The notes beneath the pieces were generated by a model. It was not told where the DNA came from, searched no databases, and worked only from the letters and a program-made list of their open reading frames with translations. Made by a program: the position numbers and the translations under genes. DNA of 64,000 bases from Pseudomonas sp. 31-12 (GTDB taxonomy: Bacteria > Pseudomonadota > Gammaproteobacteria > Pseudomonadales > Pseudomonadaceae): positions 4,278,001 through 4,342,000 of the forward strand of contig NZ_CP029482.1 of assembly GCF_003151075.1 (NCBI RefSeq). The letters run 5' to 3'. Of this stretch, positions 1 through 64,000 are shown one piece after another (the stretch's first letter is position 1; the number at the start of each line of letters is the position of its first letter).

Positions 1-240
1 AATGATCCCGTCCCACGCCACTTCCTTGATCTCGCACTCGGCTTTCATTTCGCTGCACAGCTTGTGGATCAGATCGACTTCAAAGCCTTTCCACTCACCG
101 TTGGCCTGCTTCTCGGTGTACGGCGGATAGGGTTCCGCTGCGACCGCGAACCTGATCGGCTGGGCCTGGGCTGCGCTCATCCCGGCCAGCAACACGCAAG
201 CCACGCCCGTCATCCAGTTTGCCAAACGTCGATTTCCCAT
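1..240 (-). CDS. Amino-acid ABC transporter periplasmic binding protein, N-terminal part (cut by window edge)
   Basis: Only the first 80 codons lie in the window; the gene runs off the left edge. The visible part has a signal peptide (MGNRRLANWMTG, hydrophobic stretch, cleavage near AQAQP) followed by RFAVAAEPYPPYTEK and GFEVDLIHKLC, the N-terminal pattern of family 3 solute-binding proteins (HisJ/ArgT/GlnH type). It should capture a polar amino acid in the periplasm. It starts 28 bases after the stop of the aminotransferase-ATPase fusion on the same strand, so the two are probably co-transcribed, with permease genes expected beyond the edge. The ligand cannot be told from this fragment. Confidence 0.85.
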   Translation of the reverse strand, partial: MGNRRLANWMTGVACVLLAGMSAAQAQPIRFAVAAEPYPPYTEKQANGEWKGFEVDLIHKLCSEMKAECEIKEVAWDGII

Positions 241-268
241 GATTTTGCCCCGTCTTTTTATGATGTTT

Positions 269-2272
269 TCAGCGAGTCTGATGAGCGTTGACGAACTGCC
301 GGCAACGCTCGCTGCGTGGGTGTACGAACACTTCGTCCGGCGAACCGGTTTCCTCGATCAGCCCTTGGTGCAAGTAGGCGACTTTGGAAGAGACATCGCG
401 GGCAAACGCCATTTCATGAGTCACCAGAATCATGGTCCGGCCTTCTTCCGCGAGGGAGCGGATCACCCGCAGCACTTCGCCGACCAGTTCCGGGTCGAGT
501 GCCGAGGTGGGTTCATCGAACAGCATGACCTTGGGCCGCATGGCCAGGGCCCGGGCGATGGCCACCCGTTGTTGCTGTCCCCCGGAAAGAAACGCCGGGT
601 ACTCGTTGCGCTTGGCTGATAGCCCCACGCGTTCGAGCAAGGCTTCGGCCCGCTCGGTGGCCTCCGCACGGCTTTCACGCAGGACCTGGGTCGGCGCTTC
701 GATGAGGTTTTCCAGCACCGTGCGATGGGGCCAGAGGTTGAAGTTCTGGAACACCATGCCCAGGCTGGAACGGATGCGCACCAGTTGCTTGGCATCCTTC
801 ACCAGCGGTGCACCGGGACGGTCGAAGTTCAGGTGGATGCTTTCGCCGTCCACCAGAATGCGCCCCTGGTCCGGCACTTCGAGCATGTTGATGCAGCGCA
901 GCAAGGTACTTTTGCCCGAGCCGCTGGCACCGATCAGCGAGATCACATCGCCTTCACGGGCCGTCAGGGAAACGCCTTTGAGCACCTCGATATTGCCGAA
1001 GCGTTTGTGCAGGCCATCGACCTCGATCATGGTCTTGGCCTTGATCGGTTCAACCGCCACTTCGCAGGTAACACGGCTGATCACCGGACGCGGCGCTTCA
1101 CCTTTCAACACCAGGACAAAGTCGCGGATGCGCTGGCAGGCTTGGGCCAGTCGTTCTTCACCCAGGGTGAATGAAAGCCGCACAAAGCCTTGGGCCGGCT
1201 CGCCGAAAGCGGCCGCGTCCAGCACCGAGACGCGCGCCTCACGCAACAGCCGCCAGGCGAACTCCAGAGAAGTCAGGCCGGTTTCTCGCACGTCCACCAG
1301 CACGAACATGCCGGCATCGGGGTTGAGCACTGAAATGCCCGGGCACTCCGACAGGCTGGTCACCACCAGATCGCGGCGACGCCGATAGATGTCGCGCATG
1401 CCGTGGGTCACGTCTTCATGGGCCTGAACCGCCTTGAGCGCGGCCTCCATGACAAAGCCCGGCAAACCGTAAAGCATGCTCAACACCAGGGTTTCGGCGT
1501 GCGCCACGAGGGCTTCATCGGCGACGATCCAGCCGGTACGCCAGCCGGTCATGGCGTGGGATTTCGACAGGCTGCCGACCACCACGCAACGTTCGGCCAT
1601 GCCCGGCAACGCCGCCAGGCTGAGGTGCTCGCGTTCGAAGGTCAGGCTCTCATAGACCTCGTCCACCACGACCCACAGGTCATGCTGAATGGCGAGGTCG
1701 GCAATGGCTTGCAGCTCTTCGCGGTTGAGCACCACGCCGGTAGGGTTATTCGGATTGGAGAAGAACAGCGCCCGGGTGCGCGGGGTGATGGCCTTGGCCA
1801 GCACGGCGGCATCGAGGCGAAAACCTGAATCCGCCGCGCACGGCACGCGTACCAACGTGGCGCCGGAAGCCTTGAGCGTCGCCTCGTAGGTCACATACAT
1901 CGGGTCCAGGGCAATCACTTCGTCGCCGGTATTGAGCAGGCACATCGAGGTGATGAACAGCGCGTTCTGTGCCCCCGCCGCGATGATCACGTTGGGTGCC
2001 GTCACCTCGCGGTCGAACAGCAAGCTGTATCGGGTGGCGATGGCTTCTCGCAACGCCTGGCGCCCGGCGATTTCGGTGTAGTGGGTGTCCCCTTCGCGCA
2101 GCGCATGAATCGCGGCATCGGTGATGAAATCGGGGGTGGGAAAATCCGGATCGCCGACGCTGAGAATGATCACATCCTCACCACGGCGTTGGGCTTCAAA
2201 GGCCGCATTGTGAATATCCCAGGCGGCAACGCCGTCGCCTGAAATCCGCTCAACAAAGGGTGAAAACCGCAT
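269..2272 (-). CDS. Aminotransferase fused to an amino-acid ABC transporter ATPase
   Basis: A single 667-codon frame with two complete domains. Residues about 1-395 are a class I/II PLP-dependent aminotransferase: SNPNNPTG at 172-179, DEVY at 204-207, and the PLP lysine K237 in SLSKSHAMTGWRTGW. Residues about 415-667 are a polar-amino-acid ABC ATPase: Walker A GASGSGKST (448-456), signature LSGGQQQR (562-569), Walker B VMLFDEP (582-588). The ATPase half begins MIEVDGLHKRFG at residue 415, so an internal start giving a free ATPase is possible, but the reading frame is continuous. With the binding protein just downstream it suggests uptake of an amino acid coupled to its transamination. The substrate is unknown. 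Each domain is certain; that the protein works as one chain is inference. Confidence 0.9.
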   Translation of the reverse strand: MRFSPFVERISGDGVAAWDIHNAAFEAQRRGEDVIILSVGDPDFPTPDFITDAAIHALREGDTHYTEIAGRQALREAIATRYSLLFDREVTAPNVIIAAGAQNALFITSMCLLNTGDEVIALDPMYVTYEATLKASGATLVRVPCAADSGFRLDAAVLAKAITPRTRALFFSNPNNPTGVVLNREELQAIADLAIQHDLWVVVDEVYESLTFEREHLSLAALPGMAERCVVVGSLSKSHAMTGWRTGWIVADEALVAHAETLVLSMLYGLPGFVMEAALKAVQAHEDVTHGMRDIYRRRRDLVVTSLSECPGISVLNPDAGMFVLVDVRETGLTSLEFAWRLLREARVSVLDAAAFGEPAQGFVRLSFTLGEERLAQACQRIRDFVLVLKGEAPRPVISRVTCEVAVEPIKAKTMIEVDGLHKRFGNIEVLKGVSLTAREGDVISLIGASGSGKSTLLRCINMLEVPDQGRILVDGESIHLNFDRPGAPLVKDAKQLVRIRSSLGMVFQNFNLWPHRTVLENLIEAPTQVLRESRAEATERAEALLERVGLSAKRNEYPAFLSGGQQQRVAIARALAMRPKVMLFDEPTSALDPELVGEVLRVIRSLAEEGRTMILVTHEMAFARDVSSKVAYLHQGLIEETGSPDEVFVHPRSERCRQFVNAHQTR

Positions 2273-2557
2273 GCCAGTGCCTCGTTCGAATAGAAGAAAC
2301 GCAAGCCCGCGCTACCAGCCGGGGAGGTGGAACGAACATAGTCGAAGCTGAACACTCGTTCAACAGAAAAGTGACCAGGGTTCGCGTTCAGCGTAAACAG
2401 GTCGTTTTTACGACAGTCGTGCCGTTTCCAGGCCGACAAAACGAAAGGCTTCGACAAGCGGCTCGCCGCCGTCGACAAGACGTTTAAAAGCCAGTTGCTA
2501 GCCATCTGCCATCAACCGATAATCCTGCCCCCGCAAACACTCACGCAAGGAAACGCC
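2273..2557. other. Divergent intergenic region upstream of the fusion gene and a lipoprotein gene
   Basis: This 285-base stretch separates the leftward aminotransferase-ATPase fusion from the rightward lipoprotein gene. It must hold both promoters. I see no convincing gene, REP element or clear operator palindrome in it. A Shine-Dalgarno AAGGA at about 2547-2551 serves the GTG start at 2558. Confidence 0.5.
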
Positions 2558-3103
2558 GTGAAAAAGTCCCTACTGTTAGTCCCCCTGTTCGCCCTGTTGC
2601 TGCAAGGTTGTGGCGTGACCATGACCCGTTATGAGCCGAGCTTCGAAAACGTCCAACAACTCAAGCAGACTCCACCCCTGCAATCGATCAGCAATGCTCA
2701 GGTCAAGGCAGATGCCGGTCAGGGCTCGTTGACTGTCCGGGCCAACCCGATCAGCTCGCCGAGTGGCAGCATCACGCAACATATACAGGATGCCATTACC
2801 GAAGAGCTGGGCCGGGCGGGCCTGGTGAACCCGCAAGCTCAGCGACATCTGGATGTGTTGGTGGTCAAGAATGAGCTGACTGCAGGCATGGGCACCGGAA
2901 CGGGCCAGCTTGCGGCGCGCTTTACGTTGCTCAAGGGTAATGAGGTGGTTTACGACGCGACCAAAGATGTCAGCCGCCAGTGGGACAGTAGCTTTTTCGG
3001 CGCCATCGCGATTCCCAATGCCGCCAATGCCTACAACCCGATGGTTCGTGATTTGCTGAAGACGTTGTACAGCGACCCGCAGTTCATTCAAGCCCTCAAG
3101 TAA
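2558..3103 (+). CDS. Hypothetical outer-membrane-type lipoprotein
   Basis: Predicted 181-residue lipoprotein. I place the start at the GTG at 2558 because AAGGA lies 6 bases upstream and it gives a clean signal peptide (MKKSLLLVPLFALLLQGC) with lipobox LLQGC; the frame opens 63 bases earlier but that extension has no ribosome site. The mature part has NPISSPSGSITQHIQDAITEEL and resembles small Pseudomonas lipoproteins that share no enzyme motif. It faces a second lipoprotein gene across a shared terminator, but the two proteins are not obviously homologous. Function unknown. Confidence 0.75.
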   Translation: MKKSLLLVPLFALLLQGCGVTMTRYEPSFENVQQLKQTPPLQSISNAQVKADAGQGSLTVRANPISSPSGSITQHIQDAITEELGRAGLVNPQAQRHLDVLVVKNELTAGMGTGTGQLAARFTLLKGNEVVYDATKDVSRQWDSSFFGAIAIPNAANAYNPMVRDLLKTLYSDPQFIQALK

Positions 3104-3113
3104 GGGCAAAAAA

Positions 3114-3142
3114 AAGAGCCGCTTGTGCGGCTCTTGTTTTTT
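3114..3142. terminator. Bidirectional rho-independent terminator
   Basis: Perfect 9-bp stem AAGAGCCGC (3114-3122) / GCGGCTCTT (3127-3135) with loop TTGT, followed by a T-run to the right and preceded by an A-run on the left, so it can stop both convergent lipoprotein transcripts. Confidence 0.9.
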
Positions 3143-3143
3143 G

Positions 3144-3779
3144 TCAGGCACGCGGCACGTTTGCATCGAGTGCCGAGTACTTCAGGCTTTTGCTCTCGAC
3201 GACTTGCTTGAGCAGCGCATTGACCTGGCGGCTGAAGGTATCGCTGATTGCCTCTTTCGGGGTGTTGGCCATCAACGGCACAAACCAGATGCCCATCCAG
3301 GTATTGATCCCGTCATGGTTGCTCGCGGTTGTCAGCGTCTGCCCTTGCGAATCCAGCGTCTCCAGGCTCATGGTGTATTGGTCGGTCGCCATGGTCGGAA
3401 TGACGGTAAACGTCAGGCCGCTGATAAAGGCCATGACCATCTGACCACCGCCCGGTGGATGGTTGTAAACCTTCAAGCGCAGGTTGTAATCACCCGGCTG
3501 CTTCTGGAACTCGTCCAGCGTGACGCGACCGAACAGACCGGAATCGCTCAGCACTTTTTGCAGTTCGGGTTTTAGCATGTCGCGTGCTTGCGGCATTTCG
3601 ACGGCTGAAGCGCTTTTCGGCTCGCCTTGATAGAAATCGAAGTCTACATAGACGTTCGGTTTGTTCGAATAACTGGACATCGACGGCAGGTTGACCGGAG
3701 CGACTTCGTCTTTGGTGAAGCTGGCGCAACCACTTAGCCCGAGCACCAAGGCCAACCCTAGAACTTTCCCAAATTGCAT
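3144..3779 (-). CDS. Hypothetical lipoprotein
   Basis: Predicted 211-residue lipoprotein. The start MQFGKVLGLALVLGLSGCASF is chosen at 3779 because AAGGGAG lies just upstream; the frame opens eight codons earlier without a better ribosome site. Lipobox LSGC gives an N-terminal acyl-cysteine. The mature region has no catalytic motif I recognise; FDFYQGEPKSASAVEMPQ and a hydrophobic stretch MVMAFISGLTFTVIP in the middle suggest membrane-associated folding. Convergent with the neighbouring lipoprotein gene and sharing its terminator. Function unknown. Confidence 0.75.
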   Translation of the reverse strand: MQFGKVLGLALVLGLSGCASFTKDEVAPVNLPSMSSYSNKPNVYVDFDFYQGEPKSASAVEMPQARDMLKPELQKVLSDSGLFGRVTLDEFQKQPGDYNLRLKVYNHPPGGGQMVMAFISGLTFTVIPTMATDQYTMSLETLDSQGQTLTTASNHDGINTWMGIWFVPLMANTPKEAISDTFSRQVNALLKQVVESKSLKYSALDANVPRA

Positions 3780-3885
3780 GACAACTCCCTTAGATGATGG
3801 CATAGCGCCTCCATGCGGGAGGCTGGCCGCGATTCTAGAGCGTTGTCAGCGATTGTAAAAGGCCATCACTTAAAAACGAGCTGCC

Positions 3886-4653
3886 TCACGCCCACCCTTC
3901 CAGCCGCAACGTGGCCCTGACCAGACGCTGCTCTTCGCTTTCGATTTCCCTGAGGTTCTCGCAGATGCTCTGGATGTGCGCGATGGCGGCCTTGCGCGCC
4001 TGCTCGGGCATGCGACCGGTCACGGCGTTGTAGAGCCGGGCGTGCTGCCGGTCGATCTGGCGCTTTTGCGGTGCGCGGTGGTAGAGGTTGTTGACCGAGG
4101 CGAACACCGTGTTGAGCAGCAAATCTGTCAGCGAGCGCAAGGTTTGCACCAGCACCGGGTTGTGCGAGGCCTCGCAAATCGCCAAGTGAAAGGCATGATC
4201 GAGCCGCGCGTGTTCGCTCGCTTCCATCGACCGCGTGTGAGCATCGAGCAAGGCTTCATAGCTGCGGGTGATGAGGACAAAATCCGCCTCGGTGCCCCGT
4301 AAGGCGGCCAGCCGAGCGGACTCGCCTTCCAGCAGGCTGCGCACCTCGAACAAATCGTAGAGCGTGCGCGGTTGCGAGCTGAACAAATGCATCAGCGGCG
4401 ATGCGGCCCCCTGCCCCGACAGATCCGCGACAAACGATCCCTTGCCCTGCTCCGTCTTGATAATCCCCCGGGCTCGCAGCAATTTCAGGCCCTCGCGCAG
4501 CGCGGTGCGCGAGACGCCGAGCTTTTCGGTCAGGCGCCGTTCCGAGGGCAACAGCTGCCCGGTCTTGAGGACCCCGTCCACGATCAGGCGCTCTATGCGT
4601 TCACAGACCACGTCTGCGACTTGAGGATTGCGGGTCACTTGCGCACTGTCCAT
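3886..4653 (-). CDS. glcC: FadR/GntR-family regulator of glycolate use
   Basis: 255-residue GntR-type regulator of the FadR subfamily: an N-terminal winged helix-turn-helix (LLPSERRLTEKLGVSRTALREGLKLLRARGII, about residues 35-66) and an all-helical FCD ligand domain. Start chosen at 4653 because GGAGG lies 5 bases upstream; the frame opens 12 codons earlier. It is divergent from glcDEFG, the arrangement of glcC in enterobacteria and pseudomonads, where it senses glycolate and activates glycolate oxidase. Two FadR-type operators lie between it and glcD, one immediately upstream of its own ribosome site, so autoregulation is likely. Confidence 0.88.
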   Translation of the reverse strand: MDSAQVTRNPQVADVVCERIERLIVDGVLKTGQLLPSERRLTEKLGVSRTALREGLKLLRARGIIKTEQGKGSFVADLSGQGAASPLMHLFSSQPRTLYDLFEVRSLLEGESARLAALRGTEADFVLITRSYEALLDAHTRSMEASEHARLDHAFHLAICEASHNPVLVQTLRSLTDLLLNTVFASVNNLYHRAPQKRQIDRQHARLYNAVTGRMPEQARKAAIAHIQSICENLREIESEEQRLVRATLRLEGWA

Positions 4654-4665
4654 CGAGCCTCCAAC

Positions 4666-4676
4666 TGGTATGACCA
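4666..4676. promoter_or_regulatory. FadR-family operator, GlcC site 1
   Basis: TGGTATGACCA matches the FadR/PdhR/LldR-type consensus TNGTNNNACNA exactly and is the stronger TGGT-N3-ACCA palindrome. It sits just upstream of the glcC ribosome site, a position suited to autorepression. Binding by GlcC is inferred. Confidence 0.7.
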
Positions 4677-4772
4677 GCGTTGCCGGCAAAACCCGACACG
4701 TTCGAATACAACTCTAACTGCCTGTTTAGACGCTTATTTTTTCCATGAACTCGGAAATCACCGCCAAGGAAC

Positions 4773-4783
4773 TGGTTCGACCA
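4773..4783. promoter_or_regulatory. FadR-family operator, GlcC site 2
   Basis: TGGTTCGACCA is a second exact TGGT-N3-ACCA palindrome, 107 bases from site 1 and about 105 bases before the glcD start. Two matching sites in one 234-base divergent region argue for a real operator pair controlling glcC and glcDEFG. Confidence 0.7.
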
Positions 4784-4887
4784 CTCAAACAACCCATGGA
4801 CAGTAGGACGCGCCAGGCCAATGATGCAAGTGAGCTTTCACCAGAAACAGGCCTCTAATAAAAACAACGGAGGGTCGTGAACTGCCT

Positions 4888-6387
4888 ATGAACATCCTCT
4901 ACGATGAGCGCGTCGACGGCGTTCTGCCTGATGTCGACCGAGCGGCACTGCTCCAGGCATTGCGCACTCGCTTGCCAGGCCTGGAAGTCCTGCATCAGCA
5001 GGAAGAACTCAAGCCGTACGAATGCGACGGACTTTCCGCTTACCGCACCACGCCGATGCTGGTGGTGCTGCCGCGCCATCTCGACGAAGTCCAGGGCGTG
5101 CTTAAACTCTGCCATGAATTTCACGTCCCGGTGGTCGCTCGCGGCGCCGGCACCGGGTTGTCCGGCGGTGCGTTACCGCTGGAGAAAGGCGTGCTGCTGG
5201 TGATGGCGCGCTTCAATAACATCCTGCACATCGACCCTGCCGCACGCACGGCCCGGGTCCAGCCGGGTGTGCGCAACCTGGCAATTTCCCAGGCCGCCGC
5301 GCCGTTCGGCTTGTACTACGCGCCGGATCCCTCCTCGCAGATCGCCTGTTCCATCGGCGGCAACGTCGCCGAAAACGCCGGCGGCGTGCATTGCCTGAAA
5401 TACGGCCTGACCGTGCACAACCTGCTCAAAGTCGACATCCTCACCGTCGATGGCGAACACCTGAGCCTGGGCTCCGAAGCGCTCGACTCCCCGGGTTTTG
5501 ATCTGCTGGCGTTGTTCACCGGTTCCGAAGGCATGCTCGGGGTGATCACCGAAGTCACGGTCAAACTGCTGCCCAAACCGCAAACCGCCAAGGTGCTGCT
5601 GGCGGCGTTCGATTCCGTTGAAAAAGCCGGTCGCGCCGTGGGCGATATTATTGCCGCCGGCATCATTCCCGGTGGCCTGGAGATGATGGACAACCTGGCC
5701 ATTCGCGCCGCCGAAGATTTTATCCACGCGGGGTATCCGGTCGACGCCGAAGCCATTCTGCTGTGCGAACTCGATGGCGTCGAAGCCGACGTTCACGATG
5801 ACTGCGACCGCGTGCGCCAAGTGCTGGAACAGGCCGGCGCCACCGAAGTGCGCCAGGCAAAAGATGAAGCCGAACGCGTGCGCTTCTGGGCCGGGCGCAA
5901 GAATGCGTTCCCGGCGGTGGGTCGCCTCTCGCCGGATTATTACTGCATGGACGGCACGATCCCGCGCCGCGAACTGCCCGGTGTGCTGCAGGCGATTGCT
6001 GCGCTGTCGGCTGAATACGACCTGCGCGTGGCCAACGTTTTCCACGCCGGCGACGGCAACATGCACCCGCTGATTCTGTTCGATGCCAACCAGCCCGGCG
6101 AACTCGATCGCGCCGAAGCCCTGGGCGGAAAGATCCTCGAATTGTGCGTGAAAGTCGGCGGCAGCATCACCGGTGAACACGGGGTCGGCCGCGAGAAAAT
6201 CAATCAGATGTGTGCGCAGTTCAACAGTGATGAGCTGACGCTGTTCCATGCCGTCAAAGCCGCGTTCGATCCGGGTGGCCTGCTCAATCCGGGCAAGAAC
6301 ATTCCAACCTTGCACCGCTGCGCCGAGTTCGGCGCGATGCATGTCCACATGGGTCAGTTGCCCTTCCCGGACCTGGAGCGTTTCTGA
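4888..6387 (+). CDS. glcD: Glycolate oxidase FAD-linked subunit
   Basis: 499 residues. N-terminal FAD-binding type 4 domain (VPVVARGAGTGLSGGALPL, PDPSSQIACSIGGNVAENAGGVHCLKYG) and C-terminal FAD-linked oxidase domain (NVFHAGDGNMHPLILFD, GGSITGEHGVGREK). Length and motifs match GlcD, the catalytic subunit that oxidises glycolate to glyoxylate and passes electrons through GlcE/GlcF to the respiratory chain. First gene of a tightly packed operon; its TGA overlaps the glcE ATG by one base. GGAGGG lies about 12 bases upstream of the start. Confidence 0.95.
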   Translation: MNILYDERVDGVLPDVDRAALLQALRTRLPGLEVLHQQEELKPYECDGLSAYRTTPMLVVLPRHLDEVQGVLKLCHEFHVPVVARGAGTGLSGGALPLEKGVLLVMARFNNILHIDPAARTARVQPGVRNLAISQAAAPFGLYYAPDPSSQIACSIGGNVAENAGGVHCLKYGLTVHNLLKVDILTVDGEHLSLGSEALDSPGFDLLALFTGSEGMLGVITEVTVKLLPKPQTAKVLLAAFDSVEKAGRAVGDIIAAGIIPGGLEMMDNLAIRAAEDFIHAGYPVDAEAILLCELDGVEADVHDDCDRVRQVLEQAGATEVRQAKDEAERVRFWAGRKNAFPAVGRLSPDYYCMDGTIPRRELPGVLQAIAALSAEYDLRVANVFHAGDGNMHPLILFDANQPGELDRAEALGGKILELCVKVGGSITGEHGVGREKINQMCAQFNSDELTLFHAVKAAFDPGGLLNPGKNIPTLHRCAEFGAMHVHMGQLPFPDLERF

Positions 6388-7451
6388 TGCGTAGCGAACA
6401 CGATATCGATGACAGCGACAGCCTGCTGGAGCAGGTCAACCTGGCTCTGCAAAACGCCATCCCGTTGCGCATCCAGGGCTCCAACAGCAAAGCGTTCCTG
6501 GGCAGGATCGCGGCGGGAGAAGTCCTCGACACGCGCAGCCACCGCGGCATCGTCAGCTACGACCCGACCGAACTGGTAATCACCGCACGCTGCGGCACGC
6601 CACTGTCTGAATTGGCCGTGGTGTTGGACGCGGCGCAGCAGATGCTGCCGTGCGAACCGCCCTCCTTCGGTGACGGCGCCACCGTGGGCGGAATGATTGC
6701 CAGCGGGTTGTCGGGACCGCGGCGTCCGTGGTCAGGATCGGTCCGGGACTTCGTCCTCGGGACACGGGTCATCACCGGCCACGGCAAGCATTTGCGCTTC
6801 GGCGGCGAGGTCATGAAAAACGTCGCCGGCTACGACCTGTCGCGCTTGATGGCGGGCAGTTATGGCTCCCTTGGCGTGATCACCGAAGTCTCGCTGAAGG
6901 TGCTGCCCAAACCTCGGCAAGCGTTAAGCATCAGTCTGGAAATGGACAGTGATCGCGCCTTGCTGCGCCTCGCCGAATGGGGCCAGCAACCGCTGCCGAT
7001 CAGCGCTGCGTGTCACGACGGTCAGCGCCTGCACCTGCGGCTTGAAGGTGGCGAAGGCTCGGTGAAAGCGGCGCATGACCGCTTGGGTGGCGAGTTGCTG
7101 GAGGGTTCGTATTGGGCGGATCTCAACGAACATCGGTTGAGTTTCTTTGATGAAGACCAGCCGCTCTGGCGCTTGTCCGTCCCGCACAACACCCCACGGC
7201 TTTCCCTGCCCGGCCTGCAAATGATCGACTGGGGCGGCGCCCAGCGCTGGCTTAAATCAGATGCGGAAGCCGCGTTCATTCGCAAAGTCGTCGATGAAGT
7301 CGGCGGGCATGTGACCTGCTACAGCCACGGCTTGATCGACAGCCCGTTCCAACCGCTGCCCGCAGCACTGATGCGCTACCACCGCAACTTGAAGGACCAA
7401 CTTGATCCCCGGGGCCTCTTCAACCCCGGTCGCCTGTACGCGGAGCTTTGA
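6387..7451 (+). CDS. glcE: Glycolate oxidase FAD-binding subunit
   Basis: 354 residues with one FAD-binding type 4 domain ([62 protein letters not shown]) and a short C-terminal domain ending [12 protein letters not shown]. This is GlcE, the second flavoprotein of the glycolate oxidase complex. Start overlaps the glcD stop (TGATG), indicating translational coupling; glcF follows after 3 bases. Confidence 0.95.
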
Positions 7452-7454
7452 CCC

Positions 7455-8696
7455 ATGCAGACCACCTTGAGCGAACAGGCCCGCCAACTGCCCCGCGCCG
7501 AAGAAGCTGAAAGCATTCTGCGCACCTGCGTGCATTGCGGCTTCTGCAATGCCACCTGCCCGACCTATCAACTGCTCGGCGATGAACTGGACGGACCGCG
7601 CGGGCGCATCTACCTGATCAAGCAAGTGCTGGAAGGCAACGAGGTCACCCAGAAGACTCAACAACATCTGGATCGCTGCCTGTCATGCCGTAATTGCGAA
7701 ACCACCTGCCCCTCGGGCGTCGACTATCACAACTTGCTCGACATCGGCCGCGCGGTGGTCGATGCAGCGGTGCCGCGCTCACTCGACCAGCGCTTGTTGC
7801 GCGAAGGCCTGCGCGGCATCGTGCCCAATCCGGGGCTGTTCAAAGCATTGGTCAGCAGCGGCCAGGTGTTCCGTGCGCTGCTGCCCAACACGCTGGGAGC
7901 CAAGTTGCCGCGCCACGTGTATCCGGCCAAACAACGCCCGACCGCCCGCCACACCCGGCAAGTGCTGATGCTTGAAGGCTGCGTGCAGCCGAGTCTGTCG
8001 CCGAACACCAACGCGGCCACCGCGCGTGTCCTGGATCGACTGGGGATCAGCGTTATGCCGGCTCGCGAGGCCGGGTGCTGCGGCGCGGTCGATTATCACC
8101 TGGACGCACAAGCGGCCGGCCTTGATCGCGCGCGCCGCAATATCGACGCGTGGTGGCCGAGCATTGAGCAAGGCGCCGAGGCAATTGTGCAAACCGCCAG
8201 CGGTTGCGGCGCCTTCATCAAGGACTACGGCCACCTGCTCAGCGCCGATCCGGCGTATGCCGAGAAGGCCAGGAAGGTCAGTGCGTTGGCCAGGGATCTG
8301 GTTGAAGTACTGCGCGACGAGCCGCTGGAAACGCTCGGCATCCACAGCGACCAACGCCTGGCGTTTCATTGCCCCTGTACCTTGCAGCACGCACAAAAGC
8401 TCGGCGGAGCGGTTGAAGCGCTGCTGACGAGGCTGGGTTTCAACCTGACGTTCGTTCCTGATGGTCATCTGTGTTGCGGCTCAGCGGGCACCTATTCGTT
8501 GACCCAACCGGAGCTGTCCCGGCAACTGCGCGACAACAAACTCAATGCGCTGGAAAGCGGTCATCCCGAAGTCATTGTCACGGCCAATATCGGCTGTCAG
8601 TCGCACCTCGACGGGGCGGGCCGAACCCCGGTCCGGCACTGGATCGAGCTGGTCGAAGCCGCGTTGCCCCCATCGAGCCCCGGAGTATTCCCATGA
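7455..8696 (+). CDS. glcF: Glycolate oxidase iron-sulfur subunit
   Basis: 413 residues. Two ferredoxin-type [4Fe-4S] motifs near the N-terminus (C25-x2-C28-x2-C31-x3-C35 and C75-x2-C78-x2-C81-x3-C85) followed by two CCG domains ([24 protein letters not shown]). This is GlcF, the electron-transfer subunit carrying electrons from GlcD/E towards quinone. The stop overlaps the glcG start (ATGA). Confidence 0.95.
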
Positions 8697-9094
8697 AAAG
8701 CAAAGCCGTACTGAGCCAGACCGAAGTCAGCCGGATTCTCAGCGCCGCCCGCAGTGAAGCGCAGAACAATCAATGGGCCGTGACCATCGTGATTGTCGAC
8801 GATGGAGGCCATCCTCTGGCCCTGGAACGCCTTGACGGTTGCGCGCCGATCGGCGCCTACATCGCCACCGAAAAGGCCCGCACTTCCGCCCTTGGCCGGC
8901 GTGAATCGAAGGGTTATGAAGAGATGGTCAACGGAGGACGGTCCGCGTTTTTGTCGGCGCCGTTGCTGACTTCCCTTGAAGGTGGCGTGCCTATTATTGT
9001 CGACGGTCAGGTGATTGGCGCGGTGGGTGTGTCTGGCGTCAAGGCCGAGCAGGATGCGCAAGTGGCCAAGGCCGGGGCGCAGTGCCTGAATTGA
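8693..9094 (+). CDS. glcG: Heme-degrading-domain (GlcG/HbpS) protein
   Basis: 133 residues, start set at the ATG overlapping the glcF stop; the frame is open much further upstream inside glcF but translational coupling makes 8693 the natural start. Motifs VIVDDGGHPLALERLDGC, YIATEKARTSALGR and GGVPIIVDGQVIGAVGVSG are typical of the GlcG/HbpS fold. It ends the glc operon as in other bacteria. Its exact role in glycolate use is not established. Confidence 0.9.
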   Translation: MKSKAVLSQTEVSRILSAARSEAQNNQWAVTIVIVDDGGHPLALERLDGCAPIGAYIATEKARTSALGRRESKGYEEMVNGGRSAFLSAPLLTSLEGGVPIIVDGQVIGAVGVSGVKAEQDAQVAKAGAQCLN

Positions 9095-9114
9095 GATAAA
9101 TCTAATCAACGCCA

Positions 9115-9218
9115 CAGAACCTGTGGGAGCGAGCTTGCTCGCGATAGCGAACTTGTATTCAACGCAGATGTTGTCTGACAGTTCGCTATCGCGAGCAAGC
9201 TCGCTCCCACAGGTTCTG
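9115..9218. repeat. REPIN with perfect 39-bp inverted arms
   Basis: Left arm 9115-9153 and right arm 9180-9218 are exact reverse complements over 39 bases, enclosing a 26-base centre. The core is GTGGGAGCGAGCTTGCTCGC, the common fluorescens-group REP type. It lies between convergent genes (glcG and a secreted-protein gene) and may act as a transcript end. Confidence 0.92.
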
Positions 9219-9263
9219 CGTTGTTCCAGGCGCCGACTGGCATCAGCCCTCACCCCACTCTTT

Positions 9264-9599
9264 TCACTTACGCGCCAACTTGTACCGCACGCACTCCTCA
9301 TAAAAACTCTGCCGGACATCCGCCGGCTTGAATCGCGACTTGCTGTCGTAGGTCTGCTCGGTGATGCCCATCGCCATCATGCGCATCCACGCCTTGTTGA
9401 ATTTGTACGCCTGAATCTTCTGCCGGGCGGCATACAGCGAGACCCCGGCCAGCTTCAGTTCCTGGGCCCTCGCTGCCGTTCCCGCTCCCCAGCTGCACAT
9501 ATACCGATCATTGGAGGCCAGCTCCTTTGCCTGGGCAGTGGCTGCAACGCTGGCCAGGGCAAACGAGATCATCGTGACAAATACACTTCGCAATTGCAT
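9264..9599 (-). CDS. Small secreted hypothetical protein
   Basis: 111 residues. Start taken at the ATG at 9599 (MQLRSVFVTMISFALASVAATAQA, a clear signal peptide); the frame continues upstream but those codons give no signal sequence start. The mature domain has KELASNDRYMCSWGAGTAARAQELKLAGV and ends FYEECVRYKLARK; two cysteines could form one disulfide. Probably periplasmic. I do not recognise a family with known function. Confidence 0.7.
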   Translation of the reverse strand: MQLRSVFVTMISFALASVAATAQAKELASNDRYMCSWGAGTAARAQELKLAGVSLYAARQKIQAYKFNKAWMRMMAMGITEQTYDSKSRFKPADVRQSFYEECVRYKLARK

Positions 9600-9982
9600 T
9601 CCGCCTAACCACCTGAAAATGAAGTGATTTTGGCGACAACTTTGAAGCTTCGGGGCCAGCAAAATGCCTCTTTTGCCAGTTAACGGTGGATCGCTTCACA
9701 CGGTTGCCTGGCTACCCAAACCCTGTGACGCCGACAAGCTGCTGGACTGCATCAAGCCCGCCCTCCTTGCGCGCCACTGAAAGCTCGCTGCAAAGTGGCT
9801 CGCCGCCACCCGCTAATACCTTGGTATACCTTTCGCCCACTGAAGTATGACTTTGCTGAACCGATGTAGAAGCGCGCTCGACAGAATCGGTCAATACCAT
9901 GCACTCACAGCGGACGACTGCCGGCCCGCCAACGTGAAGAACACCTTCAAGACTATTGACCACTTCTTTTCAGGAACAAATC
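9600..9982. other. Intergenic region, 383 bases, no gene seen
   Basis: Divergent region between the secreted-protein gene and the NDH-2-like gene. Short frames on both strands show no ribosome site or family motif. The only structure noticed is ATACCTTGGTATACC near 9816-9830, containing the palindrome GGTATACC, which may be a regulator site but could be chance. AGGA before 9983 is the ribosome site of the next gene. Confidence 0.45.
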
Positions 9983-11188
9983 ATGAAACAGCACATTCTG
10001 GTTATCGGCGCGGGGTTCGGTGGTGTATGGAGTGCGTTGAGCGCCGCGCGGCTGCTGGACATGCACGACCGTAACGACGTGGACATCACCTTGCTGGCGC
10101 CTCAGGCGGAATTGCGCATCCGTCCCCGCTTCTACGAACCCGACGTGCACAAGATGTTCGTCCCGCTGGACGCACTGTTCGACTCGGTCGGCGTACGTTT
10201 CGTCAAAGGCATGGCCGAGCGTATCGACGAGCAGACAAAGACCGTCAGCTACCGCGATGAAGCGGGTCGCGAGGGGGCCTTGAGCTACGACCGTCTGGTG
10301 CTGGCGGCCGGCAGCCAGTTGGCCCGTCCGAAAGCAGTGCCGGGCCTTGCCGAGCACGCCTTCGATGTGGACCAGATCGAAGCCGCCGTGCGTTTGGAAA
10401 ACCACATCAAATCCCTCAAGGACAAGCCGTACAACGCTGCCCGCAACACGGTGGTGGTCGCCGGTGGCGGCTTTACCGGGATCGAGACCGGCACCGAGAT
10501 GCCGGCACGCCTGCGGGCTGTGCTGGGCGATGACCAGGACGTACGCGTGATCATCGTCGACCGCGCGCCGCAGATCGGTGCGACGTTGGGTGACGGTATT
10601 CGTCCGTCGCTCATCGAGGCCTCCGAACACCTGGGCGTCGAATGGATCGTCAACGCGAGTGTTGCTGCGGTGGACGCCAACGGCGTTACCCTCGCCGATG
10701 GCCGCCACATCGAGGCGCAAACGGTGATCTGGACCGTCGGTTTCCGCGCCAGTCCGCTGACCGAACATCTGACCAGCGATCGCGATCCGCAAGGACGCCT
10801 GCACGTCGATGAAAACCTGAAAGTGTTGGGCCAGAAGCATGTCTATGCCGCCGGCGACGTCGCCTATGCCGCCACCGACGATCTTGGCAACTTCGCCGCC
10901 ATGTCGTGCCAGCATGCGATCGCCCTGGGCCGTCACGCCGGGAACAACGTTGCTGCGGATCTGCTGGGCGTCGCGCCAACCCCTTACCGTCAACCGAAAT
11001 ACGTGACCTGCCTCGACCTGGGTGCCTGGGGCGCGGTGTTCACCGAAGGCTGGGATCGCCAGCTCAAACTGGTCAAGGACGAAGCCAAGGAGCTCAAGAC
11101 GCAGATCAACACCCAGTGGATCTACCCGCCAGCCGCTGATCGGGCCATTGCTTTGGCAGCGGCTGACCCGATGATTCCGGTGGCCTGA
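9983..11188 (+). CDS. NAD(P)/FAD-dependent oxidoreductase, NDH-2-like
   Basis: 401 residues from the ATG at 9983, which is preceded by AGGA; the upstream nine codons lack support. FAD motif VIGAGFGGVWSAL at the N-terminus, second dinucleotide motif VVVAGGGFTGIETG in the middle, and the flavin signature VYAAGDVAYA near residue 290. This is the pattern of type II NADH dehydrogenases and related pyridine-nucleotide-disulfide oxidoreductases lacking a redox CxxC. Probably membrane-peripheral, moving electrons from NAD(P)H to quinone or another acceptor. Single-gene unit with its own terminator. Confidence 0.88.
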   Translation: MKQHILVIGAGFGGVWSALSAARLLDMHDRNDVDITLLAPQAELRIRPRFYEPDVHKMFVPLDALFDSVGVRFVKGMAERIDEQTKTVSYRDEAGREGALSYDRLVLAAGSQLARPKAVPGLAEHAFDVDQIEAAVRLENHIKSLKDKPYNAARNTVVVAGGGFTGIETGTEMPARLRAVLGDDQDVRVIIVDRAPQIGATLGDGIRPSLIEASEHLGVEWIVNASVAAVDANGVTLADGRHIEAQTVIWTVGFRASPLTEHLTSDRDPQGRLHVDENLKVLGQKHVYAAGDVAYAATDDLGNFAAMSCQHAIALGRHAGNNVAADLLGVAPTPYRQPKYVTCLDLGAWGAVFTEGWDRQLKLVKDEAKELKTQINTQWIYPPAADRAIALAAADPMIPVA

Positions 11189-11207
11189 AGACCTGGCCTG
11201 AACCTGG

Positions 11208-11241
11208 CGCCCGCGACAACATCGCGGGCGTCTTCGTTTTT
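11208..11241 (+). terminator. Rho-independent terminator
   Basis: Stem CGCCCGCGA (11208-11216) / TCGCGGGCG (11222-11230), loop CAACA, followed by TCTTCGTTTTT. Ends the dehydrogenase transcript. Confidence 0.88.
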
Positions 11242-11357
11242 GCACCGTAAAGCCTGCTGCCGGACATGAATCGGCCATACACGGGCAGTCATGGTTTAAG
11301 CTCCGTTTGAAGTGTTCTCCGGACAAAAACTTCATGCGCTTAAACCTGAAGGTTCGT

Positions 11358-12809
11358 ATGCCCTCCTTGCTACCATTCCCGAATCAATCGCGCCGCCGCC
11401 CGTGCCTGCGATCCCTGCTGTTGCTGAGCTTCATCGTTCCTGGCATGGCCAGTGCCGAGTCAAAGCCGGAACACATGGTCTATCTGCGCACGATTGACCC
11501 CACCATCGAGCAAGACATCCGCTACGCCAGCGCCCACAACTTCACCGGACACCCACTCGACGGTTACGCCGCTGCCGAATGCCTGCTGTCGCTGGACACC
11601 GCCCAGGCCCTCGCCCGGGTGCAACAGGCACTTCAAAAGCAAGGCTACGGTTTGAAGGTGTTCGACTGCTATCGACCCAGCCGTGCGGTGGCCGATATGG
11701 GCCGCTTCGCGACTGAGCCGGGAGACCCGCGCAAGGCCGAGTTCTATCCGCGCGTGGACAAGCAGGACTTCTGGCGACTGGGGTATGTGGCGCGGGTGTC
11801 GAATCACTCCAGAGGCTCAACCGTCGACCTGACGCTGACCGGCCCCAAGGCACCATCCGCCGACACCTGGACACCTTCGGCCGCACAAGTCGATTGCACC
11901 GCGCCGTATGCCCAACGCTGGCACGACGGCGCACTCGACATGGGCACCGGGTACGATTGCTTTGATGAGCGCGCGCATACCGCCAACCCGACCATCAATG
12001 CGACCGCAAAGGAAAACCGTCAGCGACTCAGCAGCGCCATGGAAAAAGAGGGATTTGCCGGGTACTCGAAAGAGTGGTGGCACTTCACGTTCGGTGGAGA
12101 GGGAGCGCCGAAGAACGTGATGGATTTTCCCATTACGCCGCTGAGTGCCAGCGAAGTGCTGGACACCAGCCGCCAACTGATTGTGGTCACCACAAAAAAC
12201 TGGGATGACATTCAGGGCAATGCCCAGCGTTATGAGCGGGTTGGGGGAAGCTTTCGAAAAGTCGGTGACGGGTTTGCGGTGGTGGTCGGTAAGAACGGAA
12301 TGGCCTGGGGCAAGGGTCTGGGCAACGTTGAGCCCGGTGAAGGACCGGTCAAACGTGAAGGAGACGGGAAAGCGCCTGCGGGGATATTCAAGCTTGGAAC
12401 GGCGTTCGGCTACGACACGACGGGCAATACAAAACTGCCTTATCTCGCGCTGACATCAACCACGGAATGCGTGGATGACAGCAAATCCGCACGTTACAAC
12501 GAACTGGTAGACGGCGCGGCGACAGCCAAGGACTGGAACAGCTCTGAGCGGATGCGCAAAGAGGATGGCTACCGCAAAGGCATCTTTATCGAGCACAACA
12601 CGCCGGCGTCACCCGGTGGCGGTTCGTGCATTTTCTTCCATATCTGGCGCGGTCCTGACTCACCTACGTTGGGGTGTACGGCGATGGGTCAGGGGGATAT
12701 TTCGCGGTTGTTCGAGTGGCTGGATCCTCGTGAGTCTCCGGTGTTGGTGCAGATGCCTGAAGGGCAGTATGAGCAATGGCGTGGACGCTGGAAGTTGCCG
12801 CAGCATTGA
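11358..12809 (+). CDS. Periplasmic D-Ala-D-Ala dipeptidase (VanX/M15) fused to an L,D-transpeptidase-like domain
   Basis: Two peptidoglycan domains in one secreted chain. I set the start at 11358 (MPSLLPFPNQ) because GAAGG lies 6 bases before it; in-frame starts at 11307 and 11334 would only lengthen the leader. Signal peptide with RRR and hydrophobic core ends near GMASA. Counting from the 11307 codon: VanX-type zinc motif SNHSRGSTVD (S165, H167, D174) and EWWHF (E256, H259); then about residues 285-495 with HIWRGPDSPTLGC (H445, C457), the His/Gly-Cys active-site pattern of YkuD-type L,D-transpeptidases. Expected to trim D-Ala-D-Ala and to cleave or cross-link stem peptides in the periplasm. 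The second domain is the less certain call. Confidence 0.85.
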   Translation: MPSLLPFPNQSRRRPCLRSLLLLSFIVPGMASAESKPEHMVYLRTIDPTIEQDIRYASAHNFTGHPLDGYAAAECLLSLDTAQALARVQQALQKQGYGLKVFDCYRPSRAVADMGRFATEPGDPRKAEFYPRVDKQDFWRLGYVARVSNHSRGSTVDLTLTGPKAPSADTWTPSAAQVDCTAPYAQRWHDGALDMGTGYDCFDERAHTANPTINATAKENRQRLSSAMEKEGFAGYSKEWWHFTFGGEGAPKNVMDFPITPLSASEVLDTSRQLIVVTTKNWDDIQGNAQRYERVGGSFRKVGDGFAVVVGKNGMAWGKGLGNVEPGEGPVKREGDGKAPAGIFKLGTAFGYDTTGNTKLPYLALTSTTECVDDSKSARYNELVDGAATAKDWNSSERMRKEDGYRKGIFIEHNTPASPGGGSCIFFHIWRGPDSPTLGCTAMGQGDISRLFEWLDPRESPVLVQMPEGQYEQWRGRWKLPQH

Positions 12810-12879
12810 TAGAACAGGTGAATCGAGTGCTGAGTAACCACGTCCCAGTCGAGTAAGCGCGGAGCCCCTGCAGCTGCCG

Positions 12880-13010
12880 TTGTGGCGAGGGGGCTTGCCC
12901 CCGTTGGGCTGCGAAGCGGCCCCCTATATTCCTTCAGGCGCACGCAGCTTGAAGGATTGACGACTGCTGCGTAGCCGAACGCAGCCTCGCAAGCTCGGCA
13001 GCTGCAGGTT
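12880..13010. repeat. REP pair (GTGGCGAGG core)
   Basis: TGTGGCGAGGGGGCTTGCCC begins at 12881 and inverted partner sequences (GCTGCGTAGCCGAACGCAGCCTCGC..) run to about 13007. It is the second REP type of this chromosome, here between convergent genes, with a diverged right half. Confidence 0.7.
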
Positions 13011-13033
13011 AAGAGCGTTCGGGATTACATGAC

Positions 13034-13756
13034 TTATGCCACACCACGCTTGGCCTGCTGCTCCAGATGCACTTGCAGCTGCGGATCAATCTTCAGTGCA
13101 GCCGCCAGCTCATCCAGATAGTTGCGCTCGGCATCCTGCTGATCGTCCACCAGCATCACACTGGCCAGGTACATCTCTGACGCCATGCCAGGATCCGTTG
13201 CCGACTGCGCCACATCGGCAGCATCCAGCGGCCGGGCCACTTCGTCATCCAGCCATTGCTGCAGCTGCGGGTCGTCGGTGTGGCGGCCAATTTCGGTGCT
13301 GATCATCTGCTTCTCGGATTCATCGATCCGGCCATCAGCCTTGGCCGCCGCAATCAACGCGCGCAGGATCGCATGGCTGTGATCCTCGACTTCCGGGCCG
13401 GACAACAAGTCGACCGTGCGCGGTGCCTGTTGCGGCGCAGCCGCCTGACTGCGTTGCCACGCCTGATACGCCTGAAATGCCATCATTCCGAGGGAAGCCA
13501 GGGCCGCATAGTTGGTGCCGCCACCCGAGCGGGTCCGGGTCGCGCCGCCCATGGGCGAAGCGCCTCCCAGCAGGCCACCGAGCAATCCACCCAGTCCGCC
13601 GCCACCCATGGCTGAACCGCCGCCACCGCCCAACAGGCCGCCCAGCAACCCGCCAAGCCCGCCGCCGATGCCGTCCTGAGCGGATGCGCCACCCTGTTGC
13701 GCCCCGGAGCCCTGGCCGGCCCGCAGGAGTTGTTCGAGCAAATCGCTGGTGTTCAT
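13034..13756 (-). CDS. DUF533 (YebE/TerB-like) protein
   Basis: 240 residues. Start chosen at 13756 (MNTSDLLEQLL) with GAGGA upstream; the frame extends 14 codons earlier from a TTG. Residues about 15-100 are a very Gly-rich low-complexity stretch (repeated GGLGGLLGG) able to form a hydrophobic, perhaps membrane-inserting segment. The C-terminal half (LRALIAAAKADGRIDESEKQMI) is the TerB-like helical domain of DUF533 inner-membrane proteins. Molecular role unknown. Confidence 0.85.
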   Translation of the reverse strand: MNTSDLLEQLLRAGQGSGAQQGGASAQDGIGGGLGGLLGGLLGGGGGSAMGGGGLGGLLGGLLGGASPMGGATRTRSGGGTNYAALASLGMMAFQAYQAWQRSQAAAPQQAPRTVDLLSGPEVEDHSHAILRALIAAAKADGRIDESEKQMISTEIGRHTDDPQLQQWLDDEVARPLDAADVAQSATDPGMASEMYLASVMLVDDQQDAERNYLDELAAALKIDPQLQVHLEQQAKRGVA

Positions 13757-14153
13757 GACGACGTCCTCATCGATGGGAGTGACCCGGTCAGGCAACAATA
13801 GTCCTCGCCGGCAAATGCGCCATTACCGTTTGGCCTGTGGCGAGGGAGCTTGCTCCCGCTTGAGTGCGTAGCACTCACAAAAACCGGCATTGCTGCCACA
13901 TTTTTTTGGGGCCGCTACGCAGCCCAGCGGGAGCAAGCTCCCTCGCCACAAAAACGGGTGAGCCTGTATGCCGGTGTTCAGTGAACAGCACTGCAGATTA
14001 ATCCGAAGTATTTCTTGCCGGCCCAGCTAAGATTCACTGACGGTGAACCTTATTCCCGGATTTCCGGTCGATACCTGCAACCGAACCGGTTTGCCGCCGC
14101 CCTTGATAACGAGGGTGATGACTGGCTTGCTTCACTTTCTGGAGAACGCCCCC
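13757..14153. other. Intergenic region with a REP pair
   Basis: Divergent region between the DUF533 gene and pcs. Its main content is the REP pair at about 13835-13950; the remaining ~200 bases before pcs include a short leader frame open from 14043 that I treat as upstream, not coding, sequence. Confidence 0.5.
13835..13950. repeat. REPIN (GTGGCGAGGGAGCTTGCTCCC core)
   Basis: Left element CTGTGGCGAGGGAGCTTGCT and right element its inverted copy ending CTCCCTCGCCACA at 13950, with ~50 bases between. Same type as the copies at 46.06, 56.7 and 57.94 kb. Confidence 0.85.
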
Positions 14154-14876
14154 GTGATATCCACCCTACACATCGCCAGGCTCAAAGCATGGGGCGCCCA
14201 TGGTTTTACCGCCACCGGCGTGGTCACTGCCTTCCTCGCCACCCTCGCCCTGCTGGAGAACCAGGCCACCAACTGCCTGCTGTGGCTGGGCGTGGCCCTG
14301 ATCGTCGACGGGCTGGACGGTGCCCTGGCGCGCAAGGTCAATGTGCAGTCGGTGCTGCCGAGCTTTGACGGGTCGATCCTCGATCTGGTGATCGACTACC
14401 TGACGTATGTGTTCATCCCCGCACTGTTCATCTATCGCTACATCCCGTTGCCGGACTACACGCTGCTGCTGACCGTGTCGCTGATTCTGGTGTCGTCGCT
14501 GTTTTGCTTCTGCAACGTCAACATGAAAAGCAAGGACAACTACTTCCAGGGCTTCCCCGCCGCGTGGAACGTCGTGGCCCTGTGCCTTTACATCATCGCC
14601 CCGTCGCCGTGGATTACCTTCCTGACCGTCATCGGCCTCGCCTTGCTGACCGTAACGCGGATGAAATTCCTGCACCCGTTCCGCGTGCGCAAATTCATGC
14701 CGATCAACATCGCCGTGACCGCCATCTGGTTGCTGTGCAGCTTGTCGCTGGTGGTGAACCATCCGGTGGTCAACCCGATGGTGATGGGGCTTTGGCTGCT
14801 GATGTCGGCTTACTTTCTCGGCATCTGCATCTGGCGCACCGCCATGGAGTGGTTTGACGGATCGCGTCACAAGTAA
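14154..14876 (+). CDS. pcs: Phosphatidylcholine synthase
   Basis: 240 residues from the GTG at 14154, preferred because TGGAG lies upstream and because this length fits Pcs; an open frame from 14043 would add 37 codons with no ribosome site. Multi-pass membrane protein with the CDP-alcohol phosphotransferase motif DGLDGALAR followed by GSILDLVID, the D-G-x2-D-G-x2-A-R ... G-x3-D-x3-D catalytic signature. Pcs condenses CDP-diacylglycerol with choline to give phosphatidylcholine directly in the inner membrane. No other choline gene sits beside it. Confidence 0.88.
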   Translation: MISTLHIARLKAWGAHGFTATGVVTAFLATLALLENQATNCLLWLGVALIVDGLDGALARKVNVQSVLPSFDGSILDLVIDYLTYVFIPALFIYRYIPLPDYTLLLTVSLILVSSLFCFCNVNMKSKDNYFQGFPAAWNVVALCLYIIAPSPWITFLTVIGLALLTVTRMKFLHPFRVRKFMPINIAVTAIWLLCSLSLVVNHPVVNPMVMGLWLLMSAYFLGICIWRTAMEWFDGSRHK

Positions 14877-14882
14877 CCCGGC

Positions 14883-15269
14883 ATGGCCATCCACATCGTA
14901 AGACTTGGCTCACCCCGTTCGCCTGATGAAGGTCTGCGGATCGGCACGGTACGCCGCCCGCCTCGCGGGGTACCGAAAGCCGAGTTTGCCAGTCGGGATT
15001 TTTATGATGTGTGGCAGCCGTCGTTGTCGCCCAGCGCCGAGTTGGTGGCCGAAGCCAAAGCGGCCGAGGATGAGAAAGCCTGGAAGGCCTTTCGGCGCAA
15101 GTTCAAGGCCGAAATGAGCCACCCGGCGCCCAGCCAATTGCTGGATCTGCTGGCTGCCCTCTCCCATCAAACCTCACTGGCGGTCGGGTGTTATTGCGAG
15201 GAAGAGGCGCATTGCCACCGTTCCGTATTGCGCGAGCTGCTTGAAGCGCGCGGCGCCCGGATTACATGA
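14883..15269 (+). CDS. DUF488 family protein
   Basis: 128 residues, six bases after pcs on the same strand. IRIGTVRRPPRGVP near the N-terminus and LAVGCYCEEEAHCHRSVLRELL near the C-terminus are the hallmark of DUF488 (YeaO-like) proteins. The conserved cysteines and histidines suggest a thiol or metal site, but no biochemical function is established for the family. The adjacency to pcs suggests co-transcription, not a shared pathway. Confidence 0.88.
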   Translation: MAIHIVRLGSPRSPDEGLRIGTVRRPPRGVPKAEFASRDFYDVWQPSLSPSAELVAEAKAAEDEKAWKAFRRKFKAEMSHPAPSQLLDLLAALSHQTSLAVGCYCEEEAHCHRSVLRELLEARGARIT

Positions 15270-15275
15270 TCATTC

Positions 15276-15369
15276 CCTGTAGGAGCGAGCCTGCTCGCGA
15301 TGACTGCTTTCCAGCCGATGTAGGTGTCGACTGACACTCAGCCATCGCGAGCAGGCTCGCTCCCACAGG
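15276..15369. repeat. REPIN (GGAGCGAGCCTGCTCGCGA core)
   Basis: Inverted pair: left TAGGAGCGAGCCTGCTCGCG, right its complement ending CTCGCTCCCACAGG, about 45 bases between. It lies between DUF488 and the acetyltransferase gene. Confidence 0.88.
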
Positions 15370-15402
15370 GGGAGTGGTGTTTTCAAAGGACTGAGGTAGC
15401 AC

Positions 15403-15870
15403 ATGAAACCGCAAATACGACCCGCCACCCCAGCAGACGCGGCTGCCATCAGCCAGGTCATCATCCGGTCGCTACGCCAGTCCAACGCCCAGGACTACTC
15501 CCCCGACATCATCGCGCAGGTGGAAAAGAGCTTTTCCATCGAATCCGTTCGCGCGTTGTTGAGCCAACGACAGGTCTTCGTCGCAACGATCGAAAATCGT
15601 GTCGTGGCCACGGCCAGCCTTGATCGCGATGTGGTGCGCAGCGTATTTGTCGACCCCACCCATCAAGGACGCGGCCTCGGAAGGCAATTGATGGCAACCA
15701 TAGAGTCCATCGCCACCGAAGCGAAAATCGAGGTCTTGCGCGTCCCCTCCTCCATCACCGCAGAAGCCTTTTACTTCAAGCTGGGCTTTCGCAAGGTCCG
15801 CGATGAATTCCACGGTGCCGAGCGCACCCTAATAATGGAAAGGCGCCTCCCCGCCCTGCGACCGTCATAA
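15403..15870 (+). CDS. GNAT-family N-acetyltransferase
   Basis: 155 residues, GAGG upstream of the ATG. GNAT fold: IRPATPADAAAISQVI at the start, VRSVFVDPTHQGRGLGRQLM (acetyl-CoA pyrophosphate-binding Q/R-x2-G-x-G/A motif, QGRGLG) and a C-terminal FYFKLGFRKV. Closest in style to small acyltransferases such as YafP/ElaA-type enzymes acting on free metabolites. Substrate unknown; stands alone between repeats. Confidence 0.88.
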   Translation: MKPQIRPATPADAAAISQVIIRSLRQSNAQDYSPDIIAQVEKSFSIESVRALLSQRQVFVATIENRVVATASLDRDVVRSVFVDPTHQGRGLGRQLMATIESIATEAKIEVLRVPSSITAEAFYFKLGFRKVRDEFHGAERTLIMERRLPALRPS

Positions 15871-15970
15871 ACCCCAACCTGCGCCGCGCTGACGGACGGG
15901 ATCTCGATCATGGTCAATACTCAAGGATTGAATGACTGCTGTCTCTTCGTTCATCCACGGGAGGTTCGCC

Positions 15971-16897
15971 ATGTCTGGTCAATCACGCTTCATGCTGGTC
16001 GCCTCGCCACTGATGGAACACAGCCCCGCCTTCGACAGGGCCGCGGCGCTGGCCAAGGCCGAAGACGCGGCGTTACACATCGTGGCTTTCGATTACCTGG
16101 AAGGTTTGGCCACGGCGAGCCTGGTCAACGAAAAGGCCTTGGAACAGATTCGCCTGGGCTACGTCGATCGACACCGCCAATGGCTCGAAGAGCAGGCCCG
16201 CCCCTTGCGCAAGATCGGGGTCCACGTCACCACCGAGGTGGCATGGGTCGAAAAGCCGCTGGAAGAAATCCTGATTCACCTCAAAGAGCAGCCGATGGAT
16301 GTGCTGATCAAGGCACTGGAGCACGAATCGCTGCTGTCGCGGCTGATGTTCACTCCGCTCGATGTGCATTTGCTGCGTGAATGCCCGGTGCCGCTGCATT
16401 TCGTCAGCCATGCCGTTCACGCCCTGCCACGCCGGATCGTCGCGGCGGTCGATCCTTTCCATCGCGATGATCACTACAAAACCTTCAATGACCGGATCCT
16501 TCACGAAGCGGCGAAACTGGCGAGTGCCTGCAACGCCGAGCTGGACGTGGTGTACGCCTATGACTTGTCATCCATCAGCGCCGACGAATTCGGCTTCGAC
16601 AACGGTTCGGCATTTTTCAATTCGGGCAAGGCCAAGACCCTGTTCGACTACCAGGAAGACGCCTTCAACGAATTGGCCGAGCGCAACGGCATCGCGCCCG
16701 AGCAGCGGCACATGATCATGGGCAATCCGGCCAAGGTATTGACCCGTTATGCCGATGCCTATGACGTTGATGTGATTGTCATGGGCCGGGTCGGCCATCG
16801 CGGCTTGGGTCGGTTGATCGGCAGCACGGTGGAGCACCTGCTGTACAAGATGCCGTGCAGCGTGTGGGTGGTGTATACCGAGCGGGTGGATGAGTGA
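15971..16897 (+). CDS. Tandem universal stress protein (UspE-like)
   Basis: 308 residues from the ATG at 15971, preceded by GGGAGG; the frame opens 13 codons earlier. Two UspA domains: the first from FMLVASPLMEHSPAFDRAAAL, the second from RRIVAAVDPFH to the end with the ATP-binding type motif VIVMGRVGHRGLGRLIGSTVEHLLYKM. Cytoplasmic stress protein. Tandem USPs of this length resemble UspE and are typically induced by starvation or low oxygen; no operator was identified here. Confidence 0.92.
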   Translation: MSGQSRFMLVASPLMEHSPAFDRAAALAKAEDAALHIVAFDYLEGLATASLVNEKALEQIRLGYVDRHRQWLEEQARPLRKIGVHVTTEVAWVEKPLEEILIHLKEQPMDVLIKALEHESLLSRLMFTPLDVHLLRECPVPLHFVSHAVHALPRRIVAAVDPFHRDDHYKTFNDRILHEAAKLASACNAELDVVYAYDLSSISADEFGFDNGSAFFNSGKAKTLFDYQEDAFNELAERNGIAPEQRHMIMGNPAKVLTRYADAYDVDVIVMGRVGHRGLGRLIGSTVEHLLYKMPCSVWVVYTERVDE

Positions 16898-16920
16898 GCC
16901 CTTGAACACACCACATATCC

Positions 16921-17012
16921 CTGTGGGAGCTAGCCCGCTAGCGATGGCGGAGTGCCAGGCAACATCATTGTCGATTGACACTCCGCCATCGCTAGCAGGC
17001 TAGCTCCCACAG
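16921..17012. repeat. REPIN variant with GCTAGC core
   Basis: CTGTGGGAGCTAGCCCGCTA then an inverted partner ending GCTAGCTCCCACAG. Both arms carry TAGC where most copies carry GAGC/CTCG, so pairing is kept. Only one other copy of this variant is in the window (29184-29290). Confidence 0.88.
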
Positions 17013-17032
17013 AGGTTGTGTGTGCTGCCGGG

Positions 17033-17845
17033 TCAGCGCCGGGTGATCACCACTTCGAGGTATTCACTCGGCACCACCAGCGATTTCTCTCCCGCCCTGT
17101 TCATCTTGTTGATCAGTCCGCTCAGGTCGCTTTCCAACGCCTGGCCACTCTCGGGAGGCAGCGCCGCGAAGGCTTTGTGGACCGGGCCGTACCAGGTGCG
17201 GAAAGTGTCGATGAAGTGCGCCGCCGAGCGATAGCGGAAGTTGAAAGTACGGCGCGTCACCTGGACCTGGAAGTCGCGCTCATCGAAGTGCGTGTGCAAC
17301 CAGGCTTCGGTTCCCCAGTTTGAAGGCGGTTGCGCGCCTGCTGGTGGCGGCAGATGCCGACCCAGGGTCTTGAACATCTGGCCGACGAAGCCTTCCGGCG
17401 TCCAGTTGGCCAAACCGATACGGCCGCCGGGGCGACACACTCTGGCCAGTTCCGAAGCCGCTTTGGCCTGGTCCGGCGTAAACATCACACCGAAGGTCGA
17501 GAGCACGGCATCGAAGCTGGCGTCTTCGAACGGCAGCGCCTCGGCGTCGGCGACCTGAAAGGTCACCTCCAGGCGTTCGGCCCGGGCCCGGTCTTCGCCG
17601 CGCTCCAGCAGCGCCGCCACGTAGTCGGTCGAGGTGACGTTGCAGCCCCGGCGTGCAGCAGCGAGCGTCGCATTGCCGTTACCGGCGGCCACGTCCAGCA
17701 CACGCTCGTCGCAGAGCAAGTCACAGGCTTCGGCCAGTTGCTCGCCGACAATCTGCAAGGTGGTGCCGATCACGGCGTAGTCGCCGCTGGCCCAGGAGGC
17801 CATCTGGCGGTTTTTCAGGGCAGTGAGATCAAGGGGGGTACTCAT
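17033..17845 (-). CDS. Class I SAM-dependent methyltransferase
   Basis: 270 residues, GGAG 9 bases before the start. Methyltransferase 11/25-type core: SAM-binding VLDVAAGNGNATLAAARRG (motif I), acidic end of beta-2 TSTDYV, VADAEALPFEDASFDAVLSTFG (motif II/III). The C-terminal part with RYRSAAHFIDTFRTWYGP may give substrate specificity. Followed after 37 bases by nothing and preceded by a DUF4242 gene on the same strand, probably one transcript. Substrate unknown. Confidence 0.88.
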   Translation of the reverse strand: MSTPLDLTALKNRQMASWASGDYAVIGTTLQIVGEQLAEACDLLCDERVLDVAAGNGNATLAAARRGCNVTSTDYVAALLERGEDRARAERLEVTFQVADAEALPFEDASFDAVLSTFGVMFTPDQAKAASELARVCRPGGRIGLANWTPEGFVGQMFKTLGRHLPPPAGAQPPSNWGTEAWLHTHFDERDFQVQVTRRTFNFRYRSAAHFIDTFRTWYGPVHKAFAALPPESGQALESDLSGLINKMNRAGEKSLVVPSEYLEVVITRR

Positions 17846-17882
17846 TAATTCTGCTCCGTAAGGATTGGAACGCTGTCCCGGC

Positions 17883-18152
17883 TTATTCCGCCGTGGTCGG
17901 ATCGATAATGTTGGTGACCTGGGAAATTCGGTTGGCCGGGAATCCGCTCTGCCTGGCGTGCTCCTGGATCAGCGCTTCGCTCGGCGAGATGTACACGCAG
18001 TACAACTTGTCGCCCGTGACATAACTCTGAAGCCACTGCACCTCTGGCAAATCGCGCAACGCCCGGCAGGACTTTTGCGAAGCCGCTTTCAAATCCCTTT
18101 CTGACAGTGTTCCAGCACCTGGAATCTCGCGTTCTATGACGAACTTCGGCAT
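17883..18152 (-). CDS. DUF4242 domain protein
   Basis: 89 residues, GAGAGG before the start. Begins MPKFVIEREIPGAG and contains VQWLQSYVTGDKLYCVYISPSEALIQEHARQSGFP, the DUF4242 ferredoxin-like pattern. Such small proteins are often encoded next to AraC regulators or methyltransferases; a nickel- or small-molecule-binding role has been suggested for the family but is not certain. It is 37 bases upstream of the methyltransferase gene and divergent from an AraC regulator. Confidence 0.85.
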   Translation of the reverse strand: MPKFVIEREIPGAGTLSERDLKAASQKSCRALRDLPEVQWLQSYVTGDKLYCVYISPSEALIQEHARQSGFPANRISQVTNIIDPTTAE

Positions 18153-18236
18153 GGCAACCTCTCATTCTTGTTATTGATGACAGGGTCGGCAGTGGCCCTG
18201 TAGGCGAACTATCGCTCCGGCGCGGGCCGGCGTCCT

Positions 18237-18271
18237 GCCCGATCGTCGGGCAACACTGCCCGATCGTCCGG
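18237..18271. promoter_or_regulatory. Tandem GCCCGATCGT sites between DUF4242 and AraC genes
   Basis: GCCCGATCGTCGGGC (18237-18251) is a perfect 6-bp-arm palindrome around TCG, and a second copy TGCCCGATCGTCCGG starts 20 bases later at 18257. Two helical-turn-spaced copies in a divergent promoter suggest the binding sites of the adjacent AraC regulator. This is inference from position and symmetry. Confidence 0.55.
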
Positions 18272-18335
18272 AGAATGCACGTTTGGCGGCGACGCGCTCA
18301 CAATCAGAAAGCCCTCAGCAACAGGGGAAACCACC

Positions 18336-19328
18336 ATGGATGCCCTGTCCCAAACCCTGCGCGTCGTCCGCCTGGTCGGTGCGATTTTCATCAACGCCAG
18401 GTTCACGGCGCCCTGGTGCTACCAGTCGCCCAGTGCCGACACCGCTGCCCCGTTTCTGGAGCCCGGCGCCGAGCGGGTGGTGATCTTTCACTTGATCACC
18501 GAAGGCGAATGCTACGTCGAGATGGGCAACGCTCCGCCGCTGCGGCTGACGGCCGGCGATGTGGTGGTATTCCCTCAGGGCGACGCCCATCGCATGAGTT
18601 CTCAACCCGGGCTGACGCCGGTCGCCGGCAAGCGCCTGGACGTGGTGCTGGCGCGGCGTCCACGACAATTGAGCTACGGCGGTGGAGGCGCGGTGACGCG
18701 TCTGGTGTGCGGTTATCTGGCGTGCGATACGCGGTTGGCGGGCATGTTACTGACCGGGTTGCCGGCCGTGGTCCGGGTCAATGTGCGCGGCTCGAATGCG
18801 GGTATCTGGCTGGAATCTTCCGTCCGTTATGCACTGGCCGAAGCACGCTCGCCCAGGCCCGGCGGCGAAGGTGTGCTGGCGAAACTGGCCGAGGTGCTGT
18901 TCATCGAAGTGCTGCGCCTGTACATGAACGAGCACGGTGAAGGCCGGACCGGATGGCTGGCGGGTGTGAGCGACCGGATTGTCGGTGCCGCCCTGAACGC
19001 ATTGCACAAAAAACCCTGTCACGCCTGGACCCTGGATGAACTGGCGCGGACCGCCGGCACGTCCAGGTCGGTATTGGCGGAGCGCTTTGCGCAATTGGTG
19101 GGGAGTTCGCCGATGCAGTATTTGACGCAATGGCGGATGTTGCTCGCGGCCAACCTGTTACGCAGCAGTAACAGTTCGTTGATGCGGATTGCCGAAGAGG
19201 TGGGTTACCAGACTGACACGGCGTTCAGCCGGGCCTTTCGTCGAGAGTACGGAGCACCACCGGCAGCCTGGCGGCGCAATCAGGAGAAAAAACCAATGGC
19301 CCACGGCGCGCAGCCTGTGAGCCATTGA
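18336..19328 (+). CDS. AraC-family regulator with cupin sensor domain
   Basis: 330 residues, AGGGGA upstream. N-terminal cupin (VVIFHLITEGECYVEMGN ... LTAGDVVVFPQGDAHRMSS, the AraC_binding/cupin_6 type) and C-terminal two-helix-turn-helix AraC domain (WTLDELARTAGTSRSVLAERF; LMRIAEEVGYQTDTAFSRAFRREYG). Divergent from the DUF4242-methyltransferase pair with tandem palindromes between, so it probably regulates them or itself. Effector unknown. Confidence 0.9.
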   Translation: MDALSQTLRVVRLVGAIFINARFTAPWCYQSPSADTAAPFLEPGAERVVIFHLITEGECYVEMGNAPPLRLTAGDVVVFPQGDAHRMSSQPGLTPVAGKRLDVVLARRPRQLSYGGGGAVTRLVCGYLACDTRLAGMLLTGLPAVVRVNVRGSNAGIWLESSVRYALAEARSPRPGGEGVLAKLAEVLFIEVLRLYMNEHGEGRTGWLAGVSDRIVGAALNALHKKPCHAWTLDELARTAGTSRSVLAERFAQLVGSSPMQYLTQWRMLLAANLLRSSNSSLMRIAEEVGYQTDTAFSRAFRREYGAPPAAWRRNQEKKPMAHGAQPVSH

Positions 19329-19337
19329 TATCGCGAG

Positions 19338-20546
19338 TTACGCGGAAGGTGCCTTGGCCTCTTCCAGCAGTTGCTGAATCATTTTCTCCTGGGTTTCGTA
19401 GGCACCTTCACCGAAGTGGGTGTAACGCACCTGGCCCTTGGCGTCGATCAGGTAGTGAGCGGGCCAGTACTGGTTGTCGAAGGCGCGCCAGATCGCGTAG
19501 TTGTTGTCGATGGCCACAGGGTAGGTAATGCCGAGCTCTTTGACCTGATCCTTGACGTTGTCGATGATGCGCTCGTAACCGTATTCAGGGGTGTGGACGC
19601 CGACGACCACCAGGCCATCCTTCTCGTACTTCTTCGCCCAATCCTTCACGTACGGCAAGGTGTGCTGGCAGTTGATGCAGTCGTAGGTCCAGAAGTCCAC
19701 CAACACCACTTTGCCTTTGAGCGAATCATTGCTCAACGCTGGCGAGTTCAGCCATTGCACGGCACCGGACAGTGACGGCATAGGGCCTTGGGCGTTGTCC
19801 ATGGAGTCGGCCTTGACCTTGCTGACGAAGTAATCGACGACTTTCGGCACGGTCTCCATCACGCCTTTTTCGAGGCTGCTGACGCTTTCGGACGAGGTGC
19901 TGGCCAACAGTGTCCGGTCGGCACCGGTGGAAATCACCGCCACGGTGGCCAGCACGGCAACACCGGCACCACGCCGCAGCCAACCGGTGACCGGGATCGA
20001 CGCTTTCAAGCGATTGACCAGGCCGCGACCGGCGAAGAGCAAGGTGCCCAGCGACAACGCGCTGCCCAGGCCGTACGCCAACAGCAACAGGCTGGTCTGG
20101 GCGTTGGCGCCTTGCAGCATGGCGCCGGTGAGAATTACGCCGAGGATCGGCCCGGCACACGGTGCCCAGAGCAGCCCGGTGGCCACGCCGATCATGACCG
20201 AACCCAGCGGGCCGGACATTTTGCGGGTGTCGGGGTCGAGGCGATTGCCCAGCGCCACGAAGGGGCGGGCCATCCAGTCACCGACACGGGCGGAAATCAG
20301 CGACAGGGCAAACAACCCCATCACGAAGAGCGCGACGTGGCGACCGGTGTTGTTGGCTTGCACCACCCATTCGCTGCTGACCACGGCCAGGCTCGAGATC
20401 AGGGCGAAGGTCAGGACCATGCCGCCAAGGGTGAGCAGGATCGAGGAGCGTGTGCGTTTGACACCGGCGAACAGAAACGGCACGACCGGGAGGATGCAGG
20501 GACTGAGGACGGTCAATATGCCGCCCAGGAAAGCGATGAGAAACAT
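19338..20546 (-). CDS. CcdA/DipZ-like thiol-disulfide protein with C-terminal thioredoxin domain
   Basis: 402 residues from the ATG at 20546 (AAGGTGATT upstream); the frame extends 16 codons further without support. Residues 1-210 are a CcdA/DsbD-beta-type membrane domain with the paired intramembrane cysteines C17 (LSPCILPVVPF) and C130 (LLWAPCAGPILG). Residues about 250-402 are a TlpA/AhpC-type thioredoxin domain with active site DCINCQH (C290, C293). It should carry reducing power across the inner membrane to periplasmic thiols. Convergent with the AraC gene and upstream of two small secreted proteins and a two-component system, an order also seen around PA2478-PA2480 of P. aeruginosa. Confidence 0.9.
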   Translation of the reverse strand: MFLIAFLGGILTVLSPCILPVVPFLFAGVKRTRSSILLTLGGMVLTFALISSLAVVSSEWVVQANNTGRHVALFVMGLFALSLISARVGDWMARPFVALGNRLDPDTRKMSGPLGSVMIGVATGLLWAPCAGPILGVILTGAMLQGANAQTSLLLLAYGLGSALSLGTLLFAGRGLVNRLKASIPVTGWLRRGAGVAVLATVAVISTGADRTLLASTSSESVSSLEKGVMETVPKVVDYFVSKVKADSMDNAQGPMPSLSGAVQWLNSPALSNDSLKGKVVLVDFWTYDCINCQHTLPYVKDWAKKYEKDGLVVVGVHTPEYGYERIIDNVKDQVKELGITYPVAIDNNYAIWRAFDNQYWPAHYLIDAKGQVRYTHFGEGAYETQEKMIQQLLEEAKAPSA

Positions 20547-20631
20547 GGTAATCACCTTGAAAATAGAGAGTGACGACACACCACCCGCTCCCACAGGGGA
20601 TTGGCGGTGAGCTCAAAACAGTGTTCGGGCT

Positions 20632-20886
20632 TCAGGCCGTCTGGTTATCCAGCAAATGTCCTTGCGGCGTCCGGCTGGCGCCGTTCTCTGCAACCAGCTG
20701 ACCCTGCGGCGTACGGCTTGCACCGTCCTCGGCCAGGAAGGTATGGCCGCCCTGCTCCGCCACCGGCGTCAGCTGGAAGCAGGTCGCGCTGCCGCAGCTT
20801 TTCTGTTCAACCGCGGCATTGGCATGGGCCGCCGCACCGGCGACGGAGAAAGCAACAGCGGTCAAATAGCGAGTGACGTTGTTCAT
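20632..20886 (-). CDS. Small secreted protein with 14-residue tandem repeats
   Basis: 84 residues with AGGAAG upstream. Signal peptide MNNVTRYLTAVAFSVAGAAA cleaved near HANA. The mature part has C31-x4-C36 and then two near-identical 14-residue units (AEDGASRTPQGQLV at 52-65, AENGASRTPQGHLL at 66-79), preceded by a degenerate copy AEQGGHTF (43-50). Similar repeat-bearing short proteins are annotated in Pseudomonas as phage infection protein, without functional proof. It is encoded between the DipZ-like protein and DUF2790, so it may be an exported partner or substrate of that thiol system; this is inference. Confidence 0.8.
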   Translation of the reverse strand: MNNVTRYLTAVAFSVAGAAAHANAAVEQKSCGSATCFQLTPVAEQGGHTFLAEDGASRTPQGQLVAENGASRTPQGHLLDNQTA

Positions 20887-20934
20887 GGTCTTCTTCCTGT
20901 TTCAAAGGGGATTGGCAATCGGTCAGCGAAGAAC

Positions 20935-21201
20935 TCAGTTGTCCGCGTTGCAGCCGTCAGCAAACTTGCGGTAATCGAGCACCTGGGTGTGCTGCTGGGA
21001 ATCCAGGTAGGTCAGCTGGGCATTCACAATCCCGCAGGAAGGCGCGGCGTCCTCTTTCAGCGACACTACTTTCTTGATGTCCAAGTGGGTGCCGTAGGTG
21101 TAGGTTTTGGCGCTGACATCGGTAGCTTCGGCGCGGGCCGACAAGGTGCAGATGTTCAGGGCGGCAAACAAACAAGCGGCGTAGATGGCTTTGGTGTTCA
21201 T
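20935..21201 (-). CDS. DUF2790 secreted protein
   Basis: 88 residues, GAGGAAATCACC before the start. Signal peptide ending LSARA and mature YTYGTHLDIKKVVSL ... CGIVNAQLTYLDSQQHTQVLDYRKFADGC, the DUF2790 pattern restricted to Pseudomonas and relatives. Two conserved cysteines probably form a disulfide. Family members are usually found next to two-component systems and metal-stress genes; here it is divergent from such a system. Function unknown. Confidence 0.88.
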   Translation of the reverse strand: MNTKAIYAACLFAALNICTLSARAEATDVSAKTYTYGTHLDIKKVVSLKEDAAPSCGIVNAQLTYLDSQQHTQVLDYRKFADGCNADN

Positions 21202-21352
21202 GGTGATTTCCTCAAGGCTTCAATGGGTAGATCGTTCAATTGAGAAGAGGCTGTGTGGGTTGCCTCGATGGAACCCATTAGAAGCTCGCGAGGTATCTCG
21301 TCTGTGTCGAAAACAGACGCGTGTAAATCGGTACGTATCAAAGCCGGCCCCT

Positions 21353-21370
21353 GATACAGAGCGATACAAA
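21353..21370. promoter_or_regulatory. Response-regulator-type direct repeat, copy 1
   Basis: GATACAGAGCGATACAAA; on the other strand TGTATC-N4-TGTATC. A 10-base period fits OmpR/PhoB-family dimers binding in tandem. It lies between the response regulator gene and DUF2790. Related sequences occur upstream of the formamidase and MNIO genes. Confidence 0.6.
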
Positions 21371-21420
21371 ACCCCCGGAAAATCGTATTTTTGCGTTCGC
21401 GTGTATCCGCTGCCACGCCA

Positions 21421-21438
21421 GATACACTGCAATACAAA
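21421..21438. promoter_or_regulatory. Response-regulator-type direct repeat, copy 2
   Basis: GATACACTGCAATACAAA, 14 of 18 bases identical to copy 1 with the same 10-base period, 87 bases before the response regulator start. Confidence 0.6.
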
Positions 21439-21507
21439 GGGCTGCGGGCGAGCAGGCAAAGGCTCGATAGACTGCGCAACAACCCCCATTGATAGAGGCT
21501 TGGCCCC

Positions 21508-22248
21508 ATGGAACACGTCGATCACATTCTCATCGTGGACGATGACCGCGAGATCCGGGAACTGGTAGGCAACTACCTCAAGAAGAACGGCCTGCGCACC
21601 ACGGTCGTCGCCGACGGGCGTCAGATGCGCACCTTCCTTGAGTCCACGCCGGTGGACCTGATCGTGCTCGACATCATGATGCCGGGCGACGATGGCCTGA
21701 TGCTCTGCCGCGAGTTGCGCGCCGGCAAACACAAGGCCACGCCGGTGCTTATGCTCACCGCCCGCAACGACGAAACCGACCGCATCATCGGCCTGGAAAT
21801 GGGCGCCGACGATTACCTGGTCAAGCCATTCGCCGCCCGTGAATTGCTCGCCCGAATCAACGCCGTACTGCGCCGCACGCGAATGCTGCCGCCGAATCTG
21901 GTGGTCACCGAAAGCGGTCGCCTGCTGGCGTTCGGCCGCTGGCGCCTGGACACGTCGGCCCGGCACTTGCTGGATGAAGACGGCACCATGGTCGCGCTCA
22001 GCGGCGCGGAATATCGGTTGCTGCGAGTATTCCTCGATCACCCTCAACGGGTGCTCAATCGTGACCAACTGCTGAATCTGACCCAGGGCCGCGACGCCGA
22101 TCTGTTTGATCGCTCCATCGACTTGCTGGTCAGCCGTTTACGCCAGCGCTTGCTGGACGATGCCCGCGAACCGGCCTATATCAAAACCGTGCGCAGTGAG
22201 GGCTACGTGTTTTCGCTGCCGGTGGACGTGCTCGGTGCGCCGTCATGA
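21508..22248 (+). CDS. OmpR-family response regulator
   Basis: 246 residues. Receiver domain with acidic pair D11/D12, phosphoacceptor D55 (LIVLDIMMPG) and K106 (YLVKPFAARELLAR); C-terminal OmpR/PhoB winged helix (LSGAEYRLLRVFLDHP, RSIDLLVSRLRQRL, IKTVRSEGYVF). The stop overlaps the sensor kinase start (ATGA), so the pair is co-translated. Gene order with a DipZ-like protein and small secreted proteins resembles PA2479. Direct repeats upstream suggest autoregulation. The stimulus is unknown; thiol or metal stress would fit the neighbours. Confidence 0.93.
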   Translation: MEHVDHILIVDDDREIRELVGNYLKKNGLRTTVVADGRQMRTFLESTPVDLIVLDIMMPGDDGLMLCRELRAGKHKATPVLMLTARNDETDRIIGLEMGADDYLVKPFAARELLARINAVLRRTRMLPPNLVVTESGRLLAFGRWRLDTSARHLLDEDGTMVALSGAEYRLLRVFLDHPQRVLNRDQLLNLTQGRDADLFDRSIDLLVSRLRQRLLDDAREPAYIKTVRSEGYVFSLPVDVLGAPS

Positions 22249-23555
22249 ACCTGTCGCTTCGTTGGCCACGCACCCTCGCCTCACGGTTGTCGCTGATCTT
22301 CCTGGTCTGCCTGATCCTGGCGCAGGCGCTGTCCTTCGGCGCGCAGTATTACGAGCGTTACGAAAGCGCGAAAAACACCATGCTCGGCAACCTCGAAACC
22401 GACGTCTCGACCTCCATTGCCATCCTCGACCGCTTGCCGGCCGAAGAACGCATGAGCTGGCTGCAACAACTGAACCGTCGCAATTACAGTTATCTGCTCA
22501 ATGAAGGGTCGCCGGGCACCCGCATGGAAGACATGCCCATCGCGATGACCTCGATCAAAGACGCCATCGGCAAGGATTACCCGATGACTGTGACCGACAT
22601 TCCCGGCCCGCAAAAGCACTTCCAGGTCCACCTTAAACTCGCGGACGGCAGCCCCGTCACCATCGATGTGCGTCCGGCAATGGTGGCGCTGTCGCCGTGG
22701 TTACCCATCGTGTTGTTGGGTCAGTTGGCGCTGATGATCGCCTGCACCTGGCTGGCCGTCAGAATCGCTATCCGCCCCCTCACCCGCCTTGCCGAGGCGG
22801 TGGACAACCTTGATCCCAACGCCCACGCGGTGCACCTGGACGAAAAAGGCCCGACCGAAGTTGCCCACGCCGCCATCGCCTTCAATTCGATGCAGGCGCG
22901 CATCGCCGCGTACCTGAAGGAGCGCATGCAACTGCTGGCGGCGATTTCTCACGACCTGCAAACCCCGATCACGCGCATGAAACTGCGCGCCGAATTCATG
23001 GACGACTGCATCGAGAAAGACAAATTGTGGAGTGACCTCGGCGAGATGGAGCACTTGGTGCGCGAAGGCGTGGCGTATGCCCGCAGCGTGCACGGCGCCA
23101 CCGAAGAAAGCCGCCGCACCGACCTGGATTCGTTCCTCGACAGCCTGGTGTTTGACTACCAGGACGTGGGCAAGGACGTGCAGCTCAGTGGCAAATGTGG
23201 CGCGGTAATCGACATCCGGCCGCATGCCTTGCGGCGGGTGCTGGTCAACCTGACGGATAACGCACTGAAGTTCGCCGGGGCCGCTGAACTGAAGGTGGAA
23301 GCGAAAAAAGACAGCCTGTCGGTGAAGGTCATGGATCGCGGGCCGGGCATTGCCGAAGAGGAGCTGGCCCACGTGATGGAACCGTTTTATCGGGTAGAGA
23401 ATTCGCGCAACCGCAGCACCGGCGGCACCGGTCTGGGGCTGGCGATTGCACAGCAATTGGCGTTGGCGCTCGGGGGATCGTTGACGTTGAGCAATCGTGA
23501 AGGCGGCGGGTTGTGTGCGGAGTTGAAGCTGCCGGTACGACCAGGCAGTCAGTAA
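22245..23555 (+). CDS. Sensor histidine kinase
   Basis: 436 residues. First membrane segment about 14-34, periplasmic sensor about 35-150, second membrane segment about 152-173, HAMP linker (IRPLTRLAEAVDNLD), dimerisation domain with phospho-His H236 (AAISHDLQTPITRMK), and ATPase domain with N-box VNLTDNALKF, G1 DRGPGIAEE and G2 GGTGLGLAIAQQ. Works with the response regulator whose stop it overlaps. The frame after the kinase runs on into the next gene's upstream sequence; its true stop is at 23553-23555. Confidence 0.93.
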   Translation: MNLSLRWPRTLASRLSLIFLVCLILAQALSFGAQYYERYESAKNTMLGNLETDVSTSIAILDRLPAEERMSWLQQLNRRNYSYLLNEGSPGTRMEDMPIAMTSIKDAIGKDYPMTVTDIPGPQKHFQVHLKLADGSPVTIDVRPAMVALSPWLPIVLLGQLALMIACTWLAVRIAIRPLTRLAEAVDNLDPNAHAVHLDEKGPTEVAHAAIAFNSMQARIAAYLKERMQLLAAISHDLQTPITRMKLRAEFMDDCIEKDKLWSDLGEMEHLVREGVAYARSVHGATEESRRTDLDSFLDSLVFDYQDVGKDVQLSGKCGAVIDIRPHALRRVLVNLTDNALKFAGAAELKVEAKKDSLSVKVMDRGPGIAEEELAHVMEPFYRVENSRNRSTGGTGLGLAIAQQLALALGGSLTLSNREGGGLCAELKLPVRPGSQ

Positions 23556-23659
23556 ACAGACCCAAAGGCCAAGGAAAGCCTTTATATTGTCGGCACCGTC
23601 GCGTCACACGCGGCGGTGGCGCACCCGATAGAAACCGACACTTATATGGATATTGGCGA

Positions 23660-24292
23660 ATGGATGACAACAGAAGGCCCATCAAGACGCGCTCTGCGGG
23701 CTGGGCGAAACACATCACCGACCTCCTGGTGAAAAAAGACATCTCCCCCAATCAGATCTCCGTCGCCAGCATCGCCTTTGCGCTCGCCGGGGCGGTGGCA
23801 TTGAATATTGATAACGGGCTCATCGGCTCGATCCTCTGCGCTGTCGGCATTCAATTGCGCCTGCTGTGCAACCTCTTCGACGGGATGGTAGCGATCGAGG
23901 GCGGCAAGAAATCCGACATCGGCAGCCTCTACAACGAATTCCCCGACCGCATTGCCGACAGCCTGCTGATCGTCGCGCTGGGGTATGCCATCGGCTACGC
24001 CGATCTTGGCTGGTTCGCGGCGCTGGCCGCGGCACTGACGGCGTATGTCAGGGTGTTCGGCGGCTCGATTGGCCTGAAGCAAAGCTTCATCGGCCCCATG
24101 GCCAAGCAGCATCGCATGGCCGTGATGACCGTGGCCCTTCTGTTGAATGCCGTCGAAGCCAGCGTTTATGCCACTCACTACGTACTGTTGATCGCGCTGA
24201 TCATCATTGCTGTCGGCTCAGCCGCGACCTGCGTCACGCGCACGCTGGCCATCTCGCGCCAGCTCAAGGGGAATGCTCATGTGGATCAGTAA
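23660..24292 (+). CDS. CDP-alcohol phosphatidyltransferase family protein
   Basis: 210 residues from the ATG at 23660 (MDDNRRPIKTR); a much longer frame reaches back into the kinase gene and is not believable. Multi-pass membrane protein with LFDGMVAIEGGKKSDIGSLYNEFPDRIAD, the D-G-x2-[AV]-x(8-9)-G-x3-[DN]-x3-D type active site with a shifted spacing (IEGGKKS in place of the usual AR). First gene of an operon with an acyltransferase and a CdsA-like enzyme, so it probably attaches an alcohol headgroup to CDP-diacylglycerol. Which headgroup is unknown. The ribosome site is weak. Confidence 0.85.
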   Translation: MDDNRRPIKTRSAGWAKHITDLLVKKDISPNQISVASIAFALAGAVALNIDNGLIGSILCAVGIQLRLLCNLFDGMVAIEGGKKSDIGSLYNEFPDRIADSLLIVALGYAIGYADLGWFAALAAALTAYVRVFGGSIGLKQSFIGPMAKQHRMAVMTVALLLNAVEASVYATHYVLLIALIIIAVGSAATCVTRTLAISRQLKGNAHVDQ

Positions 24293-24878
24293 CGCGCTGA
24301 TATCTGTTCTTCGCTTCCTGATCGGCGTCACCGCCCGCTGGGAAAGCCCGCCGGACCTGACACGCCAACGCATTTACTTCGCCAATCACTCCAGTCACAT
24401 GGACACCCTGGCAATCATCGCCGCCCTGCCACCGGAAGCCCGGGTGAACGTGAAACCGGTCGCCGCCGCTGACTACTGGGGAAAGAACAAATTTCTCTCG
24501 TACATCTCGCAGAAAGGCCTGAATGCGGTGCTGATCGAGCGCAATCCGGCGCCCGGCGTCAATGTGCTAGAGCCGATTTTCGATGTGGTGCGTGCCGGCC
24601 ATTCGATCATCATCTTTCCGGAAGGCACGCGCGGCAGCGAGGCGTTGCCCGGTCCTTTCAAATCAGGCCTGTACCGTTTGGCCGAGACATTCCCCGAGGT
24701 GGACCTGGTGCCCATCTACCTGGAAAACCTGCATCGCTCCATGCCAAAAGGCAAACACGTCCCGCTGCCCATCATCTGCACGATCCGTATCGGCGACCCG
24801 CTGCAACGGATCAGTGGCGAGGAAAAACAGGTGTTTCTGGATCGGGCGCGTGAAGCGATTGTGAGGTTGGCGGAATGA
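24279..24878 (+). CDS. 1-acylglycerol-3-phosphate acyltransferase (PlsC-like)
   Basis: 199 residues. I choose the ATG at 24279, seven bases after AAGGGGA; a second ATG six bases earlier is too close to it. Contains the acyltransferase catalytic motif NHSSHMD (NHx4D), and FPEGTRG for glycerol-phosphate binding. Overlaps the preceding gene by 14 bases and the following by 4 (ATGA), so the three are translationally coupled. Should make phosphatidic acid in the inner membrane, feeding the CdsA-like enzyme encoded next. Confidence 0.9.
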   Translation: MWISNALISVLRFLIGVTARWESPPDLTRQRIYFANHSSHMDTLAIIAALPPEARVNVKPVAAADYWGKNKFLSYISQKGLNAVLIERNPAPGVNVLEPIFDVVRAGHSIIIFPEGTRGSEALPGPFKSGLYRLAETFPEVDLVPIYLENLHRSMPKGKHVPLPIICTIRIGDPLQRISGEEKQVFLDRAREAIVRLAE

Positions 24879-25822
24879 ATCTTGACCAAAAGTTCTTGTG
24901 GTTCTTCGGCGCCATTGCCTGTCTGTTGGCGATCGCTTCGATCATCGGCCGGATTCTGGCCAGGCGCGCTCAATCAGAAAGCTCGATGTCGACCATCGAA
25001 AACCTCAACCAGCGGGTGAATGCCTGGTGGGGCATGGTCATCATCTTCTTCGTGTCCTACCTGTTGGGCGGCAACGCAACGGTCATCCTGTTTGGTTTCA
25101 TTTCACTGTTCGCGCTCCGGGAATTCATCACCCTGACGCCGACACGGCTTGGCGACCATAACGCGCTGTTCTCGGCGTTTTTCATTCTGATCCCGCTGCA
25201 ATACGTGCTGATCGGCACCCACTGGTATTCGCTGTTCACCCTGTTGATTCCGGTGTACGCGTTCCTGCTGTTGCCGGCGATTGCGGTGCTGAGCCAGGAC
25301 ACCGACGCGTTCCTGGAACGGGCAGCCAAGATCCAGTGGGGGGTGATGATTTGCGTCTACTGCATCAGCCACGCACCCGCTCTGTTGCTGCTGGACCTGG
25401 AAGGCTTCAAGGGGCAGAACGCGCTGCTGCTGTTCTATCTCGTGTTTGTCGTGCAGTTGAGTGATGTGTTGCAGTACGTATTCGGCAAGCTCTTCGGCAA
25501 GCACAAGGTTGCACCGCTGGTGAGTCCGTCGAAAACGGTGGAAGGCTTGGTCGGTGGCGGTCTGTCCGCAACGCTGATTGGCGGGTGCATGTTCTGGATG
25601 ACCCCGTTCAATTTCTGGCAGTCGCTGCTGATGTCGCTGGTGATCGTGGTGATGGGTTTTCTGGGTGGGTTGGTTATGTCCGCCATTAAACGCAGCCTGA
25701 GCGCGAAGGATTGGGGGACCATGATCAAGGGCCATGGCGGCATGCTGGATCGGATGGATTCGATTTGCTTTGCGGCGCCGATCTTCTTTCACCTGACGCG
25801 ATATTTCTTCTCCGCCACATAA
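24875..25822 (+). CDS. Phosphatidate cytidylyltransferase (CdsA-like)
   Basis: 315 residues with about eight hydrophobic segments. C-terminal signature VSPSKTVEGLVGG ... MSAIKRSLSAKDWGTMIKGHGGMLDRMDS is the CdsA family signature (S-x-[LIVMF]-K-R-x4-K-D-x-[GSA]-x2-[LIF]-[PG]-x-H-G-G-[LIVMF]-x-D-R). Makes CDP-diacylglycerol from phosphatidic acid and CTP. As the last gene of the operon it gives the precursor used by the CDP-alcohol transferase encoded first, so the three genes make a self-contained phospholipid branch. Likely a second copy beside the housekeeping cdsA. Confidence 0.9.
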   Translation: MNLDQKFLWFFGAIACLLAIASIIGRILARRAQSESSMSTIENLNQRVNAWWGMVIIFFVSYLLGGNATVILFGFISLFALREFITLTPTRLGDHNALFSAFFILIPLQYVLIGTHWYSLFTLLIPVYAFLLLPAIAVLSQDTDAFLERAAKIQWGVMICVYCISHAPALLLLDLEGFKGQNALLLFYLVFVVQLSDVLQYVFGKLFGKHKVAPLVSPSKTVEGLVGGGLSATLIGGCMFWMTPFNFWQSLLMSLVIVVMGFLGGLVMSAIKRSLSAKDWGTMIKGHGGMLDRMDSICFAAPIFFHLTRYFFSAT

Positions 25823-25843
25823 ATATCCATTCACACCACTAAA

Positions 25844-25935
25844 CCTGTGGGAGCGGGCTTGCTCGCGAAGGCGGTGTCAGTCGACAGTGATGTTGCCTGA
25901 CACGACGCCTTCGCGAGCAAGCCCGCTCCCACAGG
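25844..25935. repeat. REPIN (GTGGGAGCGGGCTTGCTCGCGAAGGC core)
   Basis: CCTGTGGGAGCGGGCTTGCT at the left and its inverted copy ending GCCCGCTCCCACAGG at 25935, around a ~30-base centre. Between convergent genes. Confidence 0.88.
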
Positions 25936-25966
25936 GTCAAGTGGTGTTTGGGGGGATTGCATTCGG

Positions 25967-26725
25967 TCAGGCAATTACGCCAACAACCCCTTCCCCGTGC
26001 ATCTGCCGCAACAACGCCGCGCCACTCGCCATGAATTCCGGCGATCCAGCGGCCCCCGCCTCCACCGCCAACCCTTCCAGCTGCGCCTGCCCGTCCAGCT
26101 CGGGAAATTCCTCGATCCGCTGCAACAACCGCCACGCCAACGGGCTCAGCTCGGAAAATTTCACACTCCAGTCCTCAGCCCGACGCACCAACAATAATGT
26201 GGGTTGAGGCGGTGCAATGTCCGGCTGATGATCCGGCCCCACTAACTGCACCGGCCACGCATAGGCCAATGGCCAGGCCAGCGGCGACACCTGCAACGGT
26301 CGTTCCAGGATCAAGGCCACATCACTCGGCGCCAACGGCTCCGCCTCGGACTGCTGCAATGCCATTTCAACCCACTCGTAATGCGCCAGTTCCACCATGA
26401 ACGGCGGCCACTCGCGCTCACCTAACGCCTGCGGTCCGGAGGCCAGGAACTCGACAAACTCCTGGGCGATTTCACCGAATTTCGGGGTGCGCGCGCGGTA
26501 GTCGCGCAGAAAGATTCGCACCAGCGAACGCCAGTGCTCATCACCGAGAATCTTGATCAGCACCGGAAAGGTCCCGCTGAGCAACAACGACAGGTTGGAA
26601 AAAATCAGGTCGCGGTAAACCTGTGCCCGCGCCACATCCATCCCGGCCGGCGGCGCGCAGTGATCGGGATCGCGCAGGTACTGGCCCAGCGTGGATTGCT
26701 GGTGATGCAACGAGTGTTTAACCAC
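25967..26725 (-). CDS. DUF2063 protein, MNIO partner (HvfC/BufC-like)
   Basis: 252 residues starting at a GTG that overlaps the end of the MNIO gene by 8 bases. N-terminal DUF2063 helical domain ([55 protein letters not shown]). Family members partner DUF692 enzymes and are thought to present the precursor peptide. Translational coupling supports a complex. It is annotated in many genomes as putative DNA-binding, which this sequence does not support strongly. Confidence 0.85.
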
Positions 26726-27557
26726 GGTTCACCCCCTCAGCCTGCAAACGGCGAATAGTCTGCAATTCAGCCACCAGTTCGGAGAACGCCGGGAAGTTGA
26801 AATCCCGCTCCAGCAGCGTCGGTTGTGCGCCAAACCGGGCGTAAGCCTGGGCCAGCAACGACCACACCACTGGTTTCACCGACGCGCCATGGGTGTCTAT
26901 TTTCAACGTATCGGACTCATCGAAGTGCCCGGCCACGTGCATCGCCACCACCCGGCCCGAATCGATGCCGGCCAGAAAGTCCTGCGGATCGAACCCATGG
27001 TTGATCGAGTTGACGTAGACGTTGTTGACGTCCAGCAACAGGTCGCAATCGGCTTCACGCAGGACCGCGTTGGTGAAGGTCACTTCGTCCATGTCCTGCT
27101 GGGGTGCGGCATAGTAGGACACGTTTTCCACCGCCAGGCGCCGACCGAGAATGTCCTGGGCCTGGCGAATTCGAGCGGCAACGTGATGCACCGCTTCTTC
27201 GGTAAACGGCAACGGCAACAGGTCGTAAAGATGACCGTCATCGCCGCAATAACTCAGGTGCTCGCTGTACAGCGGCACGTTGTAGTGATCGAGGAACACC
27301 CGGACTTCCTGCAAAAACCCGACGTCCAGCGGCGCCGGTCCACCCAGCGACAGCGATAAGCCGTGGCAGGACAACGGAAAACGCTCGGCCAGGGCACGCA
27401 ACGCATGACCGTGGGCACCGCCGATGCCGATCCAGTTTTCCGGGGCGACTTCCAGAAAATCGAAATCGCCGGTACGGGCGGCCTGGAGGTCTTTCATTAA
27501 TCCGCGACGCAAGCCAAGCCCGACGGTCGCTTTCGCTGAGGTGATGGAGGTCTGCAT
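26718..27557 (-). CDS. DUF692 multinuclear non-heme iron oxidase (MNIO, HvfB/BufB-like)
   Basis: 279 residues from the ATG at 27557 ([20 protein letters not shown]); the frame runs 39 codons further through the promoter region. TIM-barrel metal ligands of the family are all present: H65 ([10 protein letters not shown]), E99-H100 (YSEHLSYCG), E144 (ENVSYY), D176/N178 ([15 protein letters not shown]), H207/H211 (HVAGH), D221/H223 (DTHG), E250/D252 (LERDFN). MNIOs modify cysteine or C-terminal residues in ribosomally made peptides, giving metal-binding or other products. No DUF2282-type precursor gene is beside it. Upstream carries a sequence block shared with the formamidase promoter. Confidence 0.88.
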
Positions 27558-27606
27558 GATGTCGATCTCGAAGGTTGCCAGTTCGGAATCACAGTTAATC
27601 CAAGCG

Positions 27607-27624
27607 GTGTATCGGGGCTGTGTT
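27607..27624. promoter_or_regulatory. TGTATC-type box upstream of the MNIO operon
   Basis: GTGTATCGGGGCTGTGTT (plus strand), 50-67 bases before the MNIO start. Differs in only two positions over 18 from the box at 29094-29111 upstream of the formamidase gene, at nearly the same distance from the start codon. Confidence 0.6.
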
Positions 27625-27662
27625 GCGCAGCGGCAGAAAATCGCAGCGCTTGTATCGCCAGC

Positions 27663-27690
27663 GGGTCTGTACACACTTCGGTACAGACCC
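27663..27690. other. 10-bp perfect hairpin between formamidase and MNIO genes
   Basis: GGGTCTGTAC (27663-27672) and GTACAGACCC (27681-27690) pair perfectly around an 8-base loop, 11 bases after the formamidase stop. On the leftward (transcribed) strand no T-run follows, so it is a weak terminator candidate, an mRNA-stabilising structure, or a regulator palindrome. Confidence 0.5.
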
Positions 27691-27701
27691 TTTGGCAGGC
27701 G

Positions 27702-29036
27702 TTACGCCAGGTCGTATTTCTCGCGCACCAGATGACCGATGCCGATGCGATCGAGCACGTCCATCGGGCACAGGAAGGTCACGCGGACGGTGCCCGGCAA
27801 GCGGCTGATGTCGATCGAGCCGGTGATGGTCGCTCGGTTGAGCACTTCGTCATACGGCAGGCCGGTGACCGAAGCGGCGCGTTTCAAACCGTTCTCGACG
27901 GCGACGTTGAGGTTCTCGCCGCTGCCGATAAAGGTGATGGGACCGCTCTGCTCGATGTCGTGCTGCCCCCAACGCTCACCCAGTTCGCGGACTTTCTGCC
28001 GCTGTTCGGCATTCATCGGCCGCGCCATGGGCGGCAGATCGTCGAGGTTTTGCAGGAGGATCGGCCCTTCCAGCGTCAGGTTTTTCACCACTTGCACCAC
28101 CACTTCGGTTTCCCCGGAGCAATCGGTGGCGTGCCCGGCGATTTCGCCGTTGCCTTGCTGGGCGTGCATGTCGCCCATGTACACACCGGCTCCCGGCACT
28201 TTCACCGGGCAGATCAGCACGCAGCCTTCGCGGATCGAGTTGGTGTCCATGTGGCCGTCAGTCTTGGCCGCGTGCAGCTCTTCGCGGGTCATGCCGAAAC
28301 GGTGCGGCGCGTTGATCAGGTATTGGCCGAAATCGGCGCAGTTGTGCGAATCGGGCAAGTCACGGGACGGCGTGGTGCCGATATTGCCGAGGAACGGGCG
28401 CATGTGCGCGGCAACGCCGGGAATGTCGGCGCGGGCCAGGGACAGGATCGAGTGCTGGGCGGCGAATTCCGGCAGGGCTGACATTTGCGAGGCATTGCCG
28501 GCCAATCGGTTGGCGACGTCCTGATTGACGGTCAGGCTGACCTGGTTCTGCGCATCGAACACGATCACGTAGCCATGGCTGAAGCGAAACGCGCTGACTT
28601 CGGCGCCGCAGTTGTTACAACGAATCGACTCCTCGCCAATGCCTTCGACATGACTGGCCGGGTGGTCGGTGCCGCACTTGGAGCAGAACTTGGCGACAAA
28701 CGGGTCGCCGTTGTATCGCCCCTCCACGAAGCTCATGACCCCGGACGAGGTCGCCAGCGAAGTGACGCGCATGCTTTTGATCTTGATCGCCACGGCGTCG
28801 CCGACTTCTGCCCCGGCGATGGCCACCGGTTGCGTCACCTCATGGCCGCCCTCGAAGGCCGGCGTGATCATCGGACCCCAGCAGCCCGGCGGCGTGCCGG
28901 TGATCAGGGTGCCGCCATCGGCCAGAGGTCCGAGCATCGGTTGGCTGGGGCCGATGAGGCCATTGGTGTACTGATCGACGCGCAGGTGGTTGACGGGAGT
29001 GGATTGCAGGTCGGTTTCAGGCTGGAGCGTGGTCAT
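27702..29036 (-). CDS. Acetamidase/formamidase family protein with zinc-ribbon insertion
   Basis: 444 residues from the ATG at 29036 (AAGGGGA upstream). FmdA/AmdA fold markers: GDAVAIKIKSMRVTS, DSHNCADFG, GAGVYMGDMHAQQGNGEIAGHATDCSGE. Residues 118-143 carry C118-x2-C121-x18-C140-x2-C143, a rubredoxin-like zinc ribbon seen in one subgroup. FmdA hydrolyses formamide or other short amides to acid and ammonia in the cytoplasm. No amide ABC transporter is adjacent; the direct-repeat boxes upstream link it to the two-component system at 21.5 kb and the MNIO pair. Confidence 0.88.
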   Translation of the reverse strand: MTTLQPETDLQSTPVNHLRVDQYTNGLIGPSQPMLGPLADGGTLITGTPPGCWGPMITPAFEGGHEVTQPVAIAGAEVGDAVAIKIKSMRVTSLATSSGVMSFVEGRYNGDPFVAKFCSKCGTDHPASHVEGIGEESIRCNNCGAEVSAFRFSHGYVIVFDAQNQVSLTVNQDVANRLAGNASQMSALPEFAAQHSILSLARADIPGVAAHMRPFLGNIGTTPSRDLPDSHNCADFGQYLINAPHRFGMTREELHAAKTDGHMDTNSIREGCVLICPVKVPGAGVYMGDMHAQQGNGEIAGHATDCSGETEVVVQVVKNLTLEGPILLQNLDDLPPMARPMNAEQRQKVRELGERWGQHDIEQSGPITFIGSGENLNVAVENGLKRAASVTGLPYDEVLNRATITGSIDISRLPGTVRVTFLCPMDVLDRIGIGHLVREKYDLA

Positions 29037-29093
29037 TGTTGTCCCCTTCACGGTGTATAGGGTGCCAAGCGGCCTATGCAGTTCATCGCAGGT

Positions 29094-29111
29094 TTGTATC
29101 TGGGCTGTGTT
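29094..29111. promoter_or_regulatory. TGTATC-type box 1 upstream of the formamidase gene
   Basis: TTGTATCTGGGCTGTGTT region, 58-75 bases before the start; TGTATC and TGTGTT spaced 11 bases. Matches the MNIO-operon box in 16 of 18 positions. Confidence 0.6.
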
Positions 29112-29156
29112 CGGCGGTGGCGGGGAATGAACTGGAATGTGTCGGGATGCCGGTTA

Positions 29157-29174
29157 GATACAGTGCGATACACA
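29157..29174. promoter_or_regulatory. TGTATC-type box 2 upstream of the formamidase gene
   Basis: GATACAGTGCGATACACA; on the leftward strand TGTATC-N4-TGTATC with 10-base period, matching copy 1 at 21353 in 16 of 18 positions. Confidence 0.62.
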
Positions 29175-29183
29175 CCACCAATA

Positions 29184-29290
29184 CCCTGTGGGAGCTAGCC
29201 TGCTAGCGATGGGCGTTAACGATTACGCCTGCTGTCTGAATGACCGCGGTGTCTGGACCTCCATCGCTAGCAGGCTAGCTCCCACAGGGG
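29184..29290. repeat. REPIN variant with GCTAGC core
   Basis: CCCTGTGGGAGCTAGCCTGC with inverted partner ending CTAGCTCCCACAGGG. Second copy of the TAGC-core variant in this window. Confidence 0.88.
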
Positions 29291-29470
29291 TTCAGTGGTG
29301 TCAGGGAGATGGGCTTTCGTCGCTCCAGGCCGCGGAGCAAGGGGCTCGGACTAAACTTAATGCACGCAGGACGTGCAGAGCGTCCTGGTCATTCCCACGA
29401 CCACCGCCCAGGGTGAACGCCTCGAAAAACAAGGCCTCTGGACCGTGATCCTGCTGAAGGAGCACATGTG

Positions 29471-30517
29471 ATGGACGAGGCCAGACTCAATGATTTCATG
29501 GGCAAACTGGTGAACGACATGGGCGGCGCGGCGATGCTTGCCAACGTCATCCTCGGCGAAGAGCTTGGCCTGTACCGGGCCATGGCCGACAGTCAGCCGA
29601 TCACCCCCGAAGCACTCGCCGACAAGACCGGCTGCAATCCCCGCCTGTTGCGCGAATGGCTCAGCGCCCACGCCGCTTCCGGTTACATGGAGCACGAGAG
29701 CGGCCAGTTCCGCCTGCCCGAAGAGCAAGCGCTGGCATTGGCCATCGAAGATTCGCCGGTTTACATCGCAGGCGGTATCGGGGTGGTCGCGTCGTTTTTC
29801 CATGACAAGGACAAACTGGTCAACGCCATGCGCGGCAACGGCGCCCTGGCCTGGGGCGATCACCATCCGTGCATGTTCAGCGGCACGGAACGGTTCTTCC
29901 GGCCCGGTTACAAGGCGCACCTGATTGCCGAATGGCTGCCGGCACTCGACAGCGTGGTCGCCAAATTGCAGTCCGGCGCCAAAGTGGCGGACATCGGCTG
30001 CGGTCACGGTGCATCAACGGTGATCATGGCCCAGGCGTTCCCGGACTCACGGTTCGTTGGTTTCGACTACCACGCACCGTCCGTCACCGTCGCCACCCAA
30101 CGCGCCGAAGAAGGCGGCGTTTCCGGCCGCGCGCGGTTCTTCCAGGGCACCGCGAAAAGCTTCCCCGGCGACGACTATGACCTGGTCTGCTATTTCGACT
30201 GCCTGCACGACATGGGCGACCCGGTGGGCGCGGCAAAACACGCGTATGACGCACTGAAACCGGACGGCACGGTGCTGCTGGTGGAACCGTTCGCCAACGA
30301 CTCGCTCGACGACAACGTCACCCCGGTCGGACGGCTGTTCTACGCCGCGTCGACCTTCATTTGCACCCCGAACTCGCTGTCTCAGGAAGTCGGCCTCGGG
30401 CTCGGCGCTCAGGCGGGTGAGGCACGGTTGCGCAAGGTCTTTACCGAAGCCGGATTCAAGAGTTTCCGGCGGGCGACGGAAACGCCGTTCAACCTGATTC
30501 TGGAGGCGCGTAAGTAA
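29471..30517 (+). CDS. SAM-dependent methyltransferase with N-terminal winged helix
   Basis: 348 residues; AAGGAG precedes both a GTG at 29468 and the ATG at 29471, and I take the ATG. Residues about 10-90 are a winged-helix dimerisation domain (ILGEELGLYRAMADSQPITPEALADKTGC ... LREWLSAHAASGYM), residues about 165-300 the methyltransferase fold with VADIGCGHGASTVIMAQAFP (motif I) and YFDCLHDMGDPVGAAKHAYDAL. The architecture matches Rv2258c-type methyltransferases. Substrate unknown. Monocistronic. Confidence 0.88.
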   Translation: MDEARLNDFMGKLVNDMGGAAMLANVILGEELGLYRAMADSQPITPEALADKTGCNPRLLREWLSAHAASGYMEHESGQFRLPEEQALALAIEDSPVYIAGGIGVVASFFHDKDKLVNAMRGNGALAWGDHHPCMFSGTERFFRPGYKAHLIAEWLPALDSVVAKLQSGAKVADIGCGHGASTVIMAQAFPDSRFVGFDYHAPSVTVATQRAEEGGVSGRARFFQGTAKSFPGDDYDLVCYFDCLHDMGDPVGAAKHAYDALKPDGTVLLVEPFANDSLDDNVTPVGRLFYAASTFICTPNSLSQEVGLGLGAQAGEARLRKVFTEAGFKSFRRATETPFNLILEARK

Positions 30518-30520
30518 TCC

Positions 30521-30598
30521 CTGGACCTGTGGCGCATGGCTTGCGGGTGATGGCGTTTTTGAAATCGCCTTCGCCGGCAAGCCGCGCTCCTACAGGGT
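30521..30598. repeat. Degenerate REP pair
   Basis: ACCTGTGGCGCATGGCTTGC then an inverted partner ending GCAAGCCGCGCTCCTACAGG; cores are diverged from the other copies. Lies between two rightward genes. Confidence 0.6.
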
Positions 30599-30648
30599 GA
30601 TCGGCAATGCTACTCTGCAGACACTCAAGGCCTTGCGGAGTGTTGAAC

Positions 30649-31479
30649 ATGCTCGACGAACAAATCGACCGACTCCAGCGATTGATGGCCGAGCAGCCAT
30701 TCATGGTGCTGACCGGCGCCGGCATCAGCACCCCGTCGGGCATTCCGGACTACCGCGACAATCAGGGCGTGCGGCGCGGCCGGCAACCGATGATGTATCA
30801 GGAGTTCCTGTCGGCCCCGGAATCACGGCGCCGTTACTGGGCGCGGGCGATGCTCGGCTGGCCGCGGGTGCGCCAGGCTCAGCCGAACGTGGCCCACGAA
30901 GCCCTGGCCAGTTTGCAAAGCAGCCAGCAGATCAGCGGGCTGATCACCCAGAACGTCGACACCCTGCACGATCAGGCCGGCAGCCATGATGTGATCGAAC
31001 TTCACGGCAGCCTGCACCGGGTACTGTGCCTGGACTGTGGACAGCGCAGCGAGCGGGATTCGATTCAGCAACTGATGGAAGCGCAGAATCCCTATCTGGC
31101 CGGGGTCGATGCGGTGCAGGCACCGGATGGCGACACGTTGCTGGATCCGGCGTTCGAGGCGCGGTTCCAGGTGCCGCATTGTCCGCATTGCGCGGGTGAA
31201 AGGATGAAGCCGGACGTGGTGTTTTTTGGCGAGAATGTGGCGCAGGTGACGGCAGCCAAGGCCATGGCGGCGGTGGAACAGGCGGCGGGGTTGTTGGTGG
31301 TGGGGTCGTCGTTGATGGCGTATTCGGCGTTTCGCTTGTGCCGGGTGGTGGCGGATCAGGGAAAGCCGTTGATGGCGATCAATCTGGGCAAGACCCGGGC
31401 AGATGATCTGCTGGATATGAAGATTGAGGCATCGTGCGAACAGCTGTTGCCCTTGCTGGCTCAGCGCCTGACCACTTAA
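30649..31479 (+). CDS. Sirtuin (NAD-dependent protein deacylase)
   Basis: 276 residues from the ATG at 30649 with GCGGAG upstream. Sirtuin motifs: GAGIS (23-27), TQNVDTLHDQAG (100-111), catalytic H119 in ELHGSL, and the zinc site C127-x2-C130 ... C178-x2-C181, followed by MKPDVVFFGENV. Removes acyl groups from protein lysines using NAD, making nicotinamide and O-acyl-ADP-ribose. The 47-residue spacing between cysteine pairs is longer than in CobB. Single gene; no target is suggested by context. Confidence 0.92.
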   Translation: MLDEQIDRLQRLMAEQPFMVLTGAGISTPSGIPDYRDNQGVRRGRQPMMYQEFLSAPESRRRYWARAMLGWPRVRQAQPNVAHEALASLQSSQQISGLITQNVDTLHDQAGSHDVIELHGSLHRVLCLDCGQRSERDSIQQLMEAQNPYLAGVDAVQAPDGDTLLDPAFEARFQVPHCPHCAGERMKPDVVFFGENVAQVTAAKAMAAVEQAAGLLVVGSSLMAYSAFRLCRVVADQGKPLMAINLGKTRADDLLDMKIEASCEQLLPLLAQRLTT

Positions 31480-31497
31480 TGACTGACGAAACCCAAT

Positions 31498-31593
31498 CCC
31501 TGTGGGAGCGAGCCTGCTCGCGATGAGGCCAGCACCTTCAACATTGATGTCGCCTGATACACCGCCATCGCGAGCAGGCTCGCTCCCACAGGG
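31498..31593. repeat. REPIN (GTGGGAGCGAGCCTGCTCGCGATG core)
   Basis: CCCTGTGGGAGCGAGCCTGC and inverted partner ending GAGCAGGCTCGCTCCCACAG around a ~40-base centre, between convergent genes. Confidence 0.88.
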
Positions 31594-31601
31594 GATTGTG
31601 A

Positions 31602-32504
31602 TCAGGGCATGGACACTTGTTGGCCCAGGTTCTCGGCTTTCAGGATATCGAACAACGCCTGCGCCGCCGCCGACAGTTCCACCCCAGGCTTGGTCAACAC
31701 TCCAATCGCCCGTTCCACCACCGGGTCGCGCAAGGTAATGCACCGCGCACCCAATTCGCGCATCTGCCCGGCGCACAACGCCGGCACGGCGCTCACGCCC
31801 AATCCGCTGGCGACCATGCGCCCGACCGTCGCCAGCTGATGGCTTTCAAATTCCACCGGCAACTTCATCCCCCGGGCCTGCAAGTGTTCTTCCAGCATCA
31901 CCCGCACCGTCGAGGGGCGCTGCAAGGTGATGAACGGTTCCTTGAGCAAGGTTTGCCAATCGATGTCTTTCAGTGCGGCCAAGGGAGAATCGTCCGGCAC
32001 CACGGCAACAAAACGATCCCGATACAACGGCGTGAATTCCAGCGATGAACTCTGGCTCGGCTCAAACGCCACCCCCAGTTCCACCTGCCGGTCGCGCACC
32101 ATTTCCAGCACTTGCTCGTTGATCACGTCGTTCACCGTGACGTTGACCTTGGGATACCGGGCGCGAAAGGTCTTGAGGATCGGCGGCAGCAGATTGCCGG
32201 CAAACGAGGGCATCGCCGCCAGGGTCACGCGTCCGCGCTGCAGGGTGAAACGCTGGCGCAGTTCATCCTCGGCGTTGTCCCAGTCGGCAATCAGCCGGCG
32301 CGCCAGCGGCACCAGGGATTCGCCTTCTGCCGTCAACGCCACATTGCGCGTGTTGCGGGTGAATAACCGGCCGCCCAGCCCCTCTTCCAGGGCCTTGATG
32401 GTCAGGCTCAAGGCCGATTGCGACAGGTGCAATCGCTCGCAGGCCACGGCGAAACTCAGGCTCTGGGCGACGGCCAGGAATGCGCGGATCTGCTTGACTG
32501 TCAT
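31602..32504 (-). CDS. dhcR: LysR-family regulator of the dehydrocarnitine/acetoacetyl-CoA operon
   Basis: 300 residues from the ATG at 32504; the frame extends 18 codons upstream. N-terminal LysR helix-turn-helix (VKQIRAFLAVAQSLSFAVACERLHLSQSALSLTIKALEEGLGGRLFTR) and a periplasmic-binding-like effector domain. Divergent from a CoA-transferase pair plus thiolase, the exact order PA1998-PA2001 in P. aeruginosa, where DhcR activates dhcAB for carnitine breakdown. Gene name by synteny. A TTGATTG/CAATCAA inverted repeat lies between. Confidence 0.85.
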   Translation of the reverse strand: MTVKQIRAFLAVAQSLSFAVACERLHLSQSALSLTIKALEEGLGGRLFTRNTRNVALTAEGESLVPLARRLIADWDNAEDELRQRFTLQRGRVTLAAMPSFAGNLLPPILKTFRARYPKVNVTVNDVINEQVLEMVRDRQVELGVAFEPSQSSSLEFTPLYRDRFVAVVPDDSPLAALKDIDWQTLLKEPFITLQRPSTVRVMLEEHLQARGMKLPVEFESHQLATVGRMVASGLGVSAVPALCAGQMRELGARCITLRDPVVERAIGVLTKPGVELSAAAQALFDILKAENLGQQVSMP

Positions 32505-32533
32505 GACCGCTGGCTCCAACGTAGTACAGATGA

Positions 32534-32562
32534 TTGATTGGTGAGTTTTATCTATCAATCAA
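32534..32562. promoter_or_regulatory. LysR-type inverted repeat, candidate DhcR site
   Basis: TTGATTG (32534-32540) and CAATCAA (32556-32562) are exact inverted repeats with a 15-base spacer, containing the LysR T-N11-A geometry, centred in the dhcR-dhcA intergenic region. Confidence 0.6.
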
Positions 32563-32655
32563 CCTTAAAAATCAACTTAACAAATAAATCCTCCAGCGAG
32601 ACACTCCTACCCCATACGGCTAGCCAGCCGCCCACAAAGAATAAAAGAGGTGCAT

Positions 32656-33354
32656 ATGGCAGGTTTCGACAAGCGCGTGAGTTCCTATGAGGAAGCTCTG
32701 GCAGGTCTTGAAGACGGCATGACCGTGATCGCCGGCGGCTTCGGCCTGTGCGGGATCCCGGAAAACCTGATCGCCGAGATCAAGCGCAAAGGCACCCGCG
32801 ACCTCACCGTGGTTTCCAACAACTGTGGCGTCGACGGTTTCGGCCTCGGTGTGCTGCTGGAAGACCGGCAGATCAGTAAAGTAGTGGCCTCCTACGTCGG
32901 CGAGAACAAACTGTTCGAAGACCAATTGCTGAAAGGCGAAATCGAAGTCGTCCTGACCCCGCAAGGCACCCTGGCCGAAAAAATGCGCGCAGGCGGTGCC
33001 GGCATCCCGGCCTTCTTCACCGCCACCGGCGTCGGCACGCCCGTTGCCGATGGCAAGGAAGTGCGTGAATTCCATGGCCGCAAGTACCTGATGGAAGAAT
33101 CCATCACCGGTGACTTCGCCATCGTCAAAGGCTGGAAAGCCGATCACTTCGGCAACGTCATCTATCGCCACACCGCCCAGAACTTCAACCCGCTGGCCGC
33201 CACCGCCGGCAAGATCACCGTGGTCGAAGTCGAAGAAATTGTCGAACCCGGCGAGCTGGACCCGTCGCAGATCCACACCCCTGGCATCTACGTCGACCGG
33301 GTCATTTGCGGCACGTTCGAGAAGCGCATCGAACAGCGCACCGTGCGTAAGTGA
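32656..33354 (+). CDS. dhcA: 3-oxoacid/dehydrocarnitine CoA-transferase subunit A
   Basis: 232 residues from the ATG at 32656 (AAGAGG 5 bases upstream; a GTG two codons earlier is possible). Family I CoA-transferase alpha subunit: [62 protein letters not shown]. With subunit B it moves CoA from a donor to a 3-oxoacid. By synteny with PA1999 the substrate is 3-dehydrocarnitine, but acetoacetate (AtoD-like) is the main alternative. 33 bases before dhcB. Confidence 0.88.
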
Positions 33355-33387
33355 TCCCCAGCCCCCGGACCTGAAGGAAGAATAACA

Positions 33388-34053
33388 ATGGCACTTTCCC
33401 GCGAACAAATGGCTCAACGCGTCGCCCGCGAAATGCAGGACGGCTTTTACGTGAACCTGGGCATCGGCATTCCGACCCTGGTTGCCAACTACATTCCTGA
33501 AGGCATGGAAGTCATGCTGCAGTCGGAAAACGGCCTGCTCGGCATGGGTCCTTTTCCTACTGAAGAAACCATCGATGCCGACATGATCAACGCCGGCAAA
33601 CAAACGGTGACCGCGCGTATCGGCGCTTCGATCTTTTCCTCGGCCGAGTCCTTCGCGATGATTCGCGGGGGTCATGTCGACCTGACCGTGCTGGGTGCTT
33701 TCGAAGTCGACGTTGAAGGCAACATCGCCTCGTGGATGATCCCCGGCAAACTGGTCAAGGGCATGGGCGGCGCGATGGACTTGGTGGCCGGCGCAGACAA
33801 CATCATCGTCATCATGACCCACGCGTCCAAGGACGGTGAGTCCAAGCTTCTGTCCAAATGCAGCCTGCCGCTGACCGGCGCCGGATGCATCAAGCGTGTG
33901 CTGACCGACCTGGCTTATCTTGAAATCGAAAACGGCGCGTTCATTCTCAAAGAACGTGCGCCGGGCGTCAGCGTCGAAGAGATTGTCGCCAAGACCGCCG
34001 GTAAACTGATCGTGCCGGATCACGTTCCGGAAATGCAGTTCGCTGCTCAGTGA
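33388..34053 (+). CDS. dhcB: 3-oxoacid/dehydrocarnitine CoA-transferase subunit B
   Basis: 221 residues. Beta subunit with the catalytic glutamate E47 in [13 protein letters not shown] and G-rich motif [25 protein letters not shown] precedes the ATG. Forms the active transferase with dhcA. Its end is 11 bases from the thiolase start, so the three genes are one operon. Confidence 0.9.
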
Positions 34054-34064
34054 GGAATCATTCC

Positions 34065-35246
34065 ATGCAAGACGTCGTTATTGTTGCCGCCACCCGTACC
34101 GCCATTGGCAGTTTCCAGGGGGCCTTGGCGAGCGTTTCCGCCGTTGATCTCGGTGCTGCGGTGATCCGTCAGTTGCTGGCGCAAACCGGTCTGGACGTAG
34201 CTGAAGTCGATGAAGTGATCATGGGCCAGGTATTGACCGCCGGCGCCGGGCAAAACCCTGCGCGCCAGTCCGCGATCAAGGCCGGCCTGCCCTTCACCGT
34301 GCCTGCGATGACCCTGAACAAGGTCTGTGGTTCGGGCCTGAAAGCGCTGCACCTGGCCACTCAGGCTATTCGCTGCGGCGATGCCGACGTGATCATTGCC
34401 GGCGGCCAGGAAAACATGAGCCTGTCCAATTACGTTATGCCGGGCGCTCGCACCGGTCTGCGCATGGGTCACGCGCAAATCGTCGATACCATGATCAGCG
34501 ACGGCCTGTGGGATGCGTTCAACGATTACCACATGGGCATTACCGCCGAGAACCTGGCCGAGAAGTACAGCCTGACTCGCGAGCAACAAGACGCCTTCGC
34601 CGCGGCCTCCCAGCAGAAAGCCACGGCCGCCATTGAAGCCGGGCGTTTTGTCGATGAAATCACGCCAATCCTGATTCCGCAGCGCAAGGGCGATCCGGTC
34701 GCCTTCCAGGTAGACGAACAGCCACGCGCCGGCACCACCGCTGAAGCGCTGGGCAAACTGAAACCGGCCTTCAAGAAGGACGGTTCGGTGACCGCCGGCA
34801 ACGCCTCGTCCCTGAACGACGGCGCCGCCGCCGTGATCCTGATGAGCGCTGAAAAAGCCAAGGCCCTGGGCCTGCCCGTGCTGGCGAAAATCGCCGCTTA
34901 CGCCAACGCGGGCGTCGATCCGGCGATCATGGGCATCGGCCCGGTCTCGGCGACGCGTCGCTGCCTGAGCAAGGCCGGCTGGTCGATCGACCAACTGGAC
35001 CTGATTGAAGCCAACGAAGCCTTCGCCGCGCAATCCCTGGCGGTGGCCAAGGACCTGGAATGGGACTTGAACAAGGTCAACGTCAACGGCGGCGCCATCG
35101 CCCTCGGTCACCCGATTGGTGCATCGGGCTGCCGTGTGCTGGTGACCTTGCTGCACGAAATGATCAAGCGTGACGCCAAGAAAGGCCTCGCCACCTTGTG
35201 CATCGGTGGTGGTCAGGGTGTAGCGCTGGCGATCGAGCGGGCGTAA
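34065..35246 (+). CDS. atoB: Acetyl-CoA acetyltransferase (thiolase)
   Basis: 393 residues from the ATG at 34065, preceded by GAGGAATC. Thiolase active-site residues: C88 in [11 protein letters not shown] (acyl-enzyme), the GHPIGASG histidine (about 349), and the CIGGGQG cysteine (about 379). Cleaves acetoacetyl-CoA to two acetyl-CoA, finishing the pathway started by DhcAB. Counterpart of PA2001. Confidence 0.93.
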
Positions 35247-35255
35247 AGCGTTCAA

Positions 35256-35294
35256 CAGACTGCGCGGGGACCCACGAAGAGCCGCCGCAGTCTG
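35256..35294 (+). terminator. Hairpin after atoB, possible terminator
   Basis: CAGACTGCG (35256-35264) pairs with CGCAGTCTG (35286-35294) around a 21-base loop, 9 bases after the atoB stop. No T-run follows, so termination is uncertain. Confidence 0.4.
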
Positions 35295-35329
35295 GAAACA
35301 CCCCCGGTGTTCCTGCGTTGCAGGCTTTT

Positions 35330-35357
35330 GTGGCGAGGGAGCTTGCTCCCTCGCCAC
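35330..35357. repeat. Single REP hairpin
   Basis: GTGGCGAGGGAGC (35330-35342) pairs perfectly with GCTCCCTCGCCAC (35345-35357) with a TT loop: one lone element of the GTGGCGAGG type between convergent genes. Confidence 0.85.
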
Positions 35358-35416
35358 AGTCAGTGTCTGTATGAGCTGACTGTTATCAGAAGCACCGGGT
35401 TCTTTTGGCCTGCCTT

Positions 35417-36019
35417 TCAGGCAAATTTCACCAGGTTCAGCGTAGGCAACGGTCCACCCGGAAACTGCGCCAGTCGCGCGCCGACACTCAACTCCCCAAG
35501 ATCAATCCCGAAGAAGCCCAATCGCTCGGTCAACCCGATCACTTGAGCGTTCGCCTCGGCGTCATCGCCCGAAACAAACAGCACCCGCTGCCCGCCCTCC
35601 GCCGCCGGATCGCTTTCCAGCAACCGCGCCGCCAAATGGTTGAATGCCTTCACCACCCGCGCCCCAGGCACCCATTCGGCAAACACTTCGCTGGACGTAC
35701 GCCCCTGCAAATCCACGGCTTTGAACGACGGCGCCTCGATCGAGTTGTTGGCGTCGATGACGATCCGCCCGTCAAAATCCGGCAGGCCCGCCAATGCCGT
35801 CGGCAATTTCGACCAGTTGACGGCGACCAGCACAATGGCTTGTGCGGCCGCTTCTTCACGGGTTCCTGCACGAGCCGTTGGCCCGAGTTCTTCCACCAGC
35901 GAAGCCAGTGTTTCTGGCCCACGGCTGTTGGCGATAACGATCTCAATGCCTTTGCGTGAAAGCGCTCGGGCAAAGGCTGAGCCAATGGCGCCGGCGCCGA
36001 TGATTCCAATTTTGATCAT
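35417..36019 (-). CDS. NADPH-dependent F420 reductase-like oxidoreductase
   Basis: 200 residues. Rossmann motif GIIGAGAIGSAFARAL at the N-terminus, NSRGPETL for the 2'-phosphate, ARVVKAFNHLAARLLESDP in the C-terminal half: the F420_oxidored/NADP family used in bacteria by small NADPH-dependent reductases. F420 use is not expected in Pseudomonas. Divergent from a LysR regulator 112 bases away, the usual regulator-target pairing. Confidence 0.85.
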   Translation of the reverse strand: MIKIGIIGAGAIGSAFARALSRKGIEIVIANSRGPETLASLVEELGPTARAGTREEAAAQAIVLVAVNWSKLPTALAGLPDFDGRIVIDANNSIEAPSFKAVDLQGRTSSEVFAEWVPGARVVKAFNHLAARLLESDPAAEGGQRVLFVSGDDAEANAQVIGLTERLGFFGIDLGELSVGARLAQFPGGPLPTLNLVKFA

Positions 36020-36131
36020 GATGGTTCACTCCGAGGGGTTGTCGTTGGAGTGAATACTGAGCTTGCCATTAGGACTTTATTAGACGGTAATGCCTTGAAT
36101 CATCTTCAAGCATTGCTATCAGGTGCCAGCC

Positions 36132-37025
36132 ATGGAAACCCTTGCCAACCTTGAGTCGTTTGTCCGCAGCGCCGAGACCGGCAGCTTTTCTGCCGCGGCC
36201 CGCTTGCTGGCGCTGACGCCCGCCGCCGTCAGTCGCAATGTAGCGATACTCGAACGAAACATCGGTGTGCGGCTGTTCCAGCGCTCGACCCGCAAACTAT
36301 CGCTGACCGAGGCTGGCGAGCGTTTTTTGGCGAGCATCGGCGGCAACCTGCAAGCATTACAGTCGGCGATCAGCGCGATGAGCAGCGATCAGGGCGAGCC
36401 GGCCGGGGTACTCAAAGTCAGCCTGGCGCCGACGTTTGGCATCGATCATGTGCTACCGCTGTTGCCGGAGTTCCTCAAGCGTTACCCGCTGATCAAACCG
36501 GAATGGCACTTCGAAAACCGTCAGGTGGAACTGATTGCCGAAGGCTATGACGCGGCCATCGGCGGTGGTTTCGAGTTGACGCCCGGGGTCATCTCCCGAA
36601 CCTTGGCGGCGGCGCATGTCGTGGCAGTGGCATCACCGGCCTATATGGCGGGACGCACGCCGCCCGACAGTCCGCCGGACTTGCACCGATTGAACGGCAT
36701 CGTGATGCGCGGCACCCGCACCGGACGGATTCGGCAGTGGGTCATGCAGGATGGTGTGGGCAATGAGGCGCAGGGGATTTTGACCGAGAACATCGTGCTC
36801 AACGACCCGGCGGCCATGCGTGAGGCGGCGATCCTCGGCCTGGGCGTGACGCTGCTGGTGTTGCCGGACGTGGCGGCGAATATCCAGCGCGGCGAACTGG
36901 TGCGTCTGTTGCCCGATTGGCACGCCGACGCTGGGCCGATCTCGTTGTACTACCCGAGCCGGACGTTGATGCCGGCCAAGACCCGGGTGTTTATTGATTT
37001 TGTGGTTGAAGCGTTTCAGAAGTAG
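36132..37025 (+). CDS. LysR-family regulator
   Basis: 297 residues from the ATG at 36132 with AGGTG upstream; a GTG start three codons earlier is possible. Helix-turn-helix LANLESFVRSAETGSFSAAARLLALTPAAVSRNVAILERNIGVRLFQRSTR, then the substrate-binding domain. Resembles the DsdC/AaeR-like subgroup often divergent from oxidoreductases; probably regulates the F420-reductase-like gene. Confidence 0.88.
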   Translation: METLANLESFVRSAETGSFSAAARLLALTPAAVSRNVAILERNIGVRLFQRSTRKLSLTEAGERFLASIGGNLQALQSAISAMSSDQGEPAGVLKVSLAPTFGIDHVLPLLPEFLKRYPLIKPEWHFENRQVELIAEGYDAAIGGGFELTPGVISRTLAAAHVVAVASPAYMAGRTPPDSPPDLHRLNGIVMRGTRTGRIRQWVMQDGVGNEAQGILTENIVLNDPAAMREAAILGLGVTLLVLPDVAANIQRGELVRLLPDWHADAGPISLYYPSRTLMPAKTRVFIDFVVEAFQK

Positions 37026-37038
37026 ACCGCGTTATCGT

Positions 37039-37118
37039 TCATCGCGGGCAAGCCCGCTCCCACAGTGGATTTGTGTCGTACATCAAACCTGTGGGAGCGG
37101 GCTTGCCCGCGATGAGGC
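37039..37118. repeat. REPIN (GTGGGAGCGGGCTTGCCCGCGATG core)
   Basis: TCATCGCGGGCAAGCCCGCT and inverted partner GTGGGAGCGGGCTTGCCCGC ending near 37118; orientation is tail-to-tail. Between convergent genes. Confidence 0.88.
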
Positions 37119-37126
37119 CAACCCAG

Positions 37127-38446
37127 TCACCCGAGAAACTGGAAGATCAACCAGCTATTCGCCCCACTGATCACCACAAACAACCCCCACGCCAATACCC
37201 GCGTCGGCCAGCGGTTCACAAACGGCCCCATCAGTTTGTGATCGTTGGTCATGCGAATCAGCGGATACAACGCGAACGGCAACTGCAGACTCAACACCAC
37301 CTGACTCAACACCAGCAACTTGCCAATCGCGTTATCACCCATCAACCAGACCCCGATGAACGCCGGGATCAACGCCAGCCCGCGGGTAATCAGCCGCCGT
37401 TGCCAGCAAGGGAGCCGCAGGTTCAGATAGCCCTCCATGATCACCTGCCCGGCGATGGTTCCGGTAAAGGTCGAACTCTGCCCCGAAGCCAGCAACGCCA
37501 CCCCGAACAACACGCTGGCCAAGGCGCCGCCCACCAGCGGATCGAGCAAGTGATAGGCGTCCTGGATGTCCACCACGTCGGTGTGCCCGCTCTTGTGAAA
37601 CGCCGCTGCGGCGAGGATCAGGATCGCCGCATTGACCAGCAGCGCCAGCGCCAGGGAGCCAATGGTGTCGATGCGCGCCAGTTTGACCGCGTCCTGCTTG
37701 CTGGCCAGGTCCTTGCCGATCATTCGGGTCTGTACGATCGAGGTGTGCAGGTACAAGTTATGCGGCATTACCGTGGCCCCGAGGATGCCGATGGCCAGGT
37801 ACAGCGGCGCGGCATCGCCGATGGCTGACAGGGACGGTGTAAAACCACGGGCCACGTCCGGCCAGTACGGTTTGATCAGCAGCAACTCGACGAAGAAGCT
37901 CACGCCGATGGTGCTCACCAGCACCAGCATGATCGCCTCCAGCCGGCGGAAACCACGGTTTTGCAGGGCCAATACCAATAGCGTGTCAAACGCGGTCAGC
38001 GCGATGCCGACGGTCAGCGAACAGCCCAGCAGCAGATGGAACGCCAGGGCACAACCGAGTACTTTCGCCAGGTCAGTGGCGATGATCGAGATTTCCGCCA
38101 GCACCCATTGGGTCCGCGCGGTCCGCGTGCTGTAGCGCTCCCGGGACAGTTGCGCCAGGTCACGACCCGTGGCGATGCCCAAGCGCGAACACAAACATTG
38201 CACCACCATCCCCGCCAGACTCGCCAGCAGCACCACGAACAACAGGCTGTAACCGAACCGCGAACCCGCCTCGATGGCGGTCGCCCAATTGCCCGGGTCC
38301 ATGTAACCGATGGACACCAGTAAGCCTGGACCGGCAAAGCGCAGCATGCGCTTGAAGAATGAGGCGCTCGGGTCAACGGCAACGCTGCCCGCCACTTCCG
38401 GCGGGCAAAACGGCGCAGTGCCGACTTTGGGCAAACTGAATTTCAC
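37127..38446 (-). CDS. mntH: Nramp-family manganese/iron transporter
   Basis: 439 residues starting at a GTG; eleven hydrophobic segments. The metal-binding motif DPGN is at residues 50-53 (IGYMDPGNWATAIE) and the second motif is ATVMPHNLYLH; both are needed for Mn2+/Fe2+ uptake coupled to protons. Inner membrane. Transcribed alone. I did not find a clear MntR or Fur box upstream. Confidence 0.92.
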   Translation of the reverse strand: MKFSLPKVGTAPFCPPEVAGSVAVDPSASFFKRMLRFAGPGLLVSIGYMDPGNWATAIEAGSRFGYSLLFVVLLASLAGMVVQCLCSRLGIATGRDLAQLSRERYSTRTARTQWVLAEISIIATDLAKVLGCALAFHLLLGCSLTVGIALTAFDTLLVLALQNRGFRRLEAIMLVLVSTIGVSFFVELLLIKPYWPDVARGFTPSLSAIGDAAPLYLAIGILGATVMPHNLYLHTSIVQTRMIGKDLASKQDAVKLARIDTIGSLALALLVNAAILILAAAAFHKSGHTDVVDIQDAYHLLDPLVGGALASVLFGVALLASGQSSTFTGTIAGQVIMEGYLNLRLPCWQRRLITRGLALIPAFIGVWLMGDNAIGKLLVLSQVVLSLQLPFALYPLIRMTNDHKLMGPFVNRWPTRVLAWGLFVVISGANSWLIFQFLG

Positions 38447-38525
38447 GCAAACATCCGTCGACAGGTGGAAAAGCGCAGCTTAGACGTTTCAGCCTGTGCG
38501 CCCAAGGGGCAAAAATGCCCAGATG

Positions 38526-39050
38526 TCAGGCGCCGTGTCGACGGAAGAACAACGTCACCTGGCCTAACTCAACACCGAACTTGGTCATGGCGGAGCGATT
38601 GGCCATGGTGTTTTCGTCCAGCAAGTACATCCAGTCATCGAAATGCACCTGGTAGACCTTGCCGTCCACCGGCAGGCTGAGTTCATAGCGCCAGTGCAAA
38701 GCGTTGCCGGCCACCTCACCGCGGGACTCGCCGACCACATCGCCGGCCGTGCCGCGCCAACGGCCTGGACCGTCAGGGTACAACGTCCAGACGCGGGTCT
38801 GTTTCGTGCCGTCGCTGTAGGTAAAGGCTTCATGCATGATCAGGTTCTGGCCGTCCATTCGACTGTTGATCAGCACATGAAAGCGTTTGATCACCTCGCC
38901 CGAGCGTTTCTGGAACATCCCCCAGCCATCCACTCGCCCGACGAAGAACCCGGGCAGATCGAGTTTGGGGGATTGCTCGCTGTAGCGCTGCACATCAACG
39001 CTGCAACCGGCCAGGCAGACGAACAACACCAGCAGCAGTTTCTTCAGCAT
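38526..39050 (-). CDS. DUF3833 lipoprotein
   Basis: 174 residues; I prefer the ATG at 39050 (GAGG 8 bases upstream) over one three codons earlier. Lipobox LAGC gives an acylated N-terminus. FFVGRVDGWGMFQKRSGEVIKRFHV ... HWRYELSLPVDGKVYQVHFDDWMYLLDENTMANRSAMTKFG is the DUF3833 pattern. Co-transcribed with the chalcone-isomerase-like gene 11 bases upstream; this pair occurs in the light-responsive LitR clusters of Pseudomonas. Biochemical role unknown. Confidence 0.86.
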   Translation of the reverse strand: MLKKLLLVLFVCLAGCSVDVQRYSEQSPKLDLPGFFVGRVDGWGMFQKRSGEVIKRFHVLINSRMDGQNLIMHEAFTYSDGTKQTRVWTLYPDGPGRWRGTAGDVVGESRGEVAGNALHWRYELSLPVDGKVYQVHFDDWMYLLDENTMANRSAMTKFGVELGQVTLFFRRHGA

Positions 39051-39060
39051 GTCATGCACC

Positions 39061-39594
39061 TCAAGGAGTAGCGCTGCCCAGCAACTGCTGGCGCAACTCC
39101 GGATTACGCGTACGTGGGTCGAGCCAGATAGCGAAAAAGGCCCGAGCGAATTGCGGGTCTTTCACTTCGTGTTGCGGCTGCTGGCCGACAAAGAACCGCG
39201 CGCCCTGCCCCGGCAAATAAATGCCGGTAATGCGGGTACCGGCTTTTACATCGACGAACGACTGTTGCATCTGCACCTTCCAGCGCTCGAGCTGCTCGGT
39301 GCTGACCGAGGCGCCGGACAATCGCTTGATTTCATTGACACTGGCCTGCACCAGATCATCGCGGGAAATGCTGCGTTGATAGATCAGTTCCAGGGCAAAC
39401 GGCTGGTCCGGCGCCAATGGCCGTGCCGCACTCCATAACCGGGCGTTGTAGACATCAAACCCGAACACCCGAAACTCGCCGGCGCCGATGATCTGCGCGC
39501 CGGGCAATGCCTCCTGCCAATTGGCCAGGGCCTGGGTGCCTAATAATCCCAGCAATAACACACTGTGGTGCAGGCGAAATCGGGGTCTGTTCAT
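39061..39594 (-). CDS. Chalcone-isomerase-like periplasmic protein
   Basis: 177 residues with a signal peptide (MNRPRFRLHHSVLLLGLLGTQALA). Mature part: GAGEFRVFGFDVYNARLWS, ALELIYQRSISRDDLVQASVNEIKRL, FVDVKAGTRITGIYLPGQGARFFV, the chalcone_3 fold. In bacteria this fold binds fatty acids or is structural and does not isomerise chalcone. First gene of a two-gene operon with DUF3833. The TTGTATACAA and TTGTACAA palindromes lie upstream. Confidence 0.85.
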   Translation of the reverse strand: MNRPRFRLHHSVLLLGLLGTQALANWQEALPGAQIIGAGEFRVFGFDVYNARLWSAARPLAPDQPFALELIYQRSISRDDLVQASVNEIKRLSGASVSTEQLERWKVQMQQSFVDVKAGTRITGIYLPGQGARFFVGQQPQHEVKDPQFARAFFAIWLDPRTRNPELRQQLLGSATP

Positions 39595-39647
39595 CGCGCT
39601 CTATTCACCGTGGGCTTCTGCTAAAAACTTATACGCAAAGTATCTTC

Positions 39648-39683
39648 TTGTACAATTATTTGAGCGGCACGCTTTGTATACAA
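39648..39683. promoter_or_regulatory. Paired TTGTACAA / TTGTATACAA palindromes, LitR/CarH-like operator
   Basis: TTGTACAA (39648-39655) and the perfect palindrome TTGTATACAA (39674-39683) lie 19 bases apart between divergent genes. On the leftward strand TTGTAC is followed 16 bases later by TATAAG, a plausible -35/-10 pair for the chalcone-isomerase-like gene. TTGTAC/TTGTATAC sites are used by MerR-family light regulators (LitR/CarH). The regulator itself is not in the window. Confidence 0.5.
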
Positions 39684-39758
39684 AACTCCTTCATTTCTAG
39701 AGCAATCCAATGTCTGCAGTGCTAACGTTGGCGCCTCACTCAGGTCGGAGACACGTGC

Positions 39759-40553
39759 GTGCTGATGCTTAAACTGCTGGTGATCCCAGGCTTTCTCTTG
39801 TTGATTTCCCTCGCGGGCAAACGCTGGGGCCCAAGCGTGGCCGGTTGGCTGTCGGGTTTACCGGTGGTGGTCGGGCCGATTCTGTTCTTCCTCGCCATCG
39901 AGCAAGGCGAAGTGTTCGCCGCGCAGTCAGCGACGGCAGCGTTGTCGGCCATGTTCGCGATGATCGCCTTCTGCGTGACCTACGCCCAGGTCGCTCAACG
40001 GGCGGGATGGCCATGGGCGTTGATGATTTCACTGTCGGTCTGGGCCGCCGTGGCCGTGGTGCTGTCGCTGATCCCACCCTCGCTGGTGTTCTCGGTGATC
40101 GCGGCCGCCACCGCGCTGCTGGCGGCGCCGTTCCTGTTTCCCAGCGTGCAGCCCATCGTCTCCGGCCCGGCGCCGAAGTCCGACAAACTGCTGCTGCGCA
40201 TGATTGCCGGCGCCCTGCTCACCCTCGCCGTCACGCTGCTCGCCAGCACCGTCGGCGAAGGCTGGAGCGGTCTGCTCGCAGTGTTCCCGGTGCTCGGCAG
40301 CGTGATGGCGGTGTTTTCCCAGCAAACCCGTGGCCCGGCGTTTACCGCCGCATTGCTGCGCGCGACGGCAACCGGGATGTATTCGTTCGCGGCGTTTTGC
40401 CTGGTGTTGGCGCTGGCGTTGCCCGAGATGGGCATGAGCGCGTTTGCGCTGGGGGTTGCGGTGTCCGTGGGCATGTTGGGCATCACCCGGCGCTTGCTGG
40501 CGCGACCGGCCAACCCGACGACCGAGGCTGGACGAGCCGCGATCAAACGCTAA
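39759..40553 (+). CDS. Multi-pass inner-membrane protein, unknown
   Basis: 264 residues from a GTG at 39759 (GGAG 8 bases upstream; an ATG two codons later is possible). About eight hydrophobic helices with GKRWGPSVAGWLSGLPVVVGPILFFLAIEQG near the N-terminus and SVMAVFSQQTRGPAFTAALLRATATGMYSFAAF near the middle. No transporter signature that I can name. Followed 56 bases later by an EamA exporter gene, so a shared transcript is possible. Confidence 0.75.
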   Translation: MLMLKLLVIPGFLLLISLAGKRWGPSVAGWLSGLPVVVGPILFFLAIEQGEVFAAQSATAALSAMFAMIAFCVTYAQVAQRAGWPWALMISLSVWAAVAVVLSLIPPSLVFSVIAAATALLAAPFLFPSVQPIVSGPAPKSDKLLLRMIAGALLTLAVTLLASTVGEGWSGLLAVFPVLGSVMAVFSQQTRGPAFTAALLRATATGMYSFAAFCLVLALALPEMGMSAFALGVAVSVGMLGITRRLLARPANPTTEAGRAAIKR

Positions 40554-40609
40554 GCTCCTTCACATCCCGAGGGCCAGGATGTCGCCCGCTACGTGCTGAA
40601 GGAACAGAC

Positions 40610-41533
40610 ATGAGTCTCGCAACGTCGCTCGTCCGTACGCCCCATTCAGCCACCGCCGTTGGCGTGATCGCGATATTTCTCTGGTCCTGCCTCGCGCTGT
40701 TGACCACCCTTACCGAAGGCATTCCGCCCTTTCAACTGCTGACGTTGAGCTTTGGCATCGCGTTTGCGGCGAGCCTGGTGATACTGGGTCGACGCGGGCT
40801 CGCCGGCTTCAGCAGTTGGCGACAACCCTGGGCGGTATGGGTGACCGGCTTCGTGGGCATTTTCGTTTATCACGCGCTGTATTTTTTCGCGCTCAAAGTC
40901 GCCCCGGCCGCCGAGGCCAGCCTGATCAATTACCTGTGGCCGCTGTTGCTGGTGCTGCTCTCGGCGTTCTCGGCCGGGGAAAAGCTGCACAAACGGCAAA
41001 TGCTCGGCGCGCTGCTGGGCCTGGCCGGCACCGCGTTCATCATGCAACAACATGGCCCGGAGACTGGCGCATCGATGCCCATTGCCGGATATCTCGCGGC
41101 CTTCGGCTGTGCGGTGATCTGGGCCGGTTACTCGGTGGTCAACCGACAGTTCAACGACGTACCCAGCAGCATCATCGGCGGGATCTGCGGCATGTCGGCC
41201 GTGTCCGGCCTGATCTGTCACCTGGCCTTCGAAACCACGGTGCAGCCTGATCTCGGCCAATGGGCCGCGATTGTGGTGCTCGGCCTCGGGCCGGTGGGAA
41301 TGGCATTTTTTGCCTGGGACCACGCCACCAAACACGGCAGTCTGGCAACGCTGGGAGCGCTTTCCTATCTCGCACCATTGATTTCGACGTTGTTACTGAT
41401 CGCCGTGGGACGCAGCCATGCCGGTCCGATCCTGATCGTCCCCGCCGTGTTGATTATCGCCGGGGCGGTGATTGCCACGTCGCGAGCAAGCGATAAGGCC
41501 CCCGCAACACGCTCGATTATTCCGAACGAGTAG
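40610..41533 (+). CDS. EamA/DMT-family exporter (YddG-like)
   Basis: 307 residues from the ATG at 40610 with AAGGA upstream; the open frame reaching back to 39845 is antisense-of-frame shadow of the previous gene. Ten predicted helices in two EamA repeats, with YHALYFFALKVAPAAEASLINYLWPLLLVLLSAF matching the aromatic-amino-acid exporter YddG subgroup. Probably exports an amino acid or related metabolite. Substrate not proven. Confidence 0.86.
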   Translation: MSLATSLVRTPHSATAVGVIAIFLWSCLALLTTLTEGIPPFQLLTLSFGIAFAASLVILGRRGLAGFSSWRQPWAVWVTGFVGIFVYHALYFFALKVAPAAEASLINYLWPLLLVLLSAFSAGEKLHKRQMLGALLGLAGTAFIMQQHGPETGASMPIAGYLAAFGCAVIWAGYSVVNRQFNDVPSSIIGGICGMSAVSGLICHLAFETTVQPDLGQWAAIVVLGLGPVGMAFFAWDHATKHGSLATLGALSYLAPLISTLLLIAVGRSHAGPILIVPAVLIIAGAVIATSRASDKAPATRSIIPNE

Positions 41534-41656
41534 GGCAACAACCTCGTACGTCAATCGAACAGGTTTGCTGCAGAACCAGGCCTGATGCTGCTGTGCTACG
41601 AATCGTATTCCATGGGATGATTGCGGCGAATGCGCGATCATCCCTGGAGTTTCCGA

Positions 41657-42244
41657 ATGTCATTGTTGAGTAAAAAAGCCGTTGTCCTGTTACTGACGGC
41701 GGCCGCCAGCCTGGGGGCTTTGAATGCCTATGCCGCCAAGGCCACTGCCAGCGACAAAGCGCCTGCACAAGTCGTCTCGATGCTCGGCGGCAAGTTCAAG
41801 TTCACCCTGCCCAAGGGCTTTATCGCCAACCCGTTGCCCGCCGGCGACGCGGCGACCGGTACCGCCGGGGCCACGGGCACCATGTACACCAATGACGCCA
41901 CCAAAACCGTGGTGATCGCCGCTGAAAACACCATCCCCGGTGGCGCCAACGTCAAGGACAACGACGGTCCGTTCCTCGACTCCGCCGCGGCCGACTTCGC
42001 CACCGAACAAGCCAAGGCACTGCCGGACTTCACCAAGCTCAGCGAAAAAAGCCTGACCCAGAAAGGCACCGGCCTGGGGCTGAGGCAGATCGACAGCACC
42101 GCCACCCAGGGCGGCGGCAAAACCCTCGACACCACACTGATGGCCGCGTCCAACACGCGCATGGCGATCGTTCAGGTGATTTCCCGCCTCAGCGACAATG
42201 GCGGTCACGAGACGCTGGTCAAACAGATCGTCACCGGCAAATAA
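41657..42244 (+). CDS. Secreted hypothetical protein
   Basis: 195 residues from the ATG at 41657 (TGGAG upstream). Signal peptide MSLLSKKAVVLLLTAAASLGALNAYA. Mature domain: GGKFKFTLPKGFIANPLPAGDA, MYTNDATKTVVIAAENTIPGG, MAIVQVISRLSDNGGHETLVKQIV, a DcrB-like beta-rich pattern. Probably periplasmic. Convergent with the esterase gene, three bases apart, without a visible terminator. Confidence 0.72.
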   Translation: MSLLSKKAVVLLLTAAASLGALNAYAAKATASDKAPAQVVSMLGGKFKFTLPKGFIANPLPAGDAATGTAGATGTMYTNDATKTVVIAAENTIPGGANVKDNDGPFLDSAAADFATEQAKALPDFTKLSEKSLTQKGTGLGLRQIDSTATQGGGKTLDTTLMAASNTRMAIVQVISRLSDNGGHETLVKQIVTGK

Positions 42245-42247
42245 GAC

Positions 42248-42964
42248 TCATCGATTGAGGCGCTGCAACCAGGCGCTCAAGTCCTGCATCTCGGTGGCGC
42301 TGATGCTGTGACCGACGCCCGGGTAGGCATGAAACTCAGGCTTGAGTGACAGGCTCTGTAACAGGCTGTTGGCGTCGGTGCCGTCGATGTAGGGCAGGCG
42401 TTTGTCTGCCGTGCCGTGACCGATAAAGATCGCCAGTTTCTGGCGTTTTTCATCCGGTTTGAGTTCGGACCTGAGCACCGGCAGAATCCGCCCGCTCAGC
42501 GCCGCGATCCCGCCCACAGCCTCGGGATGACGCAACGCCACCTCGTAGGACATGATCGCGCCCTGGCTGAAACCGACCAGGAACACCTTGTCGGGTTCGG
42601 TGTGATATTTCTTCGCCGCCTGTGCGATGAACTCCAGCAACACCTGGCCGCTGGCCTTCAGATCATCGGTTTCACCGTTGTAGGCCCCGCTGCCCTTCTC
42701 GCGAAACCACTTGTAACTGCCCTCCTCCATCACCATCGGCGCCCGCACCGACAGGTAGTTGTACTGCGTCGGCAATTCATTCTTGATGTCGAACAGATCC
42801 TCCTCGTTACTGCCGTAACCGTGGAGGAAAATCACCAAGGGCTGGTGGCGGGATTCGGGGTTGGCCTGCTCAAGATATTTGAGCGGCAGATCGGTGTGCA
42901 GCGGGGTTTCAGCGTGGACGGTGGCCGAGGCCAGCAACGTCAGCAGAGCGAGAAACTTCAACAT
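42248..42964 (-). CDS. Secreted carboxylesterase/phospholipase-type alpha/beta hydrolase
   Basis: 238 residues from the ATG at 42964 with AAGGAAGG upstream; the longer open frame to 43132 reads through a REP. Signal peptide MLKFLALLTLLASATVHA. Oxyanion-side HGYGSNEEDLFD, nucleophile S133 in GFSQG (131-135), acid in GTADKRLPY and histidine in GVGHSIS: the abhydrolase_2 (YpfH/carboxylesterase) family. Likely periplasmic hydrolysis of short esters. Confidence 0.88.
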   Translation of the reverse strand: MLKFLALLTLLASATVHAETPLHTDLPLKYLEQANPESRHQPLVIFLHGYGSNEEDLFDIKNELPTQYNYLSVRAPMVMEEGSYKWFREKGSGAYNGETDDLKASGQVLLEFIAQAAKKYHTEPDKVFLVGFSQGAIMSYEVALRHPEAVGGIAALSGRILPVLRSELKPDEKRQKLAIFIGHGTADKRLPYIDGTDANSLLQSLSLKPEFHAYPGVGHSISATEMQDLSAWLQRLNR

Positions 42965-43048
42965 AAACCTTCCTTCACAGAGCGCAGGATTCGGGGGGAG
43001 CCTAACACTGTGAAGCTTGCCGGGGGATTTTCGGTGTGGCTGATGCCG

Positions 43049-43120
43049 CCTTCGCGAGCAAGCCCGCTCCCACAGCGGAATGCATTCCAAATGTGGGAGC
43101 GGGCTTGCTCGCGAAGAGGC
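43049..43120. repeat. REPIN (GTGGGAGCGGGCTTGCTCGCGAAG core)
   Basis: CGCGAGCAAGCCCGCTCCCA and inverted partner GTGGGAGCGGGCTTGCTCGC, tail-to-tail, between two leftward genes. Confidence 0.88.
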
Positions 43121-43146
43121 CCGGCAAGGCACCGAAGATTCTGCAG

Positions 43147-44259
43147 CTAATCGTTGACCAGTTTCCCCACCCTAATCGGCTCACGCCCCGCCACTTTCGC
43201 CTGCCACGTGCCCGGCTGCGTATACCGCCCGCGATCAATCGCGAACAACACACCGCGGGTCCCGGCGCGCACGGTGGTGACGCGGTCGCTCAGCGGATCA
43301 ACCACCTCAAACAATGCATCGCCCTGCTCCACCCACTCCCCCGAATCACGCAGAAAACTCACCACCCCGTGATGCGGCGCGAACAGGTATTCGGTGCCCT
43401 CGAACGGCATGCCTTCGCAGCATTCGCTCGGTGCCTCTGGCCAGGTGCCGGCGATGAAGCCCTGCTCGGCGAGAAACCCGAGAATCGCCTCGCAATTGGC
43501 CTGGGCCTGATCCACCCGGGTGTCGCCCATGCTGCCCAGTTCCAGCGTCGTCGCCAGGTTGGCCGGGGGAATCGCCGCCTCGGGGAAAGCCCGCGCCAGG
43601 CGCAACCATGGCGAAGAACAGGACTCATCGAATGAACTGCCGCCGGAATCTTCACACAGCAACGCCACCCCGGCCTTCAGGCGCGCCGCCAGTGATTGCC
43701 ACTGCGGCCAGTGTTGCGGCAAGGCGTAGAGATGAATCGCCGCATCGAAATCGCAATGCAGGTCCAGCGTGATGTCCGCGTCGCACGCGTGGCGCAGCAG
43801 CAAGCGGTGCATGGCTTCCAGCTGCGAGGCCGGTGCCGGCAAGTCGTCGAGGACCTGGCCCATGGTCTGGCGAATCAGCGCGATGTTGGCCTGCGCATCG
43901 CTACCTAATCGGTCGCCGATCAACGCAGCCACCGGGGTGCTGAGTTCAACGAACGAACGGTTGAAGTTCTTGCCGCTGCCCAGTTCGAAACGCCCCATGT
44001 GGCTGCCTTGCAAGTGCTGGTCAAGGCCGATCGGATTGGCCACCGGCACCAGTTCGATGACGCCCTGCAACTGGCCCTGGGTTTCGAGTTCGGCCAGGCG
44101 TTTCTTCAGCTCCCAGGCGGTACGCATCCCGGGCAACTCGTCGGCGTGCAAGCTGGCCTGGATATAGACCTTGCGAGTGCCGGCGCCGTAACGAAACACG
44201 CTGAGGGTGCGTTCGGTGCCCAGATGGCTCCAGGGCAGAGGATGGTCGATGCGTTGCAT
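43147..44259 (-). CDS. Succinylglutamate desuccinylase/aspartoacylase family protein
   Basis: 370 residues, GGAG 5 bases upstream of the ATG. Zinc carboxypeptidase-like deacylase: zinc ligands H38 and E41 (SLHADELPG), the third histidine in LDLHCDFDAAIH, and NFNRSF in the N-terminal half; the C-terminal beta domain (GVVSFLRDSGEWVEQGDALFEVVDPL) looks like the lipoyl-like domain of this subgroup. Removes an acyl group from an N-acyl amino acid. Downstream of an amino-acid ABC binding protein gene but separated by a terminator. Confidence 0.88.
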   Translation of the reverse strand: MQRIDHPLPWSHLGTERTLSVFRYGAGTRKVYIQASLHADELPGMRTAWELKKRLAELETQGQLQGVIELVPVANPIGLDQHLQGSHMGRFELGSGKNFNRSFVELSTPVAALIGDRLGSDAQANIALIRQTMGQVLDDLPAPASQLEAMHRLLLRHACDADITLDLHCDFDAAIHLYALPQHWPQWQSLAARLKAGVALLCEDSGGSSFDESCSSPWLRLARAFPEAAIPPANLATTLELGSMGDTRVDQAQANCEAILGFLAEQGFIAGTWPEAPSECCEGMPFEGTEYLFAPHHGVVSFLRDSGEWVEQGDALFEVVDPLSDRVTTVRAGTRGVLFAIDRGRYTQPGTWQAKVAGREPIRVGKLVND

Positions 44260-44322
44260 GGAGACTCCGATATAAGGGGCACTGAAATACAGGGGATCTC
44301 ATTTCAACAGAGAGAGCGCATA

Positions 44323-44360
44323 AAAAAAGTGGCAACCGCGTCAACGGTTGCCACTTTTTT
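44323..44360. terminator. Strong rho-independent terminator
   Basis: Sixteen-base stem from 44323-44338 to 44345-44360 (GTGGCAACCG / CGGTTGCCAC with A/T-run flanks), loop CGTCAA. Works in both directions; it ends the ABC binding-protein transcript. Confidence 0.92.
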
Positions 44361-44371
44361 GAACGGCGTGA

Positions 44372-45151
44372 TTAATGACCGTAAACGTCAAAGTCGAAGT
44401 ACTTGTCTTGCACTTGCTTGTACTTGCCGTTGGCGCGGATTTCGGTGATGGCGGTGTTGAATTTGTCCGCCAGAGCGGTATCGCCCTTGCGCACAGCGAT
44501 ACCGGCGCCGCCGCCGAAGTACTTGGCGTCTTCGTAGGTCGGGCCAACGAAAGCGAAGCCTTTACCGGCGTCGGTTTTCAGGAAACCGTCGTCCAGGTTG
44601 ACCGAGTCGGCCAGCAGCGCGTCAACGCGGCCGGAAACCATGTCCAGGTTGGCTTCCTGTTGGGAGCCGTAGCGAACCAGGTTGATACCGGCCGGCACCA
44701 GCACTTCAGTGGCGAAGCGGTCGTGGGTACTGGCGCGCAGCACACCGACTTTCTTGCCCTTGAGTTCGGTCAACGGGTCCTTGATGTCGGTGCCGGCCTT
44801 CATCACGAAACGTGCCGGGGTGTGGTAATACTTGATGGTGAAATCGACGTTCTTTTTGCGATCGTCAGTGATGGTCATGGACGACAGGATCGCGTCGATT
44901 TTCTTCACTTTCAGTGCCGGGATCAGGCCGTCGAACTCTTGCTCGACCCAGGTGCACTTCACTTTCATCTGCTCGCAGAGCGCGTCGCCGATGTCGACGT
45001 CGAAACCGGTGAGTTTGCCGTCAGGGGTTTTCATCGAGAAGGGCGGGTAACCGGCTTCGATACCGATGCGGATCGGCTTGGCGTCATCGGCCACGGCGGT
45101 CAGGGACAACATCGACAGTGCCAGGGCACCAAACATCACTAGCTTCTTCAT
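44372..45151 (-). CDS. Basic amino-acid ABC transporter binding protein
   Basis: 259 residues, GGAG 6 bases upstream. Signal peptide [21 protein letters not shown]. Mature protein: [74 protein letters not shown], the ArgT/HisJ/LAO type family 3 binding protein. Probably binds arginine, lysine, ornithine or histidine. No permease or ATPase gene is adjacent, so it is an orphan binding protein here, served by components encoded elsewhere. Confidence 0.92.
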
Positions 45152-45396
45152 TTATAACTCCTGTGTGCGGAGGCTTTTATTGGCAGCTTTCGAATGACTT
45201 TCGGTCGGTGAAGATCGAAGTGGCCGGCAGTCTAGAGCGGCTTTCACAGGGCAAATTGTGTTTAAGCGACAAATACTTATAGAAAAGTGGCCAAGAAATT
45301 CAAAGCCCTTGAAGCGTGCGCCAAGGCGGTGCAAGGACTGTAGGACAAGCCCTTTTTTCAGACAAAACCTACACGCAAAAACTACAGAGAGTACCG

Positions 45397-46044
45397 ATGC
45401 CAATGTTGAACCTGATCCAGCATCACCCCGCCGAAGGTCCTGGTGCCATTGCTCATTGGGCGAAGTCCCGAGGGGTGACGCTGAACGTCTTTCGCGCCGA
45501 CCTCGGCCAATTACCGCCAGTGAGTGCGGCGCCCGTGATTGTGTTGGGCGGGCCTTATGAATCCAACGCCGGGCCGGCGTGGCTGGAAGCAGAACGACAG
45601 TGGCTGGCGGCGAGCCTGGATCAGGGCACGGCAGTGTTTGCGATTTGTCTGGGGGCGCAGTTGCTGGCGCTGAGTCTGGGTGGGAAAGTGCGGCGGATGG
45701 AGCGGACCGAAACCGGCTGGACCACCGTGACGTTCACCGATGGCCAGGCGCTGAAGGTGCTGGAGTGGCACGAAGACGCAATCGATTTGCCGCCTGATGC
45801 GCAATTGCTGGCCAGCAGTGATCAATGTGAACAGCAGATGTACCGCGTGGGGCCTACGCGGGTGGGTTTGCAGTTTCATCCGGAGTGGAATGCGGAATCG
45901 GTGGCGATGCTGAATGCGCACTTTGGAGAAGAGTCGCCGTTGCCTCGCGGGGAACCGGACAGCGCCGCCCATGCAGCCGTGTTTGAGTGGTTGCAGGTGA
46001 CACTGGATGAGTGGTGGGATTCTGTGGCGAGTAGGCCTTTGTAG
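45397..46044 (+). CDS. Class I glutamine amidotransferase-like protein
   Basis: 215 residues from the ATG at 45397 (GAGAG upstream); upstream codons are rejected. Catalytic C84 in FAICLGAQLLA and the H161/E163 dyad in LQFHPEW. This is a stand-alone GATase domain of the YfeJ/GuaA-N type, often annotated as GMP synthase-like. It may release ammonia from glutamine or act as a gamma-glutamyl hydrolase. Partner unknown. Confidence 0.88.
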   Translation: MPMLNLIQHHPAEGPGAIAHWAKSRGVTLNVFRADLGQLPPVSAAPVIVLGGPYESNAGPAWLEAERQWLAASLDQGTAVFAICLGAQLLALSLGGKVRRMERTETGWTTVTFTDGQALKVLEWHEDAIDLPPDAQLLASSDQCEQQMYRVGPTRVGLQFHPEWNAESVAMLNAHFGEESPLPRGEPDSAAHAAVFEWLQVTLDEWWDSVASRPL

Positions 46045-46056
46045 CAAAGGAGCTTT

Positions 46057-46170
46057 TGTGGCGAGGGAGCTTGCTCCCGCTGGAGTGCGGAGCGCTCCCA
46101 AAATCTTCGACAATTGCCAAGATTGTGGGGCTGCTGCGCAACCCAGCGGGAGCAAGCTCCCTCGCCACAA
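46057..46170. repeat. REPIN (GTGGCGAGGGAGCTTGCTCCCGCTGG core)
   Basis: TTGTGGCGAGGGAGCTTGCT and inverted partner ending CTCCCTCGCCACAA at 46170, between convergent genes. Confidence 0.88.
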
Positions 46171-46192
46171 TGTGTTCAGCGGTGTCTGAATG

Positions 46193-46627
46193 TCAGCATT
46201 CGCAACCGATGGCGGTGGTGGCAGGCCGTTGCGCCGCAACACTCAATTGCAGCCCTTCATCCAGCCACCCGGTCACGCCGCCGATCATTTCCTTGACCGG
46301 GTAACCCAGCGCCGCCAGTTTCACCGCCGCCTTGTGCACGCCGTTACAGTGCGGCCCGGCGCAATAGACCACAAACAGAGTGGAGGTCGGGTAATCCGCC
46401 AGGCTCTCGGCGGTGAGCAGTCGTCCCGGAATGTTGATCGCGCCCGGCACATGCCCGCGTTCGAACGCCAACGGTCCACGCACGTCCACCAGGACAAAAT
46501 CCACTTCGCCGGCCTGTTGGCTGCCGTACACGTCGGAACAATCGGTTTCATAGGTCAGACGGTTGCTGAAGTGCATCAGGGCAATGGCCGAAGGGGCTGC
46601 GGGAATGGCGCGGACCAGGCTGGACAT
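46193..46627 (-). CDS. Rhodanese-like protein
   Basis: 144 residues from the ATG at 46627 (GGAG upstream). Rhodanese domain: VDVRGPLAFERGHVPGAINIP and active-site cysteine C89 in VVYCAGPHCNGVHKAA. A single-domain sulfurtransferase or a phosphatase-like variant. Divergent from a GlxA-type regulator 103 bases away; rhodanese genes next to such FtrA-like regulators are common, so regulation by it is likely. Confidence 0.88.
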   Translation of the reverse strand: MSSLVRAIPAAPSAIALMHFSNRLTYETDCSDVYGSQQAGEVDFVLVDVRGPLAFERGHVPGAINIPGRLLTAESLADYPTSTLFVVYCAGPHCNGVHKAAVKLAALGYPVKEMIGGVTGWLDEGLQLSVAAQRPATTAIGCEC

Positions 46628-46730
46628 GGGGCTGTACTCCAAAGTCTTGAGTGGGTGTGAGAAGACTTTATCCGCCCGACGCTTGCGGCTACAGTGGCGC
46701 ACAAGACACTCACCGGGAACTTTCCGCCAA

Positions 46731-47705
46731 ATGCAGCCTAACCCTGGATTGGTCGCGATTCTGGCCTACGACGGCCTCTGTACCTTTGAATTCGGCATCG
46801 CCGTGGAGATCTTTGGCCTGGCGCGGCCGGAGTTCGATTTCCCTTGGTATGAGCATCGTATCGTCGCGGTGGATCAGGGCCCGATGCGCGCCATGGGCGG
46901 CATTCAGGTGCTGGCCGATGGCGGTATGGAACTGCTTGAAAACGCCCGCACCATCATCATTCCCGGTTGGCGCGACCGTACCGAGCCGGTGCCGGAACAC
47001 TTGCTCGCCGCCCTGCGCCAGGCCCATGGGCGGGGCGCGCGGTTGCTGTCGATCTGCTCCGGCGTGTTTGTGCTGGCGGCGACCGGCCTGCTGGACGGTC
47101 ACGGCGCCACCACGCATTGGCGCTACACCACCGAGTTGGCCGAACGCTTTCCGAACATTCTGGTGGACCCGGACGTGCTCTACGTCGACTCCGGTCAATT
47201 GATCACTTCTGCCGGCAGCGCGGCGGGGATCGATGCATGCCTGCACCTGGTGGCGCGGGATTTCGGCACTCAAGTGGCGAACTCGGTGGCGCGGCGGCTG
47301 GTGATGTCGCCGCAACGCACCGGCGGTCAGGCGCAGTTTATTCCTACGCCCGTCAGTCCTACGCCGCGCAGCGATTTGTCTCGCGTCATGCAATGGGCCC
47401 GGGAGCGTTTGCATGAACCACTGGAGGTTCGCGAATTGGCGAGCGAGGCGGCCATGAGTGAACGGACCTTTCTGCGCCGGTTTACCGAAGCCACCGGCAT
47501 GCCGCCCAAGGCATGGTTGCAGCATGAGCGGTTGGCGCGGGCGCGGGAGCTGCTGGAAAGCACCGGGCAAAACACAGACCAGATTGCCGAGCAATGTGGG
47601 TATCGGTCGGTGGAGAGTTTTCGGGTGGCGTTTCGTGGGGTGGTGGGTGTGCCGCCATCGGTGTATCGGGAGCGATTTGGGCGTGAGGTCAAAGCGATTA
47701 TCTGA
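46731..47705 (+). CDS. GlxA/FtrA-type AraC regulator
   Basis: 324 residues from the ATG at 46731; the longer frame back to 46563 overlaps the divergent promoter. N-terminal DJ-1/PfpI-like domain (VAILAYDGLCTFEFGIAVEIFGL, LLSICSGVFVLAATGLLDGHGATTHW) and C-terminal AraC helix-turn-helix (LEVRELASEAAMSERTFLRRFTEATG; TDQIAEQCGYRSVESFRVAF). Divergent from a rhodanese gene. FtrA is the E. coli relative. Confidence 0.9.
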   Translation: MQPNPGLVAILAYDGLCTFEFGIAVEIFGLARPEFDFPWYEHRIVAVDQGPMRAMGGIQVLADGGMELLENARTIIIPGWRDRTEPVPEHLLAALRQAHGRGARLLSICSGVFVLAATGLLDGHGATTHWRYTTELAERFPNILVDPDVLYVDSGQLITSAGSAAGIDACLHLVARDFGTQVANSVARRLVMSPQRTGGQAQFIPTPVSPTPRSDLSRVMQWARERLHEPLEVRELASEAAMSERTFLRRFTEATGMPPKAWLQHERLARARELLESTGQNTDQIAEQCGYRSVESFRVAFRGVVGVPPSVYRERFGREVKAII

Positions 47706-47720
47706 GGTGTGTTTAAGGGC

Positions 47721-47801
47721 CCATCGCGAGCAGGCTCGCTCCCACAGGGATTGTGTAAACACCGCAGATCCAATGTGGGAGCGGGCTTGCTCGCGAAGGG
47801 G
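47721..47801. repeat. REPIN with unlike arms
   Basis: CATCGCGAGCAGGCTCGCTC and an inverted partner GTGGGAGCGGGCTTGCTCGC. The cores differ (GAGC versus GGGC), so the two ends are from different sub-variants. Confidence 0.8.
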
Positions 47802-47822
47802 CCAGCCCATACACCAATACTC

Positions 47823-48578
47823 TCAAGGCTTACGCAACAGGTACGTATCCATAATCCACCCATTAGCCACTCGCGCCGCCTTGCGCACTCGCTCGATCTC
47901 ATCCGCCACATCCTTGAGCTTGCCGCTGATCAAAATCTCATCCGGCGTCCCCAAATAAGCCCCCCAGTAAATCTCCGTCTCCGGGTCCGCCACCCGATGG
48001 TAGGAATCCTCGGCATCGAGCATCACCACCAGGCTGTCGGCATCGCTCACCTGCCCCGCCGCCAGGCGTCGGCCGGTGGTGATTTCGATCGAGCGACCAA
48101 TGCGATTCAGCGGCACCTTATGCTGCGCCGCCAACGCCTGGACGCTGGTAATGCCGGGGATCACTTCATACTCGAACGCACAGCGGCCCGAGGTCAGGAT
48201 CGCCTGCAAAATCCGCAGGGTGCTGTCGTACAACGCCGGATCGCCCCACACCAGAAAACCGCCGCACTGGTCGTCGGATATTTCCTCATTGATCAGCCGC
48301 TCGAAGGTCTGTTGCTTGGCGAGGTTCAGATCTTCGACGCTGGTCTTGTAGTCCACTTCCCCGCGCTCGCGCTCCGGGCTGTGGGCCTCGACGAAGCGGT
48401 AGTCGTGCTCGGTGATGTAGCGCTCGCAGATCTCACGGCGCAGGTCGATCAATTTGTCTTTGCTCTGGCCCTTGTCCATCAGGAAAAACACGTCGACGCG
48501 GTTCAGCGCCTTCACGGCCTGCATTGTGATGTAGTCGGGGTTGCCGGCACCGATGCCGATGACCAGAAGCTTTTTCAT
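47823..48578 (-). CDS. cobF: Precorrin-6A synthase (deacetylating)
   Basis: 251 residues from the ATG at 48578, coupled to the upstream phosphatase gene by TGATG. Tetrapyrrole methylase fold: KLLVIGIGAGNPDYITMQAVKAL at the start, GGFLVWGDPALYDSTLRIL and YEVIPGITSVQALAAQHKVPLNRIG. CobF adds methyl at C-1 and removes acetate in aerobic cobalamin synthesis. No other cob gene is near, so it is outside the main cluster. Confidence 0.9.
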   Translation of the reverse strand: MKKLLVIGIGAGNPDYITMQAVKALNRVDVFFLMDKGQSKDKLIDLRREICERYITEHDYRFVEAHSPERERGEVDYKTSVEDLNLAKQQTFERLINEEISDDQCGGFLVWGDPALYDSTLRILQAILTSGRCAFEYEVIPGITSVQALAAQHKVPLNRIGRSIEITTGRRLAAGQVSDADSLVVMLDAEDSYHRVADPETEIYWGAYLGTPDEILISGKLKDVADEIERVRKAARVANGWIMDTYLLRKP

Positions 48579-49138
48579 CAAATGACTCCTTCAAGCAAAC
48601 GCAGCCGCCAGCGGCCGGTGAACCGCAACTCGATGGCCGATAACGGTTCGACATCGATCAGGTTGAACGCCTTGGCCTGCAACACCTGGGTCAATGCGGC
48701 GTGAATGACAAAGGGATGGGTGATGGCAAGGAAATGCCCCGGTGTTGCCTCAAGGGACTTGAGCCACTGCGCCACGCGCACCGTGAGCTGCGCGACCGAC
48801 TCACCGCCATGGGGCGCCGAGGTCGGGTCATCGAGCCAGGCCTGCAGCGCCTCGGGTTCGGACTTTTGCAGGTCATTGATCCGCGCCCCGCGCCACCGTC
48901 CGAAGTCGCAATCCCTCAGTGCCGCGATGATTTCAACATCACTGCCAAACAACTCTGCCGTCTGCTGCGTACGCAACTCCGGCCCGCAGAGCAGCCGTGG
49001 CGTCTCTTCGAACTGGCCGCTACGCGATCCCTTCGCCCATTGGCCATAAAATTCCAACGGCTCATTCGTAGGAAAACTCGCCAATTTTTGTGCGACGGTT
49101 CGCGCGTGGCACATCAGGGTCAAACGGGTTGCCTGCAC
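48578..49138 (-). CDS. Histidine phosphatase family protein with altered RHG motif
   Basis: 186 residues. Phosphoglycerate-mutase fold: the usual RHG catalytic motif is replaced by CHA in LTLMCHARTVAQ, the phospho-histidine itself being kept; CGPELRTQQTAELF resembles the SPLxRAxQTA motif and THPFVIHAAL carries the second histidine. Adjacent to and overlapping cobF, so it may act in cobalamin nucleotide-loop or corrin metabolism (CobC-like role), but the changed motif makes activity uncertain. Confidence 0.82.
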   Translation of the reverse strand: MQATRLTLMCHARTVAQKLASFPTNEPLEFYGQWAKGSRSGQFEETPRLLCGPELRTQQTAELFGSDVEIIAALRDCDFGRWRGARINDLQKSEPEALQAWLDDPTSAPHGGESVAQLTVRVAQWLKSLEATPGHFLAITHPFVIHAALTQVLQAKAFNLIDVEPLSAIELRFTGRWRLRLLEGVI

Positions 49139-49480
49139 GGATTATCACCCTGTCGATGAAATGGAAGACGGCACGATGCTGCCGTTAATGACGCAATTGT
49201 GCCGCAAGAAGCGCGATCCAGGGCGTTTCCTTTGAACCAGCTATCACGGAGACACAACCTCGACCAACCAATGAATTTAGGCAATCTCTGACACGTTTGC
49301 GGGCGATGGACTACAACGCCAGTCGACTTCCATGTAGCCCCCAGCGCACAGGCTTTTCGCCTCATTTTGGCCCCTGAAAAACCCATGGAAAAATTCACTA
49401 GACATGTAGCGCGCACTACATAAATACTGTTTTAGCAATTTATGAAACAAAACCGACACACCCATCCAGCAGGAGCCCGG
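49139..49480. other. Divergent region with ATGTAG/CTACAT inverted repeat
   Basis: 342 bases between the phosphatase gene and the RpiR gene. I see no cobalamin riboswitch. It contains ATGTAG-N6-CTACAT at 49404-49421, and half-sites CTACA (near 49312) and TGTAG (near 49334). An in-frame ATG at 49442 lacks a ribosome site and is taken as upstream sequence. Confidence 0.55.
49404..49421. promoter_or_regulatory. Inverted repeat, candidate RpiR operator
   Basis: ATGTAG (49404-49409), spacer CGCGCA, CTACAT (49416-49421): a perfect inverted repeat 60 bases before the RpiR gene start, of the TGTAG/CTACA kind used by some RpiR-family regulators (for example HexR). Autoregulation and control of the downstream cluster are inferred. 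Confidence 0.6.
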
Positions 49481-50335
49481 ATGCCCTCTCTCAGAGACCT
49501 GATCACCGATCCCGGCCTGGACCTTACGCCGTCGGAACGCAAAGTCATTCGTGCCTTATTGGACCAGTACCCCCGTAACGGGCTGGGGCCGATGTCACGT
49601 TTGGCCGAACATGCCGGTGTCAGCGACCCCACCATCGTGCGGCTGGTGAAAAAACTGGGTTTCAGCGGTTACGCCGATTTTCAGGACGCCCTGCTCAGCG
49701 ACATGGACCACCGCCTGCGGTCCCCCAGCGCCTTATTACAGCTTCGCTCTCATCTTCAGAAAGGCGACGCCTGGAGCCATTATCTGGCGGACAGCCATCG
49801 GGCGCTGGTGGAAACCCATGCACTGACCCAGCCCGAAGACGTGCGGATTCTGGTGGAATGGCTGCTCGACACCCGCCATCAGGTTCACTGCTTTGGCGGA
49901 CGCTTCAGCAGTTTCCTCGCCAGCTATCTGCTCAACCATTTGCGCCTGCTGCGCCCGGGCTGCTTCGCCCTGGAAGACAACGCGCAACTGCCGGACCGGC
50001 TGTTCGACGTGCAGCGCCAGGACGTGGTGCTGGTGTTCGACTATCGCCGCTACCAATCACAGGCCCTGCGCGTGGCCAACGCGGCGAAAAGCCGAAATGC
50101 CCGCGTGGTGTTGTTCACTGATATCTATGCTTCACCGCTGCGAGAAATGGCTGACCTGATTATCAGTGCGCCGGTGGAATCGGTGTCGGCCTTCGACTCC
50201 ATGGTGCCGGCGCTGGCCCAGGTCGAGGCGCTGATTGCCTGTCTGACCCTGCGCAGCCCGGAGCTGGCCGATCGCCTGGAAGGCATCGATGCCCTGCGGA
50301 CCGACTTCGACACCCACCTGCTGGAGGATAAATAA
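49481..50335 (+). CDS. MurR/RpiR-family regulator
   Basis: 284 residues from the ATG at 49481, 5 bases after AGGAG; an upstream in-frame ATG at 49442 has no ribosome site. N-terminal HTH_6 domain (LTPSERKVIRALLDQYPRNGLGPMSRLAEHAGVSDPTIVRLVKKLGFSGYADFQDAL) and C-terminal SIS domain (VHCFGGRFSSFLASYLLNHLRLL). Begins the 49.5-56.7 kb cluster; only 2 bases separate it from the next gene. Effector is probably a pathway metabolite. Confidence 0.9.
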   Translation: MPSLRDLITDPGLDLTPSERKVIRALLDQYPRNGLGPMSRLAEHAGVSDPTIVRLVKKLGFSGYADFQDALLSDMDHRLRSPSALLQLRSHLQKGDAWSHYLADSHRALVETHALTQPEDVRILVEWLLDTRHQVHCFGGRFSSFLASYLLNHLRLLRPGCFALEDNAQLPDRLFDVQRQDVVLVFDYRRYQSQALRVANAAKSRNARVVLFTDIYASPLREMADLIISAPVESVSAFDSMVPALAQVEALIACLTLRSPELADRLEGIDALRTDFDTHLLEDK

Positions 50336-50337
50336 GG

Positions 50338-50982
50338 ATGTTCACGCTCCCCCATCACTCGCCCCGCGACTTGCCGTTCACTGCCAACCACACCGCGCTG
50401 TTGCTGGTAGACATGCAACGGGCCTGGCTCGAACCGCAGTTCGACCCGCACCTCAACGGACCGGATGGCGAATACTTCCTGACCCGCACCCACATGCAGG
50501 TGGTGCCCAATCAACGCCGGTTGCTCAGTGCATTTCGCAGCGCACGGCAAAACGTCCTGCACACGATCATCGAAAGCCTGACCGCCGACGGCCGCGACCG
50601 CTCGCTGGACCACAAGCTCTCGGACATGCACTTGCCCAAAGGCAGCGCATCGGCGCGGATCATCGACGACCTGACGCCTGTCGAAAACGAAATCGTTCTG
50701 CCCAAGACCTCCTCCGGGGTCTTCAACTCCACCAACATCGACTACGTGCTGCGCAATCTTGAGGCGCGGCACTTGATCATCGCCGGCATCGTCACCGACC
50801 AGTGCGTGGACATGGCCGTGCGTGACGCCGCAGACCGCGGCTACCTGGTGACGCTGGTGGAAGATGCCTGTGCGACCTACACGCCGCAGCGTCATCAAGC
50901 CTGCCTGAACGCGATCAAGGGTTACTGCTGGATCACCGACACCCAAACCGTGCTCGGCCGATTGCAGGAGATGCCAGCATGA
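50338..50982 (+). CDS. Isochorismatase-family cysteine hydrolase
   Basis: 214 residues. Catalytic triad of the family: D25 (LLLVDMQRAW), K123 (VLPKTSSGVF) and C156 (GIVTDQCVDMAVRDAADRG). Relatives hydrolyse amide or N-carbamoyl bonds (nicotinamidase, carbamoylsarcosine amidase, ureidoacrylate hydrolase). Stop overlaps the ligase start by ATGA. In this cluster it may free an amine or acid from an amide; substrate unknown. Confidence 0.9.
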   Translation: MFTLPHHSPRDLPFTANHTALLLVDMQRAWLEPQFDPHLNGPDGEYFLTRTHMQVVPNQRRLLSAFRSARQNVLHTIIESLTADGRDRSLDHKLSDMHLPKGSASARIIDDLTPVENEIVLPKTSSGVFNSTNIDYVLRNLEARHLIIAGIVTDQCVDMAVRDAADRGYLVTLVEDACATYTPQRHQACLNAIKGYCWITDTQTVLGRLQEMPA

Positions 50983-52310
50983 GCGAACGCCTGTCGCCGC
51001 TGCCCATGACCACCATCGTCACCACCGACCTGATCGGCGTGACCCGTGGCCGCTCGTTCCCCACCGATGAACTTGAACACTACGTGGCGACGGGTTGCGG
51101 CTGGGTGCCGGCCAACAGCGCCCTGACCCCGCAAGACGTCATCGCCTCCACCAACCCGTGGGGCGCCTATGGCGATCTACGCCTGATTCCCGACCTGAGC
51201 AGCCGGGTGACGGTGAGCAATGGCCCGGATGCCAAGGCCCCGGCATTGGACTTCATTCACGGCGACATTCGTGAAACCGATGGCCGCCCGTGGGGCGCCT
51301 GTCCGCGCACGCTGTTGCGCAATGAAGTGGAGCGCTATCGCGCCGAACTGGGTTTGCAGGTCAACGCCGCGTTCGAGCATGAATTCAACCTGGGCAGCGG
51401 CAAGGCCGATCAGCTGGCGTTCTCCCTTGAGGCACAGCGTCAGGGCGCCGAGTTCGGTGGCTGGCTGCTCAGCGCCCTGCGCGCCGGCGGCGTCGAACCG
51501 GAAATGTTCCTGCCCGAATACGGCAAGCATCAATACGAAATCACCTGCCGCCCCGCCCTCGGTGTAGCGGCGGCGGACCGTGCGGTGAACGTGCGCGAGA
51601 TTACTCGCGAGATCGCCCGGCAGATGGACCTGGACCTGAGCTTCGCGCCGAAGACGTCCGAGCATGCCGTGTGCAACGGCGTGCACCTGCATGTGAGCCT
51701 GCTGGACCTGGACGGCCAACCGCTGATGTACGACGCCGACACGATCAATGGCCTGTCGACTCTCGGCCAGCACTGGGCCGCCGGCATCCTGCATTACTTG
51801 CCGGCGCTGTGCGCGTTTACCGCGCCGACACCGGTGTCCTATGAACGATTGCAGCCGCATCACTGGAGCGCGTCCTACGCCTGCCTCGGCCAGCGCAACC
51901 GCGAAGCGGCGCTGCGGATCTGCCCGACCGTGAGCCTGGGCGGCAAATCCGTGGCAGCGCAATACAACCTCGAATTTCGCGCCATGGACGCCACGGCTTC
52001 GCCGCACCTGGCCATGGCCGCACTGCTGATTGCCGGTCGCCTGGGCATCGAACAACGCCTGGCCTTGAATGCGATCACCGATGAAACCCCCGATTCCCTG
52101 AACGAAGAGCAACGCCAGGCCCGCGGCATCGTCGCCCTGCCCGCGTCCCTTGACCAGGCGCTTGAGTGCCTGCGCAACAGCGAAGCGCTGATCGAAGCCC
52201 TGCCGAGTGAACTGATGGACACCTGGATCGCCCTTAAAACCGAGGAACTGACGCTGACGGAACAGCTGTCGCCCGCCGAACGCTGTGAGCACTATGCACG
52301 CGTGTACTGA
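50979..52310 (+). CDS. Glutamine-synthetase-family ligase (PuuA-like)
   Basis: 443 residues. GS catalytic-domain motifs: FEHEFNLG (metal glutamates), NGVHLHVSL (metal histidine and glutamate-site region), QRNREAALRICP (phosphate/ATP arginines) and LEFRAMDATASPHLAMAALLIAG. The N-terminal part is short. In this family PuuA and related enzymes join glutamate to an amine (gamma-glutamyl-putrescine, -ethanolamide, -methylamide). The next gene product may act on the resulting gamma-glutamyl compound. Start overlaps the hydrolase gene; the end overlaps the next gene by 17 bases. Confidence 0.9.
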   Translation: MSERLSPLPMTTIVTTDLIGVTRGRSFPTDELEHYVATGCGWVPANSALTPQDVIASTNPWGAYGDLRLIPDLSSRVTVSNGPDAKAPALDFIHGDIRETDGRPWGACPRTLLRNEVERYRAELGLQVNAAFEHEFNLGSGKADQLAFSLEAQRQGAEFGGWLLSALRAGGVEPEMFLPEYGKHQYEITCRPALGVAAADRAVNVREITREIARQMDLDLSFAPKTSEHAVCNGVHLHVSLLDLDGQPLMYDADTINGLSTLGQHWAAGILHYLPALCAFTAPTPVSYERLQPHHWSASYACLGQRNREAALRICPTVSLGGKSVAAQYNLEFRAMDATASPHLAMAALLIAGRLGIEQRLALNAITDETPDSLNEEQRQARGIVALPASLDQALECLRNSEALIEALPSELMDTWIALKTEELTLTEQLSPAERCEHYARVY

Positions 52311-53046
52311 ATCCGCTGAACGCGGTCTCTTTACCGAGCCCGCGTACACCCTGAGCCGCGAAGACTCGACACACCCGTTGATTCTGGTGTGCGAACACGC
52401 CAGCCGTTTTATCCCGGCCAGGTTGAATGACCTGGGCTTGAGTCATGCAGCGGCCCGCGAGCATATCGCCTGGGACATTGGCGCGCTGGCACTGGCGCAA
52501 GGTTTGTCCCAGGCACTGGGGGCAACGCTGCTGGCGGCCAATTACTCGCGGTTATTGGTTGACCTCAACCGCCCGCGCCATGCCCCGGACAGTATCCCGG
52601 CGCACAGCGAGATCTATCAGATACCGGGCAATCAGGATCTGGACGAGGCCACGCGCGAGTACCGCCGCGAATGCCTGTTCAAACCGTTTCATGCCCGGCT
52701 GCAAACCTTGATCGACCAGCGTGTCGCGCAAGGGCGGCCGGTTCGGGTGGTCGGCATTCACAGCTTCACCCCGATTTACCACGGCCAGCCACGCGCGCTG
52801 GAAGCCGGCGTGCTGTTTGGTGAAGCCAAGGGCTACGCCCAACGATTGATTGACGGGTTGAGCCAGCACCCCTTGAAGGTTGCCGGAAACGAGCCGTACA
52901 AAATCAATCCGCTGGGCGACATGACGGTGCCGGTGCATGGCGATGCTCGGGGATTGGAGTCGGTGTTGATCGAAGTGCGCAACGACCTGTTGCGCACCCC
53001 TGAAGAGGTCAGTCGCTGGACAGATTACCTGGCGCCACTGCTGTAA
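52294..53046 (+). CDS. N-formylglutamate amidohydrolase family protein
   Basis: 250 residues from the ATG at 52294 inside the end of the ligase gene (a GTG three codons earlier is possible). Family motifs: LILVCEHASRFIP (zinc histidine and glutamate), LVDLNRPRHAPDSI, VVGIHSFTPIYHGQPR. HutG-type enzymes release formate or a related acyl group from N-acyl amino acids. No hut genes are nearby, so the substrate is probably something else made in this cluster. Confidence 0.9.
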   Translation: MHACTESAERGLFTEPAYTLSREDSTHPLILVCEHASRFIPARLNDLGLSHAAAREHIAWDIGALALAQGLSQALGATLLAANYSRLLVDLNRPRHAPDSIPAHSEIYQIPGNQDLDEATREYRRECLFKPFHARLQTLIDQRVAQGRPVRVVGIHSFTPIYHGQPRALEAGVLFGEAKGYAQRLIDGLSQHPLKVAGNEPYKINPLGDMTVPVHGDARGLESVLIEVRNDLLRTPEEVSRWTDYLAPLL

Positions 53047-53102
53047 AAAATCGCGTAAAACCTGCAGCAAGCAGCTGCTTTCATCCCAAGGAGTAGGGCT
53101 TC

Positions 53103-54452
53103 ATGGAAATAGAAGAATTCGGCTACAAGCAAGAGTTGAAACGTAGCCTGTCACTGACCGACCTGGTGGTGTACGGGATGATCTTCATGATCCCCATCGC
53201 CCCGTTCGGAGTGTACGGTTATGTCAACGCCGAAGCGCCCGGGATGGTGCCGCTGGCCTACATCATCGGCATGGTCGCGATGCTGTTCACCGCCCTGAGT
53301 TACGGCAGCATGGCCCGGGCTTTTCCGATTGCGGGTTCGGTGTATTCCTACGCACAACGCGGCCTCAACCCGCATGTCGGGTTTATCGCCGGATGGCTGA
53401 TGCTGCTCGATTACCTGCTGATTCCACCGTTGCTCTACGTTTACGCGGCCATGGCGCTGAATCACCTTTATCCGGACATTCCCAAGGTCGGTTTCATCCT
53501 GGCGTTTCTGGTCAGCGCGACGTTCGTCAACCTGCGGGGCATCACGTTTACCGCCCGCATGAACATTGTGTTTCTGCTGGCGCAACTGGTGGTGCTGGGG
53601 ATCTTCCTGTTCTACGCCTGGAATGCGCTGCACAGCGGTGGCGGCAACGGTCAGCTAACCCTGGCGCCGTTGTACAACCCCGACACCTTCAATTTCGCCC
53701 TGCTGATGCAAGCGGTATCGATTGCGGTGCTGTCGTTCCTCGGTTTCGATGCGATCTCCACCCTCGCCGAAGAAATCAAGGGCGACCCGGGCCGCAGCGT
53801 CGGCAAGGCAGCGCTCATTACCCTCTTGGTGATGGGCGTGATCTTTGTCGTGCAGACCTGGATTGCCACTGACCTGGCGGCCGGCATGGGCTTCACCTCC
53901 GCCGACACCGCGTTCTATGAAATCGCCGAAATCGCCGCCGGCAGCTGGCTGGCGACCCTGACCGGCGTGGCCACGGCCCTGGCCTGGGGCGTAGCGGTCG
54001 CCATTACGTCGCAAGCGGCGGTATCGCGGCTGCTGTTCGGCATGGCCCGAGACGGCAAGCTGCCGAAAGTGCTGGCCAGGGTTCACCCGAAACACAACAC
54101 CCCGTACCTGAGCATCTACCTGGTGGCCGTGTTGTCTCTGGTGATTTGCTACCTGTTCATCAACTCGGTGGACACCCTCACCTCGCTGGTGAACTTCGGC
54201 GCGTTGAGCGGTTTCATGTTGCTGCACCTGACCGTGATCAATTACTACTGGCGTCGGCAGAAGTCCGGCCAGGTGATCCGTCACCTGATCTGCCCGGTAA
54301 TCGGCTTCATCATCGTCGCGGCCATCATGTACAACATGGGCGTCGATGCACAAAAACTCGGTCTGATCTGGATTGCCCTGGGCCTGGTGTATCTGTTCTT
54401 CCTGAACAGGCTCGGCGCCAGCACCGAATTGCCCGATCCGAGCAACGGCTGA
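53103..54452 (+). CDS. APC-family amino acid/amine permease
   Basis: 449 residues with about twelve hydrophobic helices, 56 bases after the preceding gene; CAAGGAG upstream of the ATG. APC marks: LSLTDLVVYGMIFMIPIAPFGVYGYV, ALSYGSMARAFPIAGSVYSYAQRGLNPHVGFIAGWLMLLDYLL, SFLGFDAISTLAEEIKGDPGRSVGKA. Close in style to putrescine/ethanolamine importers (PuuP/Eat). It probably brings in the substrate of the cluster. Confidence 0.9.
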   Translation: MEIEEFGYKQELKRSLSLTDLVVYGMIFMIPIAPFGVYGYVNAEAPGMVPLAYIIGMVAMLFTALSYGSMARAFPIAGSVYSYAQRGLNPHVGFIAGWLMLLDYLLIPPLLYVYAAMALNHLYPDIPKVGFILAFLVSATFVNLRGITFTARMNIVFLLAQLVVLGIFLFYAWNALHSGGGNGQLTLAPLYNPDTFNFALLMQAVSIAVLSFLGFDAISTLAEEIKGDPGRSVGKAALITLLVMGVIFVVQTWIATDLAAGMGFTSADTAFYEIAEIAAGSWLATLTGVATALAWGVAVAITSQAAVSRLLFGMARDGKLPKVLARVHPKHNTPYLSIYLVAVLSLVICYLFINSVDTLTSLVNFGALSGFMLLHLTVINYYWRRQKSGQVIRHLICPVIGFIIVAAIMYNMGVDAQKLGLIWIALGLVYLFFLNRLGASTELPDPSNG

Positions 54453-54527
54453 CAAGAAAAAGAGCGGCGTCTGACAAGAAATCAGGCGACCGCCGATTTA
54501 ATGCGTGGAAACCGACAGTGATAGTCA

Positions 54528-54550
54528 GGTTCGGCACACACCGCCGAACC
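54528..54550 (+). promoter_or_regulatory. Hairpin between permease and acyltransferase genes
   Basis: GGTTCGGC (54528-54535) pairs with GCCGAACC (54543-54550), loop ACACACC, followed by CTTTGATAC. It lies 21 bases before the next start codon. It may be a partial terminator that lowers expression of the acyltransferase genes. Confidence 0.45.
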
Positions 54551-54571
54551 CTTTGATACAGGAGTACATCC

Positions 54572-55588
54572 ATGCTGGTCTTACGCCCAGTCGAGTTAAC
54601 CGACCTGCCCCAGTTACAGCAACTGGCGCGCGACAGTCTGGTCGGTGTCACGTCCTTGCCGGACGACACTGAACGCCTGCGACTGAAGATACTCGACTCC
54701 TGCGCCTCGTTCGACAAAGACGTCGAGGTGCATGGCCCGGAGAATTATTTCTTCGTACTGGAGGATCTCGCGGCCCGGCGTCTGGTGGGTTGCTCGGAAA
54801 TCCTTGCCACCGCCGGCTTCAACGAACCGTTCTACAGCTTGCGCAACCGTCACTTCACCAGCGCTTCCCGAGAGCTGAACATCGAACACGGCGTGCCGGC
54901 GTTGTCGTTGTGCCAGGACCTCAGCGGCCACACCTTGCTGCGGGGTTTTCATATCGACACGGCACTGGTGCGCACAGCGTTTTCGGAGTTGCTGTCCCGG
55001 GCGCGCCTGTTGTTCATCGCCGCCCATTCGCAGCGCTTTGCCGAAGCGGTGATCACCGAGATCGTCGGTTTCAGCAGCGAGGAGGCGCAGTCACCGTTCT
55101 GGGATGCGCTGGGCAAGCATTTCTTCGATTTACCCTACGCCGAGGCCGAGCGGCTCTGCGGTCTGGAGAGCCGGACCTTCCTCGCCGAACTGATGCCGCA
55201 ATACCCGATCTACGTGCCGATGCTGCCCCAGGCTGCGCAGGATTGCATCGGCCGGATTCACCCCGACGGCCAGGAGGCCTTCGATATCCTTGAGCGCGAG
55301 GGATTTGAAACCAACAGCTACATCGACCTGTTTGACGCAGGCCCGACGCTGTATGCGCGCACCTCGAACATTCTCTCCATCGCGCAAAGCCAGATCGGTA
55401 CGGTGCAGTCGGCTTCGTCCATTGAGGCGAGCGGCCGTTACCTGGTGAGCAACGATTCGCTGAAGGATTACCGCGCCATCGTCGCCGAACTGAGTGTCCA
55501 GGCTGGGCAACCGGTAGGGTTGAGCGTCGAGATGTGCGCCGCCCTGAGCGTGACCGATGGCAGCCCGATCCGCCTGATTGCCCTGTGA
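54572..55588 (+). CDS. Arginine N-succinyltransferase-like protein, subunit 1
   Basis: 338 residues, AGGAG 7 bases upstream. Whole length fits the AstA/AruF family: LRPVELTDLPQLQQLARDSLVGVTSLPDD, FFVLEDLAARRLVGCSEILATAGFNEPFYSLRN, ITEIVGFSSEEAQSPFWDALGKHFFDLPYAEAERLCGLESRTFLAELMPQYPIYVPMLP, FDILEREGFETNSYIDLFDAGPTL. AstA enzymes succinylate arginine or ornithine with succinyl-CoA. It is not inside an ast/aru operon here (no AstB, AstC, AstD or AstE beside it). Substrate likely a different amino acid or amine. Confidence 0.88.
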   Translation: MLVLRPVELTDLPQLQQLARDSLVGVTSLPDDTERLRLKILDSCASFDKDVEVHGPENYFFVLEDLAARRLVGCSEILATAGFNEPFYSLRNRHFTSASRELNIEHGVPALSLCQDLSGHTLLRGFHIDTALVRTAFSELLSRARLLFIAAHSQRFAEAVITEIVGFSSEEAQSPFWDALGKHFFDLPYAEAERLCGLESRTFLAELMPQYPIYVPMLPQAAQDCIGRIHPDGQEAFDILEREGFETNSYIDLFDAGPTLYARTSNILSIAQSQIGTVQSASSIEASGRYLVSNDSLKDYRAIVAELSVQAGQPVGLSVEMCAALSVTDGSPIRLIAL

Positions 55589-55649
55589 GCATCACCCGGC
55601 CTCGTGCCCAACGACAGCGCCCGAACTGGCGCGAAGAAGGAGCTGCATC

Positions 55650-56684
55650 ATGATTGTCCGTCCGGTTCACGTCACCGACCTGCCCGCCTTGATGGACCTG
55701 GTGCAACAGGCCGGCCCCGGCTTCACCACCCTGCCGGCCAACGAAGAGCGTCTGGTGCACCGGGTGCGCTGGGCCCAACGGACCTTCGCCGAACAGGTCG
55801 AGCGTGCGGATGCCGATTACCTGTTCGTGCTGGAAGATGACGATCAGCAAGTGGTCGGCATCAGTGCGTTGGCCGGCGCCGTTGGCCTGCGTGAGCCCTG
55901 GTACAACTATCGGGTCGGGCTGACGGTCAGTTCGTCGCCGGACCTGGGTATTCAGCGGCAGATTCCGACGCTGTTCCTGAACAACGAAATGACTGGCCAA
56001 TCGGAAATCTGCTCGCTGTTTCTACACCCCGATCAACGCCATGGCAGCAATGGTCGGTTGCTGTCCCTGGGACGCTTGCTGTTCGTGGCCGAGTTCCCGC
56101 ACCTGTTCGGCGACAAGCTGATTGCCGAACTGCGCGGCAGCGCCGACGAAAACGGCTGTTCGCCGTTCTGGGACAGCCTGGGCCGGCACTTCTTCAAGAT
56201 GGACTTCAGCCACGCCGATCACCTGTCGGGGCTGGGCAGCAAACCGTTCATCGCCGAACTGATGCCACGCCAGCCGCTCTACACCTGCCTGCTCACCGAA
56301 CAGGCCCAGGCCGTCATCGGCAAGGCACACCCGAACACCGAACCGGCGTTGAAGATCCTCAGCGCCGAAGGATTTGTGCATCAGGGCTACATCGACATCT
56401 TCGACGCCGGCCCGGTGATCGAAGCCCCGGTCGCGAAAATCCGCACCGTGCGCGACAGTCAGCCCCTGGTATTGGCCATCGGCACGCCTGACGAACAGGC
56501 CCCGGTGTGGCTGATTCACAACCGCCGCCTGGAAAACTGCCGCATCACCACCGCTCAGGCCCGGTTGGTAGGCAACAGCCTGATCGTCGACCGACTCACG
56601 GCCAAACGCCTGCAACTGCAACCGGGGAATTCGGTGCGGGCGGTGTTGTTGCCCAATCGACAGCAGCAGGCTGTGGCGGCCTGA
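55650..56684 (+). CDS. Arginine N-succinyltransferase-like protein, subunit 2
   Basis: 344 residues from the ATG at 55650 (GAAGGAG upstream). Paralogue of the preceding gene: VRPVHVTDLPALMDLVQQAGPGFTTLPANEERL, FVLEDDDQQVVGISALAGAVGLREPWYNYRVG, AELRGSADENGCSPFWDSLGRHFFKMDFSHADHLSGLGSKPFIAELMPRQPLY. The two form a heteromer in the AruF/AruG manner. Same operon; a REP follows it, closing the cluster. Confidence 0.88.
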   Translation: MIVRPVHVTDLPALMDLVQQAGPGFTTLPANEERLVHRVRWAQRTFAEQVERADADYLFVLEDDDQQVVGISALAGAVGLREPWYNYRVGLTVSSSPDLGIQRQIPTLFLNNEMTGQSEICSLFLHPDQRHGSNGRLLSLGRLLFVAEFPHLFGDKLIAELRGSADENGCSPFWDSLGRHFFKMDFSHADHLSGLGSKPFIAELMPRQPLYTCLLTEQAQAVIGKAHPNTEPALKILSAEGFVHQGYIDIFDAGPVIEAPVAKIRTVRDSQPLVLAIGTPDEQAPVWLIHNRRLENCRITTAQARLVGNSLIVDRLTAKRLQLQPGNSVRAVLLPNRQQQAVAA

Positions 56685-57016
56685 TCGCCACCACTACTGT
56701 GGCGAGGGAGCTTGCTCCCGCTGGGCTGCGAAGCGGCCCCAAAAAACCAGCTCCCCCATTTATCTGGCATACCGCATTCGCCAATTGACGACTGCTGCGC
56801 AGCCGAGCGGGAGCAAGCTCCTCGCCACAGGTAAATCTCCTCGCCACAACCCTCTTCACCACAGACACACCTCCTGGCCACAAAGGGTCCGCGTCTATCT
56901 GAGCCACCCCGCAAATTCGTCATCATCTTCCCCTCGTCCGCGTGATAGCCTTTTGTTCCTTCGGCGTTGACACCTTTGCTCAAGCCTTTCCATTCCTTTG
57001 TATTGGTGGAACTCAT
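56685..57016. other. 332-base region with REPs
   Basis: Most of it is the REP array at 56698-56830 and a further partial CTCGCCACA copy to about 56850. The last ~150 bases hold the promoter of the oxaloacetate decarboxylase-like gene; no ORF is supported. Confidence 0.55.
56698..56830. repeat. REP pair (GTGGCGAGGGAGCTTGCTCCCGCTGG core)
   Basis: TGTGGCGAGGGAGCTTGCTC and inverted partner ending GAGCAAGCTCCTCGCCACAG, the right end missing one base of the usual core; more CTCGCCACA fragments follow. Confidence 0.82.
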
Positions 57017-57886
57017 ATGTCCAGGCTTTCTCATCAAGATTTGCGCCGTAACTTCCGCGAGCTTTTTGCTTCCAACACCTGCTATCACACGGCGTCGGTT
57101 TTCGACCCGATGTCGGCCCGCATTGCCGCTGACCTGGGGTTTGAAGTGGGTATCCTCGGTGGCTCAGTCGCCTCGTTGCAGGTGCTGGGTGCCCCCGACT
57201 TCGCCTTGATCACCCTCAGCGAGTTCGCCGAACAGGCCACGCGCATCGGCCGTGTCGCCCAATTGCCGGTCATCGCCGACGCCGACCACGGCTACGGCAA
57301 CGCGCTCAACGTGATGCGCACCATCGTCGAACTGGAACGCGCCGGCATCGCCGCGCTGACCATCGAAGACACCCTGTTGCCAGCGCAATTCGGCCGCAAA
57401 TCCACCGATCTGATCGGCGTCGCGGAAGGCGTCGGCAAGATTCGCGCGGCACTGGAAGCCCGGGTTGACTCGGAAATGGCGATCATCGCGCGGACCAACG
57501 CCGGGATCCTGCCCGTTCAGGAAGTCATCAGCCGTACCTGCCATTACCAGCAGGCCGGTGCGGACGGGATTTGCATGGTGGGTGTGCGGGACTTCGATCA
57601 CCTCGAACAGATTGCCGAACACCTGAGCGTGCCACTGATGCTGGTCACCTACGGCAACCCTCTGCTGCGTGACGACAAACGCCTGGCGGAACTGGGCGTG
57701 CGGGTGACCATTGATGGTCATGGCGCGTACTTCGCAGCGATCAAAGCGACCTACGACAGTTTGCGCGAACAGCGGCAGATCTTTACCCAGGCGTCGGATT
57801 TGAGCGCTACCGAGTTGACTCACACGTATACGCAACCTGAGGAATACATTCGTTGGGCGGAAGAGTTTATGAGTGTGAAGGAATAG
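57017..57886 (+). CDS. Oxaloacetate decarboxylase of the isocitrate lyase/PEP mutase family
   Basis: 289 residues from the ATG at 57017 with GGTGGAA upstream; the frame extends 25 codons further back. PEP mutase/isocitrate lyase motifs: [51 protein letters not shown] (metal aspartates), [18 protein letters not shown]. The subgroup without the lyase cysteine loop matches PA4872 of P. aeruginosa, characterised as an oxaloacetate decarboxylase. Substrate could also be another 2-oxo dicarboxylate. Single gene. Confidence 0.85.
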
Positions 57887-57937
57887 CGCAGCAGCATGTT
57901 GCGCTGTAGGACATCGATTTTACTAACACCAAAATCC

Positions 57938-58030
57938 CTGTGGCGAGGGAGCTTGCTCCCGCTGGGCTGCGAAGCGGCCCCAAGAAAAGGGGACTGCTGC
58001 GCGGTCCAGCGGGGGCAAGCCCCCTGGCGC
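57938..58030. repeat. REP pair (GTGGCGAGGGAGC core, diverged right end)
   Basis: CCTGTGGCGAGGGAGCTTGC and an inverted partner with GGGGGCAAGCCCCCTGGCGC at the right. Between convergent genes. Confidence 0.8.
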
Positions 58031-58043
58031 TAGGGAACAATTT

Positions 58044-59284
58044 TCAGCGCTTCGCCAACTCCATGATCATCCGCGACAACAGATAAATCCGCGGCGCCAC
58101 GCTTTCTACTTCTGCGTACTCTTCAGGCGTATGAATATTGCCGCCAACAATCCCGAACCCATCCAGCGTCGGCGTGCCCACACCGGCTGAGAGGCTGGCA
58201 TCCGCTGCCCCGCCACTGCCTTCTTCCGTCAACTTGCGCCCGATCTCACCGTAAATCCCCTGGGCCATGGCCATCAGCCGATCCGATTCCGCCGTCTGCG
58301 GCATCGGCGGCAGACCGCGTTGTAGCGTGGTGGTGACTTCGGTGTCCGCAATCAGCTTGTCTTTGGAAACCCGCGCCAGGTCCTTCTCGATCCGGTCAAA
58401 CTCTTCCGGTACCGCCGCCCGCACGTCAGCCTTGGCGGTGGCCTGATCCGGAATCACGTTCGTGCGGTCGCCCGACTTGATCACCGTGAAGTTGATGGTG
58501 GTTTTCTTCTCGGCGTCGCCCAGTTTGCCGAGCTGCAGAATCTGGTGCGCCGCTTCCATCGCCGCGTTGCGGCCCAGTTCCGGCGCGACACCGGCGTGGG
58601 CGGCTTTGCCTTTGACTTCCACCACCGCCGTCGCGCTGCCTTTGCGCCACACCACCAGACCATCCGCCGGGCGGCCCGGCTCGAGGTTGAGGGTTACATC
58701 GTGGGCCTTGGCGGTTTTCTTGATCAGGTCGGTGGCGATGTCCGAGCCGGTTTCTTCGCTGGCGTCGAGCAGGAAGGTAATTAGCGCGTAATCCTTGAAG
58801 TCGAGGTTTTTCAGGACTTTCAGCGCGTAGATCCCGGCGACGATACCGCCCTTGTCGTCCATCACGCCCGGACCGTAGGCGCGGCCGTCCTTGATGTGGA
58901 ACGGGCGCTCGGCGGCCGAGCCTTCCTTGAACACGGTATCCATGTGCGCCATCAGCAGGATTTTCGCCTTGCCGGTGCCTTTGAGGGTGGCGATCACGTG
59001 GCTGCTTTTGTCCGGTGTGTTCGGCACCAGTTCGATGCTGAAGCCGAGTTTTTTCAGCTCGTCGATGGCGATGTCGCGTACTTGCGTCAGACCGGGTTCA
59101 TAGCCGGAACCGGAGTCGATGTTCACCAGGCGTTCCAGCAATTTCAGGGCTTGCCCCTTGTACTGTTCGGAATCGGCGAGGACTTGTTTGTGGGGTTCGG
59201 CAAGACCGCCGGGGCGAATACGCCGAGGGCGAGGGTCAGGCCAAGGCTGGTGGCCAGCAGGGAACGAGGGAGATTGAGCGTCAT
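58044..59284 (-). pseudogene. Secreted M20 glutamate carboxypeptidase-like protein, frameshifted behind its signal peptide
   Basis: The mature M20 domain reads cleanly (MAHMDTVFKEG, GPGVMDDKGGIV, LLDASEETGSD with catalytic glutamate) and ends at 58044, but its frame upstream runs into REP sequence and has no signal peptide. A different frame gives MTLNLPRSLLATSLGLTLALG from the ATG at 59284, with AAGGA 7 bases upstream, a good signal peptide. The two frames meet near 59206-59210, where adding one base to GACCGCC (expected GACCCGCC) gives an unbroken 413-residue protein, the normal length of CPG2/carboxypeptidase G-type enzymes. So the gene carries a one-base deletion or a sequencing error. 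If real it is a pseudogene. Confidence 0.85.
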
Positions 59285-59585
59285 GAATCGGTCCTTGTTT
59301 CGTGTCGGGGAACCGAAACCCTACCTCACTGAGCTGCTTGGCTCTATGCCGAATGCGACCCCAACAGAACTGGCACACCGCAATTCCCCTGTGGGAGCGG
59401 GCCTTTGTGGTGAGGGAATTTATCCCCGTTGGGATGCGAAGCAGCCCCAGTTCTGCCATTGCGTTTTTCAGGCACGCCGCGTTCAGTGGTTTACGACTGC
59501 TTCGCAGCCGAACGGGGATAAATCCCCTCGCCACAAAAGCCCTTTAGCCACATAGGTTCGTTCCCACAGGGATGTTTGCGGGCTT
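59285..59585. other. Intergenic region with a long compound REP
   Basis: 301 bases upstream of the M20 gene. About 59386-59575 is a compound of REP pieces (GTGGGAGCGGGCC then GTGGTGAGGGAATTTATCCCC with an inverted partner). No gene is supported. Confidence 0.55.
59386..59575. repeat. Compound REP (AATTTATCCCC core)
   Basis: A GTGGGAGCGGGCC half is joined to TGTGGTGAGGGAATTTATCC with an inverted partner ending CCCCTCGCCACA. The core AATTTATCCCC is a rarer variant of the GTGGCGAGG type. Confidence 0.75.
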
Positions 59586-60659
59586 TCAGACCGGGTCGAG
59601 CAGTTCGTGCTGGGGCTTGCCGCCAATGCGGCTAATGACGCGATTGCGGCCGGTGCTCTTGGCTTCGTAGAGCGCCTGATCGGCATCGTTGAGCCACAGG
59701 GTGGCGTCGGTGTACGCCGGGTTGAAAGCGGCCAGGCCAATGCTCAGGCTGACTTTCAGCGCCGGGTTCTGCTCGTAGCCCAGGGTGGCGAAGCGATCAC
59801 GCAAGGCGTCCATGGCCGCCACCGCGCTGTTGAGGGGCAAATCCGGGAGCAGCACGCAGAATTCGTCACCGCCATAGCGCCCCGCCACATCAGTCGCCCG
59901 CAGGTTCTGCTTGAGCATTTTGCTCAGTTGTCGCAACACGATGTCCCCGGCGACGTGGCCGTAGGTGTCGTTGATGGTCTTGAAATGGTCGATGTCGATC
60001 AGCGCAATCGCTCCACCCTGCTGCTGGCGTCGGCACCGCTGGAATTCAACTTCCAACTGGTCTTTCCAGGCGCCATGGTTCAGCAGGCCGGTGAGGCTGT
60101 CGGTCCGGCTCAGGGCCAGCAGTTCGCGTTTTTGCCGGCCAAGGGTGGTGGCCTGGCGGAAGCAGATCCAGCCCAGCGCCAATGGATACAGGATCAGCAG
60201 GGGCAGACAAGCGTAAAGCTGCAAAGGACTGGTTTGAGGGACAAAGGCCGGGGTGAACACCAGCATGCCGACACCCATCCCGAGAATCTGCGCGGCCGTG
60301 CCCACCAGCAGGAACCGCAAACCGCCGATCGCCACGTTGTTCATGGCCATCATGGACAGCGTCGCCGCGCTCGGCAGCGGATTGAAGTGCATGGCGGCGA
60401 CCCAGAAGCCACCGAGAAAGGCGTCGACCAGAATGTTGCGATGTTCGGCGTGAAAAGGCACCTTCGCCCGACGCGCCCATTGATAGGCAACATGCGGCCA
60501 GAGCACCCCATTGAACAGCATCAGCCCCCAGACCCACGGCGCCGGGCCGAGCGGATACATCGCCGCGCCTACGCACAACAGCCCCAGCACCAGGCCCAGG
60601 GTTCGCGATGTATAGAGCCTTCTGGCCAGTGAAAGTCCTTTTCCTCCCGTATTTCCCAT
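59586..60659 (-). CDS. MASE2-GGDEF diguanylate cyclase
   Basis: 357 residues from the ATG at 60659 (AGAGG upstream); thirteen codons more are open. Residues about 10-175 are the MASE2 membrane sensor (RLYTSRTLGLVLGLLCVGAAMYPLGP ... MAMNNVAIGGLRFLLVGTAAQILGMGVGMLVF), then the GGDEF domain with RTDSLTGLLNHGAWKD, IDIDHFKTINDTYGHVAGD and active site RYGGDEFCVLLPD. No EAL domain. Makes cyclic-di-GMP at the inner membrane, as in AdrA/DgcC. No I-site RxxD stands out. Single gene. Confidence 0.92.
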   Translation of the reverse strand: MGNTGGKGLSLARRLYTSRTLGLVLGLLCVGAAMYPLGPAPWVWGLMLFNGVLWPHVAYQWARRAKVPFHAEHRNILVDAFLGGFWVAAMHFNPLPSAATLSMMAMNNVAIGGLRFLLVGTAAQILGMGVGMLVFTPAFVPQTSPLQLYACLPLLILYPLALGWICFRQATTLGRQKRELLALSRTDSLTGLLNHGAWKDQLEVEFQRCRRQQQGGAIALIDIDHFKTINDTYGHVAGDIVLRQLSKMLKQNLRATDVAGRYGGDEFCVLLPDLPLNSAVAAMDALRDRFATLGYEQNPALKVSLSIGLAAFNPAYTDATLWLNDADQALYEAKSTGRNRVISRIGGKPQHELLDPV

Positions 60660-60777
60660 AAGGGCCTCTGCGTCACAGAACGGAACCTGACAACACACGG
60701 GTTGCGGATGTGCTGGAAGTCTATCAGGGCAACGTTAAATAGCCATCACCGGCGGGCAGCCTGAATCCTGCGCAGTT

Positions 60778-60852
60778 TGTGAGAGCGTGGCTTGCCCGCG
60801 AAGCTTTTGGCGGCGTTGAGGGCCCCTTCGCGGGCAAGCCACGCTCCCACAG
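60778..60852. repeat. REPIN (GAGCGTGGCTTGCCCGCGAAG core)
   Basis: TGAGAGCGTGGCTTGCCCGC and inverted partner ending GCAAGCCACGCTCCCACAGG at 60852. Divergent promoters lie on either side. Confidence 0.85.
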
Positions 60853-60921
60853 GTGATGTGTGCAATGTTTGGGCTATACATGAAGAGAGGGTTGGATAAA
60901 CACGGATAAAAAAGGAGACCC

Positions 60922-62376
60922 ATGCAGACCTTTCAAGTGTTGATCATCGGCAGCGGTTTTGGCGGTCAGTGCGCGGCGATCAATTTGCTTAAGGCAGGCA
61001 TCGACGATTTTCGCCTGCTGGAACGACGGGACTTTTTTGGCGGCACCTGGTGCCAGAACACCTACCCCGGCGCGGCCGTCGATGTGCCCTCGCCACTCTA
61101 TTCGCTGTCCTTCGCCCCTTACCGCTGGACGCAAATGTTCGCCGATCAGGCTGAACTGCACCACTACACCCAGTACGTGGTGGAGCACTTCGGCCTGCGG
61201 GACAAGGTCGAACTGCAAGCCAATGTCGAGCGCATCGAATGGGACGCCGACGGCCAACGCTGGGCGGTGCACACCGGCGCCAAAGGCACGTTTTACGCGC
61301 AGTTCCTGATCAATGCCACGGGGCCGCTGAGCCAACCCGTTGTCCCGCACTTCGAAGGTCAGGAACGCTTTCAGGGCAAGACTTTTCATACCAACAACTG
61401 GGATCACTCCTTCGACTATCGCCATAAACGTGTCGCCATCGTCGGCAGCGGCGCCAGTGCGGCGCAGGTTATTCCGACCATTGCCCCCGACGTCGAGCAC
61501 CTGCATGTGTTCCAGCGCACGCCGCATTGGGTATTACCACGGGCCGACCGGACGTTTGGTCCCTTCCAGCGTTGGCTGCTGGGCCTCAAACCGGCGTACA
61601 AACTGCTGCGCTGGATGCTCTACTGGCAGTTCGAAACCCGGGTGATTGCCTTCAAATACTCGAAACCAGCCATCCGCATGGTCCAGCAACACGCCCTGCG
61701 CTTCCTCAAACGCCAGGTACCCGACCCGCAATTGCGCCGAAAACTGACGCCGGACTTCACCATCGGCTGTAAGCGCGTGATTGTCTCAAGCACCCTTTAC
61801 CCGGCGCTTGGCCGCCGCAACGTGACGCTGCACAGCCGCGAACAAGGCATCGCGTCCATCGATGAAACCGGCATCGTCACCCAGGACGGTCAGCACATCG
61901 ACCTGGACCTGATCGTCTGGTCCACCGGGTACGACGCCACCGACGGGGTGATTTCCTACCCGGTCACCGGCAAAAACGGCACCCGACTAAAAGACGTCTG
62001 GGCCCAGTACCCGCGGGCTTATCTGGGCACCAGCCTGCCGGACTTTCCCAACCTGTTTATCGTCACCGGGCCCAACACCGGCATTGGCCACACCTCGGCG
62101 CTGTTCATCATCGAATCACAGATGAATTACATCCTCGATTGCATTCGCACGCTCAAGGAACAGGGTTTGCGCAGCATTGAAGTGCGTCCCGAGGCAGAAC
62201 GTACCTACACTGAGATGATCCACCGCGAAATGGAGCGCACCGTCTGGAAGTCCGGGGGTTGCCACAGCTGGTATCAAAGCAAGAGCGGTCATGTGATTGC
62301 CATGTTTCCGGGGTTCAGTTTCAGCTATCACCGGTTGACCCGGACCCTGAAACCCGCTGACCACATTTTGTCCTGA
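60922..62376 (+). CDS. Flavoprotein monooxygenase, Baeyer-Villiger type
   Basis: 484 residues, AAGGAG upstream. FAD motif GSGFGG (10-15), Baeyer-Villiger fingerprint F150-x-G152-x3-H156-x3-W160-D161 (FQGKTFHTNNWD, with D in place of the more common P), and the NADPH motif GSGASA (175-180). Type I BVMOs insert oxygen next to a ketone, giving esters. The gene is 22 bases before an alpha/beta hydrolase, an arrangement like the BVMO-esterase cluster of P. fluorescens DSM 50106 (bmoF1/estF1), so the hydrolase probably cleaves the ester formed. Confidence 0.9.
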   Translation: MQTFQVLIIGSGFGGQCAAINLLKAGIDDFRLLERRDFFGGTWCQNTYPGAAVDVPSPLYSLSFAPYRWTQMFADQAELHHYTQYVVEHFGLRDKVELQANVERIEWDADGQRWAVHTGAKGTFYAQFLINATGPLSQPVVPHFEGQERFQGKTFHTNNWDHSFDYRHKRVAIVGSGASAAQVIPTIAPDVEHLHVFQRTPHWVLPRADRTFGPFQRWLLGLKPAYKLLRWMLYWQFETRVIAFKYSKPAIRMVQQHALRFLKRQVPDPQLRRKLTPDFTIGCKRVIVSSTLYPALGRRNVTLHSREQGIASIDETGIVTQDGQHIDLDLIVWSTGYDATDGVISYPVTGKNGTRLKDVWAQYPRAYLGTSLPDFPNLFIVTGPNTGIGHTSALFIIESQMNYILDCIRTLKEQGLRSIEVRPEAERTYTEMIHREMERTVWKSGGCHSWYQSKSGHVIAMFPGFSFSYHRLTRTLKPADHILS

Positions 62377-62398
62377 ACACGTAAAAGGAAGATGCCTG

Positions 62399-63346
62399 AT
62401 GCTTGTGTTGGTTGTCCTTATCGCGGTTTTTGTAGCCTGGAGCTGGCTGAGTTATCCGGCCATCGGTTACTGGCTCTATGACCTGAACATGGCCATGGAG
62501 GCCAAGCTGTATCGGCTGCACAAAATCGTCGTACCGATCACGGAAATGACCGTCTCGACCTGGCAAGGCGGGCCGTACGAAGCGTCCAGCAGTGTGCTGA
62601 TGCTGCACGGCTACAGCGCCGACAAGAACGTCTGGCTGCGCTTCGCCCGGCACTTTGTCGGCAACTATCGAGTCATCATCCCCGACATCGCCGGCCATGG
62701 CGAAACCGGGTTCAAGGCCGGTGGCGGCTACGACATCCCGCTGCAGGCCAAGCGGATGATCCAGTTGCTGGACGTTTGCGGGGTCGAGAAAGTCCATGTG
62801 ATCGGCAACTCGATGGGCGGCTACATCGCGGCGTGGTTGGCGGCGACTTACCCGGACCGGATTGCCTCCGTCGCCCTGATCGACCCGGCTGGCGTCACCG
62901 CCCCCGAGGCCAGTGACCTGGAGCGGCATCTGGCCAAGGGGCACAACCCGTTTCTGATTCACTCACGGGAAGAATTCCGGCGCCTCTATGCCATGACCAT
63001 GGCCGAACCACCGTGGGTGCCCGGCGTGGTGCTGGATGCTATTGCCCAGCGTTATGAACAGAGTCGCGATGAGCTGGAAGAAATCTTCAACGACTTCCGC
63101 GCCAGCCCGCCGATGGAGCCCAAACTGCCCGACATCAAGTGCCCGGCGCTGCTGCTGTGGGGGCACAAGGACCGCTTGATCGATGTCAGCAGCGTGGCGG
63201 TGTGGAGTAAAGGCATCGCGGATTTGCGTGTGGACATCTGGGACCACATTGGCCATATGCCGATGGTCGAACAACCGGCCAATACGGCGCGGTTGTATGG
63301 GGAGTTTTTGGGGTCGCTGCGCTCGGAAAGCCGTTCGCACCTGTAA
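62399..63346 (+). CDS. Membrane-anchored alpha/beta hydrolase (esterase)
   Basis: 315 residues, AAGGAAG upstream. An N-terminal hydrophobic segment (MLVLVVLIAVFVAWSWLSYP) acts as a membrane anchor. Alpha/beta hydrolase catalytic residues: S138 in GNSMGG, D258 in WGHKDRLID and H286 in IGHMPMVEQP, with oxyanion HGYSADKNVW (70-79). Second gene of the BVMO operon; probably hydrolyses the ester or lactone product. Similar to EstF1-type enzymes. Confidence 0.88.
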   Translation: MLVLVVLIAVFVAWSWLSYPAIGYWLYDLNMAMEAKLYRLHKIVVPITEMTVSTWQGGPYEASSSVLMLHGYSADKNVWLRFARHFVGNYRVIIPDIAGHGETGFKAGGGYDIPLQAKRMIQLLDVCGVEKVHVIGNSMGGYIAAWLAATYPDRIASVALIDPAGVTAPEASDLERHLAKGHNPFLIHSREEFRRLYAMTMAEPPWVPGVVLDAIAQRYEQSRDELEEIFNDFRASPPMEPKLPDIKCPALLLWGHKDRLIDVSSVAVWSKGIADLRVDIWDHIGHMPMVEQPANTARLYGEFLGSLRSESRSHL

Positions 63347-63366
63347 TCCCCGCGCCATGCAGCTGC

Positions 63367-63507
63367 CCTGTGGCGAGGGGGCTTGCCCCCGTTCGGCTGC
63401 GAAGCAGTCGCAAAACCTGAACGCACGGTCTATCTGATGCACCGCGTTGTTTGAATTCACGACTGCTTCGCAGCCGAACGCAGCCTCGCGCTGCTCGGCA
63501 GCTGCTA
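63367..63507. repeat. REP pair (GTGGCGAGGGGGCTTGCCCCC core)
   Basis: CCTGTGGCGAGGGGGCTTGC, later CAGCCGAACGCAGCCTCGC as diverged right end to about 63507; the same combination as the copy at 12.88-13.01 kb. Confidence 0.72.
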
Positions 63508-63630
63508 CACCGCCACGGTGAATGCAGTCCTTGGCAGAATGAAGTCCGTAAGATTCTTCGTTTGTCGGCGTTGCAGAAGGCTGCGATCTTTTCCCACATC
63601 CTTCTCGTTACCGCGCCAGGAATTTTTTTC

Positions 63631-64000
63631 ATGAACCACCCAAGCTTCGTCAGCCCTGACCTGATCCGCCAACGCTTCTCTAAAGCGATGTCCGACATGT
63701 ACCGCGAAGAAGTGCCGCTGTACGGCGCGCTGATGAACCTGGTGGAGGAGACCAACCGCCATGTGCTGGACAGCGATCCGCAGGTGGCCCGTCAACTGAA
63801 CAGCACCGGCGAAATCGAGCGGCTGGGCCTGGAGCGCCACGGCGCGATCCGCGTCGGCACTGCGGGAGAACTGGCCACCCTCGCCCGGCTGTTCGCGGTG
63901 ATGGGCATGCAACCCGTGGGCTATTACGACCTGACCCCGGCGGGCGTGCCGGTGCACTCCACCGCGTTTCGCGCCGTGCACGAAGCCGCCTTGCAAGTCA
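63631..64000 (+). CDS. DUF1338 (HglS-type) 2-oxoadipate dioxygenase/decarboxylase, N-terminal part
   Basis: The first 123 codons of a gene that continues beyond the right edge; AGGA precedes the ATG. MNHPSFVSPDLIRQRFSKAMSDMYREEVPLYGALMNLVEETN and AGVPVHSTAFRAVHEAALQ fit the DUF1338/VOC family. The proven member HglS of P. putida converts 2-oxoadipate to D-2-hydroxyglutarate in lysine breakdown. The metal-binding residues beyond the edge are not visible, so the substrate remains probable only. Confidence 0.85.
   Translation, partial: MNHPSFVSPDLIRQRFSKAMSDMYREEVPLYGALMNLVEETNRHVLDSDPQVARQLNSTGEIERLGLERHGAIRVGTAGELATLARLFAVMGMQPVGYYDLTPAGVPVHSTAFRAVHEAALQV

Follow-up and report, generated by a model that had tools for sequence, protein, structure and literature searches.

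The operon at 49481..56684 of the window (the whole 64,000-nucleotide stretch of Pseudomonas sp. 31-12 DNA analyzed) is composed of two modules: a core of RpiR regulator, cysteine hydrolase, glutamine-synthetase (GS)-like ligase, FGase and APC permease, and an add-on pair of AstA proteins. Our favored, still tentative reading is a catabolic gamma-glutamylation module whose substrate, most likely ornithine lactam, would be hydrolyzed and deglutamylated to ornithine, which AstA would then succinylate. More tentatively still, the core may represent an undescribed alpha-amino lactam/amide catabolic pathway (glutamate tag, lactam opening by a cysteine hydrolase, deglutamylation) in which alpha-amino-epsilon-caprolactam racemase would have its natural place, with the AstA pair and a cyclodeaminase as lineage-specific ornithine sinks.

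Gene content of the operon

As the sequence-only reading had proposed, all seven genes are encoded on the + strand, and Pfam confirmed the family of each: SIS + HTH_6 (RpiR), Isochorismatase, Gln-synt_N_2 + Gln-synt_C, FGase PF05013, AA_permease, and AstA PF04958 twice. The features are as follows.

49140..49480, +, rpiR upstream region, probable operon promoter; parts kept upstream of astA1 in core-less relatives
49481..50335, +, RpiR/MurR-family regulator (HTH_6 + SIS); start 49481 preferred over 49442
50338..50982, +, isochorismatase-family cysteine hydrolase, D25/K123/C156 (Pfam, residues, PDB relatives)
50979..52310, +, glutamine-synthetase-like gamma-glutamyl-amine ligase; 64.5% identity to PA5508/PauA7 (PDB 4hpp)
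52285..53046, +, FGase (PF05013) amidohydrolase, probable gamma-glutamyl-amino-acid hydrolase; GTG start, or ATG at 52294
53103..54452, +, APC-superfamily permease, probable importer (Pfam)
54453..54571, +, APC-astA1 spacer, 119 bp; also conserved where relatives lack the core, at the right edge of the stretch missing there
54572..55588, +, AstA1, AruF-like arginine/ornithine succinyltransferase alpha-type subunit paralogue; 57% to the genome's other copy at 5.26 Mb
55650..56684, +, AstA2, AruG/AstA-like succinyltransferase subunit paralogue; 67% to the genome's other copy at 5.26 Mb

The RpiR start is matched by the ORF starts of relatives (MTNLREQ in L121, MTNLRDK in L133, MPSLKDR in L169), and the astA2 start, ATG at 55650, is preceded by AAGGAG. 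A 2-bp gap separates rpiR from the hydrolase gene, which overlaps the ligase gene by 4 bp, and ligase and FGase overlap by 26 bp; from FGase onward, however, the gaps widen to 56 bp (FGase-APC), 119 bp (APC-astA1) and 61 bp (astA1-astA2). The tight overlaps first described are therefore true for the first four genes only. A sigma-70-like site at 49399-49428 was weak and not above shuffles (1 found versus a mean of 1.8), the promoter/terminator scan was uninformative, and Rfam gave no RNA family in the window.

The core and the AstA pair are separable

Conservation of the gene order, suggested at the outset as a check, holds within the P. fluorescens/mandelii group. Each of the five core genes was matched in 80/80 named Pseudomonas loci (the APC match being short in L102), astA1 in 79/80 and astA2 in 78/80 (the L111 contig ends after astA1, and L121 is without the pair), which argues that the cluster is not chance. 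Across the genus, 34 genomes bear the core; the pair adjoins it in 31 and is absent in 3, and thus the genes are not found separately in most genomes, an outcome that would have told against a joint cluster. Outside the genus, AstA adjoins the core in 0/18 sister-genus loci and 0/48 more distant loci scanned, a count that leaves out L150 (a same-order locus, APC type, where the contig ends). The core without AstA is present in G048, G058, G072, L121 and all 18 sister-genus loci, and in six genomes of the genus a constrained AstA pair persists though the core is missing. These genomes contradict one indivisible seven-gene pathway, and the seven genes cannot be treated as the single unit first envisaged.

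The four regulator and enzyme genes of the core recur elsewhere in Pseudomonadota. With 4 candidates scored per genome, matches were obtained in at least 18/398 genomes of the phylum search and at least 25/385 of the class search; the plasmid search gave 639 records with a ligase match, 10 of which were examined. LIV-type ABC permease genes are present at 21/23 full-core loci outside Pseudomonas, 20 of them with a binding protein too.

AstA2 scored 450.4 bits against a curated cut-off of 391 and AstA1 419.9 against an alpha-subunit cut-off of 458.8, and both exceed the subfamily cut-off of 284.35. AstB, C, D and E are not beside the pair, whose neighbors are the APC permease and a PEP-mutase-like protein. 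At the core-less junctions looked at (5 of 6), remnants of both the rpiR region and the end of APC were detected. Pairwise dN/dS of the two AstA genes, counted only for pairs with dS of 0.3-1.2, was 0.137 and 0.135 among core-less genomes, 0.137 and 0.121 among core genomes, and 0.153 and 0.129 between the two groups; with a slight rise at most, decay of AstA after core loss was rejected. Purifying selection on AstA thus persists in core-less genomes, and the pair therefore has its own role. Partial output on rates relative to control genes gave no clear signal (L124 ratio of 1.17 versus a core median of 0.79, with 11/76 core genomes at or above L124).

Enzymes of the core

Over 442 aligned positions the ligase shares the 64.5% identity listed above with PA5508, which scored 629.5 bits in the PDB search versus 114 for the next sequence; it is very likely a gamma-glutamyl ligase. 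It ranks closest to gamma-glutamylputrescine synthetase but, at 272.2 bits, lies far below the cut-off of 650 of that equivalog model; a Rhizobium ligase is closest to GlnA. In the limited literature passages, papers citing Ladner 2012 describe PA5508 as a gamma-glutamyl ligase preferring bulky/aromatic amines to linear polyamines, another paper has it glutamylate spermidine and putrescine, and a paper citing Yao 2011 gives it as the only one of seven not induced by polyamines. The same limited passages name it PauA7, tabulate it as gamma-glutamyl-polyamine synthetase, and list pauA7 and PA5510 in a study of the P. aeruginosa Crc regulon, which we count for a catabolic role.

The D25/K123/C156 triad noted earlier in the hydrolase is indeed present, and among 131 core-bearing loci D25 and K123 are conserved in 131 and C156 in 130. 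Its nearest solved sequences are the "cysteine hydrolase" 6xix, the ureidoacrylate amidohydrolase RutB and biuret hydrolase, with low model scores (BiuH, 85.7 bits versus a cut-off of 370; RutB, 80.6 versus 378). The FGase, at 34.5 bits, falls short of the HutG equivalog cut-off of 278.75 and is likely a deglutamylase; a PF05013 enzyme is the proposed gamma-glutamylglycine amidohydrolase of ethanolamine catabolism in the literature passages. By model scores the set falls short of features that mark out puu, hut and ast, in agreement with the sequence-only reading.

A homologue of alpha-amino lactam/amide racemases recurs beside the core in other bacteria

Among the 92 left-over neighbor ORFs of 18 full-core loci outside Pseudomonas, no Pfam family was more frequent than class III aminotransferase, with 8 ORFs when fusions are counted. 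The Maritalea protein beside the core scored 541 bits with 2zuk, 545 with 5m46 and 510 with 6gio, versus 273 with the next family, and that of L149 gave the same PDB ranking. 2zuk is alpha-amino-epsilon-caprolactam racemase, 6gio is amino acid amide racemase, and 5m46, listed as an aminotransferase class III, we take to be caprolactam racemase. A first NCBIfam-based guess of ornithine aminotransferase was dropped since the PDB scores put the racemase group first. The Asp/Lys pair that is altered in 5m4b and 5m4d is retained in 17/17 proteins above 300 bits and at 6 further plasmid loci. Other class III copies, at 175 bits or less and without the Asp/Lys pair, were not counted as racemase (APH-containing fusion-type in L145, L155, L160, L161 and L188; split in L200; L139, L159 and L189; second copies of L149, L206 and L219).

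A racemase homologue is present in 14/23 non-Pseudomonas loci with rpiR, hydrolase, FGase and ligase, and absent in the other 9 and in L150. In a reverse search from the racemase, RpiR, FGase, hydrolase and ligase were found in 6/6 regions picked from 84 racemase-bearing plasmid records, and starting from the ligase had turned up 5 more racemase plasmid loci. The closest racemase locus, L149, belongs to the same family as Pseudomonas, and its hydrolase is 74% identical to the window's. The racemase gene is absent from the window cluster (eight proteins scanned) and was found in 0/119 genomes of the genus at E ≤ 1e-70, with up to 15 candidates from each genome scored and no positive control in the set. 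Klebsiella accounted for 45 records in each of the racemase and AstA plasmid searches; in the one shared record looked at, racemase and AstA lie ~57 kb apart, and a possible link between the two kinds of plasmid was set aside. Alpha-amino-epsilon-caprolactam racemase is known mainly as an industrial tool.

Ornithine-consuming enzymes beside the core

In L121, an ornithine cyclodeaminase (565 bits; cut-off, 350) lies 136 bp after APC. The same enzyme is encoded downstream of the core in 12/18 sister-genus loci, probably through one ancestral event, and, in L151 and L152, next to the LIV genes. In L147, the one sister-genus locus looked at for this, an lrp gene sits between APC and cyclodeaminase, and therefore the cyclodeaminase may be a separate unit. 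Within the window's genus the gene is present in 46/119 genomes, including 15/34 core genomes, in none of which it lies beside the core (coordinates compared by eye). The Sulfitobacter L141 candidate was closest to a pyrroline/piperideine-2-carboxylate reductase model and was not counted, and one Klebsiella plasmid groups cyclodeaminase, the citrulline hydrolase CtlX and AstA. To judge from these neighborhoods, the recurrence of AstA and cyclodeaminase beside the core leaves ornithine as the product an evenly balanced proposition.

Proposed pathway and alternatives

Beside the observed gene content, families, catalytic residues, conservation and recurrent partners, we infer a substrate, a product, an order for the two hydrolases and a role for AstA as sink. 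The APC permease would import a compound in which a free amine flanks a lactam or amide bond, and the GS-like ligase would attach the gamma-carboxyl of glutamate to that amine in an ATP-driven step. The cysteine hydrolase would open the lactam or amide to yield a gamma-glutamyl-amino acid, which FGase would split into glutamate and the free amino acid, with RpiR as the operon's putative controller. In this lineage the amino acid would most likely be ornithine, and the added AstA pair would feed the succinyl (AST) pathway. That the substrate is a lactam or amide we hold to be about evenly poised; ornithine lactam precisely is rather unlikely, although L-ornithine lactam (3-aminopiperidin-2-one) would come before ornithinamide or a related alpha-amino lactam among the candidates. 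The limited passages hold no enzyme or growth evidence for lactams. The initial idea that an amine or unusual amino acid is protected, cut and acylated comes close to what the comparative evidence suggests, though not as one inseparable seven-gene unit.

That the hydrolase's nearest named solved relatives, RutB and biuret hydrolases, act on ureides counts against a lactam and would suit citrulline or another carbamoyl/ureido amino acid, with the ligase protecting the alpha-amine, the hydrolase removing the carbamoyl and FGase freeing ornithine. AstA, cyclodeaminase, the LIV-type permease genes at 21/23 full-core loci outside Pseudomonas, and the Klebsiella plasmid with CtlX all fit such a route, but similarity to the ureide hydrolases is low (85.7/370 and 80.6/378 bits) and the core-linked racemase would go unexplained, making it improbable. 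Catabolism or detoxification of a bulky/aromatic, catecholamine-like biogenic amine, with the hydrolases processing the glutamylated product, would accord with the in-vitro preference of PA5508 (in partial sources citing Ladner 2012) and its identity to the window ligase. We consider it unlikely: no oxygenase, amine oxidase or dehydrogenase was found among the eight proteins scanned, and the AstA, racemase and cyclodeaminase partners are left over; the limited passages are silent on tests of alpha-amino amides and lactams as PA5508 substrates.

Very improbable is a PauA-type gamma-glutamyl-putrescine/spermidine route, for which the PauA7 name, its tabulation and the one paper on spermidine and putrescine speak in these partial sources. 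PA5508 alone of seven was not induced by polyamines (again in the paper citing Yao 2011), the ligase reaches 272 of 650 bits on the putrescine model, and no Puu-type oxidase or aldehyde dehydrogenase was found among the eight proteins. Compatible with the best explanation of the core, the AstA pair could instead be an independent second arginine/ornithine (or homologue) succinyltransferase sharing only the promoter. Its retention in 6 core-less genomes with remains at 5 junctions, its dN/dS there (0.137 and 0.135 versus 0.137 and 0.121 with the core), and the core-only genomes and sister-genus loci argue for this; its place directly downstream in 31/34 core genomes and another AstA pair already at 5.26 Mb argue against it, and on balance we find it doubtful.

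PA5508/PauA7 has a solved structure and, in the limited literature, no agreed cellular substrate, and genomic context now points to a short list, alpha-amino lactams/amides yielding an ornithine-type amino acid. If true, the lactam/amide pathway would account for a cassette that occurs in Pseudomonas, in rhizobia and on Klebsiella plasmids. It would also hint at what alpha-amino-lactam racemases do in the cell and give gamma-glutamylation catabolism a hydrolytic branch beside the ethanolamine one, which in the literature passages uses oxidation.

Comparison with known systems

The cluster had been thought to lack precedent; its first five genes are in fact of the P. aeruginosa pauA7 (PA5508) locus type. 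The window's RpiR-hydrolase-ligase-FGase-APC order is shared with G569 (L168), which we infer to be P. aeruginosa-like and whose ligase is 96% identical to PA5508; PAO1 gene functions at PA5506-PA5510 other than PA5508 are presumed. The P. aeruginosa-type locus is without the AstA pair that the window carries beside APC at 54572-56684, and neither AstA nor cyclodeaminase was found in the stretches of L168 and L169-L173. The limited passages name no pathway for the operon or for PA5506-PA5510, which is no claim of absence from print.

The racemase loci (plasmids of Shinella, Ensifer, Sinorhizobium and Klebsiella) have RpiR, hydrolase, ligase and FGase as in the window, with a LIV-type ABC importer in rhizobia or a distant APC in Klebsiella, whereas the window has AstA and no racemase. 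Two AstA-family subunits are common to the window and the AST/aru pathway. The puu putrescine pathway also starts with a GS-like ligase; the window ligase, however, is far below the PuuA-type cut-off, and the cluster has no oxidase/dehydrogenase. Nor does the early statement that no known pathway applies hold for ligase and FGase, both of which figure in the proposed gamma-glutamyl-ethanolamine route (Streptomyces coelicolor SCO1610-1615, Chromohalobacter), where a GS-like ligase acts first and a PF05013 hydrolase last. RpiR-linked versions of that type, with APC or TRAP importers, occur in Rhizobium and Ruegeria, where R. leguminosarum and Ruegeria combine RpiR, FGase (46% and 43% to the window's), ligase, ALDH and Fe-ADH. 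Fe-ADH (PF00465) and ALDH (PF00171) are absent among the eight cluster-region proteins scanned; in the window, a cysteine hydrolase in the middle replaces the oxidizing enzymes of the ethanolamine route.

Conservation of the operon in Pseudomonas

The window (G000:C1:4278001-4342000, on a chromosome of 6.73 Mb) contains all seven genes that the sequence-only reading had placed in one operon, each at the position and on the strand reported. They and their 3' neighbors are arranged as follows:

49481-54452 (+): five-gene core, consisting of rpiR, an isochorismatase-family cysteine hydrolase, a GS-like ligase, an FGase (PF05013), and an APC permease
50338-50982 (+): the cysteine hydrolase of this core
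54572-55588 (+): astA1, succinyltransferase subunit paralogue
55650-56684 (+): astA2, succinyltransferase subunit paralogue
57014-57886 (+): PEP-mutase/isocitrate-lyase superfamily protein, found 3' of the AstA pair in many relatives
58044-59534 (-): M20-type carboxypeptidase-like ORF, judged from its sequence

The tight packing also proposed holds for the first four genes, whereas APC and astA1 are 119 bp apart and astA1 and astA2 are 61 bp apart. The predicted hydrolase triad was borne out: in 131 core-bearing loci, a part of all loci fetched, D25 and K123 are invariant and C156 is kept in 130. Residues 80 to 93 of the hydrolase (SLTxDGRDRSLDxK), kept in at least 97% of these loci, are a possible cassette-specific substrate loop.

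On the AstA tree, Pseudomonas mandelii 6A1 (96%) is placed closest to the window. Among 119 genomes drawn from the window's genus, 34 carry the ligase at E<=1e-120, and in 31 of these astA1 follows the start or end of the ligase gene at approximately 3.3 to 3.6 kb, as compared by eye from coordinates; in the other three (G048, G058, and G072), no astA1 was detected at that distance or within 19-kb stretches. Moreover, matches to the five core genes were present in all 80 named Pseudomonas loci, with astA1 in 79 and astA2 in 78. Thus, the operon is real in the window's lineage. The APC match of P. fluorescens HK44 (L102:12198-12620) is short, with AstA still following, and this permease seems to be truncated or misassembled. 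P. fluorescens FW300-N2E3 (L106) also carries the cluster. Outside Pseudomonas, an AstA match was found in none of 48 loci around the ligase.

AstA and the core are separable

Six Pseudomonas genomes (G002, G021, G038, G086, G087, and G106) carry astA1, astA2, and the PEP-mutase gene close by, with the ligase absent at E<=1e-120. In L124 and L126 to L129, the AstA pair is adjoined by two genes located 5' of rpiR in the window, which we take to be cobF-like and histidine-phosphatase-like. Junctions 5' of astA1 were compared in five of the six core-less loci, L125 beginning too near a contig end. In all five, the rpiR upstream region aligns first, reaching 10 to 60 bp into rpiR, followed by either the extreme 3' end of APC or the spacer downstream of APC. 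Because these junctions join remains of the rpiR region to the APC end or spacer, the core-less loci look like products of core deletion. In the AstA tree (88 rows), core-less rows are nested among core-bearing ones; two state changes are needed, although one may suffice. AstA stays constrained after core loss, with median dN/dS values of 0.137 and 0.135 (14 and 15 core-less pairs). The PEP-mutase-like gene also remains with AstA where the core is lost, and its dN/dS of about 0.04 to 0.05 is the lowest among nine genes measured; in L127, an ORF resembling the window's M20-type one lies just past it.

Conversely, the core occurs without AstA in L121, L131 to L133, L147, L148, and 16 further sister-genus loci. 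Since AstA-only and core-only loci both occur, AstA often accompanies the core without being essential to it.

A racemase homologue often adjoins the core outside Pseudomonas

The 48 non-Pseudomonas loci have ligases 37 to 58% identical to the window's; several share a genome or are close kin, and L150 was excluded. Hydrolase and FGase are both present in 32, of which 23 also have RpiR; of these 23 loci, 21 encode an ABC permease of the LIV type, and a class III PLP protein from the racemase group is found in 14. Three further such proteins occur among 16 loci lacking the hydrolase or FGase in the stretch. Class III aminotransferase was also the top Pfam family (8 ORFs, including fusions) among 92 left-over ORFs from 18 loci. 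The class III protein scored best (510 to 545 bits, versus 273 for the next family) against 2zuk, an alpha-amino-epsilon-caprolactam racemase, 6gio, an amino acid amide racemase, and 5m46, listed as a class III aminotransferase and presumably a caprolactam racemase. The Asp and Lys that alignments show replaced by Ala in 5m4b and 5m4d, respectively, and which we assume to be catalytic, are retained in all 17 racemase-group proteins.

Approaching from the racemase side, we found matches at E<=1e-90 in 84 plasmid records, which are not independent samples. Six regions picked from these matches (Klebsiella, 2; Sinorhizobium, 2; Shinella, 1; Rhizobium, 1) all contain RpiR, FGase, hydrolase, and ligase, the Klebsiella ligase being only 34% identical to the window's. 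L137, L138, L141, L142, and L211 are also in the racemase list; having been found earlier via the ligase, they provide no independent test. One Klebsiella record annotates the gene as 2-aminohexano-6-lactam racemase. A near-identical racemase gene (97 to 100%) resides on 45 Klebsiella plasmids and 1 Pluralibacter plasmid (including L215 and L216); both regions examined group hydrolase, FGase, RpiR, ligase, APC, and racemase.

Other arrangements were also observed. A fusion of APH kinase, M23 peptidase, and class III aminotransferase of about 1,000 aa, identified by family scanning, adjoins the core at L145:10419-13448, and L155, L160, L161, and L188 have fusions beside the core that were recognized by sequence similarity. 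L156, L157, L217, L218, and L220 each encode two distinct cysteine hydrolases of the same family within a single cluster, the second adjoining the racemase homologue.

A possible link to ornithine

Arginine and ornithine are the substrates indicated by the family names of the AstA enzymes. An ornithine cyclodeaminase gene follows APC by 136 bp in L121, which is without AstA, lies downstream in 12 of 18 sister-genus loci (in L147 after an intervening lrp), and adjoins the LIV genes in the distant loci L151 and L152. The L121 and L147 proteins scored 565 and 563 bits, against a family cut-off of 350. In the window's genus, the cyclodeaminase gene is mostly located elsewhere; in the window genome, none exceeded the cut-off (best, 76.8 bits). 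A Klebsiella plasmid (L222:2890-10524) clusters lrp, ornithine cyclodeaminase, citrulline hydrolase CtlX, and AstC-A-D-E.

Candidate pathway

In the ethanolamine gamma-glutamylation route, a PF05013 protein is predicted to act last as gamma-glutamylglycine amidohydrolase (PMC9397018, PMC6529630). Loci of Rhizobium leguminosarum and Ruegeria combine RpiR, FGase (46 and 43% identical to the window's, respectively), importer, ligase, ALDH, and Fe-ADH. By analogy with this route and these loci, the ligase is therefore best read as adding glutamate and the FGase as removing it, with the middle enzymes setting the chemistry; these are ALDH and Fe-ADH in the ethanolamine route, whereas the window has the cysteine hydrolase.

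An alpha-amino lactam or amide would supply the amine that the ligase needs, the bond that the cysteine hydrolase could cut, and the stereocenter on which the racemase acts. Its hydrolysis would yield a gamma-glutamyl-amino acid suited to cleavage by FGase, giving a candidate order for the two hydrolases. Were the amino acid ornithine, the lactam would be 3-aminopiperidin-2-one. The racemase probably accepts this compound, which, as a cyclic amine, fits the preference for bulky over linear amines that has been reported for PA5508. Three results weigh most against this reading: the hydrolase has kin of the ureide type, the racemase was found in none of the 119 genomes of the window's genus, and AstA is independent of the core.

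Relation to known systems

By sequence, the window ligase is of the PA5508/PauA7 type (64.5% identity), a type found in 18 of 25 sister-genus genomes. In the sister-genus genome G569, whose ligase is 96% identical to PA5508, the order RpiR-hydrolase-ligase-FGase-APC is that of the window, but AstA is absent. In Terrarubrum (L140:8038-10299), an RpiR-type (SIS) domain and the ligase are annotated as a single fused protein, a direct regulator-ligase link. PA5508 is reported to prefer bulky or aromatic amines over polyamines (PMC6478659, PMC6529630) and to be the only one of seven pauA genes without polyamine induction (PMC6478659); another paper has it acting on spermidine and putrescine (PMC11335346), and it appears among polyamine enzymes in a review table (PMC9397018). 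Other papers report that PA5506-PA5509 were overexpressed in PAO1 with every plasmid tested except one (PMC6246594), list pauA7 and PA5510 in tables of a Crc study (PMC6235884), and describe altered PA5507 and PA5509 in an nrdR mutant (PMC4409342). A partial literature search yielded no described pathway for these genes, and we do not claim its absence from print. In P. aeruginosa, both the gene set and its arrangement are already known, and we rate the window operon a variation on gamma-glutamylation catabolism.
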